From Candidatus Nanohaloarchaea archaeon (GTDB lineage: Archaea > Nanohalarchaeota > Nanosalinia > Nanosalinales > Nanosalinaceae), in the NCBI GenBank assembly GCA_014297435.1, contig JACOQA010000002.1:185961-249960 (forward strand): a stretch of 64,000 nucleotides of DNA, read 5' to 3'. Shown piece after piece: positions 1 through 64,000 of the stretch (the first letter of the stretch is position 1; each line of letters opens with the position of its first letter). The notes beneath the pieces were generated by a model. The model searched no databases and was not told where the DNA came from. It was given only the letters and a program-made list of their open reading frames with translations. Both the position numbers and the translations under genes were made by a program.

Positions 1-20
1 GATACGAAGACCAGGTCTTA

Positions 21-344
21 ATGACACAGGTAGACGTCGGAGAAAAACAGGGAATGCTCGGCATGAGAAAGCTCGCGATCAACGCGGACGAAATGACCTC
101 TTACGCCAAACACGAGGAACAGGCAGACATTATCTATCTCGAGAAAGGCGAAGTAACGATCAGAAAGGACGGAGACCTCATTGAACTTGAGAAAGGAAAC
201 GCAGTTGTAATAAGATCGGGAGAAAAGCACCAGCTCCAGAACATAGGAACCGATGTAGCTGAAGTTCTCGAAATATCCTTCCCGTACAGACCAGAGGATA
301 TTGAAAGGATAGAGGATCCTTACAATGATGAAAGAGAGGGTTAG
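21..344 (+). CDS. Small cupin-fold protein (possibly 5'-partial)
   Basis: A single cupin_2-type beta barrel of about 107 residues. The second cupin motif is clear (GNAVVIRSGEKHQLQN, with His and Asn in place). The first motif is reduced to one His (YAKHEEQADIIYLEKGEV), so the metal site may be incomplete. The substrate is unknown; stand-alone cupins of this kind are often mannose-6-phosphate isomerase-like or small-molecule binding. The reading frame stays open upstream to base 3, so the true start may lie before the window and ATG 21 is only the first visible start. Its 3' end overlaps the convergent AglH-like gene by 4 nt. Confidence 0.8.
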   Translation: MTQVDVGEKQGMLGMRKLAINADEMTSYAKHEEQADIIYLEKGEVTIRKDGDLIELEKGNAVVIRSGEKHQLQNIGTDVAEVLEISFPYRPEDIERIEDPYNDEREG

Positions 345-1438
345 AGGAAGAGAACAAACCCTATAATTATTACAACCACTTCAACGGAGGTAAGGATCAG
401 TGTTATCTGTTTCTCCGTAAATCCTCTTTTCATTAATGGAATTGTAAGGCTGTAATTCTTCGGATGTTGGGGTTCTAGTTTGCCGTTTTCTTTCAGAGTT
501 CCCCAGGAATGGGAGTTAAACCCACTTCTCGCACTAAGCAAGAACTCAGCGTACCAAGGCGCGAATATGAAAGCTCCGAACTTCTCGATATTTCCCACGA
601 CCATGGACGCGAAGAGAACTGCACCAGCCAAGTAAGTTAAAGAGTCTCCGGGAAGTATCGAAGCCGGATAAAAATTGTACCAAAGGAACGCGAGCAGACA
701 TGACGAAGCAGATAAAGCTATCAAAGCTGCTTCCATTCGACCGTTAGACAAAGCGAAAACACCTAGCCCGAGACTAGCTACCAGACTCATTGCAGCCGAC
801 AAACCGTTCATACCCGCCAGCATGTTCACAACGTTCGAAACGAACAGAAGTCCTAAAGGTAGGAGAACTAGTGGGTAGAGCAGACCCCAGTTCACTACAC
901 CAATTAAAGGAAGGCTCATCTCCCATGAACCAGCACCTACCGCAATCAAAGGAAGTGCGGCCGGTAAGACGAAAAGCATCTTGGGTATCTGCGAGAGCCC
1001 GGTTCTATGGATCATCGAATCATCCTTATCATTAGAAAAACGGAGAATAAAGCGTTCGATAAAGTGTGTTTTCTCGGTCTCAAGCTCTATCTCAACCTCC
1101 TCCTCAACATGTTCGGTTATCAGCTTCTGCAGATCGATATGAATATCATCTATCAAGCCAATTAATGCGATAATAGTTACTGAGTTCAGAGCTGCGAGTA
1201 CAAGCGCCAGGTTGATACTTCTAGAACCGAAAAGCTGGTTCAAACCGATAAAGCTTGTGACGGCTACAATAAAACCGAAGAGAACAACCAATCCGCCTGA
1301 AGTCGGTATCTTCGGTCTATTATTCTTCTGCTGGTCTATTCCATAAATCCCTGAAGACATCAAGTACTTTTTCGCCGCAGGAACTCCAACAAAAACTGTA
1401 AAGAAACCGAGAAGGGAAGAAAGGAGTAGGAACCTCAT
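341..1438 (-). CDS. aglH: AglH-like UDP-GlcNAc:dolichyl-phosphate GlcNAc-1-P transferase
   Basis: Polytopic membrane enzyme of glycosyltransferase family 4 (MraY/WecA/ALG7 superfamily), expected to load the first sugar-phosphate onto a dolichyl-type lipid for N-glycosylation. Visible family signatures are NNRPKIPTSGG near the N-terminus, the acidic GLIDD motif, and NVVNMLAGMNGL, which matches the eukaryotic/archaeal GPT pattern (NxxNxLAGxNGL) more than bacterial MraY. A charged stretch of about 45 residues (roughly 105-150) sits between membrane segments. The start overlaps the AglB stop as TAATG, so the two are translationally coupled in one operon. The exact sugar cannot be told from sequence; the gene symbol is by analogy. 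Confidence 0.85.
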   Translation of the reverse strand: MRFLLLSSLLGFFTVFVGVPAAKKYLMSSGIYGIDQQKNNRPKIPTSGGLVVLFGFIVAVTSFIGLNQLFGSRSINLALVLAALNSVTIIALIGLIDDIHIDLQKLITEHVEEEVEIELETEKTHFIERFILRFSNDKDDSMIHRTGLSQIPKMLFVLPAALPLIAVGAGSWEMSLPLIGVVNWGLLYPLVLLPLGLLFVSNVVNMLAGMNGLSAAMSLVASLGLGVFALSNGRMEAALIALSASSCLLAFLWYNFYPASILPGDSLTYLAGAVLFASMVVGNIEKFGAFIFAPWYAEFLLSARSGFNSHSWGTLKENGKLEPQHPKNYSLTIPLMKRGFTEKQITLILTSVEVVVIIIGFVLFL

Positions 1439-4386
1439 TACTCCTCAATTTCCTGCTGGTTTACCTTCCACATTTTGATGAAGCCGTTCGAACCGCCTTC
1501 AACCTTCTCAACCCAGTCAATACCATAACCGTCCATCAGGTAAAGCCGTCCAAGACTGGATCTTGCAACCTTCTTAGGCACTATAACTAATTTTGCCGGC
1601 TGCGTCTGCATGTTAGATCTTTGACTTGTTATCGCGGCACGTTCTAAGGTGTAGAACGGATTCTCTGCTATACACATTTCGCTGCCGCTTAGCTGAGCTG
1701 GTTTTTCAACGTCCAGCTCCTTAATGCCATCTTCGGTTACAACACAACCTACTCTTGACCTGCCTGTTGCTGTCTCGTAAATAGCTCTGGTGTCTTGGCT
1801 CTTCAGATCGATCGAATTGTTAGAGGATTTAATCTCAGCATAGACCGTTCTTCTTCCATCCGAGAAAGTTGACTGGTTTGAGTTCTGGCTGTTCCCTCTC
1901 CAGGTCAGCTGTGTCATGTAGTCGAACTCGGAGTTGTCTCTGTGCGCGATCTGGGAAACTGCGGAGTACTTGCCTATCATCGTCTCATCAAGCACTATGT
2001 AATCTATAGAATGCTTTTTGAACAGTTCCGAATGGTTTGAAGGATTCGTTGAGGTAAGGAAGTCGGCGATAGGATAGTTAGTCTTACCGAGGATATCGCT
2101 GGTGTAGTAGCCGGCGTTTCCTCCGTCCGCAACCGCAGCTCTTCTACCTACCGATTCGAACCAGTAACCGTAGTCCCACCATGATAGGACTACTGAATCT
2201 CCGGGTGTTTCTGACTCCATGTAGTCAAGGTTCTGCATCCAGAGCTGGTTAGGCGAACCCCCAAGATTATCTGATGCTGCAAAACCGGAACTGAAGTTGA
2301 CCGCTGCAAATGCAACGATAAATACGCCTGCTAGAATCTTCTTCAGATTCGACGAATTTAGGATTCCTTTGACTTCATCTTCCAACTCGAGAGCCACGTA
2401 TAGCAAAGGAGTGTTCAGAAGCAGCATGAATCCTATAAGTTCCAGGTTTGAGGCTTCATAAGCGGAACTGATCGCAAGAACCACTACGTTCGCCACTAGC
2501 AGCAGAACAGATCCGCCTATAATGTTGAATGTCGACCTGTCTAGTTCTCTGGCTTTTAAGTAGATTCTTGAAACCATGTAGCCTCCGAGGAATGCGCTTG
2601 AGAACGCGGAAAGGAATACAAGTCTTGACTTTGCTGCTGCCCCCAGAATGTTTGTAATAGCCCATACTAATCCTAGGATTTGGTAAGACTTCATCTCTAT
2701 CTTGTAATCTGAAGCCTCCTTGAAGTAGTAGAGCAATCCTATACCGGTCACTGAAAGCAGTAACGGATGGAAAACTGCGCTTGAGAAAGGAAGCTGGAAC
2801 AGGGCTTGGGAAATGTTCGCCCTGTAAAGATTTCCTATCTGCAGAGGCAGTATAGCGACTCCGGCTGTGAAAAGTGCAGTTACAAGAGAGTTGATCTGGA
2901 ACGCCTCATCTTCGTCAAAGAAGTAGACTATGCTCAGGCTGATTAGGAAGATCAGTGCGCCTGCAGCAATCGTCTCGATTCTGTAGAGCGACTGGATTGC
3001 GTTAGCACTTTGCAAGGTATTTGTGTATGCAAAGCCGGCGATTATAGCAAACCAGCCCATGATCGAGGCTTGCATGTAGCCTAGGTACTTCTTCCAGCCA
3101 ATTTCTTCTTCGACAACTCCATAACGTCTCAAAACCATTAGAGTGATTTTTGAGCCGATTACGGGAATGCCTATGATTGCCAGAGTCCAAGCTCCTGAAT
3201 AGCCTCCTAGAAGGCTTCCGAGAACTGACATTATCTGTCTAAGGGCGCCATCTCCTATGACAGGTATGTCGGCTAGTAGTCTTGAGACGCCTACTCCTGC
3301 GTTTGATGCGCCAAGAGTTCCGGCCATGTCTCCAATACTTGAGGCTGTGTTCTCAGCCACCGTGCCCGCGATAACTGCGCCTCCACTCTGAGTTACGCGG
3401 CTTATAATCGAACTAAATCTGCTGTAGATAAACTGAGAGTAAAGCGGGGAGAGAGCTACCATGATTAGACCTACTGCGGATATGGAAGGTACGAAGTAAG
3501 CCAGCTTGTCCCTTTCAACTATCTCCAGCTTTTCAACTAGGTAACGTGTCCAGAGAAGTCCTAGAATCGCTATGTTTCCTAAGAACATCGATCCGGTCAA
3601 GCCGAATCTCGAAGGGTTGGCTGCTGCTGCGAAACCTCCTGCAACCAATACAGTTGGGGTGTATACCGCTACTAATTCTTCTATGTCCTGATCTAGGAAT
3701 GCGGTTATGCCTACTACTAGGGGCAGGAGAAGCCACAGCATCTTTGATCCTCCCCAGGAGATAGTGAATATTCCTAAGGCTAGACCTGCAAAGATTCCGG
3801 AAATTCTTTCCTTTCGTTTCCAGCCTCTCGTGAAAAAGTACATAGAGATTATCATGAAGAGTGTGCCGACAGGCTCCTTCTCGAAGAAGCCGGCAGAAGT
3901 TCTGTGCATGACTCCTCCGACTGTAGCTAGAAGGAAGGCAGCTGAGATGCCTGTGTACTTGTCGAACATTTCTTTTCCTAGGAAGTATGTTGCTACCGTG
4001 CTTAGTGCACCCATGAAGGCAGGGAAGAACTGTGCCCACTCCATGTAGCTGTTGAAGAACAGCGATCCGCCCATTTTATACATGGCTGCGGGTATAACGA
4101 TTTCTCCCACGTTATGGTGGTGGAAAGGTGCGTTGTAAGGGAAGTAGCGCATGAAATCTGTTGTAGGTATATTGCCGTCGAGCGCAAGATGTTGGCTCTG
4201 TCTAAAGATCCAGTAGGGGTCTAATGCTTGAAGATACTTCATCCCCTGTTCCGGTCTGTATCTCAGGAACAGTGCGGTGAGGAAAACAGTGAAAACGGCT
4301 GGTGCCGCCCAGTAAGAAACCGGATTTTGTCTAACATCATCATACTTATCCTCTAAGCCTTCCCTGAGGTTTCCGAAGTCCATCAT
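1438..4386 (-). CDS. aglB: AglB, STT3-type oligosaccharyltransferase
   Basis: Single-subunit archaeal oligosaccharyltransferase that moves a lipid-linked glycan to Asn in N-X-S/T sequons on the outer face of the membrane. It is 982 aa, in the normal range. The N-terminal half has about 13 membrane segments and begins with the loop LDPYWIFRQSQHLALDGN, which carries a catalytic-type acidic residue. The family hallmark WWDYGYW is at about residue 735 in the soluble C-terminal domain, followed by a DETMIGKY stretch resembling the MI/DK motif. It lies upstream of and overlaps the AglH-like gene, so lipid charging and glycan transfer are co-expressed. The many secreted and pilin-like proteins in this window are plausible substrates. 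Confidence 0.95.
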   Translation of the reverse strand: MMDFGNLREGLEDKYDDVRQNPVSYWAAPAVFTVFLTALFLRYRPEQGMKYLQALDPYWIFRQSQHLALDGNIPTTDFMRYFPYNAPFHHHNVGEIVIPAAMYKMGGSLFFNSYMEWAQFFPAFMGALSTVATYFLGKEMFDKYTGISAAFLLATVGGVMHRTSAGFFEKEPVGTLFMIISMYFFTRGWKRKERISGIFAGLALGIFTISWGGSKMLWLLLPLVVGITAFLDQDIEELVAVYTPTVLVAGGFAAAANPSRFGLTGSMFLGNIAILGLLWTRYLVEKLEIVERDKLAYFVPSISAVGLIMVALSPLYSQFIYSRFSSIISRVTQSGGAVIAGTVAENTASSIGDMAGTLGASNAGVGVSRLLADIPVIGDGALRQIMSVLGSLLGGYSGAWTLAIIGIPVIGSKITLMVLRRYGVVEEEIGWKKYLGYMQASIMGWFAIIAGFAYTNTLQSANAIQSLYRIETIAAGALIFLISLSIVYFFDEDEAFQINSLVTALFTAGVAILPLQIGNLYRANISQALFQLPFSSAVFHPLLLSVTGIGLLYYFKEASDYKIEMKSYQILGLVWAITNILGAAAKSRLVFLSAFSSAFLGGYMVSRIYLKARELDRSTFNIIGGSVLLLVANVVVLAISSAYEASNLELIGFMLLLNTPLLYVALELEDEVKGILNSSNLKKILAGVFIVAFAAVNFSSGFAASDNLGGSPNQLWMQNLDYMESETPGDSVVLSWWDYGYWFESVGRRAAVADGGNAGYYTSDILGKTNYPIADFLTSTNPSNHSELFKKHSIDYIVLDETMIGKYSAVSQIAHRDNSEFDYMTQLTWRGNSQNSNQSTFSDGRRTVYAEIKSSNNSIDLKSQDTRAIYETATGRSRVGCVVTEDGIKELDVEKPAQLSGSEMCIAENPFYTLERAAITSQRSNMQTQPAKLVIVPKKVARSSLGRLYLMDGYGIDWVEKVEGGSNGFIKMWKVNQQEIEE

Positions 4387-4471
4387 TTGAAAAACTGTTT
4401 CGTGCGGGACCTTTTTTATTTCTCTGCTGGGATGTCGGAGTGTTTAAAAACCTTCCAGAGACAGAGATTTT
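4387..4471. promoter_or_regulatory. Divergent promoter between aglB and secF
   Basis: The 85-nt gap has TGTTTAAAAACC centred about 26 nt before the GTG of secF. On the other strand AAATAAAAAAGG lies upstream of aglB. The spacing implies a leaderless secF transcript starting at or next to its GTG. Confidence 0.5.
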
Positions 4472-5392
4472 GTGGAGTTCGAAAAATACTTTGACAGCAT
4501 ATATGAAGAGTATGACAAGTATCTGGTTGTGCCGGTAGCACTTATAGCCCTCTCCGTCCTGGCGTTAGGCTTCTCATTGGTGACGACAGGAGAGGTTGTC
4601 CAGAAAGGTCTAGACTTCACTGGGGGAACTGAGGCAACCTACTCAATCAACGAAAGCTTCACAACAGGAGAGATCGAACAAGTATTTTTAGACGCAGGAA
4701 GATCAAAAGTACAAGTATTCAAGACAACTTCGGGGGAAAACACAGGTTTAAGCGTTAGAGTGCCTCCCCCCAAACTTAAAGGTCAAGAGGCAGCAGAAAT
4801 ACTAAATTCGGCAGGATACAATGTAAGTGTTCAGTCTACTAGAGAGCTTTCCGCTTCAGTATCGGATGCATTCTTCACGCAAGCGGTATTAGCCTTTGTA
4901 ATGGCGTTCACAATAATGAGCCTGGTAATATTCTACGCATTCAAGGATTTGACGCCTTCAGCCGCCGTAATATTTGCTGCAGCCGGAGACATAATCTTTG
5001 CGCTTGCAGGAATGAGTATACTTGGAATACCATTAACTCTAGGTTCTCTGGCGGCTCTATTGATGCTTATCGGTTATTCAGTCGACACAGATATTGTGCT
5101 ATCGACCAGAGTGCTTAAACAGGAAAGAAATACTGTGAAGGACCGTATCTGGGATTCGATGAAGACTGGTGTTACAATGAGCTCAGGTGGGATCGCAGGT
5201 TTCACACTACTATATATAGTATCTCAAATGATCGTAGGTCCTTCAGAGCTCTCAAATATAGCAGCGGTCATGGTGATCGGTCTACTAGCCGACATGCCTT
5301 TCACATGGTTCGGAAACGCAATAATACTCAAGAAGTATGTTGATGGAGAAATCCCATCAATCAATATCGAGAAGGTGATTCCATGGAGATGA
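4472..5392 (+). CDS. secF: Protein export protein SecF
   Basis: SecDF-family membrane protein assisting Sec-dependent export. It has six predicted membrane segments: one at the N-terminus, a short extracytoplasmic domain with the conserved GLDFTGGTE motif, then five more segments containing GYSVDTDIVLSTRVL, the transmembrane acidic motif tied to ion coupling. It starts at GTG; a TATA-like TTTAAAAAC at the leaderless distance supports that start. The secF-before-secD order is the archaeal arrangement. It overlaps secD by 10 nt, so the two should be made together. Confidence 0.95.
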   Translation: MEFEKYFDSIYEEYDKYLVVPVALIALSVLALGFSLVTTGEVVQKGLDFTGGTEATYSINESFTTGEIEQVFLDAGRSKVQVFKTTSGENTGLSVRVPPPKLKGQEAAEILNSAGYNVSVQSTRELSASVSDAFFTQAVLAFVMAFTIMSLVIFYAFKDLTPSAAVIFAAAGDIIFALAGMSILGIPLTLGSLAALLMLIGYSVDTDIVLSTRVLKQERNTVKDRIWDSMKTGVTMSSGGIAGFTLLYIVSQMIVGPSELSNIAAVMVIGLLADMPFTWFGNAIILKKYVDGEIPSINIEKVIPWR

Positions 5393-6987
5393 AAGACTTG
5401 CTGAAGGAGTGGAGAATCTGGATACTAATCCTTTCACTTGGTTTTTCGCTCTTCATGCTTGGACCTCACTACGAGACAAACGAGCAAGGAGACACAACTA
5501 TCTCCACTGACATCAATAAGGGACTTGACCTATCGGGAGGAACTCGAGCGCTTCTATCAGTCCAAGGAAACAACACATCTGAGGCTATTGTAACACAGAT
5601 TAAGAACATACTTGAACGAAGAGTCTCGGCATTTGGACTTACACAGACCTCCGTTAGAACTGTAGAGCTTGGTGGAGAGACGAAGATCCAGATGGAGATT
5701 GCATCAACCAACCAGTCTAACCTTAGAGAACTCATATCTCAGGAAGGACGGTTCGAGTCCAGACTTCCTCTAACGGTTTCCGACAGCCAAGAGTTCACGC
5801 TTGACCAGCCATACACTTTCAACTATGAAAACAACACGGTTTCTGTTCTAAACAATAGTTATAATGAGGGCGACAGCTTCTCGATAGATGGCACTAGATT
5901 TTTCTATGTAAACAATACTGAAGAAGGCGCAAACCTTCACGTTGTCGCATACGATGGAGAGGACGTTAAGCAGGTCATTACTTCTGATTCAAGAGTAACT
6001 TCATCAAGAAGCGGAGGCTACAGCTTCAGATTCCCGGTAGTACTTAGCTCCGAAGCGGCAGATAACGTTCAAAGGGTCGCTCAGAACTATCCTACCACCA
6101 CGGTTAGAGGACAAGCATACCTAGGAAAAATTAATGGTCAAGGTGCTGCGAAACTGATGCTCTACGTAGACGGAGAAAGACAGAGCGCATTAAACGTCGG
6201 AACGGAGTTCAAAAGACAGGTTATAACACAGCCATCTATCAACGGAGGCGCCGAAACAGCAGCACAGGCAAGAAGCGACATGAAGGAGTTGCAGGCTATT
6301 CTGCAGTCTGGAAGGCTGCCAGCACCTGTACAGATCGACTCACTTTCCACAATTTCATCCTCACTGGGATCACAGTTCATGACGGCCGCAGTTCTCTCGA
6401 TCGTAGCATCCCTCATCGCTGTTGGAGGACTTATCTACGTAAGATACCGGAACATGAAACTGGCAATACCTATCGTGATCACAGGATCCTCAGAAGTCTT
6501 TATTCTGCTAGGATCTCTGTTCTCCACATTGATCACACTTGACTTAGCATCGATTGCAGGAATTATTGCGGCTGTAGGTACAGGTGTAGACGACCAGATA
6601 ATTATTACTGACGAATCAGGCAGGGAGAAGATAAGAGACTGGAGCAAGCGACTGAAGAGAGCATTCTTCGTAATCTTCACTTCTGCAGCATCTACAATAG
6701 GTGCTATGATGCCGATTGTATCACCTTCGCTTTCAAACATCGCGATTGGAGCAGCAGGAATCGGTCTCCTCGGATACAATTTCTATAGCAACAGGATGAG
6801 ACCTCACTACTTCGGGATCGGACTATTCGCAGTAATGGTGTCATTTGTAGCCAACTGGGTCGGTCTATCTGGTTTTGCACTACAGTCAGTCAGAGGCTTT
6901 GCAATAACAACAATCCTCGGAGTCCTTGTAGGTATCACGATCACAAGACCGGCTTACGCCAAGATGCTTGAAGCAATCGAGGACTAA
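5383..6987 (+). CDS. secD: Protein export protein SecD
   Basis: Partner of SecF in the archaeal SecDF complex, 534 aa. It has one N-terminal membrane helix, the GLDLSGGTRALL motif, a large extracytoplasmic region (roughly residues 60-330), and five C-terminal membrane helices with the conserved GTGVDDQIIITDES motif. As in other archaea there is no YajC neighbour. AAGGTGATTCC lies just before the first ATG, and a second in-frame ATG follows at codon 3, so the precise start is ambiguous by two codons. Confidence 0.95.
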   Translation: MEMKDLLKEWRIWILILSLGFSLFMLGPHYETNEQGDTTISTDINKGLDLSGGTRALLSVQGNNTSEAIVTQIKNILERRVSAFGLTQTSVRTVELGGETKIQMEIASTNQSNLRELISQEGRFESRLPLTVSDSQEFTLDQPYTFNYENNTVSVLNNSYNEGDSFSIDGTRFFYVNNTEEGANLHVVAYDGEDVKQVITSDSRVTSSRSGGYSFRFPVVLSSEAADNVQRVAQNYPTTTVRGQAYLGKINGQGAAKLMLYVDGERQSALNVGTEFKRQVITQPSINGGAETAAQARSDMKELQAILQSGRLPAPVQIDSLSTISSSLGSQFMTAAVLSIVASLIAVGGLIYVRYRNMKLAIPIVITGSSEVFILLGSLFSTLITLDLASIAGIIAAVGTGVDDQIIITDESGREKIRDWSKRLKRAFFVIFTSAASTIGAMMPIVSPSLSNIAIGAAGIGLLGYNFYSNRMRPHYFGIGLFAVMVSFVANWVGLSGFALQSVRGFAITTILGVLVGITITRPAYAKMLEAIED

Positions 6988-7022
6988 AAGAAGTTATCAA
7001 CAATAACCCAAAATTCTTCGTT

Positions 7023-7769
7023 ATGAAGGTCCTGGTTACAGGCGGAAGCAACGGTATCGGAAAAGCAACTTCTCAACGGTTAATCGAAAAAGACCACGAA
7101 GTCACAGTATTTGATAAAGAAGAGCCTGACTACGAAGTCGACTTCTATCAAGGAGATGTAAGGGATGAGAACAGAGTAAAAGAAGTGGTTGAAAGTGTAG
7201 AGTTCGAGGTTCTTGTGAATTGTGCAGGTTTCTACGAACTTGGAAGTATTGAAGACATGGAGCGCGAGACTATCGATAAAATTTTCAATACGAACGTCCA
7301 CGGATACCTCAACTTTATCCGACATTCGATGCCGATGCTGAGACAGAAAAATGGTAGGATCGTAAATATTTCCTCGGTAGCTGGAAGGGTTTCGATGCCT
7401 TTCTACGGAGCGTACTGCGGATCCAAACACGCAGTAGAGTCTATAAGCCACTCGCTTAGAAGAGAGTCTGAGGTGGAGGTAGTTCTGGTTGAACCGGGTG
7501 TGATCAAGACAGGTTTCAACGAAAGAGCACGAAAAGCACTTGAGAAATACCTGCCGGACTCGCATTATGCAAATGAGTACGAAGAAATTCTGGACAATGA
7601 AGTTCTGGAGAGTATTGGTGCTGAAAAAGTCGGGGAGAAGGTAGCTAGAGCAGTAACTACGGGAAGACCTAAAAGAAGATATCAGGTGCCTCTCAGAGCA
7701 AAGTTTATTACTTGGATCAGCTTTTTGCCTCAGAGAGTTAAGGATCGAATATTTGAAAAAGTAGGATAG
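7023..7769 (+). CDS. Short-chain dehydrogenase/reductase (classical SDR)
   Basis: NAD(P)-dependent Rossmann-fold oxidoreductase of 248 aa. The coenzyme motif VTGGSNGIGKAT is at the N-terminus, NCAG follows the fourth strand, the catalytic Ser is in NISSVAG, and the Tyr-Lys pair is in YCGSKHAV. The PG motif is present as VEPGVIKTGF. The C-terminal tail (RAKFITWISFLPQRVKDRIFEKVG) resembles the membrane-associated tail of SDRs acting on lipids or retinol-like substrates, but the substrate cannot be read from sequence. It stands alone, ending two bases before the convergent NAC gene. Confidence 0.92.
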   Translation: MKVLVTGGSNGIGKATSQRLIEKDHEVTVFDKEEPDYEVDFYQGDVRDENRVKEVVESVEFEVLVNCAGFYELGSIEDMERETIDKIFNTNVHGYLNFIRHSMPMLRQKNGRIVNISSVAGRVSMPFYGAYCGSKHAVESISHSLRRESEVEVVLVEPGVIKTGFNERARKALEKYLPDSHYANEYEEILDNEVLESIGAEKVGEKVARAVTTGRPKRRYQVPLRAKFITWISFLPQRVKDRIFEKVG

Positions 7770-7770
7770 T

Positions 7771-8088
7771 TTACTGGAGCTCCATTACGGCTCCGGCAAC
7801 GTCCTCACTGTTCTCAAGCGCTTCGACAGCATCTTCTTCGCTGCAACCGGTTTTATCCATCACAAGCTCTACGTCTTCAGGATCCGGTCCTGTCTGAACA
7901 GCTTCCTCAGAGTAATCTCCTTGGAGCTGGAACATTTCCTGACCCTTGGCATCGATCTTCGAGATCTGAGGGTTGTTGAATACTAGTTTCTTGTCGCCGA
8001 TTTTAACCTCTACTTTATCGGCATCGAGCTCTTCCATATCGATCCCCATCTGCTTCATCATCGCGCTCATGTCGTTTCCGCCAAACAT
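7771..8088 (-). CDS. nac: Archaeal nascent polypeptide-associated complex protein (NAC)
   Basis: Ribosome-associated chaperone of 105 aa, the usual size of the archaeal homodimeric NAC. The N-terminus is Met/Gly rich, the NAC beta-barrel domain spans about 20-60 (KLVFNNPQISKIDAKGQEMFQL), and a UBA domain fills the C-terminus (VELVMDKTGCSEEDAVEALE). Archaeal NAC binds nascent chains at the ribosome exit. A TTTAAAG box about 30 nt upstream of the ATG suggests a leaderless transcript, divergent from the next gene. Confidence 0.93.
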   Translation of the reverse strand: MFGGNDMSAMMKQMGIDMEELDADKVEVKIGDKKLVFNNPQISKIDAKGQEMFQLQGDYSEEAVQTGPDPEDVELVMDKTGCSEEDAVEALENSEDVAGAVMELQ

Positions 8089-8192
8089 ATTTTGTGAATC
8101 TGAGCTGCAGCTTTAAATCCGTGGTGAAAACTCTGGTGCAACCGTTAAACTGTAAGCCTGTTTTTCTCCCTGTTTGAGAAACCTGAATTTTC

Positions 8193-9377
8193 ATGTGGAT
8201 CGAGCTAGGTTTGGCGGTTCTAGGGGTTTTTGCAGGAGTTTTCACAGGTTTAACGCCAGGAATCCATCCTAATACTGTGATTTTTACATCACTACCGTTT
8301 TATCTCGGTTCGAGTATCGAGTTCATGTACTACCTTAGTTTTATCGCAGGACTTTCTGTGTCACACACTTTCCATGATTTCCTGCCCTCAATTTTTCTTG
8401 GAGTGCCTGAGGCAGAAACTGCTTTGGCATCGGTTGCAGGAGCCGACATGGCAAACGAGGGAAAAGGCATAGAAGCTTTTCACTATACTGTTCTCGGCGG
8501 ATCTATATCAGTTATCGTCATGATAATGTTATCTCCTCTCTTGATCTTATTCCTTCCATATTTTTACAAGTTGGTTAATCCTGTGATGTTCTATGTGCTG
8601 GTGTTTTTTCAGCTGGTTCTGGTATTTAACTCGGAAGGTATTTTGAAGGCAGGAATTACTGCGATTTTGTCGGGAATCCTGGGCTTGATTGCTTTTTCTA
8701 TGCCGGTCAACAGTCAGAATGTTTTGATGCCGGTCTTTGCCGGTCTCTTCGCAGTACCTACATTTCTCTCATCTTTCAAACCGGTGCTTGAGGAACAGGA
8801 AACTCCTAATATGGAAGGAGGATTCTTGAAGGGAAGTTTCTTTGGCACTTTGGCTGGTCTGATAACAGGAATAGTGCCGGGAGTAACCGGCGTGGTGTCG
8901 ACCTCTTTCTTCACACCGTTTATGGAGAAGCGTACTGAAAGTTTTCTGGCTGCTATGGGTGCGGTAAATACCTCGGATATTCTTATCTCTTTTCTCGGAC
9001 TCTACTTGATTGAGAAAGCGCGTTCAGGTGCAGCTGTCGCTATGAGTTCGGCTGCGAAATTTAACGATCTCCAGCTTTTCTTCCTAATCGGCGTCTCACT
9101 TACAGCTATAGGCTTGTCGATTCCCGTGGCTTTGAAGACCCCTCCTTACTTTCTGAAACTTCTAGAGTGGGCTAATCTAAGAATCGTTTTGATAGTGGTT
9201 TTAGGCTTGCTTCTAAGCTCAACTTTTTTCCTGACGGGTTTTCTTGGCTTGCTGATTCTGTTGGTTTCGAGCTGTATTGGTTATTCTGCGGCTTTAAGTT
9301 CGCAGCGGAAAGTTTTGGTCTCGGTGCTTCTGGTTCCTTCGATCACATATTTTGCGGCGAACGGGTTTTTTATTTAA
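8193..9377 (+). CDS. TctA/DUF112-family polytopic membrane protein
   Basis: 394 aa with about ten hydrophobic segments. The motif GLTPGIHPN near residues 19-27 is echoed by GIVPGVTGV near 226-234. This two-half repeat is typical of the TctA subunit of tripartite tricarboxylate transporters and the archaeal DUF112 branch. Archaeal members usually lack TctB and TctC partners, and none is seen here. The transported compound is unknown. No strong ribosome-binding site precedes the ATG. Confidence 0.8.
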   Translation: MWIELGLAVLGVFAGVFTGLTPGIHPNTVIFTSLPFYLGSSIEFMYYLSFIAGLSVSHTFHDFLPSIFLGVPEAETALASVAGADMANEGKGIEAFHYTVLGGSISVIVMIMLSPLLILFLPYFYKLVNPVMFYVLVFFQLVLVFNSEGILKAGITAILSGILGLIAFSMPVNSQNVLMPVFAGLFAVPTFLSSFKPVLEEQETPNMEGGFLKGSFFGTLAGLITGIVPGVTGVVSTSFFTPFMEKRTESFLAAMGAVNTSDILISFLGLYLIEKARSGAAVAMSSAAKFNDLQLFFLIGVSLTAIGLSIPVALKTPPYFLKLLEWANLRIVLIVVLGLLLSSTFFLTGFLGLLILLVSSCIGYSAALSSQRKVLVSVLLVPSITYFAANGFFI

Positions 9378-9400
9378 CTCTCGGGACTTTAAAGCTCACC

Positions 9401-10402
9401 ATGAACGAGCAAAAAGGCTTCCTAATAGTTCTAACCGGTCTACTAGCAGCAATTTCATTTCTGATGCTCCAACCGTTCATGGGATACTTTCTGGGAGCTG
9501 CCCTACTCGCCTTCATACTTCACCCGGTTCAGGTAAGATGGAGAAAATACCTGGGTTCAACAATTTCATCACTCCTTATAGTCTTTCTCGCTATATTCGT
9601 CATCGTTGCACCTTTCCTCTTCACTGCCACCGCCGTTATAGATGATGCACAGGATCTAGCGGGAGATGTTAGGCAGTCGGATCTTATTAACTCGACGCAG
9701 ATTGAAAACAAGATTCACGAGCTTACAGGTCAACGACTCGATGTTGAAAAAAACGTGGAGAGGGCTGTAGACCGTTTCACCAATCTGACTTTAGGTAACT
9801 TCTCTCAGCTCTTGAGTTTAATTGCGAACGCCTCAATCGGATTGACGGTTATGTTATTCCTCCTCTACTACATGCTTAAGGATGGAGAGATGCTTGTTAA
9901 ATGGCTTAACAGTCTTATACCGCTTCCAGAGGAAATAACTAGAAATCTTCATAGTAAAATGAGTAAAACCACTTGGGCGGTCATAAAAGGTCATGTCCTG
10001 GTTGCGATAATACAAGGTTTGGTTGCAGGTTTAGGTTTGATGGCTACAGGTGTTCCAAACAGTGTTTTCTGGACTTTCGTTATGATACTGCTGGGGTTCA
10101 TCCCGATAATAGGAACTATCTTGGTTTGGCTGCCTGCATCAGTCTATCTCTTCCTCGTGGATAAACCTTTGATGGGAGTCCTACTAGCTCTTTACGGATT
10201 TGTGATAGTAGGTCTTACAGATAACATAATTAGACCTCTCGCGGTTGAGAGAGGAGCTGATCTGCATCCTGCGGTAATCATAATAGGTGTATTGGGGGGT
10301 GTATACATCTTTGGAGCTGTAGGTTTGTTTATAGGTCCTATAATACTTGGAATCTTCAAGTCTGTTCTCGTTGTGTTCGAGAAACACTATAAGTCATTAT
10401 AA
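9401..10402 (+). CDS. AI-2E family (PerM/UPF0118) membrane protein
   Basis: 333 aa with eight predicted membrane helices and a soluble segment between helices 3 and 4. Family features are the C-terminal repeats of Gly/Pro helices (LGFIPIIGTILVWLPASVYL), the conserved TDNIIRPL motif and GVYIFGAVGLFIGPIILG. Bacterial relatives have been linked to AI-2 export or Na+/H+ exchange; in a halophile an ion-related role is plausible but not shown. A TTTTTTATTTA box about 30 nt upstream indicates its own leaderless promoter inside the end of the previous gene. Confidence 0.88.
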   Translation: MNEQKGFLIVLTGLLAAISFLMLQPFMGYFLGAALLAFILHPVQVRWRKYLGSTISSLLIVFLAIFVIVAPFLFTATAVIDDAQDLAGDVRQSDLINSTQIENKIHELTGQRLDVEKNVERAVDRFTNLTLGNFSQLLSLIANASIGLTVMLFLLYYMLKDGEMLVKWLNSLIPLPEEITRNLHSKMSKTTWAVIKGHVLVAIIQGLVAGLGLMATGVPNSVFWTFVMILLGFIPIIGTILVWLPASVYLFLVDKPLMGVLLALYGFVIVGLTDNIIRPLAVERGADLHPAVIIIGVLGGVYIFGAVGLFIGPIILGIFKSVLVVFEKHYKSL

Positions 10403-10426
10403 GGAATTGCGGACAAAGATTGTCCT

Positions 10427-11287
10427 ATGGCTGATATAGGTACTTCGGTTACGTTAGCGTCAGTCATAGTCGGCATGCTTGCCATACCTGCCGCATCACA
10501 AAGCCTAGGCGAAGGACAAGATCTAATATCCTCGCCGCCCAATATCTCAGCAAACTCAGAAACCCCAAGACAGGTATCTGTAAACAGGACAACCGATGGA
10601 ATAACCAAAAGTATACAGACAGCTATACAGAGCTTCAAAGCAAAAGTAGGTTCTGAAGGAGCCTCAGCAAAGCTTCAAGGTCCATCAACATCACTAGAGG
10701 TAAATAGAGAGCCCGGAAAAACAGTATGGAAACTGAAAAGCAGCGAGGGAACGCTCGAACTAGTCAAAAGTTCTACCAAGACTCAGAAAACGGTTGAAAC
10801 TTCAGAAGGAACATTAAAGATCACGAAAGCAGATGGAAAAACTTCCAGAAGCTTCGAAGGAACAAGCAGAAAACAGCTCAAGAAATCGATGGAAACCCTT
10901 GAAACCAAGATGGAACAAAAACTCGAGGAAGCGCGTGGAAAGATCAACGCCACAACAACACATCAGGAAAACGGTCAGACAATAGTTCAGACGGGACTAG
11001 AGATATCGGTCAGCCCCGAAACGCCAGAGTATATCACTATCAAAAACTCGGGCGAATTCAGAAATCTTGAGGGCTGGAAGCTTCAGAACAACAATCCGGA
11101 CACGCACGAATTTGGAAATCTGGAGCTGAACGCTTCTGAGTCTATCAGGGTTTACACGGCTGAAGATGAGGACATAAACTACACAGGCAGAGCAGTATAT
11201 GACACAGGACTCTCCTGGGAAGACGGTGGAGACACTGTCACGCTCAGAAAACCCGACGAAACAAAGGCTGCGGAAAAAACTTACTGA
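10427..11287 (+). CDS. Secreted lamin-tail-domain (LTD) protein
   Basis: 286 aa with an N-terminal signal peptide (about residues 1-23, ending near AIPAASQ). The middle region (about 60-170) is Ser/Thr/Lys-rich with repeated SEGTLELVK/SEGTLKITK strands followed by a Lys/Glu helix. The C-terminal 95 residues match the lamin tail domain pattern: EYITIKNSGEF..LEGWKLQN..HEFGNLELNASESIRVY..WEDGGDTVTLRKPDE. LTDs are small Ig-like domains on secreted proteins, often beside nucleases or in cell-surface proteins. No catalytic domain is present here. CATTATAAGG about 29 nt upstream supports a leaderless ATG. It overlaps the convergent next gene by 7 nt. Confidence 0.75.
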   Translation: MADIGTSVTLASVIVGMLAIPAASQSLGEGQDLISSPPNISANSETPRQVSVNRTTDGITKSIQTAIQSFKAKVGSEGASAKLQGPSTSLEVNREPGKTVWKLKSSEGTLELVKSSTKTQKTVETSEGTLKITKADGKTSRSFEGTSRKQLKKSMETLETKMEQKLEEARGKINATTTHQENGQTIVQTGLEISVSPETPEYITIKNSGEFRNLEGWKLQNNNPDTHEFGNLELNASESIRVYTAEDEDINYTGRAVYDTGLSWEDGGDTVTLRKPDETKAAEKTY

Positions 11288-11532
11288 CGCTTACGCAGCG
11301 TAAACCTTTCCTCTTTTCCTATTTTCTTCACGACATCATCTTCAACTTCGACATAGAAACTGTTGATCTTTGGTAACCCTGAGTTCTTTAGACCGAGGAC
11401 TGCGCTTAAAACGACGTACCCGTAGCCCATGAGCATAAACGAGGTGTTGTTGAAGCCGATCAACTTTACAGTCAAGACTGCTAAGCCCGAAAAACCTGTT
11501 CCCAAAAGCAAGGAGAATTTAAGATCGTCCAT
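11281..11532 (-). CDS. Small two-helix membrane protein, unknown
   Basis: 83 aa. Two hydrophobic segments (about residues 7-28 and 32-50) are followed by a charged tail of about 33 residues ending LRKRQ. I do not recognise a family. It sits between the LTD gene (convergent, 7-nt overlap) and the DUF123 gene (divergent). It is coding-like because the frame is clean, starts at ATG and has a normal acidic/basic tail, but the function is unknown. Confidence 0.5.
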   Translation of the reverse strand: MDDLKFSLLLGTGFSGLAVLTVKLIGFNNTSFMLMGYGYVVLSAVLGLKNSGLPKINSFYVEVEDDVVKKIGKEERFTLRKRQ

Positions 11533-11584
11533 GAAAACCTTGGAATCGAACTAGACTAAAAGAATTCCTTCAAAATCATATAAC

Positions 11585-11959
11585 GTGAAAGGTGTATACG
11601 TGGTTTTTGCGTTCCTAGAGCGCGACAAGGATATAGAGATCGGCGCATTAGGAACCATAGAGTTCGAAAAAGGAGTTTACGCATACGTAGGATCCGGACA
11701 GAACTCGCTTGAAAAACGCCTCAAACGACACTTCGCCCCTACAGAGGACAAACACTGGCATATCGATTACTTCACCTCAGAAGCCCGGGTATTCGACTTT
11801 TTCGCCGTACCGGAAGGTCCAAACTACGAATGCACATTAGCTCAACATTTGTCAAACCGGTCTAAACCGGTAGAAAGATTCGGCTCATCAGATTGTAGTT
11901 GTGCGTCTCATCTGTTCAAACTGCCGGAAAGCTTTTCACAGTCAAAAACTAGGTTTTGA
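11585..11959 (+). CDS. DUF123 GIY-YIG-like domain protein
   Basis: 124 aa covering one compact domain. The start KGVYVVFAFL and the following KGVYAYVGSG..LEKRLKRHF correspond to the GIY-YIG nuclease core; later there is HWHIDYF and a Cys-containing C-terminus (SDCSCASHLF) typical of DUF123. Stand-alone archaeal DUF123 proteins occur beside endonuclease III-type genes, and here an OGG1 glycosylase lies about 230 nt downstream, so a DNA repair link is reasonable but unproven. The start is GTG; CTAAAAG about 28 nt upstream fits a leaderless transcript. Confidence 0.85.
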   Translation: MKGVYVVFAFLERDKDIEIGALGTIEFEKGVYAYVGSGQNSLEKRLKRHFAPTEDKHWHIDYFTSEARVFDFFAVPEGPNYECTLAQHLSNRSKPVERFGSSDCSCASHLFKLPESFSQSKTRF

Positions 11960-11961
11960 AC

Positions 11962-12147
11962 ATGTTCTTCCAGTGTCCTGACTGCGGCTACAAACAAAGA
12001 TCAAAGGCAAAGAAAAGGGTTCAGTGCCACCGCTGCGGAAGAAGCTACAAGAAAAGCGACGCAAAAAAGTTCGAAAACAAAACGCAAGGCGTCGACCAGG
12101 AAGAAGCCGACAAAGCCAACTTCCACAAGTACTCAAGAAAAGACTAG
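11962..12147 (+). CDS. Small zinc-ribbon protein
   Basis: 61 aa. Two CxxC knuckles (CPDCGYK and CHRCGRS) separated by 14 residues form a zinc ribbon, followed by a Lys-rich and then acidic tail. The ORF track begins at TTG 11956, but ATG 11962 directly follows the overlapping stop of the DUF123 gene and is the simpler start. The position between DUF123 and OGG1 suggests cotranscription with repair genes. Whether it binds nucleic acid or is an accessory protein cannot be told. Confidence 0.7.
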   Translation: MFFQCPDCGYKQRSKAKKRVQCHRCGRSYKKSDAKKFENKTQGVDQEEADKANFHKYSRKD

Positions 12148-12189
12148 GAAACAGAGGGTATTTGAGATTTTCAAGATAACTAATTCTAC

Positions 12190-13053
12190 ATGGAAAGACA
12201 CGAAATCGCTGCAGAAAACTTTGATCTAGAGCTGACGATGACATGCGGTCAGACCTTCTGCTGGCACCGAACCAAAGGAGATCTTTACGGAGAGGGTACT
12301 TCTAAGTTCTATACTTACAGGGATAAAAAGCCGATATTTGTAGAGCAGGAAGGAGATGTGATATTTGCTGAAACTGAACATTCGAAAGAAGAAGTGAAAA
12401 AGGCGCTTGGACTTCATAAAGACCTTGAATCTGTATTCTCTAACCTTCCAGAGGATGAAAGCCTTGAGAAAGCTAGGGAAGAGTACTGGGGTCTCAGAGT
12501 AGTCAATGATGATTTTTTCCAGTGTCTAATAGGTTATCTTTTGTCTCCGCAGAACAGGATTCCACGCATAAAGGAGATGTTTGATGAGATCGCCAGAAAC
12601 TTTGGAAGCGTTGAACAGGTTAATGGTGAGGAGGTTCTGCGTTTCCCGACGCCAGAAGAACTGTCGAAAGCATCGGAGGATGATTTAAGAGCTATAGGAA
12701 CAGGTTATAGAGCTAAATACATAGTTGAGACGCTGGATATTCTTCAGGACGGCTTCGATCATAATGAGCTTGATTCGATGGATTATGTTGAAGCAAGAGA
12801 ACACATGCAGAACCTTTACGGTGTTGGAGACAAGGTCGCGGACTGCGTACTACTGTTCTCGAAAGGTTTTCATGAGGCCGCACCAATTGACACGTGGGGT
12901 AAGAAATTCCTAGAACAGCTTTATCCTGAATTACATTCTGAGGACTACGAGGAGGCATCGGAAAACATGCGTGAACATTTCGGGGAACACACGGGTTACG
13001 CCCAAGAATATCTCTTCCACGCTGCAAGAAACGGGGTGATTGAGGTAGAATGA
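12190..13053 (+). CDS. ogg: 8-oxoguanine DNA glycosylase/AP lyase (OGG1 type)
   Basis: Base-excision repair enzyme of 287 aa, the full-length OGG1 architecture. The N-terminal TBP-like OGG_N domain contains the hallmark FDLELTMTCGQTFCW. The HhH-GPD domain follows with NLYGVGDKVADCVLL, where Lys215 is the catalytic lysine, and APIDTW, where Asp234 is the catalytic aspartate. Their 19-residue spacing equals that of human OGG1 (K249/D268). The gene overlaps the downstream ubiquitin-like gene by ATGA, so the two are coupled. Confidence 0.94.
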   Translation: MERHEIAAENFDLELTMTCGQTFCWHRTKGDLYGEGTSKFYTYRDKKPIFVEQEGDVIFAETEHSKEEVKKALGLHKDLESVFSNLPEDESLEKAREEYWGLRVVNDDFFQCLIGYLLSPQNRIPRIKEMFDEIARNFGSVEQVNGEEVLRFPTPEELSKASEDDLRAIGTGYRAKYIVETLDILQDGFDHNELDSMDYVEAREHMQNLYGVGDKVADCVLLFSKGFHEAAPIDTWGKKFLEQLYPELHSEDYEEASENMREHFGEHTGYAQEYLFHAARNGVIEVE

Positions 13054-13265
13054 TTGAGATAGAGTTTGTAAGAGATGATCTTGAATCCGAGAAGGAGAAA
13101 AATCTTGAGGTTGAGGAAGGTACTACGATCGAATATCTTCTGGAAGAAGAAGGTATCGAAGCCCAAGAGGTTCTAGTCGCGAAGAACGGCACAATAATAT
13201 CTGGTAAACATGAATTAGAGGATGGAGATAGTTTGACTGTGATGGATGTTATCGCAGGCGGGTGA
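13050..13265 (+). CDS. MoaD/ThiS-family ubiquitin-like protein (SAMP-like)
   Basis: 71 aa beta-grasp protein ending in VMDVIAGG. The C-terminal GG is what archaeal SAMP/MoaD/ThiS proteins use for adenylation and thiocarboxylate or conjugate formation. The core strand pattern EIEFVRDDLE..TTIEYLLEEEGI..VLVAKNGTIISGKHELEDGDSLTVMDVI fits. It overlaps ogg by 4 nt. No E1 or molybdopterin/thiamine genes are nearby, so its role (sulfur carrier for tRNA thiolation, or protein modifier) is open. Confidence 0.85.
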   Translation: MIEIEFVRDDLESEKEKNLEVEEGTTIEYLLEEEGIEAQEVLVAKNGTIISGKHELEDGDSLTVMDVIAGG

Positions 13266-13298
13266 AGCTTTTATTGTCTAACGTTTAACGTGATACTG

Positions 13299-13625
13299 AT
13301 GGATTTCCTCGATACCGATGGGAAGGACGAGAAAGATATCATATTCGAAGTCTTCGATCTCAACGGACTTCAGCGCTCTCTATTTAAAGAGATGAAGTCG
13401 GCAAAACTTACGGTAAAAGAACTTTCTAACCGGGTTGACCGGAACCGTTCAACAGTTCAGAGAGCCTTACAGGACATGATGGACAAAGACATCATTATGA
13501 GGGAGGGTAAAACTGATCGAACCGTGTACTATGTTTATACTACTCTTCCGATGGAGGATATCCGTGAAGTCACCTTGGACGCTCTGGACTCCTGGCACCG
13601 GAACGTGAAGGAACGTTTAGGTTAG
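13299..13625 (+). CDS. Winged helix-turn-helix transcriptional regulator
   Basis: About 108 aa. A clear HTH lies at KLTVKELSNRVDRNRSTVQRALQDMMDKDIIMR, followed by a wing with GKTDRTVYYVY and a C-terminal helix (LDALDSWHRNVKERLG) that could dimerise. It resembles TrmB/MarR-like archaeal regulators. The ORF track starts at GTG 13290, but GCTTTTATTG lies 28 nt before ATG 13299, matching the leaderless spacing elsewhere in the window, so I prefer 13299. The target is unknown. It overlaps the convergent next gene by 4 nt. Confidence 0.85.
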   Translation: MDFLDTDGKDEKDIIFEVFDLNGLQRSLFKEMKSAKLTVKELSNRVDRNRSTVQRALQDMMDKDIIMREGKTDRTVYYVYTTLPMEDIREVTLDALDSWHRNVKERLG

Positions 13626-13918
13626 AACTTCCAGAAGAGGAACGCGAAATAGAGCAGCGTGACCACCTGACTTACAATAGGTAGAACAGCTTCAATACCA
13701 TACCCCGCAAAGATGTTCAACAAACCAAGTCCGGTAACCACGATAACAACGTTCTCCGAATAATCGATTAAACTATCTAAGTAGTAATCTAAGTCTTGGT
13801 TCTCTATTAATGTATCGACGCCTACAGCTACCAGAAAATACTTCACGATTATAGTTGAGAATATCCAGGACTGTTCAACCCACTGGAATCCGAAACCGAT
13901 TAGCTGATCGAGAACCAT
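13622..13918 (-). CDS. Small membrane protein, unknown
   Basis: 98 aa with about three hydrophobic segments (near 15-35, 52-72 and 76-96) and an acidic middle loop (ENQDLDYYLDSLIDYSEN). I do not recognise a family. AATTTTTAACC lies about 25 nt before the ATG, consistent with a leaderless promoter in the 30-nt gap behind the PRC-barrel gene. The two may also be cotranscribed. Confidence 0.55.
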   Translation of the reverse strand: MVLDQLIGFGFQWVEQSWIFSTIIVKYFLVAVGVDTLIENQDLDYYLDSLIDYSENVVIVVTGLGLLNIFAGYGIEAVLPIVSQVVTLLYFAFLFWKF

Positions 13919-13948
13919 AGATAAAAGATTAAGAAGTGAGGTTAAAAA

Positions 13949-14215
13949 TTATTCCTCGACTTCGTCGGTCTTGAAGTCCTTGATAATTACGATGTCGTCG
14001 ACCGACTCAACCATCCTGTAAGGGATAACGACGTTGCGCGTACCGCCTACCTTCTGCGCTAGGTAAGAGCCTTTCTGCGCGCCGACAACAACCGCTCTAA
14101 CAGCGAACTTGCCGAGGTTGATCTCTATATCTTTTAGCTTTCCGCAGTAGGAGCCACTCTTAGTGAAAACGTCTTTCTCCTCGATGTTCGAAAAGTCCAG
14201 GATGTTGTCAGCCAT
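13949..14215 (-). CDS. PRC-barrel domain protein
   Basis: 88 aa, essentially one PRC-barrel: DVFTKSGSYCGKLKDIEINLGKF at the start and NVVIPYRMVESVDDIVII at the end. Stand-alone archaeal PRC-barrel proteins of this length are common and are thought to act in RNA metabolism or cell division (CdpB-like in haloarchaea), but I cannot assign which here. GGTATATAAG lies about 45 nt upstream of the ATG and is the likely promoter. Confidence 0.85.
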   Translation of the reverse strand: MADNILDFSNIEEKDVFTKSGSYCGKLKDIEINLGKFAVRAVVVGAQKGSYLAQKVGGTRNVVIPYRMVESVDDIVIIKDFKTDEVEE

Positions 14216-14319
14216 AGTTTTGAACCACTTTACAGTAAATCCTGTTCTACAGAAACTTATATACCTTGTCTCCGTGACTACACTGAGCCAGTTTAATGAA
14301 CTTCAGAAGACTCGAACCA

Positions 14320-14327
14320 TTTTAAAC
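14320..14327 (+). promoter_or_regulatory. TATA box of tRNA-Ser
   Basis: TTTTAAAC about 33 nt before the mature tRNA 5' end. The same TTTTAAA word stands before tRNA-Arg (61498-61506). Confidence 0.5.
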
Positions 14328-14356
14328 AGTTGGAGTTGGTTTAGTTACTACAAGAA

Positions 14357-14445
14357 GTCAGGGTGGCGGAGTGGTCTAACGCGGTGGCTTGCTAAGCCAT
14401 TGAGGGTATTACGCTCTCACCCGGGTTCAAATCCCGGCCCTGGCG
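14357..14445 (+). tRNA. tRNA-Ser (anticodon GCT)
   Basis: 89-nt class II tRNA. The acceptor stem GTCAGGG pairs with CCCTGGC (one G-U pair) and the discriminator is G, as expected for serine. The anticodon stem GTGGC/GCCAT encloses loop TTGCTAA, giving anticodon GCT for AGC/AGU codons. A long variable arm (TGAG...CTCA) is present, and the T arm is CCGGG-TTCAAAT-CCCGG. CCA is not encoded. An opposite-strand ORF terminates inside this gene. Confidence 0.96.
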
Positions 14446-14995
14446 TCCCACATTCTGCTTCAATCTCCAGTTCTTCGACTGCCGTTACAGCAGCTTGTCT
14501 TGCCGACTCCCTTGTAGATTCTTTGTTCCTCCATTTGCCGGGCTCATATTCCTTTGAATAGAAATTGTCGTATATGCTTCCATCCTCTCTTTGAGCGAAT
14601 CTTACAGGGTACTCGGACTCTGCTAGTTCGGAGAAAGAGGTGAACTCGTCTCCGTGTTTTTCCTGGTTCTCAACTTGGCTTCGGTTAGGCATTTCAGGAT
14701 CTGAGTAGAATTCAGTTGAATCAGGGAATCCTTCTGTTTCCTCAAATCTTTCTCTAAAAAGCGCTCTAATGTCCTCGCCACTTAGATCGATATTTTCTGG
14801 TCTTTTGTCAAAACGGTATCTTGCATTCTTCATGCCGTTGTAGCGTCTTTCAATCGCCCTTGAAGGAGCTTTGTTAATATTCTCCAATTTCTCTCTAGTG
14901 ATTCTTTCTCCTTCTTCCAGTATCTCGTCTTTTATGACTTCTAGGCAGGCGTCGGTGTAACGTTTAGTCCATTTGAATTTTCTATCTTCGTACAT
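14417..14995 (-). CDS. Hypothetical protein reading into tRNA-Ser, probably truncated
   Basis: 192 aa of highly charged, helical sequence with no family I recognise. The last residues (GTPGPGFEPG) are the antisense translation of the tRNA-Ser 3' half, the typical product when an ORF is cut at a tRNA integration junction. The original C-terminus has probably been lost, and the visible stop is inside the tRNA. With the next gene upstream on the same strand (gap 54 nt), it looks like a remnant of a mobile element inserted at the tRNA 3' end. It could also be an ordinary small gene whose stop decayed. Confidence 0.5.
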   Translation of the reverse strand: MYEDRKFKWTKRYTDACLEVIKDEILEEGERITREKLENINKAPSRAIERRYNGMKNARYRFDKRPENIDLSGEDIRALFRERFEETEGFPDSTEFYSDPEMPNRSQVENQEKHGDEFTSFSELAESEYPVRFAQREDGSIYDNFYSKEYEPGKWRNKESTRESARQAAVTAVEELEIEAECGTPGPGFEPG

Positions 14996-15049
14996 CAGGT
15001 TTTGAACGTATGAAAGATGTATTCCGATGTTTTCTGCAGCTTCAGCATC

Positions 15050-15304
15050 CTATATCTGGTAGGTATGACCGTTTTCACCCCATCTTTCGATTATTCCTTC
15101 TTTGGCTAAGTAAGCTGCCGCTCTTCTCTCATCAGTTTCTTTCAGACTTATCCAGTTACTTCCATTTGATTTTTGGGCTACATGGTGGAAGCTATCTGCA
15201 CGGTTAGCAAGAATCGATAGGTGTTGAGGGCTTTCAAACGCTAGTTCGACCGCTCTTTTTGCCAGTTCATCCTGTTCCTTAACCCAAACCTTTTCTTCAT
15301 TCAC
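15050..15304 (-). CDS. Hypothetical small protein, possible winged helix
   Basis: About 84 aa. The C-terminal part (AAAYLAKEGIIERWGENGHTYQI) reads like the end of a winged helix, but this is weak. The ORF track uses TTG 15313; TTAAAA centred about 24 nt before GTG 15304 fits a leaderless start there better. It precedes the tRNA-truncated ORF on the same strand, so both may come from one acquired segment. Confidence 0.4.
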   Translation of the reverse strand: MNEEKVWVKEQDELAKRAVELAFESPQHLSILANRADSFHHVAQKSNGSNWISLKETDERRAAAYLAKEGIIERWGENGHTYQI

Positions 15305-15450
15305 AAGCAGCAAATAATCTTCAATTTTAAGTGTGTCAATCTGTTAAAAACTCATGGTTTGCCTATCTGTAGAAAGGATTCCGGAAGTTCGCAGATGGAC
15401 TATTGAGAGAATTCTATATACAGGCTTTAACCCGTTTTTAGATTGTGAAT

Positions 15451-15810
15451 CTAGTCTCTGGCTTTAGATATCAATATTTCTCTCTGAACGTGATATGACT
15501 CACGTCTAATCATAGTTATGTAGCTTACAACTCCGTAGAGGACAATTATGAGTGTTGTACCAAGGTATGACGCCATTCTTTGAAGAATTTTGGCCTGCGG
15601 GAGACCAAATGTTGCTGCAACAGAAGTGATTATTGAGGCATAAAGGAGAGCTCTAAGAAAAGACTGAATGAGTTTGAAGTTTCTATAATATGCTAGAGAA
15701 CGCTCATATCTTTCTAACTCCTTTCCATCCAGTTTGTCCTCTAGGAAATCTTTCACCTCTTTATCAGCTTTTCCAAGAGGAGTCAACTCGAAAAGGTAGT
15801 CCTTAATCAC
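15451..15810 (-). CDS. Two-helix membrane protein, unknown
   Basis: 119 aa. An N-terminal charged region with a helix (KADKEVKDFLEDKLDGKELERYERSLAYYRNFKL) is followed by two membrane segments (about 53-72 and 82-102) and a basic end. No family recognised. TTATTTTAAGC lies about 26 nt before the ATG. It is divergent from the HtrA gene, with 76 nt carrying both promoters. Confidence 0.55.
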   Translation of the reverse strand: MIKDYLFELTPLGKADKEVKDFLEDKLDGKELERYERSLAYYRNFKLIQSFLRALLYASIITSVAATFGLPQAKILQRMASYLGTTLIIVLYGVVSYITMIRRESYHVQREILISKARD

Positions 15811-15886
15811 AGAACTGGGTTCTGGTTCTAGCTTAAAATAACGACCGCCATGAGATATTAAACATTCGTAGCTAGTAATCTATACT

Positions 15887-17011
15887 ATGAACAAGATAAA
15901 AGCAGCTTTGGCGGCGCTATCTCTCATAACTCTGGGGGTCGTGTTGGGAGGTACAGCGAGCTTCGTCCAGCTTCAGGGTCAGATAGACCAGCTCAACAGT
16001 TCGATTCAGGATAGAGAAACAAGGGTTGTAAGCGTACAGTATTCTGGAGAGAGAGCTGTCAGCGAGATCTTTGATAGCGCAGATCAGTCGGTGGTTTCGA
16101 TCGCAGCCTTTGGAGAACAGGACTCTCAGGGCTCAGGATTTGTCTACAGTAAGAATGGATATATAGTGACAAACCATCACGTCGTGGATGGAGCAAGCCA
16201 GATAGAAGTAACATTTACTGATGGATCGACCAAAAATGCAAGAATCGTCGGATCCGATCCCTATACTGATTTAGCAGTTCTAAAAGTGAAAAAAGAAGGT
16301 TTGAGACCTCTTGAGCTTGCGGACTCTTCAAATGTAACTGTCGGACGGAAAGCTATCGCTATCGGAAACCCATTCGGACTAAGAAGTTCTGTAACTCTTG
16401 GAATAATAAGCCAGAAGGGGAGAACACTAAGGACTTCTGAAGAGTTCTCTACTCCTAATGTTTTACAGACGGATGCAGCGATTAATCCAGGTAACTCGGG
16501 AGGTCCTCTAATGAACATAAATGGAGATGTTGTAGGCGTTAACACAGCGATAGAAAGTAGAACCGGAACTTTCTCAGGTGTCGGATTTGCAATACCTTCA
16601 AACACCGTAAAAACCGTAGTGCCTGAAATTATTGCAGAGGGAGACTACGAACATCCGTGGATAGGCGTCTCAGGCTTTGATCTAACTCCAGAACTTTCAA
16701 GGAGAATGGGGTTAAACACCACATCAGGTTTCCTTGTAATTGATGTCGTGGATGATGGTCCGGCAGCAAAAGCTGGTGTATTGGAAGGAGGTACAACGAT
16801 AGATTACAGAGGCAGAAAACTGGATATTGGAGGAGACGTAATAGTAGGTATTGGCGATCAGAAAGCCAGGGGAATCAACGACATACTTCTGTATCTCTCA
16901 AGACAGACAGAAGTTGGGGATACTGTTAATCTTGAGATTATAAGAGATGGTGAAAGAAAGACGGTTTCACTCACTTTGGATCAGAGGCCTGAAGCGAACG
17001 TTCTTGACTAA
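15887..17011 (+). CDS. htrA: HtrA/DegP-type trypsin-like serine protease with PDZ domain
   Basis: 374 aa S1C protease for envelope protein quality control. The N-terminal helix (about 5-27) anchors or secretes it. The protease domain carries the triad: His98 in TNHHVV, Asp128 in DPYTDLAVL and Ser204 in INPGNSGGPL. One PDZ domain fills about 260-365 (HPWIGVSGFDL...GVLEGGTTIDYRGRKLDIGGDVIVGIGD). GATATTAAAC about 29 nt upstream fits a leaderless ATG. It likely serves the large secreted proteome seen here. The 3' end overlaps convergent pelA by 4 nt. Confidence 0.95.
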   Translation: MNKIKAALAALSLITLGVVLGGTASFVQLQGQIDQLNSSIQDRETRVVSVQYSGERAVSEIFDSADQSVVSIAAFGEQDSQGSGFVYSKNGYIVTNHHVVDGASQIEVTFTDGSTKNARIVGSDPYTDLAVLKVKKEGLRPLELADSSNVTVGRKAIAIGNPFGLRSSVTLGIISQKGRTLRTSEEFSTPNVLQTDAAINPGNSGGPLMNINGDVVGVNTAIESRTGTFSGVGFAIPSNTVKTVVPEIIAEGDYEHPWIGVSGFDLTPELSRRMGLNTTSGFLVIDVVDDGPAAKAGVLEGGTTIDYRGRKLDIGGDVIVGIGDQKARGINDILLYLSRQTEVGDTVNLEIIRDGERKTVSLTLDQRPEANVLD

Positions 17012-17988
17012 GGAGAGTACCTGAGTAGGGCTGCTATGCCTCCAAAGTTTTCTATTCTTTCGCCAGCCTCGTGATCTGTATGTACTAGAACTGTTTCTCC
17101 GCCTTGCCTCTCGACCTGTTTTTTTAGCTCAGAGTTCTCTCTGTTCTGTTCAGGCGTTATTAGCAGTTTCTTAACAGCGCCCATTTCTGCCAGATTTTTC
17201 ACCGGTTCGCCGTAGCTTGCGTCTCCTTCTTTCTCCAGTTCCTCAAGAAAGCTTTCTACAGCTTTTGATTCCTCTGATATTCTAGATTCCTCGACTACTT
17301 TCTCGAGAGCTCCGCGTTTTATTGCTTCGTGAAGCCCAGTCTTTCCGGTAACCGAAGTATCTTGTAGGAAGGTTTTTTGCTGAAGATCTTCGCTCAGAAG
17401 GTTGTAAACTTTGTTCTTCTGCATTCCTGGACCGCATAGAATCAGGTTGTCTTTGTCTGTACGTTCAAGCACGTTCCTGACTTTCTCGTAGAAATCTTCT
17501 CCTGTTTTCTGGTCGGCATACATCTTGCCAGGAATGTTCTCCTCGACCTTGGAAAGATCTCTTATACCTGATTCTTCCACTATGAAGAAGTCTGCGGAAC
17601 CCTTCTCTACAAGACAGAAAAGAACAGAGTACGAACGTTTCTCTTCCCATTCTTCCAGTTTCTTCCAGTCCTCTTTGGTAAACTCGCGTTCGATTTCGAA
17701 TGTTGATCCGGCTTCAAGATTGAAGGTGTGGTAGCCGAGCTCTATATCGTCCGCACCTTTAGTTATCTCTCCCGTAACTCTCAAACGGTCGTTTTCGTAA
17801 GCAGTCTTCTCAACTTCTAATGTTAAGGTACAAGTCTTCTTTTCCCGTCCATCAAGCTTGGTTCTCTGTGTTAAAGACCTTACAAGGTCTCCTTTGCGTA
17901 TAAAGTCTTTCAGCCTCCAGAGATCGTCGTCATTCTCTATCTCTATCTCGGCGTATCCTGAGTTCCGATCTGTTTTGAGTAGCTTCAT
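17008..17988 (-). CDS. pelA: mRNA surveillance protein Pelota (Dom34)
   Basis: Archaeal Pelota, 326 aa, slightly short for the family but containing all three eRF1-like domains. The N-terminal Sm-like domain starts with the characteristic MKLLKTDRNSGYAEIEIENDDDLW; the middle domain has ILCGPGMQKNKVYNLL; the C-terminal domain has YGEPVKNLAEMGAVKKLLIT. With aABCE1 and aEF1alpha (not in this window) it rescues stalled ribosomes. It lacks the GGQ of release factors, as expected. Confidence 0.93.
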   Translation of the reverse strand: MKLLKTDRNSGYAEIEIENDDDLWRLKDFIRKGDLVRSLTQRTKLDGREKKTCTLTLEVEKTAYENDRLRVTGEITKGADDIELGYHTFNLEAGSTFEIEREFTKEDWKKLEEWEEKRSYSVLFCLVEKGSADFFIVEESGIRDLSKVEENIPGKMYADQKTGEDFYEKVRNVLERTDKDNLILCGPGMQKNKVYNLLSEDLQQKTFLQDTSVTGKTGLHEAIKRGALEKVVEESRISEESKAVESFLEELEKEGDASYGEPVKNLAEMGAVKKLLITPEQNRENSELKKQVERQGGETVLVHTDHEAGERIENFGGIAALLRYSP

Positions 17989-18042
17989 AGGGACGTAACT
18001 GCTACCTACAAATAAAAACCTCCAGTCGATACCATAATTATT

Positions 18043-19173
18043 ATGGAGGAGAAGTTTGGCGCCGTCCTCGCCGCAGGACTTGCAGTCTTCGGTCTAATGT
18101 TCGTACTAAACCAGGGAGGCTTAGACCTCAACCAGCAACAGGAGATGGACAGACAAGTATTTCTTGATAAGAACATAGGTCAAGTAGGCAAGTCCAATCC
18201 GGACCGAAGAACTATCGATTTCGGAAGTTTCACGGTAGGTGAAACAAGAGGAGACATCCAAGGTTATTACAATGAGAAAGCAAGTATAAGCGACTCTCTA
18301 TTTGGCGGAGAGAGCATAAAGTTTTCTTACAAGGCAGAACAACCATTAGAAGGCAACATAACCTTTGAGGTTCTCGGAAGAAGCGGTAAAGGTTCTGTAT
18401 GGGTAAAAGCAAACGGCAAAAAAGTATTTGAGGAGCCTTTAATCTCTACTTCAAGACCTCAAGTAAGCATACCTCAGGAAAGAATCAAACGTGGAGAAAA
18501 CGACTTTGAGATTGGTGTTAAGAGACCAGGTATTTTCTCAAGCTCTTCCTACACTCTTGAAGAAGTCGAACTAAGGGTTAACGATCGAAAGTTCCACGAT
18601 TTCGAAGAAACCTTTAATCTTTACGGATACGAGCTATCAGACTATATTGCAAGCCCTCTAAGCTTTTCTATATCGGACTCGATTAAGACTGCACCTCTAA
18701 GAATCTACGTGAATGGCGAGCAGATCTACTCGAAGCAGCAGGTAAGGGTTTCAGCTGAAGAGGTAAAGGTGACGCCGCAGAACTCAAATATTCATCCTGG
18801 AGCCAACTCTATCACTTTCGAAACAGATCAGCCCGCAAAATACTCTATCGGAAGCGCAGATCTAACAGTAAGATACTTAGGAAATGTAGCACAGCAAGAG
18901 ATAGTCGACTATTTTGAGGCAAACGAACAATTTGCTTCCCGTGAGGACACAACAGAGAAGATCAGCTTCGACTATCAAAATCTCTTACCTTCGCCAAGAC
19001 CTCTTAGAATCGAACTTAACGACTTTAACACAACTTTGACGCCAGACAACACAGTCAACAACATCACCCTGCCTGAAGATACAATCAATAGACACAATCA
19101 AATCAGGTTGAACAGTAACGGGACTTACAAAATCGATTCTTTAAAGGTCATATCCGAGAAGCAAGAGGAATAG
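18043..19173 (+). CDS. Single-pass membrane protein with beta-sandwich ectodomains, unknown
   Basis: 376 aa. One N-terminal membrane segment (about 4-22) is followed by an extracytoplasmic part that looks like two related beta-sandwich modules: the segments around HPGANSITFETDQPAKYSIGS and ERIKRGENDFEIGVKRPG share a 'gxNxfxixxxxP' strand pattern. There is one SD-less ATG with AAATAAAAACC about 30 nt upstream. The next gene begins 3 nt after its stop, so the two form an operon and their products may form a surface complex. No named family recognised. Confidence 0.65.
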   Translation: MEEKFGAVLAAGLAVFGLMFVLNQGGLDLNQQQEMDRQVFLDKNIGQVGKSNPDRRTIDFGSFTVGETRGDIQGYYNEKASISDSLFGGESIKFSYKAEQPLEGNITFEVLGRSGKGSVWVKANGKKVFEEPLISTSRPQVSIPQERIKRGENDFEIGVKRPGIFSSSSYTLEEVELRVNDRKFHDFEETFNLYGYELSDYIASPLSFSISDSIKTAPLRIYVNGEQIYSKQQVRVSAEEVKVTPQNSNIHPGANSITFETDQPAKYSIGSADLTVRYLGNVAQQEIVDYFEANEQFASREDTTEKISFDYQNLLPSPRPLRIELNDFNTTLTPDNTVNNITLPEDTINRHNQIRLNSNGTYKIDSLKVISEKQEE

Positions 19174-19176
19174 AAA

Positions 19177-21315
19177 ATGGGCGCGATAGACTTTATCAAG
19201 AATAGAATAGTTTATCTTGCCTGGTCTATCGCAGGTTCTGCCGTACCTTATGCATTTGACACCGAAATTATTGGTATAGCTGCCTCTAAAATTGATGCTT
19301 TGGAATCTCTGCCGGGGGTAGAGCCTATAAATACAGAAGAACTTGGTTTAAAACACTACCTCTACATAATTATGCCTATTTTGTTGGATAGGGAGGTTTT
19401 CAAGTTCTTTGGAATTGACCTCTTTGAGGGCACCTACATCAACAGCGGAACGCCTTCTCTAGATCCTATGTATGATAGAAGCTCTGGCGAGATAAACAGA
19501 AGAGGTCGTGGTAGATCATCGGGTGAAGACTCTGATCGCGGTCTGGTAGGTAAGTTTCTTTCAGGAATCTTCGGTTTCATCTTTAGCACTAAAGGTATGA
19601 TTTTAGTTATACCTTTGATGTTGGTCGGAGGGCTTCTTGCTACAGGTTACGGTGCTTATGCGGGAGTGGCTGCAGATCAGGCTCTTGCAGGTTCAGGTCC
19701 TACTGAAGTTATAGAGGACACAGCTTCGACATTTTCAGAGGCAAAACAGCGAGTAATGTGTCTTTTCCAGGGTCCAGAATGCCTCAGACAGTGGAGGCTG
19801 AACAACACTAAAAGGCCTGACGCTAACGATGTCGGTGAGAACTATGGGTTGAAGATAAAGGAGTTCCGGTTAGGCTCTGGCTCCCAGCTCGATATAGCGT
19901 TCAAGAACAAAAATTACAAGATGCCTCTATCATTCAGAATAAGAAATACCCGCCATGGTCTAAAAGGGATCAATGCTAGAGATGTAGAATACAAGATAGA
20001 GGTGGTTGATTACGAACACGATACACAGAACCCTTTCTGTGAAACTGAATGGGTTAAAATAAACGGTTACGATGTCGATGATGACGGAGATGACTATGAT
20101 CTCTATCCGGGAACCTCTGCCGCAACAGGTTATAAGACATTGAATTCATTATCTCTTGAAAACTGTCATATGCTTTCACCTGGAGCAGGACAACAGAAAA
20201 CAGTTAACCTCTATCTAAGATATGATTACTTCTCTCAGGCGACCTTGTACTTCGATGCGATGTCAAGGCAGTACAAGAATTCGGAGAACATCGAGATAAG
20301 CACAAAACCTTCGGAAACTGCCGATACACCTGTTGAAGCAATATTAAATGTTGACTCGCCGGCAGTGTTTAATGAAGAAACGCTTAATTCTCAGCCTTTG
20401 GCTGTGAGAGCCACTTTGACCACAGAAGAAAGCGATGTTGAATACCAGGTCAGAGATTACGAGGTAACTGACTCGGAGAAGACCTGCGTGCCAGGAGAAG
20501 GAAACTGTGAGACAACATCGGGAATAGATTCAAATTCCTGCGCCCTCACCAGGGAGGGAGGATCAAACAAGTATGAGCTAAAGAGTGAAGCTAAGAAACG
20601 CCTTATAGCCGGATCTGGTGGTGGTGCGGATGATGCCATACCTGGAGATTACTGGTTCTCGGAAGATCGTCCTCCGGAACTCTTTGGATGTCTCTTCAGC
20701 TTAGAAGATGTTCAAAGCATAAATCCTGCCGGTGAAACACTTACAATGGGAATAGAAGCTAATTATACGGTGAAGAAGACTGAGTCTATCGATTCTTTCA
20801 AAGTTCTCAACTCTCAGTGCCGGAAGATAAACTGCCCAATAATCCGACCTGTCGAAAATAATCTTGAAGGCGTGGTAACCTCCAGCATTGGTCAAGATCA
20901 GGAGTACTGGACGAAGAGAAGCGCTATGTGTGATGGTTTAGATGCGGGTGATGGATGCAAGGTTGTGGAGTCCTACCAGCCTAGCTACGATAATTTAGGG
21001 GCTAAACCTACCGTAGATCAAGGTGAGATAGCAGTAAGAGTTTCATCAGGTAACCCTGATTGGTTCTCCTGCGAAATAAAAAATGGCGAAGTCCAGCCAG
21101 AGTATGGAAATATCGCAGGTTTCGATGAGAACCGTCTAGAATCTGTGTTTAATGGAGATATGGTTTTCGATTGGACCCAAACGGGGTGGCAGATAACTCG
21201 TGGCAGAGCCATATGTCCGAAGAAGTCTGAAGGCTCCTCTTCAACATGTGACGAGGACGAGGTAAAGACCCAGAGCGGAGAATGTGTCCTCGTGCCAAGT
21301 AGAGGCGTATATTAA
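19177..21315 (+). CDS. Large Cys-containing membrane/surface protein, unknown
   Basis: 712 aa. Hydrophobic segments are near residues 8-30, 55-70 and 140-175 (KGMILVIPLMLVGGLLATGYGAYAG); between them is a polar Arg/Ser/Gly linker. The remaining 500 residues are probably outside the cell, beta-rich, and contain many cysteines (for example CLFQGPECLRQW, CVPGEGNCE, CRKINCPI, CDEDE), suggesting disulfides. It is translationally linked to the preceding gene. No known domain recognised. The pairing of a signal-anchored beta-sandwich protein with a Cys-rich membrane protein suggests a lineage-specific envelope assembly. Confidence 0.65.
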   Translation: MGAIDFIKNRIVYLAWSIAGSAVPYAFDTEIIGIAASKIDALESLPGVEPINTEELGLKHYLYIIMPILLDREVFKFFGIDLFEGTYINSGTPSLDPMYDRSSGEINRRGRGRSSGEDSDRGLVGKFLSGIFGFIFSTKGMILVIPLMLVGGLLATGYGAYAGVAADQALAGSGPTEVIEDTASTFSEAKQRVMCLFQGPECLRQWRLNNTKRPDANDVGENYGLKIKEFRLGSGSQLDIAFKNKNYKMPLSFRIRNTRHGLKGINARDVEYKIEVVDYEHDTQNPFCETEWVKINGYDVDDDGDDYDLYPGTSAATGYKTLNSLSLENCHMLSPGAGQQKTVNLYLRYDYFSQATLYFDAMSRQYKNSENIEISTKPSETADTPVEAILNVDSPAVFNEETLNSQPLAVRATLTTEESDVEYQVRDYEVTDSEKTCVPGEGNCETTSGIDSNSCALTREGGSNKYELKSEAKKRLIAGSGGGADDAIPGDYWFSEDRPPELFGCLFSLEDVQSINPAGETLTMGIEANYTVKKTESIDSFKVLNSQCRKINCPIIRPVENNLEGVVTSSIGQDQEYWTKRSAMCDGLDAGDGCKVVESYQPSYDNLGAKPTVDQGEIAVRVSSGNPDWFSCEIKNGEVQPEYGNIAGFDENRLESVFNGDMVFDWTQTGWQITRGRAICPKKSEGSSSTCDEDEVKTQSGECVLVPSRGVY

Positions 21316-22118
21316 GCTGTTGTCAGTGTGAGAATGTTCCTAGTGGCGATTGCAAAGCCGAGTAAAGCTATCAAGAAGAGATAGTACTTTCTCTCCTCTC
21401 CCTCTATATTCCTATCTATGTAAAGCACAGCAGGTATTATGATTAATCCTTTCATAACGAACATTCCTGCCGGACCTATTAGATCTATGAAAAATCTTCC
21501 GAGAACATGTTTCTCAACGGCAATATCAAGTCCTACGCCGACAGCAGTGATTGTCGCATCAAAGAAGTGAGCTGCAACAGGCAAAACGAAGCCGTATTTC
21601 AAAAGCTCCGGTTTGAAGCGTTCAAGTAAAATAAATCCGGTAAGCAACCAAGCGAGAGATATCCCGGCAGTCCACAGAAGAATACCTAAGTTGGCTATGG
21701 AGTAGAAAGTGAGAAGGAACCCCAAAGTCGCTATCCCGACAATTGAAAACGGTTTGAAATAGTCTATACCGGTTTTTCTCTGTAGCCCTAGCGAAATCAG
21801 AAGCACTGAGACTGTGAATCCGAACATCAGTATGTAGATGAAAGGTGTTTCAAGCAGAACAGTGTTTACTGCGTTAATATCTTTTAGAGATCTGAGGGCG
21901 CCGCCAAGAAATATATAAGGAGTTATGCCGATTATAAAGCCTCTGTCGATACTGATATCGAGCTTTTTGAGCAGAGGCAATCCAATGTATGCCGCGGCTA
22001 GGGCGAAAAGAGCTGAATATACTGCGGTGTTGAAGGGATTGTAGAAAACCGACTCGTTAGCCACAGGTCTCCAGAACTTGTCGATTAGAAAGCTTTTAAC
22101 CCCTCCAAGAGAACTCAT
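21312..22118 (-). CDS. DUF63 family polytopic membrane protein
   Basis: 268 aa with seven to eight membrane segments. DUF63 signatures include FNPFNTAVYSALFALAA near the N-terminus, the ITPYIFLGGALRSLKDINA segment and HFFDATITAVGVG. DUF63 is an archaea-specific membrane family of unknown function. Only five bases separate its ATG from the ATG of the divergent lipoprotein gene, so each promoter lies within the first codons of the other gene. Confidence 0.88.
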   Translation of the reverse strand: MSSLGGVKSFLIDKFWRPVANESVFYNPFNTAVYSALFALAAAYIGLPLLKKLDISIDRGFIIGITPYIFLGGALRSLKDINAVNTVLLETPFIYILMFGFTVSVLLISLGLQRKTGIDYFKPFSIVGIATLGFLLTFYSIANLGILLWTAGISLAWLLTGFILLERFKPELLKYGFVLPVAAHFFDATITAVGVGLDIAVEKHVLGRFFIDLIGPAGMFVMKGLIIIPAVLYIDRNIEGEERKYYLFLIALLGFAIATRNILTLTTA

Positions 22119-22149
22119 TAATTATGCAAAAGGAAAAAGCAGTTTTAAG
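22094..22149. promoter_or_regulatory. Symmetric bidirectional leaderless promoter inside coding sequence
   Basis: CTTTTAAC (TTTTAA 22094-22099) is centred 27 nt before the lipoprotein ATG at 22124. On the other strand CTTAAAACT (22141-22149) is centred 27 nt before the DUF63 ATG at 22118. Each TATA-like element is embedded in the N-terminal codons of the opposite gene. Confidence 0.5.
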
Positions 22150-23101
22150 TCTCTTGTTTCTCTCGGTAGTCGCTTCGGGTTGCATGAGTTCCGGTAACTC
22201 GACAGGCTCAGTAACGGTAAAGAGTCTTAACGTCGAGCCAACTCAGATCTTTGAGGGTCAAAGCGTCAGAGCACAGATGGAGATCGAGAACACGGGGAAT
22301 ATTGCTGGCGAGGTAGCTATTGGAGAGGATGGTAAGGAGATACTTAGAGGGCATTGCCCGGATATATTCTCTGTAGATTCTTCAGGTTTCTCAGTTACCT
22401 CAACGCGGGACAGCTATGATGGAGAGTCAGCAAAGTTGGAGCCCGGAGATCAGTTGAGAGTAAGATGGAAGCTTAACCAGAAAGCGGAGAGAGTTCCGCT
22501 CTACGGTCTTGATTGCGATTTGAAGTTCCCTGTTAAGTTTAATTACTCGGTTTCGGGTCTCAGACAGGTTCAGATAAAGAAGAATAAAGAAGTTGAGGGC
22601 TCGAACAAGCTTCAAACACAGAGCTCGCCCGGACCGATGAATATAGTTATGGGTACTCTGCCAAGTTCTACTGGTAAAACCTCGACATTTATTGCTGACA
22701 CTTCAGACGATTCTAGAGATCTCAGCATAGCGATCCAGCTCCGGAACCCTAATCCGGAGAGCGAGGAGTACAGGAAGGGAGTTGTGGATGTTAATGAGAA
22801 CAGTTTCCGCATTGAAGCTACTGAACCTCTCGAGCTTGATGAATCTATGTCATTAGATGGAGAGGATATGGTTTGGAACGCAAACGGTTATTCTGATCCG
22901 AAATGTGAGGTTCCTCAGACACGAAGAGGTCTTAGACTCGATCAGGGCAAGTCCGTAACTATCAGATGTAACATTCCTTTACCTGAGAAAAACGAGCTTC
23001 AATCGCCTTCTGCTATATCTGAGATATCGGCTCATGTAAACTATACATATGAGAAAGATGCCGGCACGAGAAATATAAAGGTGGAGAGTCGTGGACAGTA
23101 A
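22124..23101 (+). CDS. Lipoprotein with CARDB-like domains (first of three)
   Basis: 325 aa. A lipoprotein signal peptide ends in LSVVASGC, so Cys20 would be lipidated. The ectodomain shows CARDB/NEW3-like beta-sandwich strands (SVTVKSLNVEPTQIFEGQSVRAQMEIENTG near 28-58) and a second module after about residue 170. It ends overlapping the GTG start of the next lipoprotein. Function unknown; such domains bind sugars, proteins or other cell-surface chains. Confidence 0.75.
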   Translation: MQKEKAVLSLLFLSVVASGCMSSGNSTGSVTVKSLNVEPTQIFEGQSVRAQMEIENTGNIAGEVAIGEDGKEILRGHCPDIFSVDSSGFSVTSTRDSYDGESAKLEPGDQLRVRWKLNQKAERVPLYGLDCDLKFPVKFNYSVSGLRQVQIKKNKEVEGSNKLQTQSSPGPMNIVMGTLPSSTGKTSTFIADTSDDSRDLSIAIQLRNPNPESEEYRKGVVDVNENSFRIEATEPLELDESMSLDGEDMVWNANGYSDPKCEVPQTRRGLRLDQGKSVTIRCNIPLPEKNELQSPSAISEISAHVNYTYEKDAGTRNIKVESRGQ

Positions 23102-23864
23102 AATAACTATTTTTCTGGCTCTTGTGGTTGTAGCTTCTGGCTGCGCACAGCAAGAGTCAGAAAATTCGCCTGAAAAAGGGCTTGAAGTCAAGGATTTTTC
23201 GATATCCGAGAAAAGCCTTGTTCCGTCACAGCAAGCATATATAACTCTAGTTTTGAAGAACCATCACACGCAACAGATTAACCTTCGGGATATCTCTCTT
23301 TACAACACGGGTTTGCTCAAAGCCGATAAACAGGGGTGTAGACCTGAAAATATAGAGGTAGCTACAGCAGATGTGGCGCCTGAAATGGAGTGTACATGGA
23401 AGGTCGAAGCGCCCGAAGATATTGGAGCCTTCAACTCAAAATCTGTATCTCTTAAGCTCAACATTGAGTATGATTCGCAGCTAGAGCCGACAGAACCGTT
23501 TAAGATAGATTTCAAGAGTCCTGAAGACATAACTGAAACTTCTAATTTAGAGAAAACCTATACTAATAGTGAGATCAAGTTAGATATTTCGACCGAAAAT
23601 CCTGCACCTTCTCAGGGAAGGTTGATAGATTTAACTATTTCTAGCGCGGGAAAGGGCAGGGTTGCATCTGACTTTTCTATGGACTATAGTCCTTCCGGGG
23701 TCTTCGAGGATTGTGATCAACAAAAAGAGATCGTGGTAGGATCCTCTGTAGAGTTTAGCTGCCAGATAAGCTCTGATCAAACGGTTGAACGGAATCTAAT
23801 GATCTCCACATCTTATAAATACGTCAAAGCACCAACGCTTGATGTCGAGGTCGTTAAAAGATGA
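23091..23864 (+). CDS. Lipoprotein with CARDB-like domains (second of three)
   Basis: 257 aa, GTG start. The lipobox VVVASGC places the lipidated Cys at about residue 18. The same domain style follows (LEVKDFSISEKSLVPSQQAYITLVLKN). It overlaps the gene before by 11 nt and the gene after by 4 nt, so the three are translationally coupled. It is clearly a diverged relative of its two neighbours: the signal peptides are nearly interchangeable while the ectodomains differ. Confidence 0.75.
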   Translation: MDSKITIFLALVVVASGCAQQESENSPEKGLEVKDFSISEKSLVPSQQAYITLVLKNHHTQQINLRDISLYNTGLLKADKQGCRPENIEVATADVAPEMECTWKVEAPEDIGAFNSKSVSLKLNIEYDSQLEPTEPFKIDFKSPEDITETSNLEKTYTNSEIKLDISTENPAPSQGRLIDLTISSAGKGRVASDFSMDYSPSGVFEDCDQQKEIVVGSSVEFSCQISSDQTVERNLMISTSYKYVKAPTLDVEVVKR

Positions 23865-24772
23865 TAGAAAAAAGAGCTATTGTTTTTATTGCGCTTGTTG
23901 TTGTTGCCTCTGGATGCGCATCAACTACAACCCCTGAAAATTCTTCAACTGCGGACAGTGTTTCAGTAATGAACTTCACTGCCTATCCTTCTTCTCCCTA
24001 TAGCGGAGAGCAGGTGCGCTTAAGACTTACGCTAAAGAATACCGGTGATGCTACGGCTGAAGATGTTACCGCACAGCTATTTAACGTTCCGTTTTCAGGC
24101 TCAGGTAATGTTTGGGACTATGTAGGAGATCAATCGGCTGATAAAAGCTTCGGAACGCTTGAGCCAAGGGATGACGAGAACAATCTTCCTGCAAGACCTT
24201 CGACAAAGGTCTGGAACATTAAAGCACCAACTTTGGAGAACGGCGTGACAATCCCTTACAACTTCAAGTCGAGGATTTACTACAAATACAGCACTCAGGG
24301 AACTTCGAGAATTACCTTGATGAGTAGAGAGCGTTTCCAGAATGAAAGAACAAGAAGCAGACCGACGCTTGACACAACCTCGGGTCCTATTCAGATGAGC
24401 ATAAGGACTAAGTCGCCAATTACATATACGGGAGATTCGCCGACAAACTCTCAGATGTGTATCCAAGTCAAGAACGAAGGGAGCGGAACACCTTTCGTGT
24501 CGGACGATTATGATGTAAGCGACTCGGAGGAAAACACTGTTGAGATAACAGTTCCTGACCAAGGATCGATTGATTTCTCGGCAAATCAGGGAGATGGCAA
24601 CTCCGCAGAACTAGATCTCGTTGGAGGAAGAGGTTTCTCTTGCTTTACAATCGAAGCTACAGGCGGTATCGGTCCACAGCAGGAGATACCTGTAATAGTG
24701 GAAGCTGACTACGGATACCTTAAAGAGGATACACAAACTGTAAGGGTGAGGGGAAGCCGCCTATCTAACTAA
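23861..24772 (+). CDS. Lipoprotein with CARDB-like domains (third of three)
   Basis: 303 aa. The lipobox VVVASGC gives a lipidated Cys at residue 19. A CARDB-like module opens with VSVMNFTAYPSSPYSGEQVRLRLTLKNTGDA, and a second module starts near residue 175 (PIQMSIRTKSPI) with a Cys pair (MCIQVKN...SCFTIEA). It overlaps the previous gene by ATGA. The operon ends here, followed by a 213-nt gap in which I see only AT-rich sequence and no gene. Confidence 0.75.
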   Translation: MIEKRAIVFIALVVVASGCASTTTPENSSTADSVSVMNFTAYPSSPYSGEQVRLRLTLKNTGDATAEDVTAQLFNVPFSGSGNVWDYVGDQSADKSFGTLEPRDDENNLPARPSTKVWNIKAPTLENGVTIPYNFKSRIYYKYSTQGTSRITLMSRERFQNERTRSRPTLDTTSGPIQMSIRTKSPITYTGDSPTNSQMCIQVKNEGSGTPFVSDDYDVSDSEENTVEITVPDQGSIDFSANQGDGNSAELDLVGGRGFSCFTIEATGGIGPQQEIPVIVEADYGYLKEDTQTVRVRGSRLSN

Positions 24773-24985
24773 CCTTTCTACTTTTCCTCTTTTCCATTTA
24801 ATATCCGCATCTAACAGTATTCTGAGTACTTTTTGGTTCTTCTATAAATTTAAAGAGGTAAATATTGAAATCTGAAGCTGTTCGTTTACCAGCCTCTCAA
24901 TCAATTGGGGTTACCAGATAATATGTAGTCTACTGAGATGTATGAAAGAAGGAATTGAGGAAAAAAGAGGATAGATAAGAAATAC

Positions 24986-26707
24986 TTAGATGAGGTAGAG
25001 GGCTGAGAGAACTATTCCCAGTCCTGCAACGATCGAGGCGATTACTTTGCTACCTGTGTTGCCATCTACCTCGCTGATGAAGCTGGAGATGCTCTGTGTG
25101 AACGAGCCAGAGACCTGGTTCTGGTCTGACTCAATAGCTTCCTCTATGTCTTCTCCAACTACAAGTCTTACTGTCTTCGACTTCTGAATTTCTTTGCCTG
25201 TTGCGGTTGCTGTGATCACAACCTCTCCTTCCTTCTTGAAAGGAATTCCTGCGTAGAGGTAGACGTTCTCTGACTGTCCTCCCTCAATTGTAACGTTGTC
25301 GGTTCCTAAGTCTACCCATTCAGGTCCGTCGGTCTTCAAGGCGTAAGTGTTCTGCTGTGTTCCTGTGTTGTTTAGCTGAATTTCGTAGACTGTCGAACGG
25401 TTCTCTCCAGCTGATACTACTTCAGGAAGCACGTCCATCTCTAGATCATAGCAGTTCTCGACTACTACGTTGGTTTGTGCGGATGATGTCGGCTCTCCGA
25501 ATGTTTCAGCTGTTGTCTGAACTGTTACAGGGTAACTGTCTGGCTGTCTGTTTCCTAGATTGACTGTTACGTTGGTTGATTCTCCTTCTTCAAGCTGGAC
25601 GTTCGAAGTTGAAAGGTTGCCGTCCGAGGTTGAAAGGCTGAATGTTTCTGCTGCAGCTCCCGTGTTTTGAACTCTTACTTCTGCGGAAGCTCTCTCGTCC
25701 TCACAGTATCGAGGATTTGAGTTAGTGTAGCCGATTGATGCTTCCATGCCGTTCTGTACGTTTAGTCCGACATTTGTTGAACTTGTTGATTCTCCTTCTG
25801 CAGCGATCTGGATCTGCTGTCCTCCAAGTTCTTCCGGTCTTACATTTAATGTGGTTGTCTCTGTTTCTCCGGATGCGACTTCTAGCTCTTCTTCTGCTAG
25901 TTCTCCTGCCGAACTTGTAACCCGGAAGACGTCAGACTTGGTTCCAAGATTTTCGATTGATACTTCGAACTCTGCCTGGTTGAATGCTGCTACGTCCTGT
26001 GTCTGCGGCTGGACGTTCATCTCGGAATCGAAGCAGGTTTCTGCTGTGAAGCTGATTCTGTCGATCTCCTGTGCGTAACTTGTTATTGATGCGGTGACTA
26101 GGTTGAAGTTTCTCTCAATTTCTGAGTTCGAAGAGATTCTGAGTTCAACTGTCTTTGTCTCTCCGTCCTCAAGGCTTACTCTCTCTGTTGAGAGCTGTCC
26201 GTAATCTGTCTCGAGGCTGAACTCTTCCTGCTGAATTCCGTCGTTCGTTACCTCGATCTTGTATGTTGCTGCCTGTCCTAGGCAAGCTGTCTGAGAACTT
26301 TCAGCTACTTCAACGGAAACGTCGTGGTCTTTGATTACGTTGACTTCTCCGTTTGTTGTGAATGTTGTGCCTGAGGCTTGAGAAGTTGCGTAGAGTTCGA
26401 ACGAGTATGTTCCTTCGTCCTTGTCGACTGCTGGATTGTACCAGACATTTACTGTTCTGGATTCTCCTGAGTCAAGAGTTACTTCGGTTGGTGCGATCGA
26501 TATCTCGGATGGTTCTGAAGAACTGAACTTGAAACTGTCTTTTACTGGTCCGAGGTTCTCGACTTCCATCTCGTAGGAAGTGAAGGAGTCGATCCTCGAA
26601 CTTGATTCATCTGGGAATAGTGTTAGGTCTGCGGGTCCTGCCGCGACCGCTGTTGTCATTATTGTTATTAGAAGTGTTAGTATGGTTAGACGTTTAGAGA
26701 GATTCAT
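24986..26707 (-). CDS. Secreted Ig-like (NEW3/CARDB) repeat surface protein with C-terminal anchor
   Basis: About 573 aa. The signal peptide is MNLSKRLTILTLLITIMTTAVAAG. At least five tandem beta-sandwich repeats follow, each with the same strand-turn motif: LDSGESRTVNVW, LEDGETKTVELR, VASGETETTTLN, LEEGESTNVTVN and IEGGQSENVYLY. A C-terminal membrane helix (SKVIASIVAGLGIVLSALYLI) anchors it. Several N-X-S/T sequons make it a likely AglB substrate. The ORF track starts at TTG 26737; ATG 26707 is the natural start, with CAGGTGAC upstream and TATAAAAG about 45 nt before it. Confidence 0.8.
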   Translation of the reverse strand: MNLSKRLTILTLLITIMTTAVAAGPADLTLFPDESSSRIDSFTSYEMEVENLGPVKDSFKFSSSEPSEISIAPTEVTLDSGESRTVNVWYNPAVDKDEGTYSFELYATSQASGTTFTTNGEVNVIKDHDVSVEVAESSQTACLGQAATYKIEVTNDGIQQEEFSLETDYGQLSTERVSLEDGETKTVELRISSNSEIERNFNLVTASITSYAQEIDRISFTAETCFDSEMNVQPQTQDVAAFNQAEFEVSIENLGTKSDVFRVTSSAGELAEEELEVASGETETTTLNVRPEELGGQQIQIAAEGESTSSTNVGLNVQNGMEASIGYTNSNPRYCEDERASAEVRVQNTGAAAETFSLSTSDGNLSTSNVQLEEGESTNVTVNLGNRQPDSYPVTVQTTAETFGEPTSSAQTNVVVENCYDLEMDVLPEVVSAGENRSTVYEIQLNNTGTQQNTYALKTDGPEWVDLGTDNVTIEGGQSENVYLYAGIPFKKEGEVVITATATGKEIQKSKTVRLVVGEDIEEAIESDQNQVSGSFTQSISSFISEVDGNTGSKVIASIVAGLGIVLSALYLI

Positions 26708-26857
26708 AGCTTTAAGTGTCACCTGATGATAACACAAATTCTTAACTCTTTTATACCTTTTTACATGCCGTAATGGTTACAGAAGTTAATAACTGCTTAA
26801 TGAGAAACTAAAAAGTTCTAGAAACGATTAAAAAAAGTAGTAGAGCGTTTGAAGCCG

Positions 26858-29800
26858 TCAGAAGATTCCAAACAACCTATCAATCAAGCCTTTCTTCCTT
26901 GGCTGTTTCGAACCTCCTGCCCATACACGGACATCCTTCTTGAAGACCTCCGATCCATCCGAAGAGACCGTGATCTCTGCCGTTCCTTCACCTTCCTCAC
27001 GAGGTGTCAGGTAGAAGAAGACTGTCTTCTTCTCGCCGGTATCCAACAATACCTGTCTCTCCGACTGGGAAACCCAGGTGTCCGGCAAACCTTCAAGCTC
27101 AAGCTGGTAACGCTTCACCTCTCTATGGGTGTTATAGAGATCAACCTTCACCAAGCCTTCCTCAGACTCGACAGAGGCAATCTGATCAGGGAAGCTCTCA
27201 ACCTCGTTACCAAGCTCCAAGACCTCAACAGTTGTCGAAGCGCTTCCAGACTTACCGCCTGTTACAGCACGAACCTCAAACTCGTGCTCACCGGGATCAC
27301 TGGCGCTTACATCGAAGCAGACCTCTCCGCTCTGAGTCTTCGAATCAACTACTCTTCCATCTCTCAACAGGTAGACCTTAGGATCGATCTGCGAACTAAC
27401 GTCGCCACAGATCTCGTAGGTCTCGCCTTCAAACACTTCACGAGGTGCGTAGACAGCTTCCACTGTCGCAACCGGAAGGATTGAAACAGCCGTTGACTGT
27501 GAAGCTCCATTAGTCGAAACCTCGACATTCTGCTGTCCTACTTGGTTTGAACGTACGTAGACCTGGTAGTAGCCATCAGGCTGTGTTGTGGTCGATGCTA
27601 CACGTTCAAAGCCTACTTCTATATCAGCCTGGCTTCTGCCTCTGACGCCGTCAACGTACCCGGAAACCTTGAACGATTTTCCGGCAACAACTTCCCTTGG
27701 TGAAACCTCTACGGTCATCGAGGAAGCCTCTCCGCCTCCAACGTTTCCAAGTCCGCAGTCCCTGACATCGATCGTTCGGGTAACCGAGTCAAAGCCTCCG
27801 TTCGAGACCTGAACTCTGTAGTTCTCTGAACCCGACCCTTGGACGTTTGTGAAACGGATGTTCTTCGTCCTGTAACCGTCTCCGGATACATGGATGTCTC
27901 TTACAACTTCGCCGTCAAGTCCGGTTCCCTGGATCTCAACGACTTTACCGTAACTATCTCTATTACTTACAGTGACTCTTGTCGTGAAGCTTTCACCTCT
28001 ACATACGTAGTTAGGTCCTGAGACTTCGGTGATTCTGAGCTCCCCATCTTCCTCGTCAGAGTCATCGTCTTCTCTTTCTAAAGTGAAGTCTTCGGTCTCC
28101 GGTTCTCCTTCTTCAAGTTCTATATCTCTTGTCTCTGTTTCGTAACCGTCTTTTGAGACCGTTATCTCGTAGTCATCAGGTTCGAGGCTGAAGTAAGCCT
28201 CTCCCTCATCATCGGTTTCATCTGATTCATCGTCGCCGTTTTCGACTTCTACCTCTGCGTCTTCTATCGGATCGTTATCTTCGTCTTCAACGCTAACTGT
28301 AAGATCTACTTCTTCCTCGTCAGAATCATCGTCGGTCTCCCCAACTTCTATCGTTTCGGTCTCTGTATCGGAACCTTCGGATCCGACAACCTCCAGTTCT
28401 ACATCATAGTCTCCTTCTTCATCGAAGGTGTAATCTACTTCCTCACCGTACTTGTCAGGAATACCGTTCTCGTCGAAGTCCCATATAAAGCTGTCCGCTC
28501 CTGTCGAATCGGATGCATCGAACTCTACTTCTTCACCTGCCTCGGGTTCGTTAGGGCTCCAGTCAAAATCAGCTTCAACTTCTTCATCTGTCCCATCTTC
28601 TAGCTCCGAAAGCTCAAGATCAATGGATTCTTCCTCTCCTTCGTCAAGATCCACGGTTTTTGAGGCTGTTTCATAATCTGGGTCGGAAGCTGTTACTTCG
28701 TATTCGCTAGGCTTAAGCTGGAAAAGGACTTCTCCATTCTCATCAGTCTCTTCACTTGTTGTCTCGCCGTTCTCGGCTTCAACATCTATATCTTCGAGAG
28801 CATCACCGTCTTCATCGACTACATTTACTGTCAATTCTGCTTGTTCTTCTTCACCTTCCTCAACTAGCTCAATCGTTTCCTCTGTTGGTTCTCCCGAGTT
28901 CACTTCTACATCATCTCTCGAGTTATCCTGGTAATCGTACTTCGAAACATCTATGTCGTATTCTCCTTCTTCAAGTGAGAAGCTGACCTCTCCATCATCG
29001 TCAGTCTCTTTCTCCTGATTGTCAACTTCGACAGTCGCATCCTCAAGAGGATCTTCTTCTGAATCTGTAACTGTTACTTCAAGAGTTCCTCCATCTCCGT
29101 TTACATTAAGAGTTACTTCATCGCTCGTGAAGCTCTCTCCTTCACACGCTCCGCTGTCAACATCAAATTTCGCGTTGATATCAACATCGCCGGTGTCAAG
29201 ATCTTCCGTATCAAAGTCTACTTCGTAGTCATCATCGCTGTAACCATCTACAGTTATTTCGTCTGAAGCTACTTCATCTCCGTCTGCCTCTATAATCAGT
29301 TCGCCTTCTTCATCCTCGGATTCTGCGTTCTCAATATTTACTGCGGCAGTAACTTCTTCGTCTTGGTTGGCAAAGTCCTCGTTCAGATCAACCGTAACTG
29401 TTTCATCATCCAAACCGCACTTAACTCTCTCTTCGGTGAAGAAATAGTTTCTTTCAGAGTTCGAGGTTGCGGTTCCGTCCGAGGCTTCCACTTTCCAAAT
29501 GTACTCTCTATCGTAGCTTAGGCTTCTCCAGTCAGGGAGGGTAAAGTCAACGTTATCGCCTTCATCAACATTCCTTAGTTCGTCGTAATCATCGCTATCC
29601 AGAGTCCTGATCCTGTCTCCGTCATTGTCTAGTACTTTAATAGTGTAGTCAAGATCGTCTCCGTCTCTGTCTTCCGCGCTAAACTCGAAAGTTGGTGTTG
29701 TACTTACTATTTCGTCTTCTGAAGGATTCTGAAGATCAAAGTTTCCGGGAGCCTGATTATCAGGTTCTGAATCTTGAGTCCATTCAAGTGTTATCTTCTC

Positions 29801-30112
29801 CCGATTTTCTGAGCCTTCAACTACCGTAACAGCTCTCACTTGCAAACTTCCTTCGGTCCCCTGTACATAATCGTTGCTTATGCTGCAGCCGTTGCTGCAT
29901 GAGAAAGTCATGGCGTCCGCGATCCATTCATCTTGTACATCACTCCATCTTTCTACACGTATACTGCTCGCGGAGTTGGATGTCGAAGCTGTAACTTTCT
30001 GTGACTCTCCGATTTTAAGATTGGTATCGGAGCTAGGTTGAATGTTTACTGCTGTTGAAAATGTTGTGAAAGCCGCCAATAGGATTATTATTGTAATTAA
30101 TTTGTTTCTCAT
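26858..30112 (-). CDS. Giant secreted adhesin-like protein (FnIII-like, carboxypeptidase-regulatory-like, PKD)
   Basis: 1084 aa with a signal peptide (about 1-21). In order: a FnIII-like module (about 115-225); two carboxypeptidase-regulatory-like modules (about 345-420 and 425-505, motif DEDGDALEDIDVEAENG); a PKD domain (about 515-600, ADFDWSPNEPEAGEEVEFDA); a third regulatory-like module (about 605-685); Ig-like modules (about 700-880); and a NEW3-like module (about 985-1065). Linkers are extremely Glu/Asp rich. There is no C-terminal membrane helix; it ends in a basic amphipathic tail (PRKKGLIDRLFGIF). GGGTGAAGAAAA precedes the ATG. It lies 13 nt after the coiled-coil gene and is probably cotranscribed. 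Confidence 0.8.
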   Translation of the reverse strand: MRNKLITIIILLAAFTTFSTAVNIQPSSDTNLKIGESQKVTASTSNSASSIRVERWSDVQDEWIADAMTFSCSNGCSISNDYVQGTEGSLQVRAVTVVEGSENREKITLEWTQDSEPDNQAPGNFDLQNPSEDEIVSTTPTFEFSAEDRDGDDLDYTIKVLDNDGDRIRTLDSDDYDELRNVDEGDNVDFTLPDWRSLSYDREYIWKVEASDGTATSNSERNYFFTEERVKCGLDDETVTVDLNEDFANQDEEVTAAVNIENAESEDEEGELIIEADGDEVASDEITVDGYSDDDYEVDFDTEDLDTGDVDINAKFDVDSGACEGESFTSDEVTLNVNGDGGTLEVTVTDSEEDPLEDATVEVDNQEKETDDDGEVSFSLEEGEYDIDVSKYDYQDNSRDDVEVNSGEPTEETIELVEEGEEEQAELTVNVVDEDGDALEDIDVEAENGETTSEETDENGEVLFQLKPSEYEVTASDPDYETASKTVDLDEGEEESIDLELSELEDGTDEEVEADFDWSPNEPEAGEEVEFDASDSTGADSFIWDFDENGIPDKYGEEVDYTFDEEGDYDVELEVVGSEGSDTETETIEVGETDDDSDEEEVDLTVSVEDEDNDPIEDAEVEVENGDDESDETDDEGEAYFSLEPDDYEITVSKDGYETETRDIELEEGEPETEDFTLEREDDDSDEEDGELRITEVSGPNYVCRGESFTTRVTVSNRDSYGKVVEIQGTGLDGEVVRDIHVSGDGYRTKNIRFTNVQGSGSENYRVQVSNGGFDSVTRTIDVRDCGLGNVGGGEASSMTVEVSPREVVAGKSFKVSGYVDGVRGRSQADIEVGFERVASTTTQPDGYYQVYVRSNQVGQQNVEVSTNGASQSTAVSILPVATVEAVYAPREVFEGETYEICGDVSSQIDPKVYLLRDGRVVDSKTQSGEVCFDVSASDPGEHEFEVRAVTGGKSGSASTTVEVLELGNEVESFPDQIASVESEEGLVKVDLYNTHREVKRYQLELEGLPDTWVSQSERQVLLDTGEKKTVFFYLTPREEGEGTAEITVSSDGSEVFKKDVRVWAGGSKQPRKKGLIDRLFGIF

Positions 30113-30125
30113 TTTTCTTCACCCT

Positions 30126-31124
30126 TTAGAAGTCCTCCGTGATGGTCACGATTTTATTGTTGCCGTCTTCAGAGTAGATTGTTACAGAGCCTCCGCTGTA
30201 GCCGAAGTCTACATCACTTGCTTCAAGGTCTGTTCGATCGTTAACATCAAGGTATGACTCAACTTCTCTTGCTGTCAGATCTCTGTCATCTGTTGCGGAG
30301 TTCAAGGCATCAAGGTCTTCGAAGTAGTTAGGATTTTCAGAGCCTATAGGTCCTTGGTCTGTTCTTGTACCGTTTAGTCCGGATCCTCCGGTTCCACCAT
30401 TCCTGTTGATACTCTGATCGCCTGATCCGCTCTCCTTGTAGACTGTCTTATCATCGTCAGGCCAGAAGATCGCGGCAAGACTTCCTCCGATAAATCCTGC
30501 GCCTATCAACGCTCCCCCTATTTTACATAGTGAGTCCCTCTTATCCGGATCGTCTACCTCAGGTTCTGTAGGTTTTTCGGGGTCGGAGCTGGTTGATCCA
30601 TATGGATTTATGACATCGTCTGGGTCCATGCCTTCTGTTCTCTTAGCCCTGTTCCTGTAGAATTCGGACATGTGTTCGCCGAGATTGTTTATCTCAGGAG
30701 AATTGTTCTTTACGTAGGTACTGAATGATCTTTCTGATACTGCTATGTCGTCAAACTGTTCAAGTGAATAGTTTCCTTCGAAGTAGTTCATAGGGTTTAG
30801 GATGTTGGCTGTTCTCTCTCCTCCTGGCACATTAATATCTACATCAAGATCCTCTATCTCGTTCTCTACCTTAGTTAAACGGTTCTGATAATTGTTTAGA
30901 CGTGTCTCAAAAGAATTAATATCTCCTTCTATAGATCCCAAATCATCCGACAGGTCTTCAAGCCAGTTAGTTACGGATTCGAATGCGTCGTCGTGATCAT
31001 CAACTCTATTTTCCAGATCTTCTAGCCGGCTATTAACCTGATCTAGTTCTTCATCTAGATCTTCTATAAACTGATCGTCTGCTCCTTTTCCTTCGATCCA
31101 GATGTCGTCTCCGTTGTTCGACAT
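30126..31124 (-). CDS. Coiled-coil membrane protein, unknown
   Basis: 332 aa. An acidic coiled coil occupies residues about 15-100 (DEELDQVNSRLEDLENRVDDHDD), followed by a globular part, one membrane segment near residue 205-222 (KIGGALIGAGFIGGSLAAIFW), and a polar C-terminal domain of about 105 residues. AGAGGTAATTAAAATT precedes the ATG as ribosome-binding site, and AGATATATAAGG further upstream is the TATA box. No family recognised. It is probably the first gene of an operon with the giant adhesin, perhaps linking it to the cell interior. Confidence 0.65.
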   Translation of the reverse strand: MSNNGDDIWIEGKGADDQFIEDLDEELDQVNSRLEDLENRVDDHDDAFESVTNWLEDLSDDLGSIEGDINSFETRLNNYQNRLTKVENEIEDLDVDINVPGGERTANILNPMNYFEGNYSLEQFDDIAVSERSFSTYVKNNSPEINNLGEHMSEFYRNRAKRTEGMDPDDVINPYGSTSSDPEKPTEPEVDDPDKRDSLCKIGGALIGAGFIGGSLAAIFWPDDDKTVYKESGSGDQSINRNGGTGGSGLNGTRTDQGPIGSENPNYFEDLDALNSATDDRDLTAREVESYLDVNDRTDLEASDVDFGYSGGSVTIYSEDGNNKIVTITEDF

Positions 31125-31150
31125 AATTTTAATTACCTCTTATCACTTAT

Positions 31151-31195
31151 TTGTCACAAACACCTTATATATCTTTTGTTATTTAGTAGTGACAA
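31151..31195. promoter_or_regulatory. Inverted repeat TTGTCAC/GTGACAA flanking a TATA box
   Basis: TTGTCAC at 31151-31157 and GTGACAA at 31189-31195 form an inverted pair around CTTATATATCTTTT (31164-31177), the TATA element of the coiled-coil gene. Another GTGACAA lies in the neighbouring divergent promoter at 32116-32122. The arrangement resembles an operator. Confidence 0.35.
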
Positions 31196-32062
31196 CTAGT
31201 AGCCTTTATCATTCAGTAGTTCTCGGGCGTTGTTAAAAGAATCTTTACAACCTTTAGCAACCTCGTCCTCAGGCTTCATCCTCTCTTCATGGCTCTTGCT
31301 GAACTCTTCTACTCTGTTTTCAATAAAGTTCTCCATAAACGCGTATAATCCATCAGGAACTCCATCGCAGCTCCTGTCGTCAGGTATACTGGTGAAGTCG
31401 GGCGCCTCAGGCACTTCAGGCATATCAGGATCCACGACCACTTCGTCCGGCATTTCATTCTCTGTTACATGCTTCACAATCTTTCTGTTAAGCAGTTCGG
31501 CTCGTGCCCCTGTCGTCATCAAACCTGGGTCGTAGTCGAGTTCTTTTGCGTTGAAGCCCTCTGCGGATCTAGGTCCGTATATTATTATGTTGAGATGCTC
31601 CTTAACGCTCGAAATAGGGTGGTCTTCCACATTCTCTCTCTTTGCGCCCTCAAGTATTTCGTCAGAAAGGTCTTTAACAACTTCAGGTTTCTTTAGAACT
31701 TTACTTTTCACATCTAAATCTTCGTAGACTTTTGACCAGACTCCTTCGAAGTCAATATCTTCTACATTCCCTTGATAATCATCTGTTTCGGCTAGGTATC
31801 TTTCCTTTATAGAATCCCATTCTTCTTCTATGTCCGAATAAAGAGTCTCTATATCTTCGTCTAAGTCGTCTGCAACTTCGTCTTCTAATCCGTCCACCAT
31901 TTCGAGGTTTCTTTCAAGTGCCTCTGCTTGGTCTCTCACATATCTTATTCCTTCTACGTAAGCGGCTTCGTAGCTGTTAAAGAGGTCTCTCTGATCGGAG
32001 TCTAGCTCTTCCTTTTTTTCTTCGGCCTCTTCAAAGTTCATGTGGGGATTATCTACCGACAT
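31196..32062 (-). CDS. Acidic coiled-coil protein, unknown
   Basis: 288 aa, no signal peptide or membrane helix, strongly acidic. The N-terminal 120 residues are helical (EEKKEELDSDQRDLFNSYEAAYVEGIRYVRDQAEALERN). A Pro-rich stretch (MPDEVVVDPDMPEVPEAPDF) separates a C-terminal helical part. No family recognised. TATAAATAA on the minus strand about 30 nt upstream fits a leaderless ATG. It is divergent from another acidic coiled-coil gene. Confidence 0.6.
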   Translation of the reverse strand: MSVDNPHMNFEEAEEKKEELDSDQRDLFNSYEAAYVEGIRYVRDQAEALERNLEMVDGLEDEVADDLDEDIETLYSDIEEEWDSIKERYLAETDDYQGNVEDIDFEGVWSKVYEDLDVKSKVLKKPEVVKDLSDEILEGAKRENVEDHPISSVKEHLNIIIYGPRSAEGFNAKELDYDPGLMTTGARAELLNRKIVKHVTENEMPDEVVVDPDMPEVPEAPDFTSIPDDRSCDGVPDGLYAFMENFIENRVEEFSKSHEERMKPEDEVAKGCKDSFNNARELLNDKGY

Positions 32063-32220
32063 ATTATTACTTTAGAGTTACAAAATTATTTATATCTGTC
32101 TCTGATATCTGGGTCGTGACAAGGGGTGTAACCATATATATTGTTGCGAAAGAATTGTGATGTTACTACGGAGTACAAATATAAAGATTTGCTGGTAGTA
32201 TAATTATGTGGTGACACAAA
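32063..32220. promoter_or_regulatory. Divergent promoter region between two coiled-coil genes
   Basis: On the minus strand GATATAAATAA lies about 30 nt before ATG 32062. On the plus strand AAATATAAAG (about 32176-32185) and a Shine-Dalgarno GGTGACACAAA stand before ATG 32221. A GTGACAA word (32116-32122) and a small palindrome GGTGTAACC lie between them. Confidence 0.45.
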
Positions 32221-33438
32221 ATGGTAGGATCTAACACTAACGTAGGAGAAGATGACGACAGGATCTCGGCAGACGGCGGAGAACCTGACGAAGATCAAAA
32301 TCAGGACATGAACAGAGCAGGGAGAGCTAACAGCCTAACAGGTTTAGTAGATGAAACACTAGAGTCCCAAGAAGAGAGAGAAGAGACCGCACAACAAGCT
32401 ATGAATAATTGGGAAGGAAATGCGGCAGAAGAAACAAATGATGTCGTGGAGGAATACCAAGAACTCAGAGATGATGCAGGAGAAGCCACAGAATGGGAGT
32501 TCTCACAATCAACTGAGGCGGCAGAATTTGAAGATGATCTTGAGTATCATGGTGAGCTAGGCATAAGAGATTATGCTGAGACTCAGTCTGGTAAGATTGA
32601 AGGACTTACAGGAACGATAAGAAGATTCTCTGGCATGATAGCTGACAAACAAGATGAAGTACAGAGTAAGGAAGCCGACCTTGAAGGTCTTGAAGATGAA
32701 AGAGAAGAAGCTTACCAAGAAGTTGATAAAGAAGTAAACAACATGGACGATGAAGATTTCGGACAAATGACTGCAAGCGAGTTTAGAGACTCGAAGAGAG
32801 ACAGCGTGGACAGCGAATATGACAGAAAGGAGTCGGAAATTGAAGATGACATAGAATCTCTAAGAGAGAGCATTACAGATCTAAATGAAACACTTGCTCC
32901 GGCGACATCTGAGAGAGCAGACCGAAGAGAAGAAGCTCAAGCTGTCTACAATCAGTTCGCTGAAGAAGCAGAGGAAGTTGTTTCTGACAACTTCGGTAAG
33001 CTAAGAGAAAGCCTCGGAGTTCTAAGAGAACTTGAGGTTCAACAGACTAGACACGAGCAAAAATCTGTTGATAACGGTCTTGTAGATCAGAGACAGAGCG
33101 ATCAGGCAGACGCAAGAACCGAAGCGGCACTTGCATACGTTTCAGAGGCTCTAGATGAGATTGACCAGCTTGAAGATGCAGTTCAAGATCATTACAGGGT
33201 CGCTGAAGGTTTCTCAGAACTTACAGATGTAGAGACAAGAGAGCTAAAGGGAATCTACGGCGATCTTGTGGACGATGAAGCAGTAGACGGCGAAGTCGGC
33301 GAAGATCAGTTCGGTACTGAACTGCTTAGACAGAGAGTTTACGAGGCTGCCGAATCAATCACTGCTGACGGCTATGATTCCATCAGAGAACTTAGAGATA
33401 TCGCTGATGACATAGCTGGCGGTTACGAAGAGGAGTAA
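32221..33438 (+). CDS. Long acidic coiled-coil protein, unknown
   Basis: 405 aa, with no signal or membrane segment. An acidic low-complexity N-terminus is followed by a long antiparallel-looking coiled coil (about 120-290: MIADKQDEVQSKEADLEGLEDEREEAY and SEYDRKESEIEDDIESLRESITDLNETL) and a helical C-terminal domain. The start is fixed by the Shine-Dalgarno TGGTGAC with 5-nt spacing. Size and style resemble SMC-hinge-less or tail-fibre-like proteins, but no motif identifies a family. Its divergent neighbours share the acidic coiled-coil style, suggesting one functional set. Confidence 0.65.
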   Translation: MVGSNTNVGEDDDRISADGGEPDEDQNQDMNRAGRANSLTGLVDETLESQEEREETAQQAMNNWEGNAAEETNDVVEEYQELRDDAGEATEWEFSQSTEAAEFEDDLEYHGELGIRDYAETQSGKIEGLTGTIRRFSGMIADKQDEVQSKEADLEGLEDEREEAYQEVDKEVNNMDDEDFGQMTASEFRDSKRDSVDSEYDRKESEIEDDIESLRESITDLNETLAPATSERADRREEAQAVYNQFAEEAEEVVSDNFGKLRESLGVLRELEVQQTRHEQKSVDNGLVDQRQSDQADARTEAALAYVSEALDEIDQLEDAVQDHYRVAEGFSELTDVETRELKGIYGDLVDDEAVDGEVGEDQFGTELLRQRVYEAAESITADGYDSIRELRDIADDIAGGYEEE

Positions 33439-33445
33439 TCTCCTC

Positions 33446-34462
33446 TCATTTCTTCTTTAATTCTACACATACACGTTTCTCGGAAGGACTTCTCTCGCCA
33501 CACTCAACAACATTTACGATAGAAAGATCATCTGAAACATTCCTGATCTCTTTCTCGATTGGTTTAAGATCATCGTTCTCAACAAAACGATAGTAATGAA
33601 TCATACCATCTTTCTTCAGATGATCGTAAGCAAGTTGAAGAAAATCATTTGCTGAACCGGGTAGTGGCATCACGATACGGTCAAACATTCCAAGCTCCGG
33701 AACTTTATCGTTGACATCGCCTTCAATACCTTCAGCAGTGTCTTCAAGATCGTTAAGCTCGATGTTTTGTTTCATGTAATCGGCAGCTATCGGGTTCTTT
33801 TCGACTCCGACAACTTTTTCGGCGCCCAGTTTCCCGGCAAGAACAGCGAAAGGTCCTACACCAGCAAACATGACAAGAAATTTTTCTTCCTCCTCTATCT
33901 GGTCGCAGACACGTTTCCTTTCTGTTCCGAAACGTTCCGAGAAATAAACCTTGGTTGGATCCACTTTGTAACGAAGTCCGAACTCCTTATGAATTGTCTC
34001 TGTCTCTTCACCGTAAAGTTTTTCGTAGTCGCCTACGCGGAACTCCCCCTTTAAACCACCTTCCTGCTTCAAAATTATAGTTTTAACCTGCGGGTTGTAG
34101 TGTAAAATTCCTTCAACTGCATCTTCCCTCGATACTTTCGATAGTTCGTTGATAACAGCAACTTCGCCTATTAGTTCGTAAGAGGGAAGGTCATAATCTT
34201 CATCTTTTTCCTCATGGATTATCGAAACATCGTTCTCCAACTTTTCCTGAACTTCGGAAAACTCTTCATCGATGAAAACATTATCAGATGCATCAACGCT
34301 TTCCATTATTTCTTCCACAGAGTATTTTTCAGATGAGAATGGTTTCAAAGTAAGTTCGATCTCATCATTTTTGGCAGTGATCGAAACTCCTTTTTCTTCA
34401 AGTTCGAAGCCTTGCCTCTCGAATAGTTCTTTTACTTTTTCTCTTAGCTTTTCCTGTTCCAT
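33446..34462 (-). CDS. trm5: tRNA (guanine-N1)-methyltransferase Trm5
   Basis: Archaeal Trm5-type enzyme making m1G37 in tRNA, about 338 aa. It has an N-terminal D1-like region, then the class I SAM methyltransferase fold with MFAGVGPFAVLAG (about residue 196) for SAM binding, VVGVEKNPIAADYM, and MPLPGSANDFL (about residue 264), corresponding to the Trm5 NLPxxxxxFL motif. The ORF track extends 82 codons too far upstream, into the opposite gene; ATG 34462 gives the proper N-terminus and has TATA-like GGTATAAAAC 27 nt before it. Confidence 0.93.
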   Translation of the reverse strand: MEQEKLREKVKELFERQGFELEEKGVSITAKNDEIELTLKPFSSEKYSVEEIMESVDASDNVFIDEEFSEVQEKLENDVSIIHEEKDEDYDLPSYELIGEVAVINELSKVSREDAVEGILHYNPQVKTIILKQEGGLKGEFRVGDYEKLYGEETETIHKEFGLRYKVDPTKVYFSERFGTERKRVCDQIEEEEKFLVMFAGVGPFAVLAGKLGAEKVVGVEKNPIAADYMKQNIELNDLEDTAEGIEGDVNDKVPELGMFDRIVMPLPGSANDFLQLAYDHLKKDGMIHYYRFVENDDLKPIEKEIRNVSDDLSIVNVVECGERSPSEKRVCVELKKK

Positions 34463-34497
34463 GAGATAAAAAGGTTTCCTGAGAGTTTTATACCGTA
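34463..34497. promoter_or_regulatory. 35-nt divergent leaderless promoter (trm5/dphB)
   Basis: GGTATAAAAC (minus strand) sits 27 nt before ATG 34462, and GATAAAAAGG (plus strand) about 30 nt before ATG 34498. The two promoters overlap within 35 nt. Confidence 0.5.
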
Positions 34498-35202
34498 ATG
34501 CTATATATTGTAGGACTTGGTCTCGATGATGGAGAAGTAACGCAGAAAGGCTTAGAAGCGCTTGAAAATGCGGAAAAAGTGTTCGCTGAGTTCTACACAA
34601 ATACCGAAACAATTGATCTTGCAGAACTTGAGGAAGAGGCTGGAAAAAATATTGAGAAGCTTTCGCGCGAGGAAGTTGAACGTGAAGACAAGATAATAGG
34701 ATCAGCAAAAGAAACAGATACGGCGTTCCTTGTCTCCGGTAATGCGTTAACTGCGACCACTCACTACGATATCAAACATAGAGCTGAAGAGAAAGGTATC
34801 GATGTTGAGGTTGTTCATGCACCATCAATCTTCACTTCTATTGCGGAAACCGGTCTGAATGTTTACAAGTTCGGCAGAACGGTTACTTTGCCGAAAAAAG
34901 GCGAACCTTCTTCGATCGTAAAGCATATTGAGAAGAATGATTCGATCGATCTTCATACTCTAGTTTTGCTTGATATTGACTATGATGCTTCGGAGGCTGC
35001 CGAAAAACTGGTTTCGATGGAAGAAAGCCTGGGTTCTAGAAAAGTTGTTGTTCTTGAAAGAGCCAATCTCGAAGACCAGAATATCTCGGTTATGAAGTTA
35101 GAGGGGGCAGCTGAGGCCGAGTTTGGTGGCACACCTCATTCAATTATCTTTGTAGGTGAGACCTCTCACAAGGAAGAAGAGTTTCTTTCAGCACACAGTT
35201 AA
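34498..35202 (+). CDS. dphB: Diphthine synthase
   Basis: SAM-dependent methyltransferase building diphthamide on the EF-2 histidine; 234 aa. The tetrapyrrole-methylase fold is recognised from MLYIVGLGLDDGEVTQKGLEAL, LVSGNALTATTHYDI, the HAPSIFTSIAETGLNVYKFGRT core and the C-terminal GGTPHSIIFVGETSHKEEEFL. Archaeal DphB does the repeated methylations of the precursor. It is divergent from trm5, with overlapping promoters; both genes modify translation components. Confidence 0.94.
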   Translation: MLYIVGLGLDDGEVTQKGLEALENAEKVFAEFYTNTETIDLAELEEEAGKNIEKLSREEVEREDKIIGSAKETDTAFLVSGNALTATTHYDIKHRAEEKGIDVEVVHAPSIFTSIAETGLNVYKFGRTVTLPKKGEPSSIVKHIEKNDSIDLHTLVLLDIDYDASEAAEKLVSMEESLGSRKVVVLERANLEDQNISVMKLEGAAEAEFGGTPHSIIFVGETSHKEEEFLSAHS

Positions 35203-35226
35203 ATTTACAGCTTGTTAATCAGTTGT

Positions 35227-35679
35227 ATGTCGACAGCAAGCAAGAATAATTCCAGTTCTAATCTAGATAGATCTGTTGAAGCCACAGAAGCGGAGATCGA
35301 GACGGTTGAAGAGATGAGGGAAACACTTTCAGAGATGGAAAAGGAATCGGAAAGATTTCGCTCTGATATAATGGAGATACTCAAATACGTGGTGGAGGCA
35401 GAAAGAGAGCTGAAAGATGTAAAATCGAAGGAGGCTGCTGCTAAAAGGACAGGAAACCCGCGCCAGCTTGCACAAGCTGTGAGAGAAGAACATAGAACAA
35501 TAGAAGAACTAAGTCATGTGAAAGAAGGCATGTCGGATCTGGCAGAGAAAATAAAGATACAGAGAGGTCTTCTAGAAGAGGCTCTAGACCTTGATGCTGA
35601 AGCAGTTGAGGAAGGAGAGCTCGCACATGAAATAGATGAGGAAGAGCTGGAAGAAATAAGAGAATCTCTTGAAACATAG
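35227..35679 (+). CDS. Small coiled-coil protein, unknown
   Basis: 150 aa, nearly all helical, with heptad-like charged repeats (EAEIETVEEMRETLSEMEKESERFRSDIMEILKYVVEAERELKDV). The ORF track begins at TTG 35212; ATG 35227 is the better start. It follows dphB by 24 nt and precedes the DUF357 gene by 13 nt, so it is probably in that operon. No family recognised. Confidence 0.55.
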   Translation: MSTASKNNSSSNLDRSVEATEAEIETVEEMRETLSEMEKESERFRSDIMEILKYVVEAERELKDVKSKEAAAKRTGNPRQLAQAVREEHRTIEELSHVKEGMSDLAEKIKIQRGLLEEALDLDAEAVEEGELAHEIDEEELEEIRESLET

Positions 35680-35692
35680 AAAGTGTTTAGAA

Positions 35693-35923
35693 ATGGATGA
35701 AACACAGGAAAGACTTGAAAATGAGACGAAGAAATGGCTGGAAAAACTTGAGAAACGGGTAGAGAAAAGAGATGAAACCGTTGAGCAGATGGAAAATGTT
35801 CTTGCGTACAAGGACGATACCTACCATTTTCTTAAGGAAGATGATTATGTAAGGGCGTGGGAGTCGGTTATCTATGCCTGGGGAATCCTTGAGACCTTGG
35901 AGAGGCTGGGAAAGTTTGAATAG
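35693..35923 (+). CDS. DUF357 family protein
   Basis: 76 aa. An N-terminal helix (ETQERLENETKKWLEKLEKRVEKRDE) is followed by the DUF357 signature AYKDDTYHFLKEDDYVRAWESVIYAWGILETLERLG. DUF357 is a small archaeal helical family of unknown function, often beside translation or tRNA genes, which fits the trm5-dphB context. The ORF track start (TTG 35669) overlaps the previous gene; ATG 35693 is preferred. Confidence 0.8.
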   Translation: MDETQERLENETKKWLEKLEKRVEKRDETVEQMENVLAYKDDTYHFLKEDDYVRAWESVIYAWGILETLERLGKFE

Positions 35924-35954
35924 TTAAAAACGAGCTTCTTCCAATCAAACTATT

Positions 35955-36230
35955 ATGAGGGACCCTTGGAAATACATCGCCTTTCCGATCGCCGCAGTCT
36001 CAGGCTACTTCGTATCGATCGCGGCAACCCAACAGGTTAAGGCATACCTAGGTCTCTCAGATTTTCTAACAAGAGTAATTGTTTTAGCCGCTGTCGGACT
36101 TATAGCGGGTTTTATGGTTGATGAGGTTATACCTGCCTACATAGAGAAAGTTAAAGGTTCTCAAGGCGGTGTCAGAGGAGATGACTTCGGTGGCGGCGGA
36201 GGTGGAGACGATTTCGACTTCGACAACTAA
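35955..36230 (+). CDS. Small membrane protein at start of filament locus
   Basis: 91 aa. Two membrane segments (about 8-27 and 38-56) are followed by a short charged region and a Gly/Asp-rich tail (GDDFGGGGGGDDFDFDN). GTTAAAAAC lies 28 nt before the ATG, so this is probably the leaderless first gene of the large filament/secretion-like locus. The following ORF overlaps its Gly-rich tail in another frame. No family recognised. Confidence 0.55.
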   Translation: MRDPWKYIAFPIAAVSGYFVSIAATQQVKAYLGLSDFLTRVIVLAAVGLIAGFMVDEVIPAYIEKVKGSQGGVRGDDFGGGGGGDDFDFDN

Positions 36231-36678
36231 ACTACTGGTAGGTCTCGCCGGCATCTTGATGTTATCGGGCGCTGTCTCAGGATATTATTACGGCGATGGA
36301 TCAGGAAGTTCGCTTTCCACTGGTAATGCCGAATTTTCGATTCCACAGTATAATTCTCAGGGCGAAATCCTGACTAAGTTAGTGGCTCCGTTCCTACTAG
36401 TATTCATAATATTCTATCTAGGTCTTTTCAAAGCGCTCTGGTTTGCATATGCTGACGATGATGGACCTTTCCTAACAAAGAATAAGAAGGAGGAGAAGAA
36501 GCAGGTCAGGAAGTACGCCACAATAATATCGATCCTTATTTCGGCGATGATTATTCCTTCGCCGCTTTTCCATGCGTTGAATGATTTCACGGCGATAGTT
36601 TTCGGAGGTCTTACCTACATACTTCTGGGTGCTTTGGGCTTCGCATTTTTACTGGTTCTCTGGAGCATCTTCTCCTGA
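36202..36678 (+). CDS. Polytopic membrane protein, unknown (start uncertain)
   Basis: About 158 aa from GTG 36202. The first hydrophobic segment (TTKLLVGLAGILMLSGAVSGYYYG) looks like a signal peptide or anchor, followed by a soluble loop, a helix near residue 60-80 and two more near 110-155. In-frame starts at GTG 36169, ATG 36181, GTG 36190 and GTG 36202 all fall in the Gly-rich tail of the previous gene. Only the later ones give a compact signal, so the overlap is real but its extent is not settled. Confidence 0.55.
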   Translation: METISTSTTKLLVGLAGILMLSGAVSGYYYGDGSGSSLSTGNAEFSIPQYNSQGEILTKLVAPFLLVFIIFYLGLFKALWFAYADDDGPFLTKNKKEEKKQVRKYATIISILISAMIIPSPLFHALNDFTAIVFGGLTYILLGALGFAFLLVLWSIFS

Positions 36679-36692
36679 TTAAGCCCAGATAA

Positions 36693-36701
36693 TTTATAAA
36701 T
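36693..36701 (+). promoter_or_regulatory. TATA box TTTATAAAT
   Basis: Centred 26 nt before ATG 36723, the spacing of leaderless starts in this window. It supports 36723 rather than the ORF-track GTG 36705. Confidence 0.5.
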
Positions 36702-36722
36702 TAGGTGCGAATTAACTACTGT

Positions 36723-38210
36723 ATGAATAACAAAATAAAGGCGATTCTAGCCTCCTTCTTTGTCCAGATCTCAACAGTTGCAGCTCAAAATGATCCTATC
36801 GGAGTAGCGAGTGGGAGCGGAGATTTCCAAGGACTCATACCATTAATGTCTGATATTTTTGGATTGCAAATAGGTGGATGGCAGGACGTAGCAGTATTCG
36901 GAGCAACCATAGGTGTTTTCTGGTTATCATTCTATATTGTTATCGAGACAGCCTTGAGAAGGATGGGCAATGACTACCTGCTTAAGGCATCTGGATTAGA
37001 CGAAAGTTACAACTCTGATGGCGGTATGAGTAGCAGGGTCGCGCTATTCTCGCTTTTACTGGTAGTTTCTGCCTTCGGAGCAAACGGAGTATTCGGAATA
37101 ATCGAGGGTCTTCAGGGCGTTATTCTATTTGCTATGGGTTTCGGACTACTCGGAGCCATTCTCTGGGCTATCGGCGGAGGACTTATCTTCTCCGGAATGG
37201 GTGCAAAGGTCGCCGGCGAAGGAACCAAAGAATGGGGGGAAGCGGCCTCTGGAACCAAACAGTATCTCGAGGATGCGGTTGAAAACATGAACGCTGGTGG
37301 AGGTAACCAGGAGGAACATCTCGAGAAAGCTATTCAGGACATCAAAAATGCTGAAACAGACGTAGAAGAAATGCTCGAGATAGATATTCAGAGGATTGAA
37401 GATATTGCAGAGGAAATAAAGGAAGAGATAAGGTTTGAGGAAGATGAGATTGAAGATGAGAGAGAGATTCAACAGGTAATTAAAGACATTAGAAAGAAAA
37501 TTGACAATGCAGAACGTGTTAATCCTGACCAAAGAAGGGGGAGACCAGAACAAATTTATAAGTCTATTTTAGGCTTCAACGATCAAAATGGCACAAGTTT
37601 GGAGAAAGACTTGCAGGTATTGCACAGCCTGCTTAAAAATATAGATGGCGATCAAGAAGGAGAGATTTCTGAGATAGAGGACGAGGTTCAGGCGATTGAG
37701 GAAACAGTAGAGGAGTTAGAAAAAGACTTCCAAGCAGTAAGAAAACTTGGAGAGATAATACGGGACAGCGAAGCCCACTGGGAGAATATAAGAGAAAGAA
37801 TGGGCTCGGATGAAGAATTAGCCTTAGAAGAGTCACAAATTGAGAAATTGGAGGGAATCATGCAAGGTCTTGGCGATCTAGAGTCTCAGGCAATAGCAGA
37901 GCTAGAACAGCTAGAAAATCTTCTTGAAAAGCAGATTACTCTCGGAGAGGAAGAAATCAAGATGCTTAGTGAAGAAATAAGTGAGTCTAAGGGATTAGAG
38001 GCAAAAATGGAAGATCTTGAGAATACAATGGTCAAAAAACTTGACGGCGACGCCGATGTCTTGAAAGAACTAGGTAGAGCTATGAGGCTAGTCGAAGAAG
38101 ACATAATGCCTGAACTTCAAAGAATTGACAACTTAGATGAGAAAGAGGTCAAAAACGAGTCTAAAGCTCTTGAAAGAGTGAGGGAGGCAATAAGTACACT
38201 ATCCCAATGA
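36723..38210 (+). CDS. Membrane protein with long cytoplasmic coiled coil
   Basis: 495 aa. Signal-like N-terminus (MNNKIKAILASFFVQISTVAAQ), then membrane segments near 55-80, 107-125 and 128-160 (MGFGLLGAILWAIGGGLIFSG). From about residue 185 to the end it is an unbroken acidic coiled coil (EDIAEEIKEEIRFEEDEIEDEREIQ). It lies inside the filament locus, in the same direction as the small membrane genes after it. A scaffold connecting a membrane platform to the cell interior is a reasonable guess; no family recognised. Confidence 0.6.
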   Translation: MNNKIKAILASFFVQISTVAAQNDPIGVASGSGDFQGLIPLMSDIFGLQIGGWQDVAVFGATIGVFWLSFYIVIETALRRMGNDYLLKASGLDESYNSDGGMSSRVALFSLLLVVSAFGANGVFGIIEGLQGVILFAMGFGLLGAILWAIGGGLIFSGMGAKVAGEGTKEWGEAASGTKQYLEDAVENMNAGGGNQEEHLEKAIQDIKNAETDVEEMLEIDIQRIEDIAEEIKEEIRFEEDEIEDEREIQQVIKDIRKKIDNAERVNPDQRRGRPEQIYKSILGFNDQNGTSLEKDLQVLHSLLKNIDGDQEGEISEIEDEVQAIEETVEELEKDFQAVRKLGEIIRDSEAHWENIRERMGSDEELALEESQIEKLEGIMQGLGDLESQAIAELEQLENLLEKQITLGEEEIKMLSEEISESKGLEAKMEDLENTMVKKLDGDADVLKELGRAMRLVEEDIMPELQRIDNLDEKEVKNESKALERVREAISTLSQ

Positions 38211-38269
38211 ATATTTCAGTATATATTTAAACAAATGAAGAAAATGGGCTAGTAAGAGGTAATCAAAAC

Positions 38270-38413
38270 ATGGCATGCAGTGGAACGATTATACAGTGCG
38301 TCTCGAACAACCCGACAGTTGTGGCGGTTGGAGCGGTCGCAGGATTTGTACTAGCAAAAGCGATGAACATGCGTAAAAGAAACCGCGGAATGGGAGGCAT
38401 GGGAGGTTTCTAG
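38270..38413 (+). CDS. 47-aa small membrane peptide (not in ORF track)
   Basis: Starts MACSGTIIQCVSNNPTVVAV and has one membrane helix (about 16-31), a basic MNMRKRNR segment, then GMGGMGGF. Shine-Dalgarno AAGAGGTAA lies 6-7 nt upstream of the ATG, and its stop is one base before the ATG of the next gene. Two cysteines precede the helix. The strong ribosome-binding site and tight packing make it a convincing real gene despite its size. Confidence 0.6.
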   Translation: MACSGTIIQCVSNNPTVVAVGAVAGFVLAKAMNMRKRNRGMGGMGGF

Positions 38414-38414
38414 G

Positions 38415-38669
38415 ATGGCCGATAAAAAGAAGTTCCACGAGTATATTTACGAGGTTGAAAACTGGATCGATGAGTTCGCGATCGCATTCCTATCGTTCGG
38501 GTTTATCGTGGCGTTCATCGAGATCCTTTTCTTCCAGTCCCAGCCGCTCACCTTCGCAACGTTAGATGAACAGATATACAAGTGGGTTCTGATGATTGGT
38601 GTCATGATAATCGGAAGAGAGCTATGGCTGCTCAACAGAAACGTAAGGGAGTATCTTGAAGGTGAATAA
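38415..38669 (+). CDS. Small two-helix membrane protein
   Basis: 84 aa: a charged amphipathic start (KKKFHEYIYEVENWIDEF), then helices near 20-40 and 55-72 (YKWVLMIGVMIIGRELWLL), ending in a charged tail. AGGTTTC precedes the ATG by 4 nt. It is part of the tightly packed run 38270-39814. No family recognised. Confidence 0.6.
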   Translation: MADKKKFHEYIYEVENWIDEFAIAFLSFGFIVAFIEILFFQSQPLTFATLDEQIYKWVLMIGVMIIGRELWLLNRNVREYLEGE

Positions 38670-38673
38670 CTGA

Positions 38674-39255
38674 GTGGCTTTCAACCTCAGTAAGTGGATT
38701 CAAACTATGGCGGATATGGACGTCTTCACCGTCCTTCTGCCCTTTTTGCTATCTCTAGCGCTCTTCAACTTTATACTTAAAGATCTAGACATATTTGATG
38801 AAGATACTTTAGGTCAGAAAACCGCTGGTCTGATCGCTTTAATACTCTCCCTATTTGTTGCTTACTTCCTTGTCGCGAATCCGTACTACCAGAACTTTTT
38901 CACGGATTACTTCGCAAGAATAGCTATAGGGATCGCAGGGCTGCTTGGTCTGTTGATATTCCTAGCATATGCGGGAGTCAAGCCAGGTAATGTGCCACTA
39001 GTTACAGCATTGGTCGTCCTAGGTACTGTAGGCGCATTCGCTATGTCTAGAGGATTTGACGCATTCCTCCCGACCTCGCAGGTTCCTGTACTGGACATGT
39101 CAATCCAGCAGATCTTCAGGGGTCTGGTTGATTCCGGAGTCATATATCTACTCATAATAGGTTTAGCAGTCTACTACATTGTCCACGATACAAGAGACGA
39201 TGAGGATCAGACCAGAACAGGAGAAGTGCTTGAATCACTTCTCGGAGCAGACTAG
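38674..39255 (+). CDS. Polytopic membrane protein, tandem paralog A
   Basis: 193 aa, GTG start with GAAGGTGAA 7 nt upstream. Five predicted membrane segments. The motif LKDLDIFDEDTLGQK after the first helix is matched in the next gene by LNKTEIFEEDTIDAA, and both start with a 'QxMxxMDxFxxxxPxLL' pattern, so the two are tandem paralogs. An acidic C-terminal tail follows (HDTRDDEDQTRTGE). It could be a platform component of the filament machine. Confidence 0.6.
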   Translation: MAFNLSKWIQTMADMDVFTVLLPFLLSLALFNFILKDLDIFDEDTLGQKTAGLIALILSLFVAYFLVANPYYQNFFTDYFARIAIGIAGLLGLLIFLAYAGVKPGNVPLVTALVVLGTVGAFAMSRGFDAFLPTSQVPVLDMSIQQIFRGLVDSGVIYLLIIGLAVYYIVHDTRDDEDQTRTGEVLESLLGAD

Positions 39256-39265
39256 GTGATCAAAG

Positions 39266-39814
39266 ATGGGATTATTCGAGACACTGGTTCAAAACATGTC
39301 GCAGATGGACTTGTTCCATCTATTCTTCCCATGGCTCCTAATCACTGCAATCACTTACGGGGCTTTAAACAAGACAGAGATATTTGAAGAAGATACTATT
39401 GATGCCGCTGTTGCATTATCCGTAGGATTTATCTCGATGGCAGGTCTTCTTGCTTTCGTACCGCCAAACATGTTCGCTCATTTCGGCGCAGCCTTAGGAT
39501 TCATCGTTTTCGGCATCCTTGGTCTCTTGATCGTGCTTGCGATGGCAGGAGTTGATGTCAATGATCTCGCGGATGCAGGGGACACACCACTTCAAGGAAA
39601 TCCGATCGCGGTCGCAGGTATCGTACTCGTTGGAATAGCTTTAATCGGAGTTACCTTGACATATACTGACCTTGGAGGATTCTTGCCCGGGCTATCAGGA
39701 GATATTGATCTAAGCTTAAACATTGGGAGTGAAGCGATAATGCAGGTACTAACTATGGCGTTCCTGCTCGCGATGATCGGCGTAGTGATAAAGGTAACAG
39801 GAGAAGAAGGCTAA
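39266..39814 (+). CDS. Polytopic membrane protein, tandem paralog B
   Basis: 182 aa with five predicted membrane segments. It starts 5 nt after the consensus Shine-Dalgarno AGGTGAT. The N-terminus (LVQNMSQMDLFHLFFPWLL) and the EIFEEDT motif align with paralog A. It ends the rightward run and faces two leftward coiled-coil genes. No named family. Confidence 0.6.
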   Translation: MGLFETLVQNMSQMDLFHLFFPWLLITAITYGALNKTEIFEEDTIDAAVALSVGFISMAGLLAFVPPNMFAHFGAALGFIVFGILGLLIVLAMAGVDVNDLADAGDTPLQGNPIAVAGIVLVGIALIGVTLTYTDLGGFLPGLSGDIDLSLNIGSEAIMQVLTMAFLLAMIGVVIKVTGEEG

Positions 39815-39827
39815 ATTAACCACTATC

Positions 39828-39847
39828 TTTTTTTTCTAATAAATTAG
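39828..39847 (+). terminator. T-tract terminator with small palindrome
   Basis: Eight T residues (39828-39835) directly follow the stop region of the rightward run, then the palindrome CTAATAAATTAG. Archaeal termination uses such U-tracts. Confidence 0.45.
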
Positions 39848-39872
39848 AATTAGGAAGAAAGAGAGGAATTTT

Positions 39873-40760
39873 TTACCAATCATCCATATCCATGTCTTTG
39901 ATATCGTCTTCTGAGATGTTGGAGTCGGTTTCGATGCCTCTCTCCTGCTTGATCTCCTGAACTAGTGTTGTTAGTTCACGGACGTTATCGACTAATGAAG
40001 GAAGTACCTGTTGGAAAGCTTTTTCGAGTCCTCCGATCCTTGACTGGTAGGAGTCGATATCTTGCTCTATCTCGTTCATCTTGTCAATGAACTGTGTCTG
40101 ATCCTCATCATCTCGTACCTCAAGATCGTGTACTCTTTCATCTAGTTCATCTACTTTCTGTTTCAATTCGTCTATTTCCGAGTATGCGTTTTCGAACTCT
40201 TCCTCAACTTTCTGGAAGTTCTCCGCTACAATTGTTTCTATTAGTTCCTCTACCTGCGAGGTTTGTCCTTCCAACTGCGGATTCTGTTGTTGCTGTGCGT
40301 TTTGCTGTGGCTGAGGGTTTCCGCCCATCGGCGGCTGCGGTTGCTGATTTGGTGCCGGTTCAGGGTTTGAATCGTTCATTCCATTATTTTCATCTTGATT
40401 GTATCCTTCGTCCATAGGCGACACCTGGTCTCCACCTCCCTGGTAAGGAGTCATAGGCTCAGGTCCTTCCGACTCTCCGGAAGCTTTAGAAGTAACTGCC
40501 TGTGTCACAGCTTTCTGTATCTCTTGATCTGAGTACTGACCCTGAAGCTCGCTCTTAATCTCGTCTTCAGAATAGCCTTGATCAAACATTTCGTTTACCT
40601 GTCTCTCGAGACCCGAACTGAAATCGTTTCCCCCTCCTAGTCCTGAGGACTGGCTCTGGTTTAAGCCACTTGAGCCGGACAGACTGTTAGAAGAACTGGA
40701 GGAACTAGTATCTGAAGAATCTTCTTCGTCTCTCAGCCGGCCAAAAAGTTTGAACTTCAT
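39873..40760 (-). CDS. Coiled-coil protein of the filament locus (Q/P-rich linker)
   Basis: 295 aa, cytoplasmic by sequence. It begins MKFKLFGRLRDEED, then a Ser/Gly-rich linker, a helical pair (VNEMFDQGYSEDEIKSELQGQY, resembling a small UBA/CUE-like helix set), a Gln/Pro/Asn-rich linker, and a C-terminal coiled coil (about 175-275). It overlaps the next gene by 4 nt. A two-gene coiled-coil unit divergent from the ATPase gene suggests archaellum FlaC/D/E-like adaptor roles; this is an analogy, not homology I can show. Confidence 0.6.
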   Translation of the reverse strand: MKFKLFGRLRDEEDSSDTSSSSSSNSLSGSSGLNQSQSSGLGGGNDFSSGLERQVNEMFDQGYSEDEIKSELQGQYSDQEIQKAVTQAVTSKASGESEGPEPMTPYQGGGDQVSPMDEGYNQDENNGMNDSNPEPAPNQQPQPPMGGNPQPQQNAQQQQNPQLEGQTSQVEELIETIVAENFQKVEEEFENAYSEIDELKQKVDELDERVHDLEVRDDEDQTQFIDKMNEIEQDIDSYQSRIGGLEKAFQQVLPSLVDNVRELTTLVQEIKQERGIETDSNISEDDIKDMDMDDW

Positions 40761-41218
40761 ATTTTGTCCTCTCCAAAGGCGTTACTACCTGTTTGTTCTT
40801 CCATGCTTTTAATCTTCCTGTCTATCATTCTTTCGACCTCGTCCTTTGTAACCCCTTCTCTTTCTGACATCAGCTTCTTTACCTCTTTTTTAGTCATAAA
40901 AGAAGACTTTATAGGGTTCATCAGCTCCATGTAGTTCTCTATCTCTTCTATTTCCTGTTTAGAGACGTATTTCCGTCTTTCACGGTTAAGATCTTTTATG
41001 TCGACCTCCATATTCGCCATTCTGTCCCTGATCTCTTCTATCTCGTCTTCAAGCTCCTGTATATCGCCTGAAAGATCTTTTGTCTTTTCTAGAACAGTGT
41101 CGTCAAGAGTGTTGACTCTAGCGTTAATGTTTCTGACCTGTTCCTCCAGGTCTCGGACTCTTCGGTTGAAGTCGTTGACCCGGTTCACGATCCGGTTCAT
41201 CAGGTCTTGCTGAGGCAC
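40757..41218 (-). CDS. Coiled-coil protein of the filament locus
   Basis: 153 aa, almost wholly coiled coil in the first 75 residues (FNRRVRDLEEQVRNINARVN), then KYVSKQEIEEIENYMELMNP and a C-terminal helical region with TKKEVKKLMSEREG. It is the first gene of the leftward pair; only 29 nt separate it from the divergent ATPase gene. No known family assigned. Confidence 0.6.
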   Translation of the reverse strand: MPQQDLMNRIVNRVNDFNRRVRDLEEQVRNINARVNTLDDTVLEKTKDLSGDIQELEDEIEEIRDRMANMEVDIKDLNRERRKYVSKQEIEEIENYMELMNPIKSSFMTKKEVKKLMSEREGVTKDEVERMIDRKIKSMEEQTGSNAFGEDKI

Positions 41219-41247
41219 ACCTTTTATTCACCAACGGTTGAATATTA

Positions 41248-43509
41248 ATGGTAATGGCTGTACAGGACAAGGACGTCTTTGATTACGAGTACGATGACGA
41301 GTCAGGAAAGATAGAGATAAACCTTCTAGGCTCGGTCTACGGCGCCTCAATCGAAGACTACCCCGAAGTAATGTCCCGAGTAATAAACATACTACAAGAA
41401 GTGCCCGAAGCAACCTCCGTAGTGCTATCAGAATCAAGGGACTACGAGTACGATCAGGAACAAGTACATCTGCTGAGAGAGATATCTAACGCAATAAGAG
41501 ACATATCCTCACAAGGGTACCTATCTCAAAGCGTCAGAACAGACAAATGTGAATCGCTTTACTCCGAACAACTTCCCGAAGTCCAGAGAATAGTTGTAGA
41601 CCAGTTAAGAAAAGATCCTGTCGGTGCATACGTACAGCTTAGAAGGAAAGAAAGACACCTAAAACAGCAGAGGAACGACTCGTATCCTCAGAGACAGCGC
41701 TGCATCAAATTCTTCATACAGGACGTAGTTAATCCGGTAAAAGATAGACTGGAGGAGTGCCAGCTTATCCAAGATGCGGTGAGAGAAGATTTTGTTACAG
41801 GCCACCATGTAGGCGACAGAGAAGTTTACAGAGAGTATTTCCATCCATTGGTTCGTCCTAACTTCATGCTTACGAAGTTCATGAGCTTGCCTCCGGAAAG
41901 AGGCAAAGAAGTAGACCGCTACACTGTTAAAGAGGATGTAGAGGTGTCGATCTACGAAGTGCCAGACCAGGTGCAGCCGGTTTACCATGTCGATCCTCCG
42001 GAGTTCAGTCTTCCGGAAGAGAAGTACCGCTTGCTGGATGCCGCAAGAAGATTCCTCGCCTCTCACCAGCCAGAGTCGGGGGAGTTCGCGAGACCGGAAA
42101 GAATGCGAGATGTATTCCAGAACATCGGGAGAGACATGATCCGTGATATCTCACAGCAGATGGACATACAGCTATCGGGAGAAGAAATGGAGGAAATGAC
42201 CTCAATACTAAACCGTTATACTTCCGGACTAGGCGTACTAGAGCTTTTACTTGCTGATCCAAAGATTCAGGATGTTTTTATCAACTCTCCTATCGGAAAC
42301 TCCCCTATCTACATCAAACACCAAGATTATGAGGAATGTGAGACTAATCTAATTCCTACGAAGGAAGAGGCGGAATCTTGGGCTACACGTTTCAGGATAA
42401 AGTCAGGAAGACCTTTAGACGAAGCTAACCCGGTACTTGACACAGAAGCAGAAGTGCCTGGCGGAAGAGCAAGAGTAGCAATTATACAGGAAAACCTTTC
42501 GCCGGAAGGATTAGCATTCGCGTTCAGAAGGCACAGATCGAAAGCATGGACGCTGCCATTATTCATACACGAAAACTTCATCAACTCTATAGGCGCAGCA
42601 TTACTATCGTTTATCGTGGACGGCAACAGATCGGTTCTTTTCGCAGGTACGAGAGGTGCGGGTAAAACGTCGCTCCTTTCAGCCTCGATGCTCGAATTAC
42701 TGAAAAAAGACAGAATTGTAACCGTTGAAGACACGTTAGAACTTCCTATAAGGCAAATGAAGGACTTGGGGTTCAACCTTGAGTCCATGAAATCTCGTTC
42801 GGTTATTACTCAGGTTGAGAATGAGTTGGCGGCTCAGGATGCGATCAGAACCTCTCTCAGACTAGGCGATTCGGCACTTGTTATTGGAGAGGTCAGATCG
42901 GATGAAGCTAAAACACTTTACGAGGCTATGCGTGTTGGAGCCGTTGCAAACTTTGTAGGAGGAACAATTCACGGAGAAGATGCTTACTCAGTATTTGACA
43001 GGGTTGTAAACGACTTGAACGTTCCGAAAACTTCATTCAAGGCAACAGATATTATTGTACAGGTAAACAAGATCCAGTCGCCAGACGGATTAGAAACTTA
43101 CAGAAGAGTCACCGGGATCACCGAGGTCAGGAAAGAGTGGACCGATGATCCTCAAGAGGAAGGAGCTTTCGTCGATCTGATGCGTTACGACTCGAACAAG
43201 GACGAGCTGGTCCCTACAGACACTTTGTTGAACGGAGAATCACTTATCCTGAACAGGATCGCCGAGAACATCCGCGAATGGAAGAACGACTGGGAGGCGG
43301 TCTGGAACAACATCCAGCTTAGAAAAGATATTAAGGAAGAGATCGTCAGAAAAGCCGAAGAGGAAGGAGAAGAATACCTAGAAGCAGACTTCACTGTAAA
43401 GGCAAATCAGAGATTCCACATTCTTTCGAACAAGGTAGGCGAAGAGTATGGAGGACAAGATCCGGAAAGAATTTTCGCCCGCTGGAAGGAATGGCTTAAC
43501 CAGCAGTAG
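41248..43509 (+). CDS. Type IV filament/secretion ATPase (PilB/TadA/FlaI superfamily)
   Basis: 753 aa. A long N-terminal domain (about 1-300, lineage-specific) precedes the GspE/VirB11-like ATPase. Walker A is GTRGAGKTSLL at about residue 469, followed by the Asp-box region TVEDTLELPIRQ, Walker B/His-box ALVIGEVRSDEA (about 548) and GGTIHGEDAYSV. This motor would power assembly of the pilin-like proteins encoded downstream. The C-terminal region with REWKND..VWNNIQLRKDIKEE is also lineage-specific. A second in-frame ATG is at codon 3. The platform protein gene follows directly. Confidence 0.92.
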   Translation: MVMAVQDKDVFDYEYDDESGKIEINLLGSVYGASIEDYPEVMSRVINILQEVPEATSVVLSESRDYEYDQEQVHLLREISNAIRDISSQGYLSQSVRTDKCESLYSEQLPEVQRIVVDQLRKDPVGAYVQLRRKERHLKQQRNDSYPQRQRCIKFFIQDVVNPVKDRLEECQLIQDAVREDFVTGHHVGDREVYREYFHPLVRPNFMLTKFMSLPPERGKEVDRYTVKEDVEVSIYEVPDQVQPVYHVDPPEFSLPEEKYRLLDAARRFLASHQPESGEFARPERMRDVFQNIGRDMIRDISQQMDIQLSGEEMEEMTSILNRYTSGLGVLELLLADPKIQDVFINSPIGNSPIYIKHQDYEECETNLIPTKEEAESWATRFRIKSGRPLDEANPVLDTEAEVPGGRARVAIIQENLSPEGLAFAFRRHRSKAWTLPLFIHENFINSIGAALLSFIVDGNRSVLFAGTRGAGKTSLLSASMLELLKKDRIVTVEDTLELPIRQMKDLGFNLESMKSRSVITQVENELAAQDAIRTSLRLGDSALVIGEVRSDEAKTLYEAMRVGAVANFVGGTIHGEDAYSVFDRVVNDLNVPKTSFKATDIIVQVNKIQSPDGLETYRRVTGITEVRKEWTDDPQEEGAFVDLMRYDSNKDELVPTDTLLNGESLILNRIAENIREWKNDWEAVWNNIQLRKDIKEEIVRKAEEEGEEYLEADFTVKANQRFHILSNKVGEEYGGQDPERIFARWKEWLNQQ

Positions 43510-43522
43510 GTGATAAGAGATC
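43508..43522 (+). promoter_or_regulatory. Shine-Dalgarno AGGTGAT positioned for an ATC start codon
   Basis: AGGTGAT (43508-43514) overlaps the ATPase stop, then 5 nt, then ATC 43520-43522. The spacing is the same as that before ATG 39266 and ATG 50011. No ATG, GTG or TTG occurs in this frame between the upstream stop (TAA 43514-43516) and ATG 43583. Confidence 0.5.
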
Positions 43523-45667
43523 GAAGACGAAGAACAAGAAAGGATAGAAGAGATTGTAAACGATCTTGACCGCGACCTAGAGATGCCGCCCTATGACGAA
43601 GGCTCTCAAAAAGGTTATTCCCGTGAATACAAGAACTATAAGGAGGACGAGGAGATAGAGAGGTCCAAGACAAGGTACGAAAGGCTTTGCGTCACTATGG
43701 CGTCGTATCTTAACTTGAAGGCGGAGGAAGATGCACAGGAAAAACTCTCTCCTCCACTAAGACTACTAGGTTGGGATATAACTCCAGGGATGGTTTTATC
43801 CGCCTCTGTAGGGGTCGGAATATCATCTTTCTTCGCTTGGTTCATGCTTTTCGCCATTAACATGGCTTTAGGCAATATAATTCCTTTCTCGATGATGATT
43901 ATTTCAGCTATCGTGCCTATCGGGGCAGGTGTTTACACATTCTACAAGCCTATCTACGCTGCCAAGAATAAGGTAATCCAGTCCTCAGGAGAAATGATTC
44001 TTTCCATACTCTACATGGTTATCTACATGCGTTCTTCTCCCAATATAGAGGGCGCTATACGCTTCGCAGCACTTAACCTGGATGGTCCGATTTCAAAAGA
44101 CCTGAAAGGTGTTTTATGGGATTTAGAAGTAGGTAACTACGCCAGGATAGAGGACTCGCTGGAAGACTATACTAAGGCGTGGAAGAACTATAATGATGAT
44201 TATCTCGAGTCTTTACAACTTTTGAGAGCTGCAACAAATGAACCTAACAAGGATAGAAGAGAAAGACTGCTTCAAGACTCAATTGACCGAATTTTAGATG
44301 GAACTCAGGAGAAGATGAAGCACTACGCCCAAGGCTTGAAGACTCCTGTCATGATTCTAAACGCTATGGGGGCTATGCTTCCGGTTCTAGGTATGATCAT
44401 GCTTCCTCTTATCTCAGTTTTCATGGGTGGTGCGATCACAGAAATGCACTTATTCCTCCTGTTCAACGTGATGCTTCCATCATTCCTCTACTGGTTCATG
44501 CAGAAGGTACTTAGTTCAAGACCTCCGACCGTAAGCTCTCAGCCAACCAGTAAGAACGATTTACCTGAGAGGGGAAAGTATCAAGTCGAAGTTTTGGGCA
44601 AGCAGCTAAAAGTTCCTACTTGGCCTATCGGACTTATAGTGTTTCTGACGGTAGGGATGTTCGGTTTTATAGGCTACCTGATCTTTCCTCACGTCTATCC
44701 AATCACAACTGAATTAGGGTATATTCCTGACCTATTCTCTACCGCCGGTGGAGAACCTAACTCTCTTATGATGCTGATGAGAAGCGTTTCGATAACGCTT
44801 GGTCTCGGTCTTGGAATTGGCATATCAAAGATACTAGGTAACAAAGCAAGAAAACAGGCTGAAGAACATTTGGAGAAGATTGAGGGTCAGTTCCCTACTG
44901 CGCTTTTCCAGCTAGGGAACAAGATTTCAGGGGGAACTCCTGCAGAGCTTGCTTTGGAGCAGGCAGCAGAATCAACCTCGGATCTGGAGATTTCAGGTCT
45001 TTTCCAGTACGCATCGAGAAACGTGAGGGACATGGGTATGACTTTCGAGGAATCTCTTTTCAGCGACAAGTACGGTGCTTTGAGGAAGTATCCTTCGAAG
45101 ATGATCAATACAGTTATGAGAGCCATACTCGAGTCCTCTGAAAAGGGTACTAAGATGGCTTCTATGGCGATGATGACAATCTCTCGTTATCTTGACAATA
45201 TTCACAAGACGCAGGAAGATCTCAACGATCTGATGGAAGAAACTACAACAACTATCCAGATGCTTGCCTATCTTCTAGCTCCTATTGTATCTGGTGTCGC
45301 GGTCGGTATGTCTCAAACGATTATTAATGCAATGTATAAGCTCAGTCAATCATTTAATCAGGCACAACAGAGCCTTCCTGATTCGGCTGCCGGTGGTGCA
45401 GGAGGGTCTGGTACAAGCTTTGGAGGGCTTATCAGTAATCTTGATACTGCTATTTCACCTGAAATCCTACAGTTTGTTGTGGGGATTTACTTGATCCAGT
45501 TGCTCTTTATTCTCTCAACGTTCTACATGAAGATTGAGCATGGAGAGAATATGACTTACAGAAACATGTTCATCGGAAAGGTACTTATTGTCGGAATGAT
45601 ATTCTATAGTGTAACCCTAGTGATTATTTCACTGCTCTTCGGAGGGATTGTCGCGAATGTGGCGTAA
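43520..45667 (+). CDS. TadC/GspF-type filament platform membrane protein (probable ATC start)
   Basis: About 715 aa, a duplicated type II secretion system F (TadC/FlaJ) protein. Two F domains can be seen, each a helical cytoplasmic bundle flanked by membrane helices: the first about residues 85-310, the second about 400-700, including GTPAELALEQAAES and YPSKMINTVMRAILESSEKGT. It partners the ATPase. The ORF track starts at ATG 43583, which has no ribosome-binding site. Extending 21 codons to ATC 43520 adds a charged, coding-like stretch (IEDEEQERIEEIVNDLDRDLE) and places the start exactly 5 nt from AGGTGAT. The 3' end overlaps the next mini-gene. Confidence 0.88.
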   Translation: MEDEEQERIEEIVNDLDRDLEMPPYDEGSQKGYSREYKNYKEDEEIERSKTRYERLCVTMASYLNLKAEEDAQEKLSPPLRLLGWDITPGMVLSASVGVGISSFFAWFMLFAINMALGNIIPFSMMIISAIVPIGAGVYTFYKPIYAAKNKVIQSSGEMILSILYMVIYMRSSPNIEGAIRFAALNLDGPISKDLKGVLWDLEVGNYARIEDSLEDYTKAWKNYNDDYLESLQLLRAATNEPNKDRRERLLQDSIDRILDGTQEKMKHYAQGLKTPVMILNAMGAMLPVLGMIMLPLISVFMGGAITEMHLFLLFNVMLPSFLYWFMQKVLSSRPPTVSSQPTSKNDLPERGKYQVEVLGKQLKVPTWPIGLIVFLTVGMFGFIGYLIFPHVYPITTELGYIPDLFSTAGGEPNSLMMLMRSVSITLGLGLGIGISKILGNKARKQAEEHLEKIEGQFPTALFQLGNKISGGTPAELALEQAAESTSDLEISGLFQYASRNVRDMGMTFEESLFSDKYGALRKYPSKMINTVMRAILESSEKGTKMASMAMMTISRYLDNIHKTQEDLNDLMEETTTTIQMLAYLLAPIVSGVAVGMSQTIINAMYKLSQSFNQAQQSLPDSAAGGAGGSGTSFGGLISNLDTAISPEILQFVVGIYLIQLLFILSTFYMKIEHGENMTYRNMFIGKVLIVGMIFYSVTLVIISLLFGGIVANVA

Positions 45668-45761
45668 AGGTAACGTGGAAACAGTTGCCATGGTAGGAGT
45701 ATTTCTCGCTATAGTCACGATGGCATTCCTTGCGGTCTGGCTGGAGATGATGCCAGTATGA
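45657..45761 (+). CDS. 34-aa mini pilin-like peptide (not in ORF track)
   Basis: Sequence opens MWRKGNVETVAMVGVFLAIV: basic residues and Gly (RKG) followed by a hydrophobic helix, the class III/prepilin signal pattern cut after Gly, with Glu at position +3. After cleavage only about 29 residues would remain. GGAGGGAT lies upstream, inside the end of the TadC-like gene, and the stop overlaps the ATG of the next pilin-like gene. Coding is supported by packing and signal pattern; expression is unknown. Confidence 0.55.
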   Translation: MWRKGNVETVAMVGVFLAIVTMAFLAVWLEMMPV

Positions 45762-45940
45762 AAAGGAAAGGGATGAACTTTGACATGGTGCTTTGGATAT
45801 TTGTAGCGATCTTTCTGCTTCTTGTGCTGGCGCCAACATCGTTAACATTAGTAAATAATGCTCAAGGCTCAGTTGAAGGATGTTCGATGTGGGCTTCAAT
45901 CCTCTCAGATATAACCGGCGGCATGGTGCAGTTCTGTTAG
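45758..45940 (+). CDS. Small pilin-like protein
   Basis: 60 aa. It opens MKRKGMNFDMVLWIFVAIFL: a KRKG prepilin-type signal followed by one hydrophobic helix, then about 30 polar residues with two Cys (GCSMWAS and C-terminal QFC), possibly a disulfide. It overlaps the previous mini-gene (ATGA) and is followed at once by AGGTGAT for the giant pilin-like gene. Confidence 0.65.
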   Translation: MKRKGMNFDMVLWIFVAIFLLLVLAPTSLTLVNNAQGSVEGCSMWASILSDITGGMVQFC

Positions 45941-45955
45941 AGGTGATTAGTGATT
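45941..45955 (+). promoter_or_regulatory. Shine-Dalgarno AGGTGAT before the first giant pilin-like gene
   Basis: AGGTGAT 45941-45947, spacer TAGTG, then ATT 45953. A GTG at 45950 is also possible but sits only 2 nt from the motif. The paralogous site at 48009 has GCG in place of this GTG. Confidence 0.5.
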
Positions 45956-47824
45956 ATAAAGCATATATTTGGTATTGCGGTGATGGTAATACTAGGATCA
46001 GCTCTTATGGGGTCACTTAACTCCATAAAGGTCAACTCTCTTGATCCGAGCGCTGAAAACACCTCGCAAACCATCGAGGAATTTGGTCGAGACAAGTCAG
46101 TTAGAATAGGTTGGGATGAGGAGGAAGAGGAAAAAACAACTCAAACTATTGCAAGGAAGCAATTTGAAGGTTTGTTGGTTTGGAATATGCTTGCAGCGAG
46201 CGATTGTATGTTACTTCAGGTTATAGATACAGGAAATACTAAAAGCACGCTAAACGATCTTAGAAAAGATGGAGATCCTGCTTATACAGGTTTTGGGGGT
46301 TTTGGACCTCTTCTAAGAACAGGTTTTGAAGGTAGGTGTGCGGAAGCGGATAGTGTAGGTTATCAGATAAAGAGGACTGCGTATAGTATGGCTAAAGTCC
46401 CACAGTTTAATGCAGAGAGAGTTGGTTCACCCGCACACGATATGGAAGGGAACTTTGGAAGAGTAGGTTTCAATGTTAGTGAGAGCTTTCATATCGATAC
46501 AAAGGGTGATAATGGCATCCTCTTAGGTTTCCACGGTAAATATGAATCGCCGGATTTAGTCAACCAGATTCAATCTATCTACTCAGATGTACAAGGTAAA
46601 GACAATCTACCTGATTTCTGGATAGCCCAAAGAGCTTCAATAATAATACCTCCGAATTTAGCGCCTTCGGGAAGTAGAACTTCTGTTTTTAAGCTGTATC
46701 ATAGAGAGGGGGAAAACAGTGAATCGCTCATAAATTTTGATGGTGTATTCAATGGCTTTGGATATACGGATAATCCTAAAGGTCACAAGCTATATGCATG
46801 GAGACCTTCGGCGCATGAAGTGCCATGGGTTTTCGAGAACCAGAGAGGTCTCCATTCTATTGATGTAAACAACGGAGAGACGATGCTGGATACAGCACTA
46901 AGAAGAGGAGAGTGGCATTTCTGTGAGGGTGCTGAAGGACAAATAATAAGCAAAGCAAGATCCTTTTCCAACACGGGAGAGGCGTCCGGTAATAATCCGA
47001 AAAAAGAGGACTCGGTTTTCCCAAAGATAACACTTTTTGATCCTGGAGAGGGTGACGGATGTGAGCCTGGAGGTCCTGAGGGTTTCCCTGAGCGTGTAAC
47101 CACTAGTAGTTCTTACCAGGATACAATATCGTGCTCTAGACAGGAAGCTGCGAATAAAAAGATCCCTGAGGGTAGTAGAACACTTCTAGGATATGATGGG
47201 CAAGAAAAAATGTTTGTAGGTTATGGTTGCGGTCTTCAAGAGCATAATTTTGATTTTGGAAGCCATGATTTTAACAGAAATAACCACTATGATGGAGAAG
47301 TAACTTTCTATACGCCTGCGGTCTATAGTTCATGTTCTTACAATCATAAATGGTACAATGTTCTTCCTCTAAAAGACGGTATCGCTCCTGAGGATGAAAA
47401 AACTCTCAAAGCTGGTGAAGCAGTTAATTTTGATCTAAATGAGCATAATGAGATAAAAAAACTTCAAATAACGTTTGAAAAAAGAGATGGTGCGGACTTA
47501 GATGTTTCAATGGGAGAGAAAAAAATCTCAATAAACTCTTCTAATAACAAAGCTGGGGTTGCTGAGGACTCGACATCAATTGAAGGCGGATATGATACGG
47601 GCGTATATGAATTAACATATCGGCGTGAAAGCGCAGTTGGTATCCCTGGAGGCGAAGATGCTTCGTCAGGTAAACTCATACTTCGTGCTGAATCTGGGGA
47701 GGCCAATAGAAAGGTTTTCCTTTCGACAGGAGTATATGATATAAACTCGGTTGAAGTAAATGCTGATTCGGGTCAAGTATCTTTGAGAGATGTAAGTCTC
47801 TATTCTTATCCTACTCAATGTTGA
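45950..47824 (+). CDS. Giant pilin-like/adhesin protein, paralog 1
   Basis: 624 aa. A single N-terminal hydrophobic helix (IIKHIFGIAVMVILGSALMG) is followed by NSIKVNSLDP and a large extracellular part with conserved Cys, Trp and Gly (QFEGLLVWNMLAASDCMLL, ASGNNPKKEDSVFPKI, YGCGLQEHNFDFG, KRDGADLDVSMG). The first helix is like a pilin stalk, and the size suggests a tip or major surface subunit. The start is either GTG 45950 or, by comparison with its paralog and by Shine-Dalgarno spacing, ATT 45953. No known domain recognised. Confidence 0.7.
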   Translation: MIIKHIFGIAVMVILGSALMGSLNSIKVNSLDPSAENTSQTIEEFGRDKSVRIGWDEEEEEKTTQTIARKQFEGLLVWNMLAASDCMLLQVIDTGNTKSTLNDLRKDGDPAYTGFGGFGPLLRTGFEGRCAEADSVGYQIKRTAYSMAKVPQFNAERVGSPAHDMEGNFGRVGFNVSESFHIDTKGDNGILLGFHGKYESPDLVNQIQSIYSDVQGKDNLPDFWIAQRASIIIPPNLAPSGSRTSVFKLYHREGENSESLINFDGVFNGFGYTDNPKGHKLYAWRPSAHEVPWVFENQRGLHSIDVNNGETMLDTALRRGEWHFCEGAEGQIISKARSFSNTGEASGNNPKKEDSVFPKITLFDPGEGDGCEPGGPEGFPERVTTSSSYQDTISCSRQEAANKKIPEGSRTLLGYDGQEKMFVGYGCGLQEHNFDFGSHDFNRNNHYDGEVTFYTPAVYSSCSYNHKWYNVLPLKDGIAPEDEKTLKAGEAVNFDLNEHNEIKKLQITFEKRDGADLDVSMGEKKISINSSNNKAGVAEDSTSIEGGYDTGVYELTYRRESAVGIPGGEDASSGKLILRAESGEANRKVFLSTGVYDINSVEVNADSGQVSLRDVSLYSYPTQC

Positions 47825-47945
47825 GGTAAGATGTTTTCTAAGAGTCATTAACCTATAAATTCAAAGATTAAGAACTTTCATTATATGTATAAATCTCTCA
47901 AAACTGTTAGCCTGGCAACCTCAAAACATAATTATGGTCGCCTTT

Positions 47946-48005
47946 ATGAAAGTAAGAGGAGTGAGATACGATTCTAATAGATTCTGCCGGTTTTGAGACA
48001 GTTTC
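47946..48005 (+). pseudogene. Possible remnant of a duplicated small pilin gene
   Basis: Before the second giant paralog, ATGAAAGTAAGAGGAGTGAG resembles the beginning of the small pilin gene at 45758 (ATGAAAAGGAAAGGGATGAA), and CCGG...CAGTT..TAGAGG resembles its 3' end; most of the middle is missing. This fits a duplication of a pilin plus giant-gene block with decay of the small gene. The similarity is short and judged by eye. Confidence 0.25.
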
Positions 48006-48008
48006 TAG

Positions 48009-48023
48009 AGGTGATTAGCGATT
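48009..48023 (+). promoter_or_regulatory. Shine-Dalgarno AGGTGAT positioned for an ATT start codon
   Basis: AGGTGAT 48009-48015, spacer TAGCG (5 nt), then ATT 48021-48023. No GTG is possible here because the paralog's GTG is GCG. The next in-frame ATG is ten codons later, inside the hydrophobic helix. A TATAAAT word at 47888-47894 may drive this gene. Confidence 0.55.
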
Positions 48024-50033
48024 ATAAAGCATATATTTAGTATAGCGGTCATGGTAATACTTATTTCGTCGTTTATGGCTGTGCTTAACTCTATAAAAGT
48101 AGAATCATTCGATCCGGCTACAAACAACGCATCCTCAACGATAGAGGATTTTGGAAGAGATAAATTCATTGAAATAGGTAGAGATACTACCTTAAATGAT
48201 GGTAATGGTGAGATAAAAGATGATTCCCAATTCGCAAAAAGGCAGTTTGAGGGTTTGTTGGTTTGGAATATGCTTGCAGCGAGCGACTGTATGTTGCTAC
48301 ATATAATTGAGAACAATAACCCTGAATTACACCTAAAACACCTCAGAGATAACAAAGAAACAGGTTATGTAGAGTTCTTCGGCTGGTCAGAACTGAAGAA
48401 GGCAGATTTCGATATGACCTGCGCACAGGCAGGAAGTATAGGATTCGAAGTAAATAGGCAAAGCCCCACAACTATAATTACTATGGATGCAAAAAGGGCA
48501 GCTCAACCAGGAAAGGACATGGAGGGCAACTTTGGTAAAACACGGTTTAATATAAGCAAAAGCTTCAGTATAGATTCATTAGGAGATGACGGTATTCTAT
48601 TAGGCCTTAAGACGAAATTTGAGGAAGCAGGGGCTTTAGATGCGGCTTTTGGCGAATTGGAAGTATTTGATTCGGGTCCGGACTCGGCGAACATGCCCGA
48701 CTTCTGGGCGGGTCAAAGGGTTTCGGTTCTCCGGCCTCCAAGCCTAGATCCAATGAACTATGGAGATTTGTATAACCGCCATATGTACATGATACATCCT
48801 AGTACAGATAATAATAACAAGGAAGACAGGGCAGGCTATCTCCATTTCGGTTCACAGTTCAATGATTTTGGCTATACAAATGATCCTGTAGCTTATAAGT
48901 TCTCAGCGTGGCGTCCTTCAGTGCACGATGGGACTTGGGTCTTTGCTAATGGTAGGTCGCCTCATAAAATTAAGAAGGATCTCTCTGTAGGTGATGGTGA
49001 AAGAACAGGTCGAAAAGTGCTTATAAACTCAATAAAGAACGGAGAATGGGTTTTCTGTAAAGGAATGGAGGGATATGTTATTTCGAAAGCTCAAAGGTTC
49101 AGTAACCTAGGAGAGGCGTCCAGTAATAACCCGAAAAAGGAGGATACAGTTCTACCTAAAATTCAGATAACTGAGCCGGGAAATGGCACTAACTGTCAAG
49201 AGGGCGGGCCTGATGGTTTCAACGAGTTCGTTGGCCATCAAAGTAAGATTAATAGAAATGGAGTAGAATTTAGCTGTAGTAGACTACAAGCGGCGAACAA
49301 AAAAATAACGGATAAAGAAGCCTTAAAAACTGAAATAGGTAAGCAAGATGGAGAAATGCAGTATTTAACTTATGGGTGTGGTCTAACACAACATACTTTT
49401 GATTTTAACGATTTTGAATGGTCTGGAGTTACTGTAACGGTTTCAGAGACTGGTCAAGGCTCTACACGTGAAACGCGTGCGGGTCAGCATTATCAGGGTG
49501 CGATGACTTACTATACTCCGGGAATGTGGAAGAGCTGTCCGTCCGGTTATGAGAACTATGAAATTCTCTCACTAAAAGACAATCTCGGTGAAAATGGCTA
49601 CAAAGAACTTGGCGGCGGTGATAACTCGATAAGTTTTGGGAACGACCAATTTAGTAATATTCAAGGCGTCGAAATTATTTACGAAAAAAGAGATGGTGCT
49701 GAACTTGAGCTCGATATAGGCGGTCAGACCATCTCTGTGGAATCTTCGGGTTCTAACTCGCCAGGAAAACTTTCTATAGGTTCCAACACGGATGAGTTAG
49801 ATGTTAGCTACGAAACAGGTGTTTATATGCTTGACTTGGTCTCATTCGATGGAATCGCTGGAGGCGACGGTTCTAACTCTGCCTCCCTCATAGAAGAGGG
49901 AGGGGAAGGTCAAGGTATAGGAGCTATGGGAGCTGACTACAACAATATTGAATCATTTGATATTACCAAGCAAGGTTCAGGTGAAATCATTTTGAGGGAG
50001 GTGAGAGTAGATGCAAAGCCCACAGAGTGCTAG
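48021..50033 (+). CDS. Giant pilin-like/adhesin protein, paralog 2 (probable ATT start)
   Basis: About 670 aa from ATT 48021 (IIKHIFSIAVMVILISSFMA), aligned residue for residue with the N-terminus of paralog 1. The ORF track start at ATG 48051 would cut the hydrophobic helix in half and leave the Shine-Dalgarno unused. The ectodomain shares blocks with paralog 1: QFEGLLVWNMLAASDCMLL, EASSNNPKKEDTVLPKI, TYGCGLTQHTFDF and EKRDGAELELDIGG. Between blocks the two differ strongly, consistent with diversification of exposed loops. The 3' end overlaps the next small pilin gene. Confidence 0.7.
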   Translation: MIKHIFSIAVMVILISSFMAVLNSIKVESFDPATNNASSTIEDFGRDKFIEIGRDTTLNDGNGEIKDDSQFAKRQFEGLLVWNMLAASDCMLLHIIENNNPELHLKHLRDNKETGYVEFFGWSELKKADFDMTCAQAGSIGFEVNRQSPTTIITMDAKRAAQPGKDMEGNFGKTRFNISKSFSIDSLGDDGILLGLKTKFEEAGALDAAFGELEVFDSGPDSANMPDFWAGQRVSVLRPPSLDPMNYGDLYNRHMYMIHPSTDNNNKEDRAGYLHFGSQFNDFGYTNDPVAYKFSAWRPSVHDGTWVFANGRSPHKIKKDLSVGDGERTGRKVLINSIKNGEWVFCKGMEGYVISKAQRFSNLGEASSNNPKKEDTVLPKIQITEPGNGTNCQEGGPDGFNEFVGHQSKINRNGVEFSCSRLQAANKKITDKEALKTEIGKQDGEMQYLTYGCGLTQHTFDFNDFEWSGVTVTVSETGQGSTRETRAGQHYQGAMTYYTPGMWKSCPSGYENYEILSLKDNLGENGYKELGGGDNSISFGNDQFSNIQGVEIIYEKRDGAELELDIGGQTISVESSGSNSPGKLSIGSNTDELDVSYETGVYMLDLVSFDGIAGGDGSNSASLIEEGGEGQGIGAMGADYNNIESFDITKQGSGEIILREVRVDAKPTEC

Positions 50034-50196
50034 TAAAGGTTTGGAAGCTATCGACTCTACAGCCAAGATAACTCTGGCTGTAATAATTATGGTGGCGTTA
50101 ATCGTTGCGATAACAGGACTTCTTGATCAAGGTCTTTCTGACTTTCTTTCCGTAGCTTCGACAGGTGAAGAAGGAGTCATACCGAAATATAGGTAA
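50011..50196 (+). CDS. Small pilin-like protein
   Basis: 61 aa. MQSPQSASKG precedes LEAIDSTAKITLAVIIMVAL, a prepilin-type KG site and single helix, then a short polar tail (STGEEGVIPKYR). GGGAGGTGAG with 5-nt spacing to the ATG fixes the start inside the end of the giant gene. Confidence 0.6.
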   Translation: MQSPQSASKGLEAIDSTAKITLAVIIMVALIVAITGLLDQGLSDFLSVASTGEEGVIPKYR

Positions 50197-50198
50197 GC

Positions 50199-50205
50199 TA
50201 TAAAT
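50199..50205 (+). promoter_or_regulatory. Internal TATA box TATAAAT
   Basis: Centred 28 nt before ATG 50230, implying a separate leaderless transcript for the mini-genes that follow. Confidence 0.45.
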
Positions 50206-50229
50206 TCGGTTACAGGAAGTGAAACTTGT

Positions 50230-50355
50230 ATGGAGGTATCTCTCAAAATCGTAATGTCGGTCGTCGCAGGTATCTCAGTAATCCTGGTTATAGCCTTGAT
50301 AGTTAACAGTCAGGCAAATGGCGCTCTTGATTTTCTCAGTGGGTCGCTGCCATGA
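50230..50355 (+). CDS. 41-aa single-helix mini protein (not in ORF track)
   Basis: Opens MEVSLKIVMSVVAGISVILV; one hydrophobic helix then a polar end (NGALDFLSGSLP). There is no clear KG cleavage site. Leaderless by its TATA box; the stop overlaps the next ATG (ATGA). It is probably a minor membrane/pilin-like subunit. Confidence 0.5.
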   Translation: MEVSLKIVMSVVAGISVILVIALIVNSQANGALDFLSGSLP

Positions 50356-50579
50356 ATATGTCGATTCATTCAGTTGTCGCAATAGCGATTGCAATACTCT
50401 TGATTGTAGCACTGTATGGTTTGGCGTCAGGGGGTCTTTCGGAGATTGAGGAAGCGATTACAGGAGATGATGGAAGCATACAAGATGATGCCCAACAGCC
50501 TGAAGGAAAGGAATGGGAAAGTCCAGATGAGATTAATGAAGATTTTAGAGACAATGCGGAGTTGATTCAGAGTGGCTAA
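50352..50579 (+). CDS. Small pilin-like protein with acidic tail
   Basis: 75 aa: hydrophobic helix at residues about 6-26 (HSVVAIAIAILLIVALYGLA) followed by a very acidic 45-residue ectodomain (GDDGSIQDDAQQPEGKEWESPDEINEDF). It is coupled to the previous gene by ATGA; the next ATG comes 1 nt after its stop. No typical KG site. Confidence 0.55.
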   Translation: MNMSIHSVVAIAIAILLIVALYGLASGGLSEIEEAITGDDGSIQDDAQQPEGKEWESPDEINEDFRDNAELIQSG

Positions 50580-50580
50580 A

Positions 50581-50748
50581 ATGTCTCCAACAATACTGGT
50601 AACTGCAATCCTTGGAGCTGTCATGCTTGGAGCAGTTTTAGTTGTAGCTAGCTCCCAACTTAATAATCTTGTAGGCGGTGTTGGTTCAGTTTCAATTATA
50701 GGGCTAAAATTAGGGAGGTATGCTGATGAAAAGGAAAGGTTCCTCTGA
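50581..50748 (+). CDS. 55-aa single-helix mini protein (not in ORF track)
   Basis: Opens MSPTILVTAILGAVMLGAVL; a hydrophobic helix then GGVGSVSIIGLKLGRYADEK. It begins one base after the previous stop and overlaps the start of the next pilin-like gene by 23 nt. The overlap and phase make it a plausible coupled gene. Confidence 0.5.
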   Translation: MSPTILVTAILGAVMLGAVLVVASSQLNNLVGGVGSVSIIGLKLGRYADEKERFL

Positions 50749-51139
50749 AACTATTGCATTAGCGATAGTTGGGATTGTAATCTTCGGTCTTATGGCGGTT
50801 ATAGGCATAAATAGGATGACTGATTTAGACGACCGTATAAGAGTTAGAACAGTTGAAATACCGGCTGATAGGATGGGTCCAACGATAGATATGGCGAGCG
50901 CGCTAGATGAGGCTGAGATAGAGATTAGTTTTGATGTAGAGCACGGCATAGTACGGAAAAACGGTGGTGTGCATCTTAATTATACGCATGAGACTCTGAT
51001 TAACTGGCCGGGCTCAGACAAAAACAGCCATCCCATTGAATCTAAGGTCGGTCTTGACGAGATTAAGGAAGGCGTATCAGATGATATCTGTATACGTAAA
51101 AAGTCGGGAGAAATCTCTATAGCAGCAGAGGAGTGCTAA
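50726..51139 (+). CDS. Pilin-like protein with KRKG signal
   Basis: 137 aa from ATG 50726 (MKRKGSSETIALAIVGIVIF): a KRKG prepilin signal and Glu near +3/+4, the strongest pilin signature in the cluster. The ectodomain is about 105 residues with two Cys (DDICIRKKSGEISIAAEEC). GGGAGGT touches the ORF-track ATG 50720 and is correctly spaced only for 50726. Confidence 0.7.
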   Translation: MKRKGSSETIALAIVGIVIFGLMAVIGINRMTDLDDRIRVRTVEIPADRMGPTIDMASALDEAEIEISFDVEHGIVRKNGGVHLNYTHETLINWPGSDKNSHPIESKVGLDEIKEGVSDDICIRKKSGEISIAAEEC

Positions 51140-51141
51140 AA

Positions 51142-51555
51142 ATGGATATTGAGCACTTTGAAATGATAGGCGGAATGGTACTTTTCACAGCTGTTCTAAT
51201 ACTTGCGATACAGTTCCAAGTATCTTTAATGGAGGGCATATCCGAAGTTTCAGGTACATGGGTGACAGGTGAAGGTTCGAAGGCTGCAGCATCATTCCAT
51301 ATAGCAAGCCAGGGCGAGAGACTCGGAAAATTACGTCAGGCACAAGTCAATACTATGGGAGGTTCAGCGTATTCAGGGTGTACAGCTAGCTTTCCAGGTC
51401 TTGAAGATTCAGAACCTCTAAGGTATAACTGGGAAGCATTGAATTATTGTGGAGATTTGAATCCCGAAGTGGTTAGACTTGATTTACCTCTGCGAATAGA
51501 TGTCGGAGAAGGTCAATCGGATTTTAGAATACTTCAGATAGGAGGTGCCTCATGA
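51142..51555 (+). CDS. Minor pilin-like protein
   Basis: 137 aa from ATG 51142, 5 nt after GGAGTGC, preferred over ATG 51133. One hydrophobic helix (about 10-28: GGMVLFTAVLILAIQFQ) lies after MDIEHFEMI, then an ectodomain with two Cys (YSGCTASF, LNYCGDL). No KG site. The stop lies two bases before the GTG of the next gene. Confidence 0.6.
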   Translation: MDIEHFEMIGGMVLFTAVLILAIQFQVSLMEGISEVSGTWVTGEGSKAAASFHIASQGERLGKLRQAQVNTMGGSAYSGCTASFPGLEDSEPLRYNWEALNYCGDLNPEVVRLDLPLRIDVGEGQSDFRILQIGGAS

Positions 51556-51556
51556 C

Positions 51557-52204
51557 GTGAAGGGAGCTTTTGACTCTGCAGCAACAATAATTATCGTGGT
51601 CGTCTCAGTTTTGATGATTGTAATGACTTTATCTATAGTAACGTTGATGTATTCTCAAGGAGGAGAGCTTAAAGCCGATTCAAGCATGCAGGCTATAGTA
51701 GAGGAATACAAGAGAGGTTACCAGGCACATATGACTATGGCTGCATTAACAGGTAACTTTGAGTTTAGGAACGCTACGGGTTACTATCTTGCTAATGGGA
51801 AAAGCCGATTGAAGAGTGACGTGATAATTCCGGAAGGAAACAAGATAATACCTCGGCAAAGCAGTATACACATCTTTTCTGTAGGTGATGAAACACTGTT
51901 TCGTTCCGGAGGAACTGTTACGGTACCGGAGATTCCTTCAGGTCCTGCAGATTGTCCGGGGAGCCTAAAATATGTGTATGAGGATTCGGGAGACACCGAA
52001 TTTTATGCCTGTGCAGTTTCTGAAAATCAAGGAGGTAACTGTCCGGCTCAGTCGGAAGAAGGCACATTTAATAATAAGGAGTATTGCCTAGTAGCAGGTG
52101 AGTATAGTATGAGTGCGTCCACCGCGTCTCATTCGACAATGTATGTTGCTTCACCTAGCCCAAATCTTGCTAAATTAAGTGTTGGAGTGGGTGTCCAGAA
52201 TTAA
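51557..52204 (+). CDS. Pilin-like protein with MKG signal
   Basis: About 215 aa from GTG 51557: MKG followed by AFDSAATIIIVVVSVLMIVM, a minimal prepilin signal with a helix. The ORF track uses GTG 51545, which lies within the Shine-Dalgarno AGGAGGTGCC and is unlikely. The ectodomain has four Cys (PADCPGSL, FYACAVS, GGNCPAQ, EYCLVAG). An out-of-frame ATG-ACG-TGA overlaps the start. Confidence 0.65.
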   Translation: MKGAFDSAATIIIVVVSVLMIVMTLSIVTLMYSQGGELKADSSMQAIVEEYKRGYQAHMTMAALTGNFEFRNATGYYLANGKSRLKSDVIIPEGNKIIPRQSSIHIFSVGDETLFRSGGTVTVPEIPSGPADCPGSLKYVYEDSGDTEFYACAVSENQGGNCPAQSEEGTFNNKEYCLVAGEYSMSASTASHSTMYVASPSPNLAKLSVGVGVQN

Positions 52205-53192
52205 AGGTCAATTTACAAGTCTGGTCGGTCTCGGTCTATTTCTTTTTATTGCATCAGGCAATATCTTTGGAGCTCTAGCAATTGATACAGAGACACAGAG
52301 TATAATAGAACAAAATGCCGGCGATTACTCTATTGTTGCCGGAACTGAGCTAAAGAAAGACAACTATTTGGATAGGATGCCACGTGAACTCAATTTTACC
52401 TCAAATAATGCGGCATTAGCCCTCGGGAAAGGTGCTGGGATCGAAGGGAATAGTCTAATGTGGAATGACATACCTTCGAAGGAGCAGCTTCGGGAAAACT
52501 ATTATCTTAATATTACTGAGAGAATTGAAGAAACTCAAGGTGACGTTTTTGGTTGTCAAAGTCCGAAAGTGAAACAGCCGAAAACCGAGAATCTTGGTAA
52601 ACCTGATAACATCTACAACGCATGGTATACCGATATCCGTTGGAATCTCTCTGATCCATACATAGTTTGCTCACAGGAATCGGTTGAAGTCAATATCAGT
52701 GTTGGTAGAGATAGCTTCCACGTCAACAACACCAACAATCGTTACATCAACCTTTCCGAGACCGCGGTGGATGTAGCGAAAGAAGCGGACAGGATTATTG
52801 ACGAAACGTCTTGGCCGCGGGTACAGGATACGGAAAGCGGCTGTGATGATGTTAGAGAGGATGCAATTGAAGGTGCAAAATCTTCTGCAAAAACTAGGAC
52901 TGATATAGGTTCTAGCGCATTTGGAAATGTCGAAAAACCGGGTTATCAGACTCTTACTGCAAGTCAAATGTATTTTGAGTTTGATATAGATACTGATTCG
53001 CTCGAGGGAGATGATGATGGTTGCGGTGAGGATGGGGAGTCTCCGGAGGACAGGTGGAGGGCTTATGCGCAAGTCACAGATACCTATACAAACGTTAACA
53101 TCACTGACAGCGTGAGAACTGTTTCAGGACCTGATGGAACTTGGGATAACAATATCAAGTTCGGTTTCAACTATTCGAAGTCGGTAAACTGA
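52191..53192 (+). CDS. Large pilin-like/secreted protein
   Basis: About 333 aa. From GTG 52191 it reads MSRIKG then QFTSLVGLGLFLFIASGNIF, again a KG before one helix. The ectodomain of about 300 residues has six to seven Cys (VFGCQSP, IVCSQES, SGCDDV, DDGCGEDG). Other possible starts are GTG 52179, TTG 52182 and even ATT 52200 (weak Shine-Dalgarno GGGTGTC, 4-nt spacing). It overlaps the previous gene and is the last gene before alba. Confidence 0.6.
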   Translation: MSRIKGQFTSLVGLGLFLFIASGNIFGALAIDTETQSIIEQNAGDYSIVAGTELKKDNYLDRMPRELNFTSNNAALALGKGAGIEGNSLMWNDIPSKEQLRENYYLNITERIEETQGDVFGCQSPKVKQPKTENLGKPDNIYNAWYTDIRWNLSDPYIVCSQESVEVNISVGRDSFHVNNTNNRYINLSETAVDVAKEADRIIDETSWPRVQDTESGCDDVREDAIEGAKSSAKTRTDIGSSAFGNVEKPGYQTLTASQMYFEFDIDTDSLEGDDDGCGEDGESPEDRWRAYAQVTDTYTNVNITDSVRTVSGPDGTWDNNIKFGFNYSKSVN

Positions 53193-53202
53193 TTAAGTAT
53201 TT

Positions 53203-53529
53203 ATGAGTCCGCGGCTAAAAACGGGTATAACAGGTGAACTAACAGTGGCAGAAGAAGATGACAACACAGTATACGTCGGTTCGAAACCTGCAATGAGCTA
53301 CGTCCTGGCTGTAGTAACCCAGTTTAGCGAAGGACATGAAACAGTTCATGTCAAGGCCAGAGGAAAGGCAATTTCCAGAGCGGTTGACGTAGCTGAAATG
53401 GTTCAAAGCAAGTTCGAAGAGGAAGCAGATGTCGACGATATAGCTATTGACACCGACCAGATCGAGACAGACGAGGGCGACGAGCTAAACGTGTCTTCGA
53501 TCCAGATCGATCTATCAAAGCCTGAGTGA
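53203..53529 (+). CDS. alba: Alba chromatin/RNA-binding protein
   Basis: 108 aa, one complete Alba domain: [21 protein letters not shown], then [24 protein letters not shown] and [11 protein letters not shown]. Alba dimers coat DNA and bind RNA in archaea. Its place between two pilin-like groups is unusual; it may simply be a housekeeping gene that the cluster surrounds. Confidence 0.94.
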
Positions 53530-53622
53530 AGCCCATGGTGGTGTGAACCAGCACTTTATCTCTCTTTTTCTAACACTGTTTCTCCGGACGTTTTTTATAC
53601 AGGTGAAGATATAGTTTCGACT

Positions 53623-53901
53623 ATGCGCAAGGGAATGTCCCAAACTCTGACTTTGATCGTTGCTGCCTCCGTTCTAATGATGACAGCTTTAACCGTAATA
53701 TTCATGGTACAAGGAGGGTTGAGCGACGTATTCGGATCCTCAAACACGCAATCATGCTACAACTCTGTCCAATCAACATGTGAATTCTCTGATTCAGGAA
53801 ACCACCCGACACCTGAAAGCTGTAGCAGAGCAGATGTGTCTTCAGTTCCTGTAGATGGAGGATCGGTTGATGTAGGATCGAACACATATTCCTGCTCCTA
53901 G
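53623..53901 (+). CDS. Pilin-like protein with MRKG signal
   Basis: 92 aa: MRKG then MSQTLTLIVAASVLMMTALTV, a good prepilin signal, and an ectodomain with four Cys (QSCYNSVQSTCEF, ESCSRAD, TYSCS). TTTTTTATACA is centred 25 nt upstream, so it is leaderless. It is followed 13 nt later by a similar gene. Confidence 0.7.
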   Translation: MRKGMSQTLTLIVAASVLMMTALTVIFMVQGGLSDVFGSSNTQSCYNSVQSTCEFSDSGNHPTPESCSRADVSSVPVDGGSVDVGSNTYSCS

Positions 53902-53914
53902 AGAGTGAAACCAA

Positions 53915-54232
53915 ATGGATAAGACGATTGAACTAGTGCTGGTGGCGATGGTAACTCTTATCACAGCGCTAGTCATCGTCTACATGGTTCAGGGAGAAGC
54001 AAGTGGGTTCGGTGACTTCCTTGACGGTCAAGAAAGCACCGCAGAATGTGATCTAGCCAAAGAGAAAGTAAACAATTGTTTGGTTGATGAAGTACCGGAC
54101 GTAGAAAGTTGTAGCCCTGGTCCGATACCTCAGAGGTGTAAGGAAGATGGAGCTTTCGGTAGCTCCGGGCAAGATAGTACAGGTTCAGGAACCGGAGGCT
54201 CGGATGGTTCAGAATCCTCTGGAGGCGGTTAA
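53915..54232 (+). CDS. Pilin-like protein with Ser/Gly tail
   Basis: 105 aa: MDKTIELVLVAMVTLITALV helix, shared motif VxxMVQGxxSxF with the preceding protein (FMVQGGLSDVFG versus YMVQGEASGFGDF), four Cys, then a flexible Ser/Gly/Thr tail (DSTGSGTGGSDGSESSGGG). It is clearly a paralog of the gene before it, but lacks the RKG site. Confidence 0.65.
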   Translation: MDKTIELVLVAMVTLITALVIVYMVQGEASGFGDFLDGQESTAECDLAKEKVNNCLVDEVPDVESCSPGPIPQRCKEDGAFGSSGQDSTGSGTGGSDGSESSGGG

Positions 54233-54289
54233 GAGACTCTTGGAGATGGTTCTTTGATAGAGTCTAAAATTTCCGTCTCCGGATCTAAG

Positions 54290-55750
54290 TTACTTGAGTA
54301 GCAGGGTTTCAATTATTTTCTCTATCTCCCATAATTCTCCCTCATCGATTAACTCGTCTAGATCGACGTTAGTGTTAACTCCAAAGAGTGGAACAGGGTT
54401 CAAAGAGTGAGATGTATTTGGTTTGTTGACGCCCATATTCTCACAGTTGCCGTGATCAGCAGTCACAAACATCGAATAACCGGTCTCTTCCACTTTATCG
54501 GCTAGTTTTCCAATATTTCTATCTACGGTTTCAACAGCTCTTATGGCTGCATCCAGATCGCCTGTATGACCTACCAGATCGCAGTTGGCAAAGTTTAGTA
54601 GTATGAAATCTTTCTCTCCTTTTTCAAGAGCTTCCAATACGACTTCCGCAATATCGTCCGCATGCATCTCCGGTTTTTGGTCGTAGGACTTGATCTTATC
54701 GCTCTCAACGAAATGTCTTTGCTCGTGTTCGAACTCAAGCTCTCTCTGCCCGTTGAAAAAGAATGTAACATGAGGTCTTTTCTGTGACTCCGCAACTCTC
54801 AACTGCGAAAGCCCTGCGTTCTCGATTTTTTCCCCTAAAGTGTTTTCTACTATCTGTTTCTCGAATATTGCAGGCGTCTTAATTTCGTGCTCGTAGCGGA
54901 ACATAGAGACAAAGTTAGGATTTACAGGTTCATCGTAATCGTCAGGATCAACGTTCTTGACGAGCTCTTCTTCTATCTGTCTCTCCCTGTCAGCTCTAAA
55001 GTTGTAGAAAATTACTTGATCATCCTCTTCCATTCCTTCATAGTCTTTACTGGCTGAGGGTTGGATGAAGTAGTCGTAATCATCCTCCTCATACGTTTTC
55101 TCTACTGCTTCTCGTGGATCTTCGAATTCGAATCCTTCTCCTTCCGCCATCGCCCTGTAGGCTTTATGTGTTCTATCCCAGTTGTGGTCGCGATCCATAG
55201 AGTAGTAACGTCCCATAACTGTGGCGATTTCGCCGGTGTATTCGGAAGCCCAGTCTTCAATCTGCTCGATAAAGTCTTCGGCGGATTTAGGTGAAACGTC
55301 TCTCCCATCCGTGAAGCAGTGTATTTTTACCTCTACATTGTAGTTTGAGGCGATCTCGAGTAGTGCTTTCAGGTGGTCTATATGTCCGTGAATCCCGCCG
55401 TCCGATATTATGCCGGCGAAGTGGACATTAGAATCTTCTTTCTCGGCTGTTTCCAGAGAGCTTTTCAGTGCTTCTTTCTCCTTTAATTCGTTTTCTTCGA
55501 TTGCTTTGTTTATTCTTGTTAGTCGCTGGTCGATTTTTCTTCCGGCTCCTAGGTGGAGATGACCTACCTCTGAGTTGCCTGTGAATCCTTCGGGCAGTCC
55601 TACGGCCGAGCCCGATGCCTCTAGCTTAGTAAACCCGTTCCTTGACATAAGTTTTCCTATGTTGGGTGTGCTCGCTTGCTTGAATGCGTTTCCTTCTGTC
55701 TCTTTTCTCAGTCCAACGCCGTCCATAACCACCAGAAGCACTTTCTGCAT
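54290..55750 (-). CDS. gpmI: 2,3-bisphosphoglycerate-independent phosphoglycerate mutase
   Basis: Glycolytic/gluconeogenic enzyme of the alkaline phosphatase superfamily, 486 aa, the bacterial/plant-type GpmI rather than the shorter archaeal ApgM. The nucleophile is Ser60 in TGNSEVGHLHLGAG. Other family motifs are MGRYYSMDRDHNWDR, YNFRADRERQIEEEL, ANCDLVGHTGD and VTADHGNCE. It is intact and probably acquired from bacteria at some point, as in several other archaea. Divergent from a coiled-coil gene. Confidence 0.95.
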   Translation of the reverse strand: MQKVLLVVMDGVGLRKETEGNAFKQASTPNIGKLMSRNGFTKLEASGSAVGLPEGFTGNSEVGHLHLGAGRKIDQRLTRINKAIEENELKEKEALKSSLETAEKEDSNVHFAGIISDGGIHGHIDHLKALLEIASNYNVEVKIHCFTDGRDVSPKSAEDFIEQIEDWASEYTGEIATVMGRYYSMDRDHNWDRTHKAYRAMAEGEGFEFEDPREAVEKTYEEDDYDYFIQPSASKDYEGMEEDDQVIFYNFRADRERQIEEELVKNVDPDDYDEPVNPNFVSMFRYEHEIKTPAIFEKQIVENTLGEKIENAGLSQLRVAESQKRPHVTFFFNGQRELEFEHEQRHFVESDKIKSYDQKPEMHADDIAEVVLEALEKGEKDFILLNFANCDLVGHTGDLDAAIRAVETVDRNIGKLADKVEETGYSMFVTADHGNCENMGVNKPNTSHSLNPVPLFGVNTNVDLDELIDEGELWEIEKIIETLLLK

Positions 55751-55802
55751 ACTTCTGGTTTGCCGGAGCAGGTTTATTAACCATCAGACGTGTCATAGAC
55801 TT

Positions 55803-56840
55803 ATGGGAGACGACATAAAATCTAGGATAGAGAAGGCAAAAAATCTTCTGGGCGACGAAGAAAACCCCGAAGATCCCGATAAAGATCTCAAAAAAGAGCT
55901 TGACGACCTGAAATCCGAGGTAGAAAAAGGAAACGAGCCTGAACAGGTTGCCGAAAACGCCACAGAAAAAACTTCTGAACCAGCAAATTCTGATTCAATC
56001 GATGGAAAAGTAGACAAAGAACTTGAACATGACATGAAGGTCATGGAGTCTGGTATGGAGCCTAATGATATAGAGGTCTCTCCTGATGACTTCCAAACGG
56101 ATAATTCTAGTCAGAATGAAGCCAAAAATAGTGAAATGGAGAAACGGGTAGAGGTTTTAGAGAGAAAGATAGGTGAGATGGGTGAGAGCCTGAGAAACTT
56201 CGAGGAAGAAATGGTCTCCGAAGAGTCCGAAGAACTTTCCAACATAGGAGAACTCCGAAAAAGAGTCGAAAAACTTGAGTACAGAGACTATGAAGCTCTC
56301 CAAGAAAAATTAGATGAGTTAGAGTCCCGTATATATAACAAAGGTCAAGAAGACTTGGTAAAGAGGTTTGAGGAGCTGGAGAACGAGATTCTGAAGAACG
56401 GAAGCTTCGAACAGAGGATTGAGGAGAAGGTCAGAAAGGTCGAGTCGGAAAACATCAAAGCCATTGAAACCAGGATGGGCGAGATCAACGACAAGATTGG
56501 CGAAGTAAACAACCGTTTAGATGATGTTAATGAGGAGCAGAGACGGCTGGAGGAAAAGGAGGATCAGCTAGAAAGAGACCGTTCTAATGTTCTTGACAGG
56601 GTCGATGAGATCGCTAAGAAGCAGGCAGAGCTTGAACGCGAAATGGATGAGGGACATGCTCAAAGGGAAGAAGATATCGAAGAACTAAAGCACAGGATCG
56701 ATAAGCTATGGGAAGGTCTTGATGAGGAAGTTGCCTCTCTGGAGTCCGATATACACCACAACCAGGAGCAGGTTGAGGACTTGCTAAAGGAGGTTGTCCA
56801 GCTTTCCGAGGCCGTGAAACAGGGTTTGAACCACCGTTAG
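55803..56840 (+). CDS. Long coiled-coil protein, unknown
   Basis: 345 aa from ATG 55803; the ORF-track start at 55575 lies inside gpmI and is wrong. The N-terminal 120 residues are acidic and disordered; from about 120 to the end it is a nearly continuous coiled coil (EKRVEVLERKIGEMGESLRNFEEEM, VEKLEYRDYEALQEKLDELESR). No signal or membrane segment. It is followed 44 nt later by a larger coiled-coil gene of the same type. Confidence 0.6.
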   Translation: MGDDIKSRIEKAKNLLGDEENPEDPDKDLKKELDDLKSEVEKGNEPEQVAENATEKTSEPANSDSIDGKVDKELEHDMKVMESGMEPNDIEVSPDDFQTDNSSQNEAKNSEMEKRVEVLERKIGEMGESLRNFEEEMVSEESEELSNIGELRKRVEKLEYRDYEALQEKLDELESRIYNKGQEDLVKRFEELENEILKNGSFEQRIEEKVRKVESENIKAIETRMGEINDKIGEVNNRLDDVNEEQRRLEEKEDQLERDRSNVLDRVDEIAKKQAELEREMDEGHAQREEDIEELKHRIDKLWEGLDEEVASLESDIHHNQEQVEDLLKEVVQLSEAVKQGLNHR

Positions 56841-56884
56841 TGTTTTAACATTTTGACCACTTCTAGGTATTAAGTGAATTCTAA

Positions 56885-58804
56885 ATGGCCGAAGACGTAA
56901 TATTCGGAGAGGAAGAAGAGGAAGATGAATCAAACCAAGAAACACTTTTCGGACCCGAGGACGAAGAAGAGGAAGACGAAGAAGAACTTTTCGGATCAGA
57001 AGATGAAGAAACCGAAGACTCTGAAGATGAGGACGTACTATTTGGTGAAGAAGACGAAGAAGAAACTGAAGAAACCCTAGACGAAGATAAGACCTCCGAA
57101 GAAACTTCAGAAGAAGATGGACAGAAAGGAGATAGTTCCGAAGAAACACTTTTCGGCGAAGACGATGAAGAAGAGGAAGGACAAGAAAATGAAGAAGATG
57201 AAGGGCCTGAAGAAACTCTAAGTTCGGAAGAAACCGAGGAAAACATTTCCGAAACACAGGAAACCGAATCTGAGGAAGAGTCGGTCGACCAACAGCTAAT
57301 CCAGAGAATAGAAGAACTGGAATCGCAACTGGAAAGCGTTGAATCAACCGACACCTCCAATATAGAACAGAGAATAGACGAATTAGAAGACTCTGTCGAT
57401 ATAGAAGATGATTTCGAGCAGATAAGGTCAGATATAGAAGAATTGAAAGACACAAATGACGAAGAAGAACTGAAAAAAGACCTAAAAGACGAGATCGAAG
57501 TTCCTGACTTTGAGGAGGAAATAGAAGAACTCAGGGGAGAAATTGAATCGATCGAACAATCCGGAGATCTAGAAAACGATATAGAAGAGTTAAGATCCGC
57601 ATTAAACAATCTTGAGGAAGAACTGGAAAACAAAGAGCTTCAAAAAGAGGTTGAAGAGGTTAAAGAACGGGTTGCAGAGAAATCTGATCTTGTCAAAGAC
57701 CTAAAAGAGAGAATCGACAATGAAGTTGAAGATCTGGAGAGCCAGATAGAAGAGGCTGAATCAGAGAATATAGAAGCTCTAGAGGAACGAGTGGAAGAAC
57801 TAGAAGTCTTGGAGGAAAAAATTGATTCCTTGGAAGAAGAAATCGAAGAAATTGATTCGGAAGTAGGAGCAGAAGTTGAGGAAGATATCGATCAGATAAG
57901 AAACGAGCTGGAAGGCGTTGAAGAAGCAGTAGCGGACCTAGAAGATCGCTTCGATGATCAAAGATTTGAAGAAAGAGCCGAAGCATTAGAGTCCGAACTC
58001 GAAGACTTTAGGAGCCAGATACAGGAAATTGAAGAAGCTGACCAAGCTGAAGAGCTCGAGGAAAAAATTGAAGAACTTGAGCAAACAGTAAAGGAGCTCG
58101 ATATTGAGAAGTTAGAAGAAGATCTCTCGGGTGAAATCGAAAGGCTTGAGGACAGATTTGAAGAGCTAGAAGATGGTTCCAACGAGATTGAAGGATTGAA
58201 AGACGACATCTCCGAACTTGAAAAAGATCTTGAAGCGACTAAGACTGATCAGATAGGCGAACTCAAAGTCGAGATGGAGAACCTCAGGAAAGACATCGAA
58301 AAACTTGAGAAGCAGAAAGAAGAACAAGAGGTTTCACAGCTTGAAAAACAGGTAGAACAGCTAAAAGGGATGGTTTCCGACTTCAAATGGATCTTTAACG
58401 ACTTTGAAGATCTTGCAGATCTCAAACTGCTTTCAAACGACGAATACAAAGAGCTTAAGCAGAAGATTGAAGAAACTGAAAGCTCTGAAGAGAAGGAGAA
58501 AGCAAGTTCTGAGGCCGTAGAACGTTTGAACGATAACCTTGAGGAGATGACTGAAAGACTGGCTGACAACAGCTCTGAAGAAAGACTTCAAAGGCTGGAA
58601 AGACGACTTGACGAGATTGAATCCGAGGTACCTGATTCTAAAGATTCGGTAATTGAAGAACTCCTTTCAGAGGTTGAAAGACAGGACGATGAGATCCAGG
58701 AGATAAGAGAAGGGTACAAGGAGTTAGGAGAGATGATGCAACTTGTTCTAAAGGAGTTGAGAGAGACAAGAAACACTGGTTTAGACAAAACTGCCCAGTC
58801 CTGA
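56885..58804 (+). CDS. Giant acidic coiled-coil protein with LFG repeats
   Basis: 639 aa. The first 100 residues contain five acid-flanked [VTE][IL]FG repeats (VIFGEEEEE, TLFGPEDEEE, ELFGSEDEE, VLFGEEDEE, TLFGEDDEEE). From about residue 130 to 610 the protein is an essentially unbroken coiled coil (IQRIEELESQLESVESTDTS onward). No Walker motifs are visible, so it is not an SMC ATPase. It could be a cytoskeletal or scaffold protein. The 3' end overlaps the convergent FEN1 gene by 24 nt. Confidence 0.65.
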   Translation: MAEDVIFGEEEEEDESNQETLFGPEDEEEEDEEELFGSEDEETEDSEDEDVLFGEEDEEETEETLDEDKTSEETSEEDGQKGDSSEETLFGEDDEEEEGQENEEDEGPEETLSSEETEENISETQETESEEESVDQQLIQRIEELESQLESVESTDTSNIEQRIDELEDSVDIEDDFEQIRSDIEELKDTNDEEELKKDLKDEIEVPDFEEEIEELRGEIESIEQSGDLENDIEELRSALNNLEEELENKELQKEVEEVKERVAEKSDLVKDLKERIDNEVEDLESQIEEAESENIEALEERVEELEVLEEKIDSLEEEIEEIDSEVGAEVEEDIDQIRNELEGVEEAVADLEDRFDDQRFEERAEALESELEDFRSQIQEIEEADQAEELEEKIEELEQTVKELDIEKLEEDLSGEIERLEDRFEELEDGSNEIEGLKDDISELEKDLEATKTDQIGELKVEMENLRKDIEKLEKQKEEQEVSQLEKQVEQLKGMVSDFKWIFNDFEDLADLKLLSNDEYKELKQKIEETESSEEKEKASSEAVERLNDNLEEMTERLADNSSEERLQRLERRLDEIESEVPDSKDSVIEELLSEVERQDDEIQEIREGYKELGEMMQLVLKELRETRNTGLDKTAQS

Positions 58805-59809
58805 CTGTCGGGACTCCATAGCCTTCTCCAATTTTTCAACCCCGGACTCTACCCTATCCTCGGAGAACTCATGCTTCTCTACAAGAATTTCTTTTATCTT
58901 ATCAGGATCGGGCTCTCCGAAACTGTAATCAGCTTCTTTTACCGGAGGCTCGATAAAGAAATCTCTAATTATGTAGGGATCGTTATCTGAATCCCACTCG
59001 ACCTTGTCGTCCTCAAGTAAATTTTCCAAGCTCTCGTAATCCTTAACCAGCTTCAAAGCAGTTTTCGGACCTATTCCTTTTACACCGTCTGGATTGAAGT
59101 CTGTTCCCATCAAAACACCCATCCAAACCAGTTTTTCACGTGAAACATCTAAGTCCTCTAGAACTGTTTCTAGTTCTATTCTTTCGGTCGAAACCTTCTT
59201 CCTTGAACCCGATGAGGTTTTCCTGGTTTTACGAGAGGTCAAGTTCCGTACCATGGTTTCTGCGCCGAAAAGAAGACAGTCCCAGTCCTGAGAGCCCACG
59301 GCATAAATATCATTTTCTTCGTTAGATGCCATGTATGCGGCTTGAGCCTCGCCCTCGCTCGGAGCCTGGACGAAAGGTAGTCCCATGGCTTTAAGCAGTT
59401 CTTTAGATTCTTCTATCATGTCGCCAGTTATTTTTGAGCTTTGAGTGGCCTTTGAGTATGCCTCGGAAATCTTTCCTTCTTCCTTCAGTCTTTGCCATTC
59501 TTTCTTGGCTTCTTCACGTTTTTTCCTTCTTTTGGAAGTTTCTTTCTGTTTTAAGTCAGGCATCTCGCCGTCAAAAACAAATACAGGTCTAATATTTTTC
59601 TCCAGAAGGTTTATGTTTCGGTAGAAAAGCCCTGAGAGATGTGAGGTGACGTTGCCTTCGGAGTCCTTTAAAGGTGTTCCGTCGCGCTGTCTTATAATCG
59701 ACAGGAACTGGTAAAGTGTATTCATCGCATCGATCGCTAATTCTTTGTCATTCAAGTCGTCAAAACTGATCTCTTCCGGTTCAACCAGCTCACCTAGGTT
59801 TACTCCCAT
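58781..59809 (-). CDS. fen: Flap endonuclease 1 (FEN1)
   Basis: 342 aa structure-specific nuclease for Okazaki fragment flaps and repair. Catalytic acids are in place: Asp in AIDAMN, FVFDGEMP, the two Glu of APSEGEAQAA, GSQDWDCLLFG and MGTDFN. The HhH motif is GVKGIGPKTALKLV. The C-terminus QSGLGSFV is a degenerate PIP box for PCNA (final residue Val instead of Phe). GTTAAAGC about 27 nt upstream supports a leaderless ATG. Confidence 0.95.
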   Translation of the reverse strand: MGVNLGELVEPEEISFDDLNDKELAIDAMNTLYQFLSIIRQRDGTPLKDSEGNVTSHLSGLFYRNINLLEKNIRPVFVFDGEMPDLKQKETSKRRKKREEAKKEWQRLKEEGKISEAYSKATQSSKITGDMIEESKELLKAMGLPFVQAPSEGEAQAAYMASNEENDIYAVGSQDWDCLLFGAETMVRNLTSRKTRKTSSGSRKKVSTERIELETVLEDLDVSREKLVWMGVLMGTDFNPDGVKGIGPKTALKLVKDYESLENLLEDDKVEWDSDNDPYIIRDFFIEPPVKEADYSFGEPDPDKIKEILVEKHEFSEDRVESGVEKLEKAMESRQSGLGSFV

Positions 59810-59849
59810 GGCAAAAGATTTACGGCTTCAGCTTTAACAGTTCAACTGT

Positions 59850-59987
59850 ATGGAAATTGACAAACCATGTGAATACTGCAACCAGAAAATGGCGGTAACT
59901 AACTGCGAGCTATGTGGCTCAGCTATCTGTGCAGAATGCAAGCTTGAGAACGGCTGCAAAGTCTGCGGTGGAGAAAAGACTGTCTAG
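59850..59987 (+). CDS. 45-aa zinc-finger protein (not in ORF track)
   Basis: Opens MEIDKPCEYCNQKMAVTNCE; eight cysteines in CxxC pairs (CEYC, CELC, CAEC, CKVC) form a treble-clef or B-box-like zinc-binding unit. It is divergent from fen with a 40-nt gap, and its stop overlaps that of the convergent DUF4349 gene. The cysteine pattern makes coding very likely; the role is unknown. Confidence 0.7.
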   Translation: MEIDKPCEYCNQKMAVTNCELCGSAICAECKLENGCKVCGGEKTV

Positions 59988-60892
59988 AGTTTCTTGAAAG
60001 CTTTCTTACCTAGCTCATAGCCGATAGCTCCAGGAATTCCTAATCCGATCAGTATCATCAGTATTTTGAAGCCTGTAAACATCCAGTCTATTGCGTCAGT
60101 AAACGTTGTCAGTAATGTTGTTGATATGGAGTCGATTGTGTCCTGAACTTCGCTTTTCAGACGGCTCCACAGGTCATCGGGAACTAGTTCGATATCTCTT
60201 TGCTCTTCAAGCCTTATGTCTACTGTAGCTAGCTCGCTTCTAGTCTTTTTGTTATCAAGATCTTGTAAGTAGTTGTTCATTTCCTGTGCGACCTGTTTCT
60301 CCTTGTCAGTAAGCTGTTTCAGGAGCTCGATCCGGTCGGAGTAGCTCTCAATATTCTTGACCTGGCGTCTAAGATCGTCGTAGTCTTTCAGTGTGTTGTT
60401 AAGTATTCTTATCTCTGAAACTGTTCTCTCTGTTGAGACCTTGTAGTTTCTTACCGTATAAGATTCAACATCGAACTCCTGTTTCAAGTTCTTTGTAAAG
60501 TTTGAGAAGTTGTTTTTAGGAATTCTGACTGTTAGATCTGCGTTGATGTAGAGGTCGCTGGTTGTCTTTGAAGAGCTTTCGAGAAAACCGTTGAAACTTT
60601 TTGAGACTGTTTCTATCTTTTTGATATCGTTTTCAATACTTTCAGATTTTATGTCAATGTTCGCTTCTTTCACTTCGACGTTGTTTCCTGAGCTTGGGTC
60701 ATCTGGGTTTATGGGTCCTGGAAAACTACTGTGCCGTGACTTGTCGAGATTGGCTGACTGCATATTACCGGTTAAAGAGCTCTGCTGTACAAAGACTCCT
60801 GCTAAGCCTATAGCTATTAGGAGAAGGATTCCTGCTATAACTGATAGTTCCTTGTTTTCGTATATTTTCTGTTTGACGGTGTCGGAATCCAT
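59984..60892 (-). CDS. DUF4349 membrane protein
   Basis: 302 aa. N-terminal anchor (about 15-35), then a DUF4349 domain: a beta-alpha ectodomain with ADLTVRIPKNNFSNFTKNL, then a coiled-coil hairpin (about 150-215), then RSELATVDIRLEEQ, and a C-terminal membrane helix (IDWMFTGFKILMILIGLGIPGAIGYELGKKAF). DUF4349 proteins are signal-anchored envelope proteins of unknown function. Convergent overlap of 4 nt with the zinc-finger gene. Confidence 0.85.
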   Translation of the reverse strand: MDSDTVKQKIYENKELSVIAGILLLIAIGLAGVFVQQSSLTGNMQSANLDKSRHSSFPGPINPDDPSSGNNVEVKEANIDIKSESIENDIKKIETVSKSFNGFLESSSKTTSDLYINADLTVRIPKNNFSNFTKNLKQEFDVESYTVRNYKVSTERTVSEIRILNNTLKDYDDLRRQVKNIESYSDRIELLKQLTDKEKQVAQEMNNYLQDLDNKKTRSELATVDIRLEEQRDIELVPDDLWSRLKSEVQDTIDSISTTLLTTFTDAIDWMFTGFKILMILIGLGIPGAIGYELGKKAFKKL

Positions 60893-60955
60893 CTAGAAAA
60901 GTATATAGAATGCTTGTTTAAAAACGAAGAGGGTTTTTGATAGATAAGAATAGAA

Positions 60956-61210
60956 TTAGAGCTTGTCGAAGTGCTCTAACTCGAAACTCTGAACGTTCTC
61001 AAGCTTCTCAAGCTCTTCTTCGACAGCATCAGTTCCGCCCTCCTCATCGGTCGTGATGCATGACATCTTGATCGCTTTCAAGCCGAAGGCAACTTCCTCT
61101 TCTCCAATATCCTCTACATCAAGTCTTTCTCTTAGTTCTTCCTTGATTTGTTCTAGGTCTGTATCAGCGTCTTCCGGGCTGATCTTGTATACGCATGAAA
61201 TCTTTCCCAT
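60956..61210 (-). CDS. ef1b: Elongation factor 1-beta (aEF-1beta)
   Basis: 84 aa, the small archaeal EF-1beta guanine nucleotide exchange domain that recycles EF-1alpha. It shows the ferredoxin-like pattern ISCVYKISPEDADTDLEQIKEEL, VAFGLKAIKMSCITTDEEGGTDAVEEEL and the C-terminal FELEHFDKL. The start follows AAGAGGTAGA with 5-nt spacing; TTTTAAATC lies further upstream as TATA box. Confidence 0.92.
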   Translation of the reverse strand: MGKISCVYKISPEDADTDLEQIKEELRERLDVEDIGEEEVAFGLKAIKMSCITTDEEGGTDAVEEELEKLENVQSFELEHFDKL

Positions 61211-61274
61211 TTGAATCTACCTCTTAAGACGAGGTTTGAATGGAAGATTTAAAACAGCTTGAGTGAAAGACGGG

Positions 61275-61301
61275 CGACCGGGAAAAAGCTGTCCCCGGTC
61301 G
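61275..61301 (-). terminator. 8-bp hairpin downstream of the micro-ORF
   Basis: CGACCGGG (61275-61282) and CCCGGTCG (61294-61301) are perfect inverted repeats around an 11-nt loop. It lies after the micro-ORF stop on the minus strand and before the aEF-1beta promoter. It could be a terminator, a stability element, or part of a small RNA. Confidence 0.4.
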
Positions 61302-61330
61302 GCAGAAATAGAGAAAATCGTTCTAAACTA

Positions 61331-61378
61331 TTAGAAGAGGTTGTTCAGTTTTTTCTTGATTTTTTCGATGATTCCCAT
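61331..61378 (-). CDS. 15-aa amphipathic micropeptide with perfect Shine-Dalgarno
   Basis: Encodes MGIIEKIKKKLNNLF, a basic amphipathic helix. It is preceded by GCGAGGTGACAAAAA: AGGTGAC with exactly 5-nt spacing to ATG, the best ribosome-binding site form in this window. It could be a leader peptide, a membrane-active peptide, or a chance ORF; the ribosome-binding site argues against chance. Confidence 0.35.
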   Translation of the reverse strand: MGIIEKIKKKLNNLF

Positions 61379-61497
61379 TTTTTGTCACCTCGCATTGGTT
61401 TATCCGCGGTTTTAGTGCTCAGCCTATCTCTATTAACGGGTTTACTGACTGCTGTTCGAAACTTCAGCGCGGAGAAACTTAAAAACCCGGTCACTAC

Positions 61498-61506
61498 TTT
61501 TAAAAC
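61498..61506 (+). promoter_or_regulatory. TATA box of tRNA-Arg
   Basis: TTTTAAAAC about 27 nt before the tRNA 5' end, the same word as before tRNA-Ser. Confidence 0.5.
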
Positions 61507-61528
61507 CTGAGAACTATTCCAGCATAAA

Positions 61529-61600
61529 GCCCGCATGGTCTAGTGGAAAGACGGCACCTTGCGGAGGTGCAGATCCAGGGTTCAAATCCCTGTGCGGGCG
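61529..61600 (+). tRNA. tRNA-Arg (anticodon GCG)
   Basis: 72 nt. Acceptor stem GCCCGCA/TGCGGGC, anticodon stem GCACC/GGTGC with loop TTGCGGA giving anticodon GCG (CGC/CGU codons), T arm CAGGG-TTCAAAT-CCCTG, discriminator G. CCA is not encoded. A tyrosine integrase gene starts about 95 nt downstream, so the 3' half of this tRNA is a likely attachment site. Confidence 0.96.
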
Positions 61601-61662
61601 AGTCAATAGTTATTGTCTTGTCCTGAGAGGGCGAGTTTCTAACTTCTCATATCCCGTATACG

Positions 61663-61677
61663 CCTCTTTAAAAGAGG
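61663..61677 (+). promoter_or_regulatory. Palindromic TATA element before the integrase
   Basis: CCTCTTTAAAAGAGG, a near-perfect palindrome containing a TATA-like core centred 27 nt before ATG 61697. Suited to repression or autoregulation. Confidence 0.4.
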
Positions 61678-61696
61678 ATTGGAACAACGGGAAATT

Positions 61697-62968
61697 ATGA
61701 CAAACATTCACAGCTACAACCCACAGAAGCGGTTAGACAACATTTTAGAATCCGATAAAATCTCAGAGCAGAACAAGAAAGACGTTAAGGAGTTCCATAG
61801 AGACCTTGAGGACAGGAAGCTCAGCAAGTCCAGAAGAGATCGTTACCTTCAGTCAGCGAAGCAGATTCTTGAATATGAGAAAAACGACTTTCGGCTGAAG
61901 GACGCAACTGAGGAACAGATCAGGAAGATCAACAGACAGATAGACAACTCTGCCTACTACAGTAGAGACTATGCACAGGAAACCAAGAAAGAATACAGGA
62001 AGTTTCTTCGTCTCTACGCCAAATTCTCAGAGTATGGAACTACTGAAACAGAGGACGGCAAGATACCTGACAAAGCGTCTTTCGTCAAGTTGACGGTCAG
62101 CGAGGACGCAAGAGACAGGACAGATCCAAGCAAGTTGCCAAAGGCAGAGGACATAAAGTATCTCTGTCAGAACCTCTCACTTCGCTACCGAGCCCTACTA
62201 CTTACACACTGGGACTTGGGAACAAGGATCAACGAAACCTTGAGAACAAGGATCAAAGACCATCACGAGGAGGATGGAAAGTCCTACATCTATGTCAGAG
62301 TCAACCCGAACCAGATCAGGGACGGCCCGAAGTCAGGTAGAAGGAAATGCCGTGTAAAGGTTGCGGCACCTGCCATAGATCGTTGGTTGGAGGAAGAGCA
62401 TCCGAATCCTGAAGATCCTGACGCCTATCTCTTCTGCCGATCCAAGGATTTCGAGGGAGATAGGGGTAAAAACGAGTTGGCTCTGACACCTGCGAGCTAC
62501 TCACACTTCAACAACAAGCTCAAGGAAGCGAAACAGGAAGAAGGTCTGGACAAAAAGGTCAATACGCACTCAATCAGGAAGGCGAGAATTACTTTCCTCA
62601 AGTCAAATCTCAAGATCAACGAATCGAAAGTTGACAAGAGAGTGGGTCACGTTCAGGGAAGTCGGGTTACGAGAGTCTACACAAGACTGGATGACTCAGA
62701 TAGCAACAACGCCTATGGGCAGGCATATGGAGAAGAGAATCCTGAGGAGAAGGAAAGCAACGATCTTGTACCTCTCAAATGTCAGGACTGTGGACAGACC
62801 AACGCAGGATACAGAGACAGATGCTACAGATGTAAAGGACTCTTGGAGATAAAGGAAGTTAAGGAGCTCAAGAAACCTGCGGCGAGAGCAAGAGAGATCG
62901 TATGGGAGAAACTTGAAGAAGAGGGTATAGCACAGGAAATAGTCGAAAGAACAGAGGAAGAAGCATAA
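61697..62968 (+). CDS. Tyrosine recombinase/integrase with C-terminal zinc ribbon
   Basis: About 423 aa. An N-terminal SAM-like core-binding domain (about 1-130) is followed by a catalytic domain with the first Arg in LGTRINETL (about 175), HSIRKAR (His-x-x-Arg, about 290), GHVQGS, and the nucleophile Tyr in SRVTRVYTRLD (about 325). The tail has a zinc ribbon (CQDCG...CYRCKG). It is intact and reads away from the adjacent tRNA-Arg, the arrangement of elements integrated at tRNA 3' ends. The ORF-track TTG start is replaced by ATG 61697, which fits the TATA spacing. Confidence 0.92.
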   Translation: MTNIHSYNPQKRLDNILESDKISEQNKKDVKEFHRDLEDRKLSKSRRDRYLQSAKQILEYEKNDFRLKDATEEQIRKINRQIDNSAYYSRDYAQETKKEYRKFLRLYAKFSEYGTTETEDGKIPDKASFVKLTVSEDARDRTDPSKLPKAEDIKYLCQNLSLRYRALLLTHWDLGTRINETLRTRIKDHHEEDGKSYIYVRVNPNQIRDGPKSGRRKCRVKVAAPAIDRWLEEEHPNPEDPDAYLFCRSKDFEGDRGKNELALTPASYSHFNNKLKEAKQEEGLDKKVNTHSIRKARITFLKSNLKINESKVDKRVGHVQGSRVTRVYTRLDDSDSNNAYGQAYGEENPEEKESNDLVPLKCQDCGQTNAGYRDRCYRCKGLLEIKEVKELKKPAARAREIVWEKLEEEGIAQEIVERTEEEA

Positions 62969-63049
62969 ATCCCTCCCTCTCCTTTCTATCTTCCCAATTA
63001 GTTCTTCTCAGTTACGAAAGACTTTATTTAATAAAAAAAAAGAGAATGT

Positions 63050-64000
63050 ATGGAGATTCAAAACCTCAGAACCTCTATCCCTAAACTAAACCACGATTCC
63101 AACTTTCCCTTCTTCGACCGGGGTCGAAAAGGTATTTCGCCTTTGATTGCGGCTGTCCTTCTAATCGCCTTCACTATGGCTGTCGCCACGATAGCAGGGC
63201 CGTGGATGACCCAACTGCTTCAAAACACGCAGGAAGGTGTTTCAGATCAAGCAGTCGATGTTACACGTGCCTCCAATCTTGGTCTGGAGATTATGTCTGT
63301 TGAATTTAATCGTTCGAGTAACGAGCTTGAAGTCGTGGTTCAGAACACGGGAGAGCCGATTAACAACAAGACAAACGTTTCTATCGGAGTGATAGGTGGT
63401 TCTGTTGCTAAAACTCAGCAGTATGATGTAGATTTATCTGCGAGAGAGATCACTACTTTGAACTTGCCTGTAGACAGGACTTATCCTCTTGATACAGTTC
63501 AAGCAAGTCTTACAACTTATCCTGTCTCCACAGAATCAGGAATAAAATGTACGCCTACAAAAGGATTGGTCGGTTACTGGACATTTAACGAAGAACAGAC
63601 ACAAAATGGATGGGCAGTAGACCTTTCAGGATATGGAAATAATGGCAGTATTGAAAATTCAGTCGATAGTGGGGAGATTGGAAAAGTAGGTGGTAGCTAT
63701 GAATTTAGTGGGGGAAATCTGCGAGTTTCAGATAGCAATTCTCTTGATATGGACAAGGTAACTGCTCTTGCGTGGGCTAAATCCGATGGAACGGGTCATC
63801 CATATGGTAATATATTGAATAGAGGCAACAGCCCCTACTGGGCTAATCAAGAACACTCCTTCGCTTTTAGAGAAATCACAGATGGAATAAACCGATGGAA
63901 CTGGGGGATTATAACTGAGGATGTGAAACATCCAAGAATAAACGGTAATGGTCTTTACTACAGGCAGAACGAATGGCAATTCGTAGGTTTAAGGTTTAAC
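63050..64000 (+). CDS. Archaeal pilin-like protein with LamG-like domain (3'-partial)
   Basis: Open to the right edge, so absent from the ORF track; 317 codons are visible. A 27-residue polar leader ends in DRGRKG, followed by ISPLIAAVLLIAFTMAVATIAG, the classic archaeal type IV pilin N-terminus (DUF1628-like RKGISPLIA). A beta domain (NSGxxN-type, about 80-165) follows, then a LamG/concanavalin-like fold: GLVGYWTFNEE, DLSGYGNNGSIENS, LRVSDSNSLDMDKVTALAWAK. It looks like a pilin-tethered lectin or adhesin. TTTATTTAAT lies about 25 nt upstream. It follows the integrase and may belong to the element. Confidence 0.82.
   Translation, partial: MEIQNLRTSIPKLNHDSNFPFFDRGRKGISPLIAAVLLIAFTMAVATIAGPWMTQLLQNTQEGVSDQAVDVTRASNLGLEIMSVEFNRSSNELEVVVQNTGEPINNKTNVSIGVIGGSVAKTQQYDVDLSAREITTLNLPVDRTYPLDTVQASLTTYPVSTESGIKCTPTKGLVGYWTFNEEQTQNGWAVDLSGYGNNGSIENSVDSGEIGKVGGSYEFSGGNLRVSDSNSLDMDKVTALAWAKSDGTGHPYGNILNRGNSPYWANQEHSFAFREITDGINRWNWGIITEDVKHPRINGNGLYYRQNEWQFVGLRFN

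Follow-up and report, generated by a model that had tools for sequence, protein, structure and literature searches.

The 64-kb window analyzed here, the whole stretch of DNA under study, is part of a 1.0-Mb nanohaloarchaeal metagenome assembly (G000). At 41-50 kb it carries a type IV pilus-like operon encoding, in order, a T2SSE ATPase, a T2SSF platform protein, two small hydrophobic ORFs and two tandem paralogs of 600-670 residues, each with an N-terminal helix (Table 1). The paralogs had been described as giant pilin-like, a label upheld by their synteny with the T2SSE and T2SSF genes (a gene order that is the same in relatives) and by the N-terminal hydrophobic helix, but not by a Pfam search of both proteins, which matched no family. 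Inspection of IIKHIFSIAVMVIL by eye revealed no K/R-G cleavage site ahead of the helix such as a class III signal peptide would have. Paralog 2 was found in none of the named genomes searched, and the search of 60 relatives returned distant homologs only. An Rfam scan of the window returned tRNAs only. The 5′ leader of paralog 2 (window positions 47891-48010) contains inverted repeats with 14-nt arms (CTCAAAAC / GTTTTGAG); when a regulatory RNA structure was sought 5′ of paralog 2, the predicted fold was no better than shuffled sequences (z -0.24).

Table 1. Genes and putative translation-start features of the pilus-like operon, in window coordinates
Feature	Positions	Strand	Basis or remark
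SD AGGTGAT of T2SSF platform gene	43508..43514	+	sequence
Putative ATC start of T2SSF platform gene	43520..43522	+	ATG/GTG/TTG at or one codon from the column in 11 relatives
T2SSF-family pilus platform protein	43520..45667	+	N-terminus 21 residues longer than canonical ORF 43583-45667
SD AGGTGAT of paralog 1	45941..45947	+	sequence
GTG usually called as paralog 1 start	45950..45952	+	core spacing 6, outside the family SD window
Probable ATT start of paralog 1, aligned with the ATT of paralog 2	45953..45955	+	core spacing 9, paralog comparison
Paralog 1	45953..47824	+	protein 39% identical to paralog 2
Shine-Dalgarno (SD) GAGGTGAT of paralog 2	48008..48015	+	8-nt match to anti-SD complement; core-to-ATT spacing 9
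In-frame TGA, rules out an upstream start	48012..48014	+	sequence
GCG where paralog 1 has GTG	48018..48020	+	sequence, paralog alignment
ATT, proposed paralog 2 start codon	48021..48023	+	SD, spacing, paralog comparison
ATG, the first canonical start; within the helix, without SD	48051..48053	+	sequence, ORF list
Paralog 2	48021..50033	+	670-codon protein, N-terminal helix, without Pfam family

The preliminary description proposed that paralog 2 starts at an ATT codon, and reading of the sequence confirmed the layout on which it drew: AGGTGAT at 48009-48015 is followed after 5 nt by ATT 48021-48023, and GCG replaces the GTG of paralog 1. Because the in-frame TGA closes the frame upstream, the first ATG, GTG or TTG is ATG 48051, and the ORF listing of paralog 2 runs only from there; as claimed, no standard start precedes the helix, and ATG 48051 itself lies within the helix. 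The codons after ATT 48021 are ATA AAG CAT ATA TTT AGT ATA GCG GTC ATG, and the N-terminus of paralog 1 does align here: the ten codons upstream of ATG 48051, counted from the ATT, are conserved, the first six being identical even at silent sites. Initiation at ATG 48051 to give a protein with a shortened N-terminus is very unlikely: no canonical start precedes this codon in frame, but it has no SD, it would discard ten codons conserved with the paralog, and it would remove approximately half of the hydrophobic helix together with all of the positive residues before it. Family homologs of the pilin-like gene in other genomes begin some residues before the membrane helix, which also indicates that a start at ATG 48051 would cut the helix.

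Comparison of the two paralogs showed that 32 of 33 bases are the same between 48006-48038 and the corresponding region of paralog 1, and that the sole difference is the T/C that decides between GTG and GCG. Two exact copies of AGGTGATNNNNNATT are present in the window, one at each paralog (0.16 occurrences expected), and a search of the whole genome for further copies of the start block returned these two only. Paralog 1 has the same AGGTGAT-5 nt-ATT layout, with its GTG sitting 2 nt after AGGTGAT, which corrects the preliminary description. Orthologs were too divergent for a column-exact match and only the paralog aligned; since paralog 2 was found in no close strain, conservation of ATT 48021 is that between the two paralogs.

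Nucleotide identity of the paralogs is 54% overall and 90% over the first 14 codons. A second near-identical DNA block covers codons ~70-87 (FEGLLVWNMLAASDC; window 46160-46220 and 48240-48300) and could reflect either gene conversion or strong constraint. The existence of just two copies, with the first 14 codons and codons ~70-87 much more alike than the rest in a way that gene conversion could produce, would also fit a paralog 2 that, having lost its start codon, is now silent or decaying and may act as a recombination donor to paralog 1. We regard this as very improbable, as paralog 2 retains an intact SD and 670 open codons with coding-type hexamers (score 170) despite divergence to 39% identity, whereas stops would be expected in a copy that had long been unexpressed.

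To place these codons relative to the SD, spacing was defined as the distance from the SD core (the last G of the GGAGG equivalent, or the AGG core) to the start codon, and for the first measurement genes were called on the whole assembly. A motif search of the G000 contigs did not find a 16S 3′ end, and this assembly probably lacks the rRNA operon; the anti-SD was therefore the literature sequence for Nanohaloarchaea (UCACCUCC; PMC10783764) rather than that of the assembly's own 16S. Three genomes, G000 and two relatives, supplied 853 conserved canonical starts that align between two of them, and the spacing of these had a mode of 9-10 nt. Of the 132 with an SD of at least 6, 71 had a spacing of 9 or 10, 98 one of 7-11 and none one of 6, figures obtained with simple gene calls and SD scan thresholds of our own choosing. 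The ATT lies at core spacing 9 in both paralogs and the GTG of paralog 1 at 6. If paralog 1 started at that GTG, the one base free to vary in the conserved block would be position 2 of the start codon itself. It is simpler to read the one-base difference as meaning that ATT starts both paralogs; the shared ATT and the short spacing of the GTG argue that paralog 1, too, probably starts at ATT 45953 and not at GTG 45950. The same measurements bear on the idea that both paralogs start at GTG and that the GCG of paralog 2 reflects a sequencing error, an assembly error or a minor variant. The two codons differ by a single T/C and base 48019 is the consensus of a metagenome assembly, but a GTG here would have the core spacing of 6 that none of the 132 conserved starts with an SD of at least 6 displays, and we consider an error or variant of this kind very improbable.

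A scan of G000 for a strong SD followed at the right distance by a non-canonical codon (SD-first) returned ATT at paralog 2, at metG and at a small pilin-like gene, as well as the T2SSF gene of the same operon with ATC; other codons were also returned. Of 19 family genomes, 16 (one of them G000) have a match to the T2SSF gene. The column of ATC 43520 holds ATG in six relatives (G014, G013, G004, G007, G018, G006), GTG in G011 and TTG in G016 and G005, while TTG lies one codon off the column in G015 and G009. CTG occupies the column in G008 and G003, where both frames extend further upstream to an ATG. On this alignment the T2SSF gene would begin at ATC 43520, 21 codons upstream of its first ATG (43583), so that standard callers would truncate the protein by 21 residues.

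The metG gene provided the widest comparison. In G000, metG has an ATT start after AGGTGA (L062:1970-4042; contig C10, 41970), and AGGTG followed by ATT or ATC at core spacing 8-11 was found in 15 of the 18 family genomes that have metG (ATT in G000, G002, G003, G004, G006, G010 and G013; ATC in G001, G007, G009, G011, G012, G014, G015 and G017). This codon directly precedes the conserved TSALPY...HLGN region. Its third base varies between T and C across these genomes and its first two are unchanged, the pattern expected if the codon is a genuine start whose weakness is maintained. The start is canonical in G016 (ATG) and G005 (GTG). The metG of G008 (JALDAJ010000001.1; L072 / L174 ~1485-1512) has no canonical start, with ATC at spacing 3 and TTC at 9; it is not accounted for by an AUU/AUC model and counts against it. 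A pattern search for the metG SD with ATT/ATC matched 14 family genomes and none of nine genomes from other families of the order, and the same pattern with ATG, GTG or TTG was absent from all 28 genomes. Among metG loci of named genomes in which the motif was found, 58 of 61 have a canonical start nearby; the exceptions are the family members G008 and G007 and one spurious motif match. At these named-genome loci the metG start is canonical outside the family, and it is from metG only that AUU/AUC starts are read as limited to the family. Missing the metG ATT/ATC start leaves MetRS 81 residues short, with the HIGH region included in the loss.

An SD-blind test was performed on 1849 ortholog pairs from the whole of G000 and G008 and from 557 kb of G004. 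The canonical start column of each ortholog was projected onto the query gene, and queries were kept if they had no canonical start at the column or in the next eight codons. The scan was restricted to filtered genes, as an unfiltered scan was swamped by antisense frames. The codons at the projected column were ATT in eight rows, ATC in two and other codons in nine. One of these nine is the codon neighbouring the ATC start of the RFC gene, reached via a different ortholog; the remaining eight, without an SD in the query, look like chance alignment extensions. All seven distinct genes with an SD of at least 5 at spacing 7-11 carry ATT or ATC, and against a codon background of 3-4% for ATT and ATC combined this is not chance (~1e-10 if independent). 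Such a well-placed SD accompanies 7 of the 8 distinct ATT/ATC genes versus 21% of canonical starts (P ~1e-4).

These eight genes, named from Pfam with one exception, are in G000 the T2SSF gene (ATC), a DUF7266-like pilin (ATT; TTG in G008) and a RimK-like gene (ATT; ATG in G008). Those in G008 are an RFC-like clamp loader (ATC; ATG in G000), a second T2SSF gene (ATT; GTG in G000 and G004) and a gene that is presumably a dihydrolipoamide dehydrogenase-like lpd (ATT; ATG in G000). In G004 they are an AAA/NMP-kinase-like gene (ATT; ATG in G000 and G008) and one ATT/ATC gene without an SD. The ATT/ATC codon aligns with the canonical starts of orthologs in the T2SSF, DUF7266-like, RimK-like, RFC and lpd genes and in others, and the SD-first and ortholog-first designs agree. 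A wider list of genes with an SD of at least 5 adds weaker cases: in a G000/G004 pair both members carry ATC/ATT, an A-type ATPase subunit I has ATC, and ATA occurs once in G004. Genes started with ATT or ATC repeatedly turn out to be pilus genes. A second pilus cluster with ATT starts includes a 343-aa T2SSF protein in G008 (L130:13371-14399) and a KGQ..VE pilin-like protein in G000 (L027:10602-10994).

Judged from these alignments, the ATT of paralog 2 is part of a family-wide habit and not a one-gene curiosity. As other genes of G000 and of other assemblies (the assemblies are for the most part metagenomic) use ATT or ATC, no sequence error is needed to explain the GCG of paralog 2. At a rough estimate, AUU/AUC starts occur in ~0.5-1% of conserved genes with comparable N-termini. 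Taken together, the tests that were run favour ATT and support ATT initiation as the best explanation for paralog 2.

We therefore propose, with considerable confidence, that translation of paralog 2 would start at ATT 48021 through SD-held AUU initiation with Met-tRNA, in a lineage that tolerates AUU and AUC. In this model the strong SD GAGGUGAU, at the best spacing, would fix the 30S subunit with AUU placed in the P site, and the ordinary initiator Met-tRNA (anticodon CAU) would accept AUU despite the third-base mismatch. The protein would then begin with methionine and be made at a reduced rate; both of these features, like any regulatory value of the start, are inferred, whereas the sequence layout, the spacing figures, the ortholog alignments at the start column and the codon specificity are observed. 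More generally, this lineage of nanohaloarchaea may tolerate AUU, AUC and perhaps AUA as rare starts when the SD is strong, a well-placed SD holding AUU or AUC in the P site long enough.

Archaeal start selection relies on aIF1, aIF1A and aIF2 (PMC7531240), and aIF1 discriminates against non-canonical codons (PMC6237735). Relaxed selection through loss of aIF1 was rejected, as a search for aIF1 (SUI1) was positive in 56 of 60 genomes, most family members among them. An unusual initiator tRNA was likewise rejected: one CAU tRNA with a GGG/CCC anticodon stem was found, and it is ordinary. With aIF1 present and the initiator tRNA normal, tolerance is favoured over a loss of fidelity.

AUU initiation had been described as rare and known in bacteria from infC; this was borne out, with pcnB and cvfC1 as further cases. 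The infC gene (IF3) resembles the starts described here in its AUU/AUC/AUA codon, strong SD and conservation over wide distances; it begins with ATT in E. coli, ATC in Streptomyces (PMC5472188) and AUA in S. aureus (PMC13009471). However, infC is bacterial and autoregulated by IF3, whereas the conserved gene here is metG and archaea use aIF1. Autoregulation of aIF1 by an AUU/AUC start of its own, as in infC, was rejected because aIF1 starts with ATG in three genomes. In E. coli an inefficient AUU start limits translation of pcnB (cited in PMC9410913), but this is a single gene in one bacterium, in contrast to several genes per nanohaloarchaeal genome. S. aureus cvfC1 (AUU) and ccpN (AUA) share with the present cases a non-canonical start coupled to an extended SD at suitable spacing and conserved between species (PMC13009471). 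The coupling of a weak AUU/AUA codon to an extended SD was shown experimentally for these bacterial genes, by ribosome profiling and reporters (PMC13009471), while the nanohaloarchaeal starts are proposed from sequence. By analogy with infC, pcnB, cvfC1 and ccpN, a lower yield would be expected from AUU/AUC starts. Finally, the annotated GTG of Streptomyces sigR was doubted for lying inside the SD and the true start is further on (PMC5472188), a situation similar to that of paralog 1; the sigR start is GTC, and the system differs in using GTC/GTT rather than ATT/ATC, in being repressed by IF3 and in having been proven experimentally.

A family-wide set of archaeal AUU/AUC starts appears to be new, as none was found in the literature searchable for this analysis. 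The archaeal start codons given in a recent review are AUG, GUG and UUG (PMC7531240), and a reconstruction over 36 prokaryote triplets recovered a change from AUG to AUU in only 1 of 61,358 ancestral AUG starts (PMC5622118). Because gene-finding programs as a rule accept no start codons other than ATG, GTG and TTG, AUU/AUC starts are missed and proteins are cut short.

The family-wide metG is the best candidate for regulation by a weak start. MetRS is the enzyme that charges the initiator tRNA, and one tentative possibility, which we think less probable than its absence, is that the family has a standing class of AUU/AUC-started genes in which selection maintains the metG start for control, MetRS synthesis being throttled or tuned by a start codon with a strong response to aIF1 or to the amount of initiator Met-tRNA complex. 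If true, this would give archaea an equivalent of the infC circuit. With approximately half a dozen AUU/AUC starts per small genome and a metG fixed on AUY, these organisms would offer a natural system for studying archaeal start selection with aIF1, and the same lineage would suit the question of whether weak starts serve regulation.
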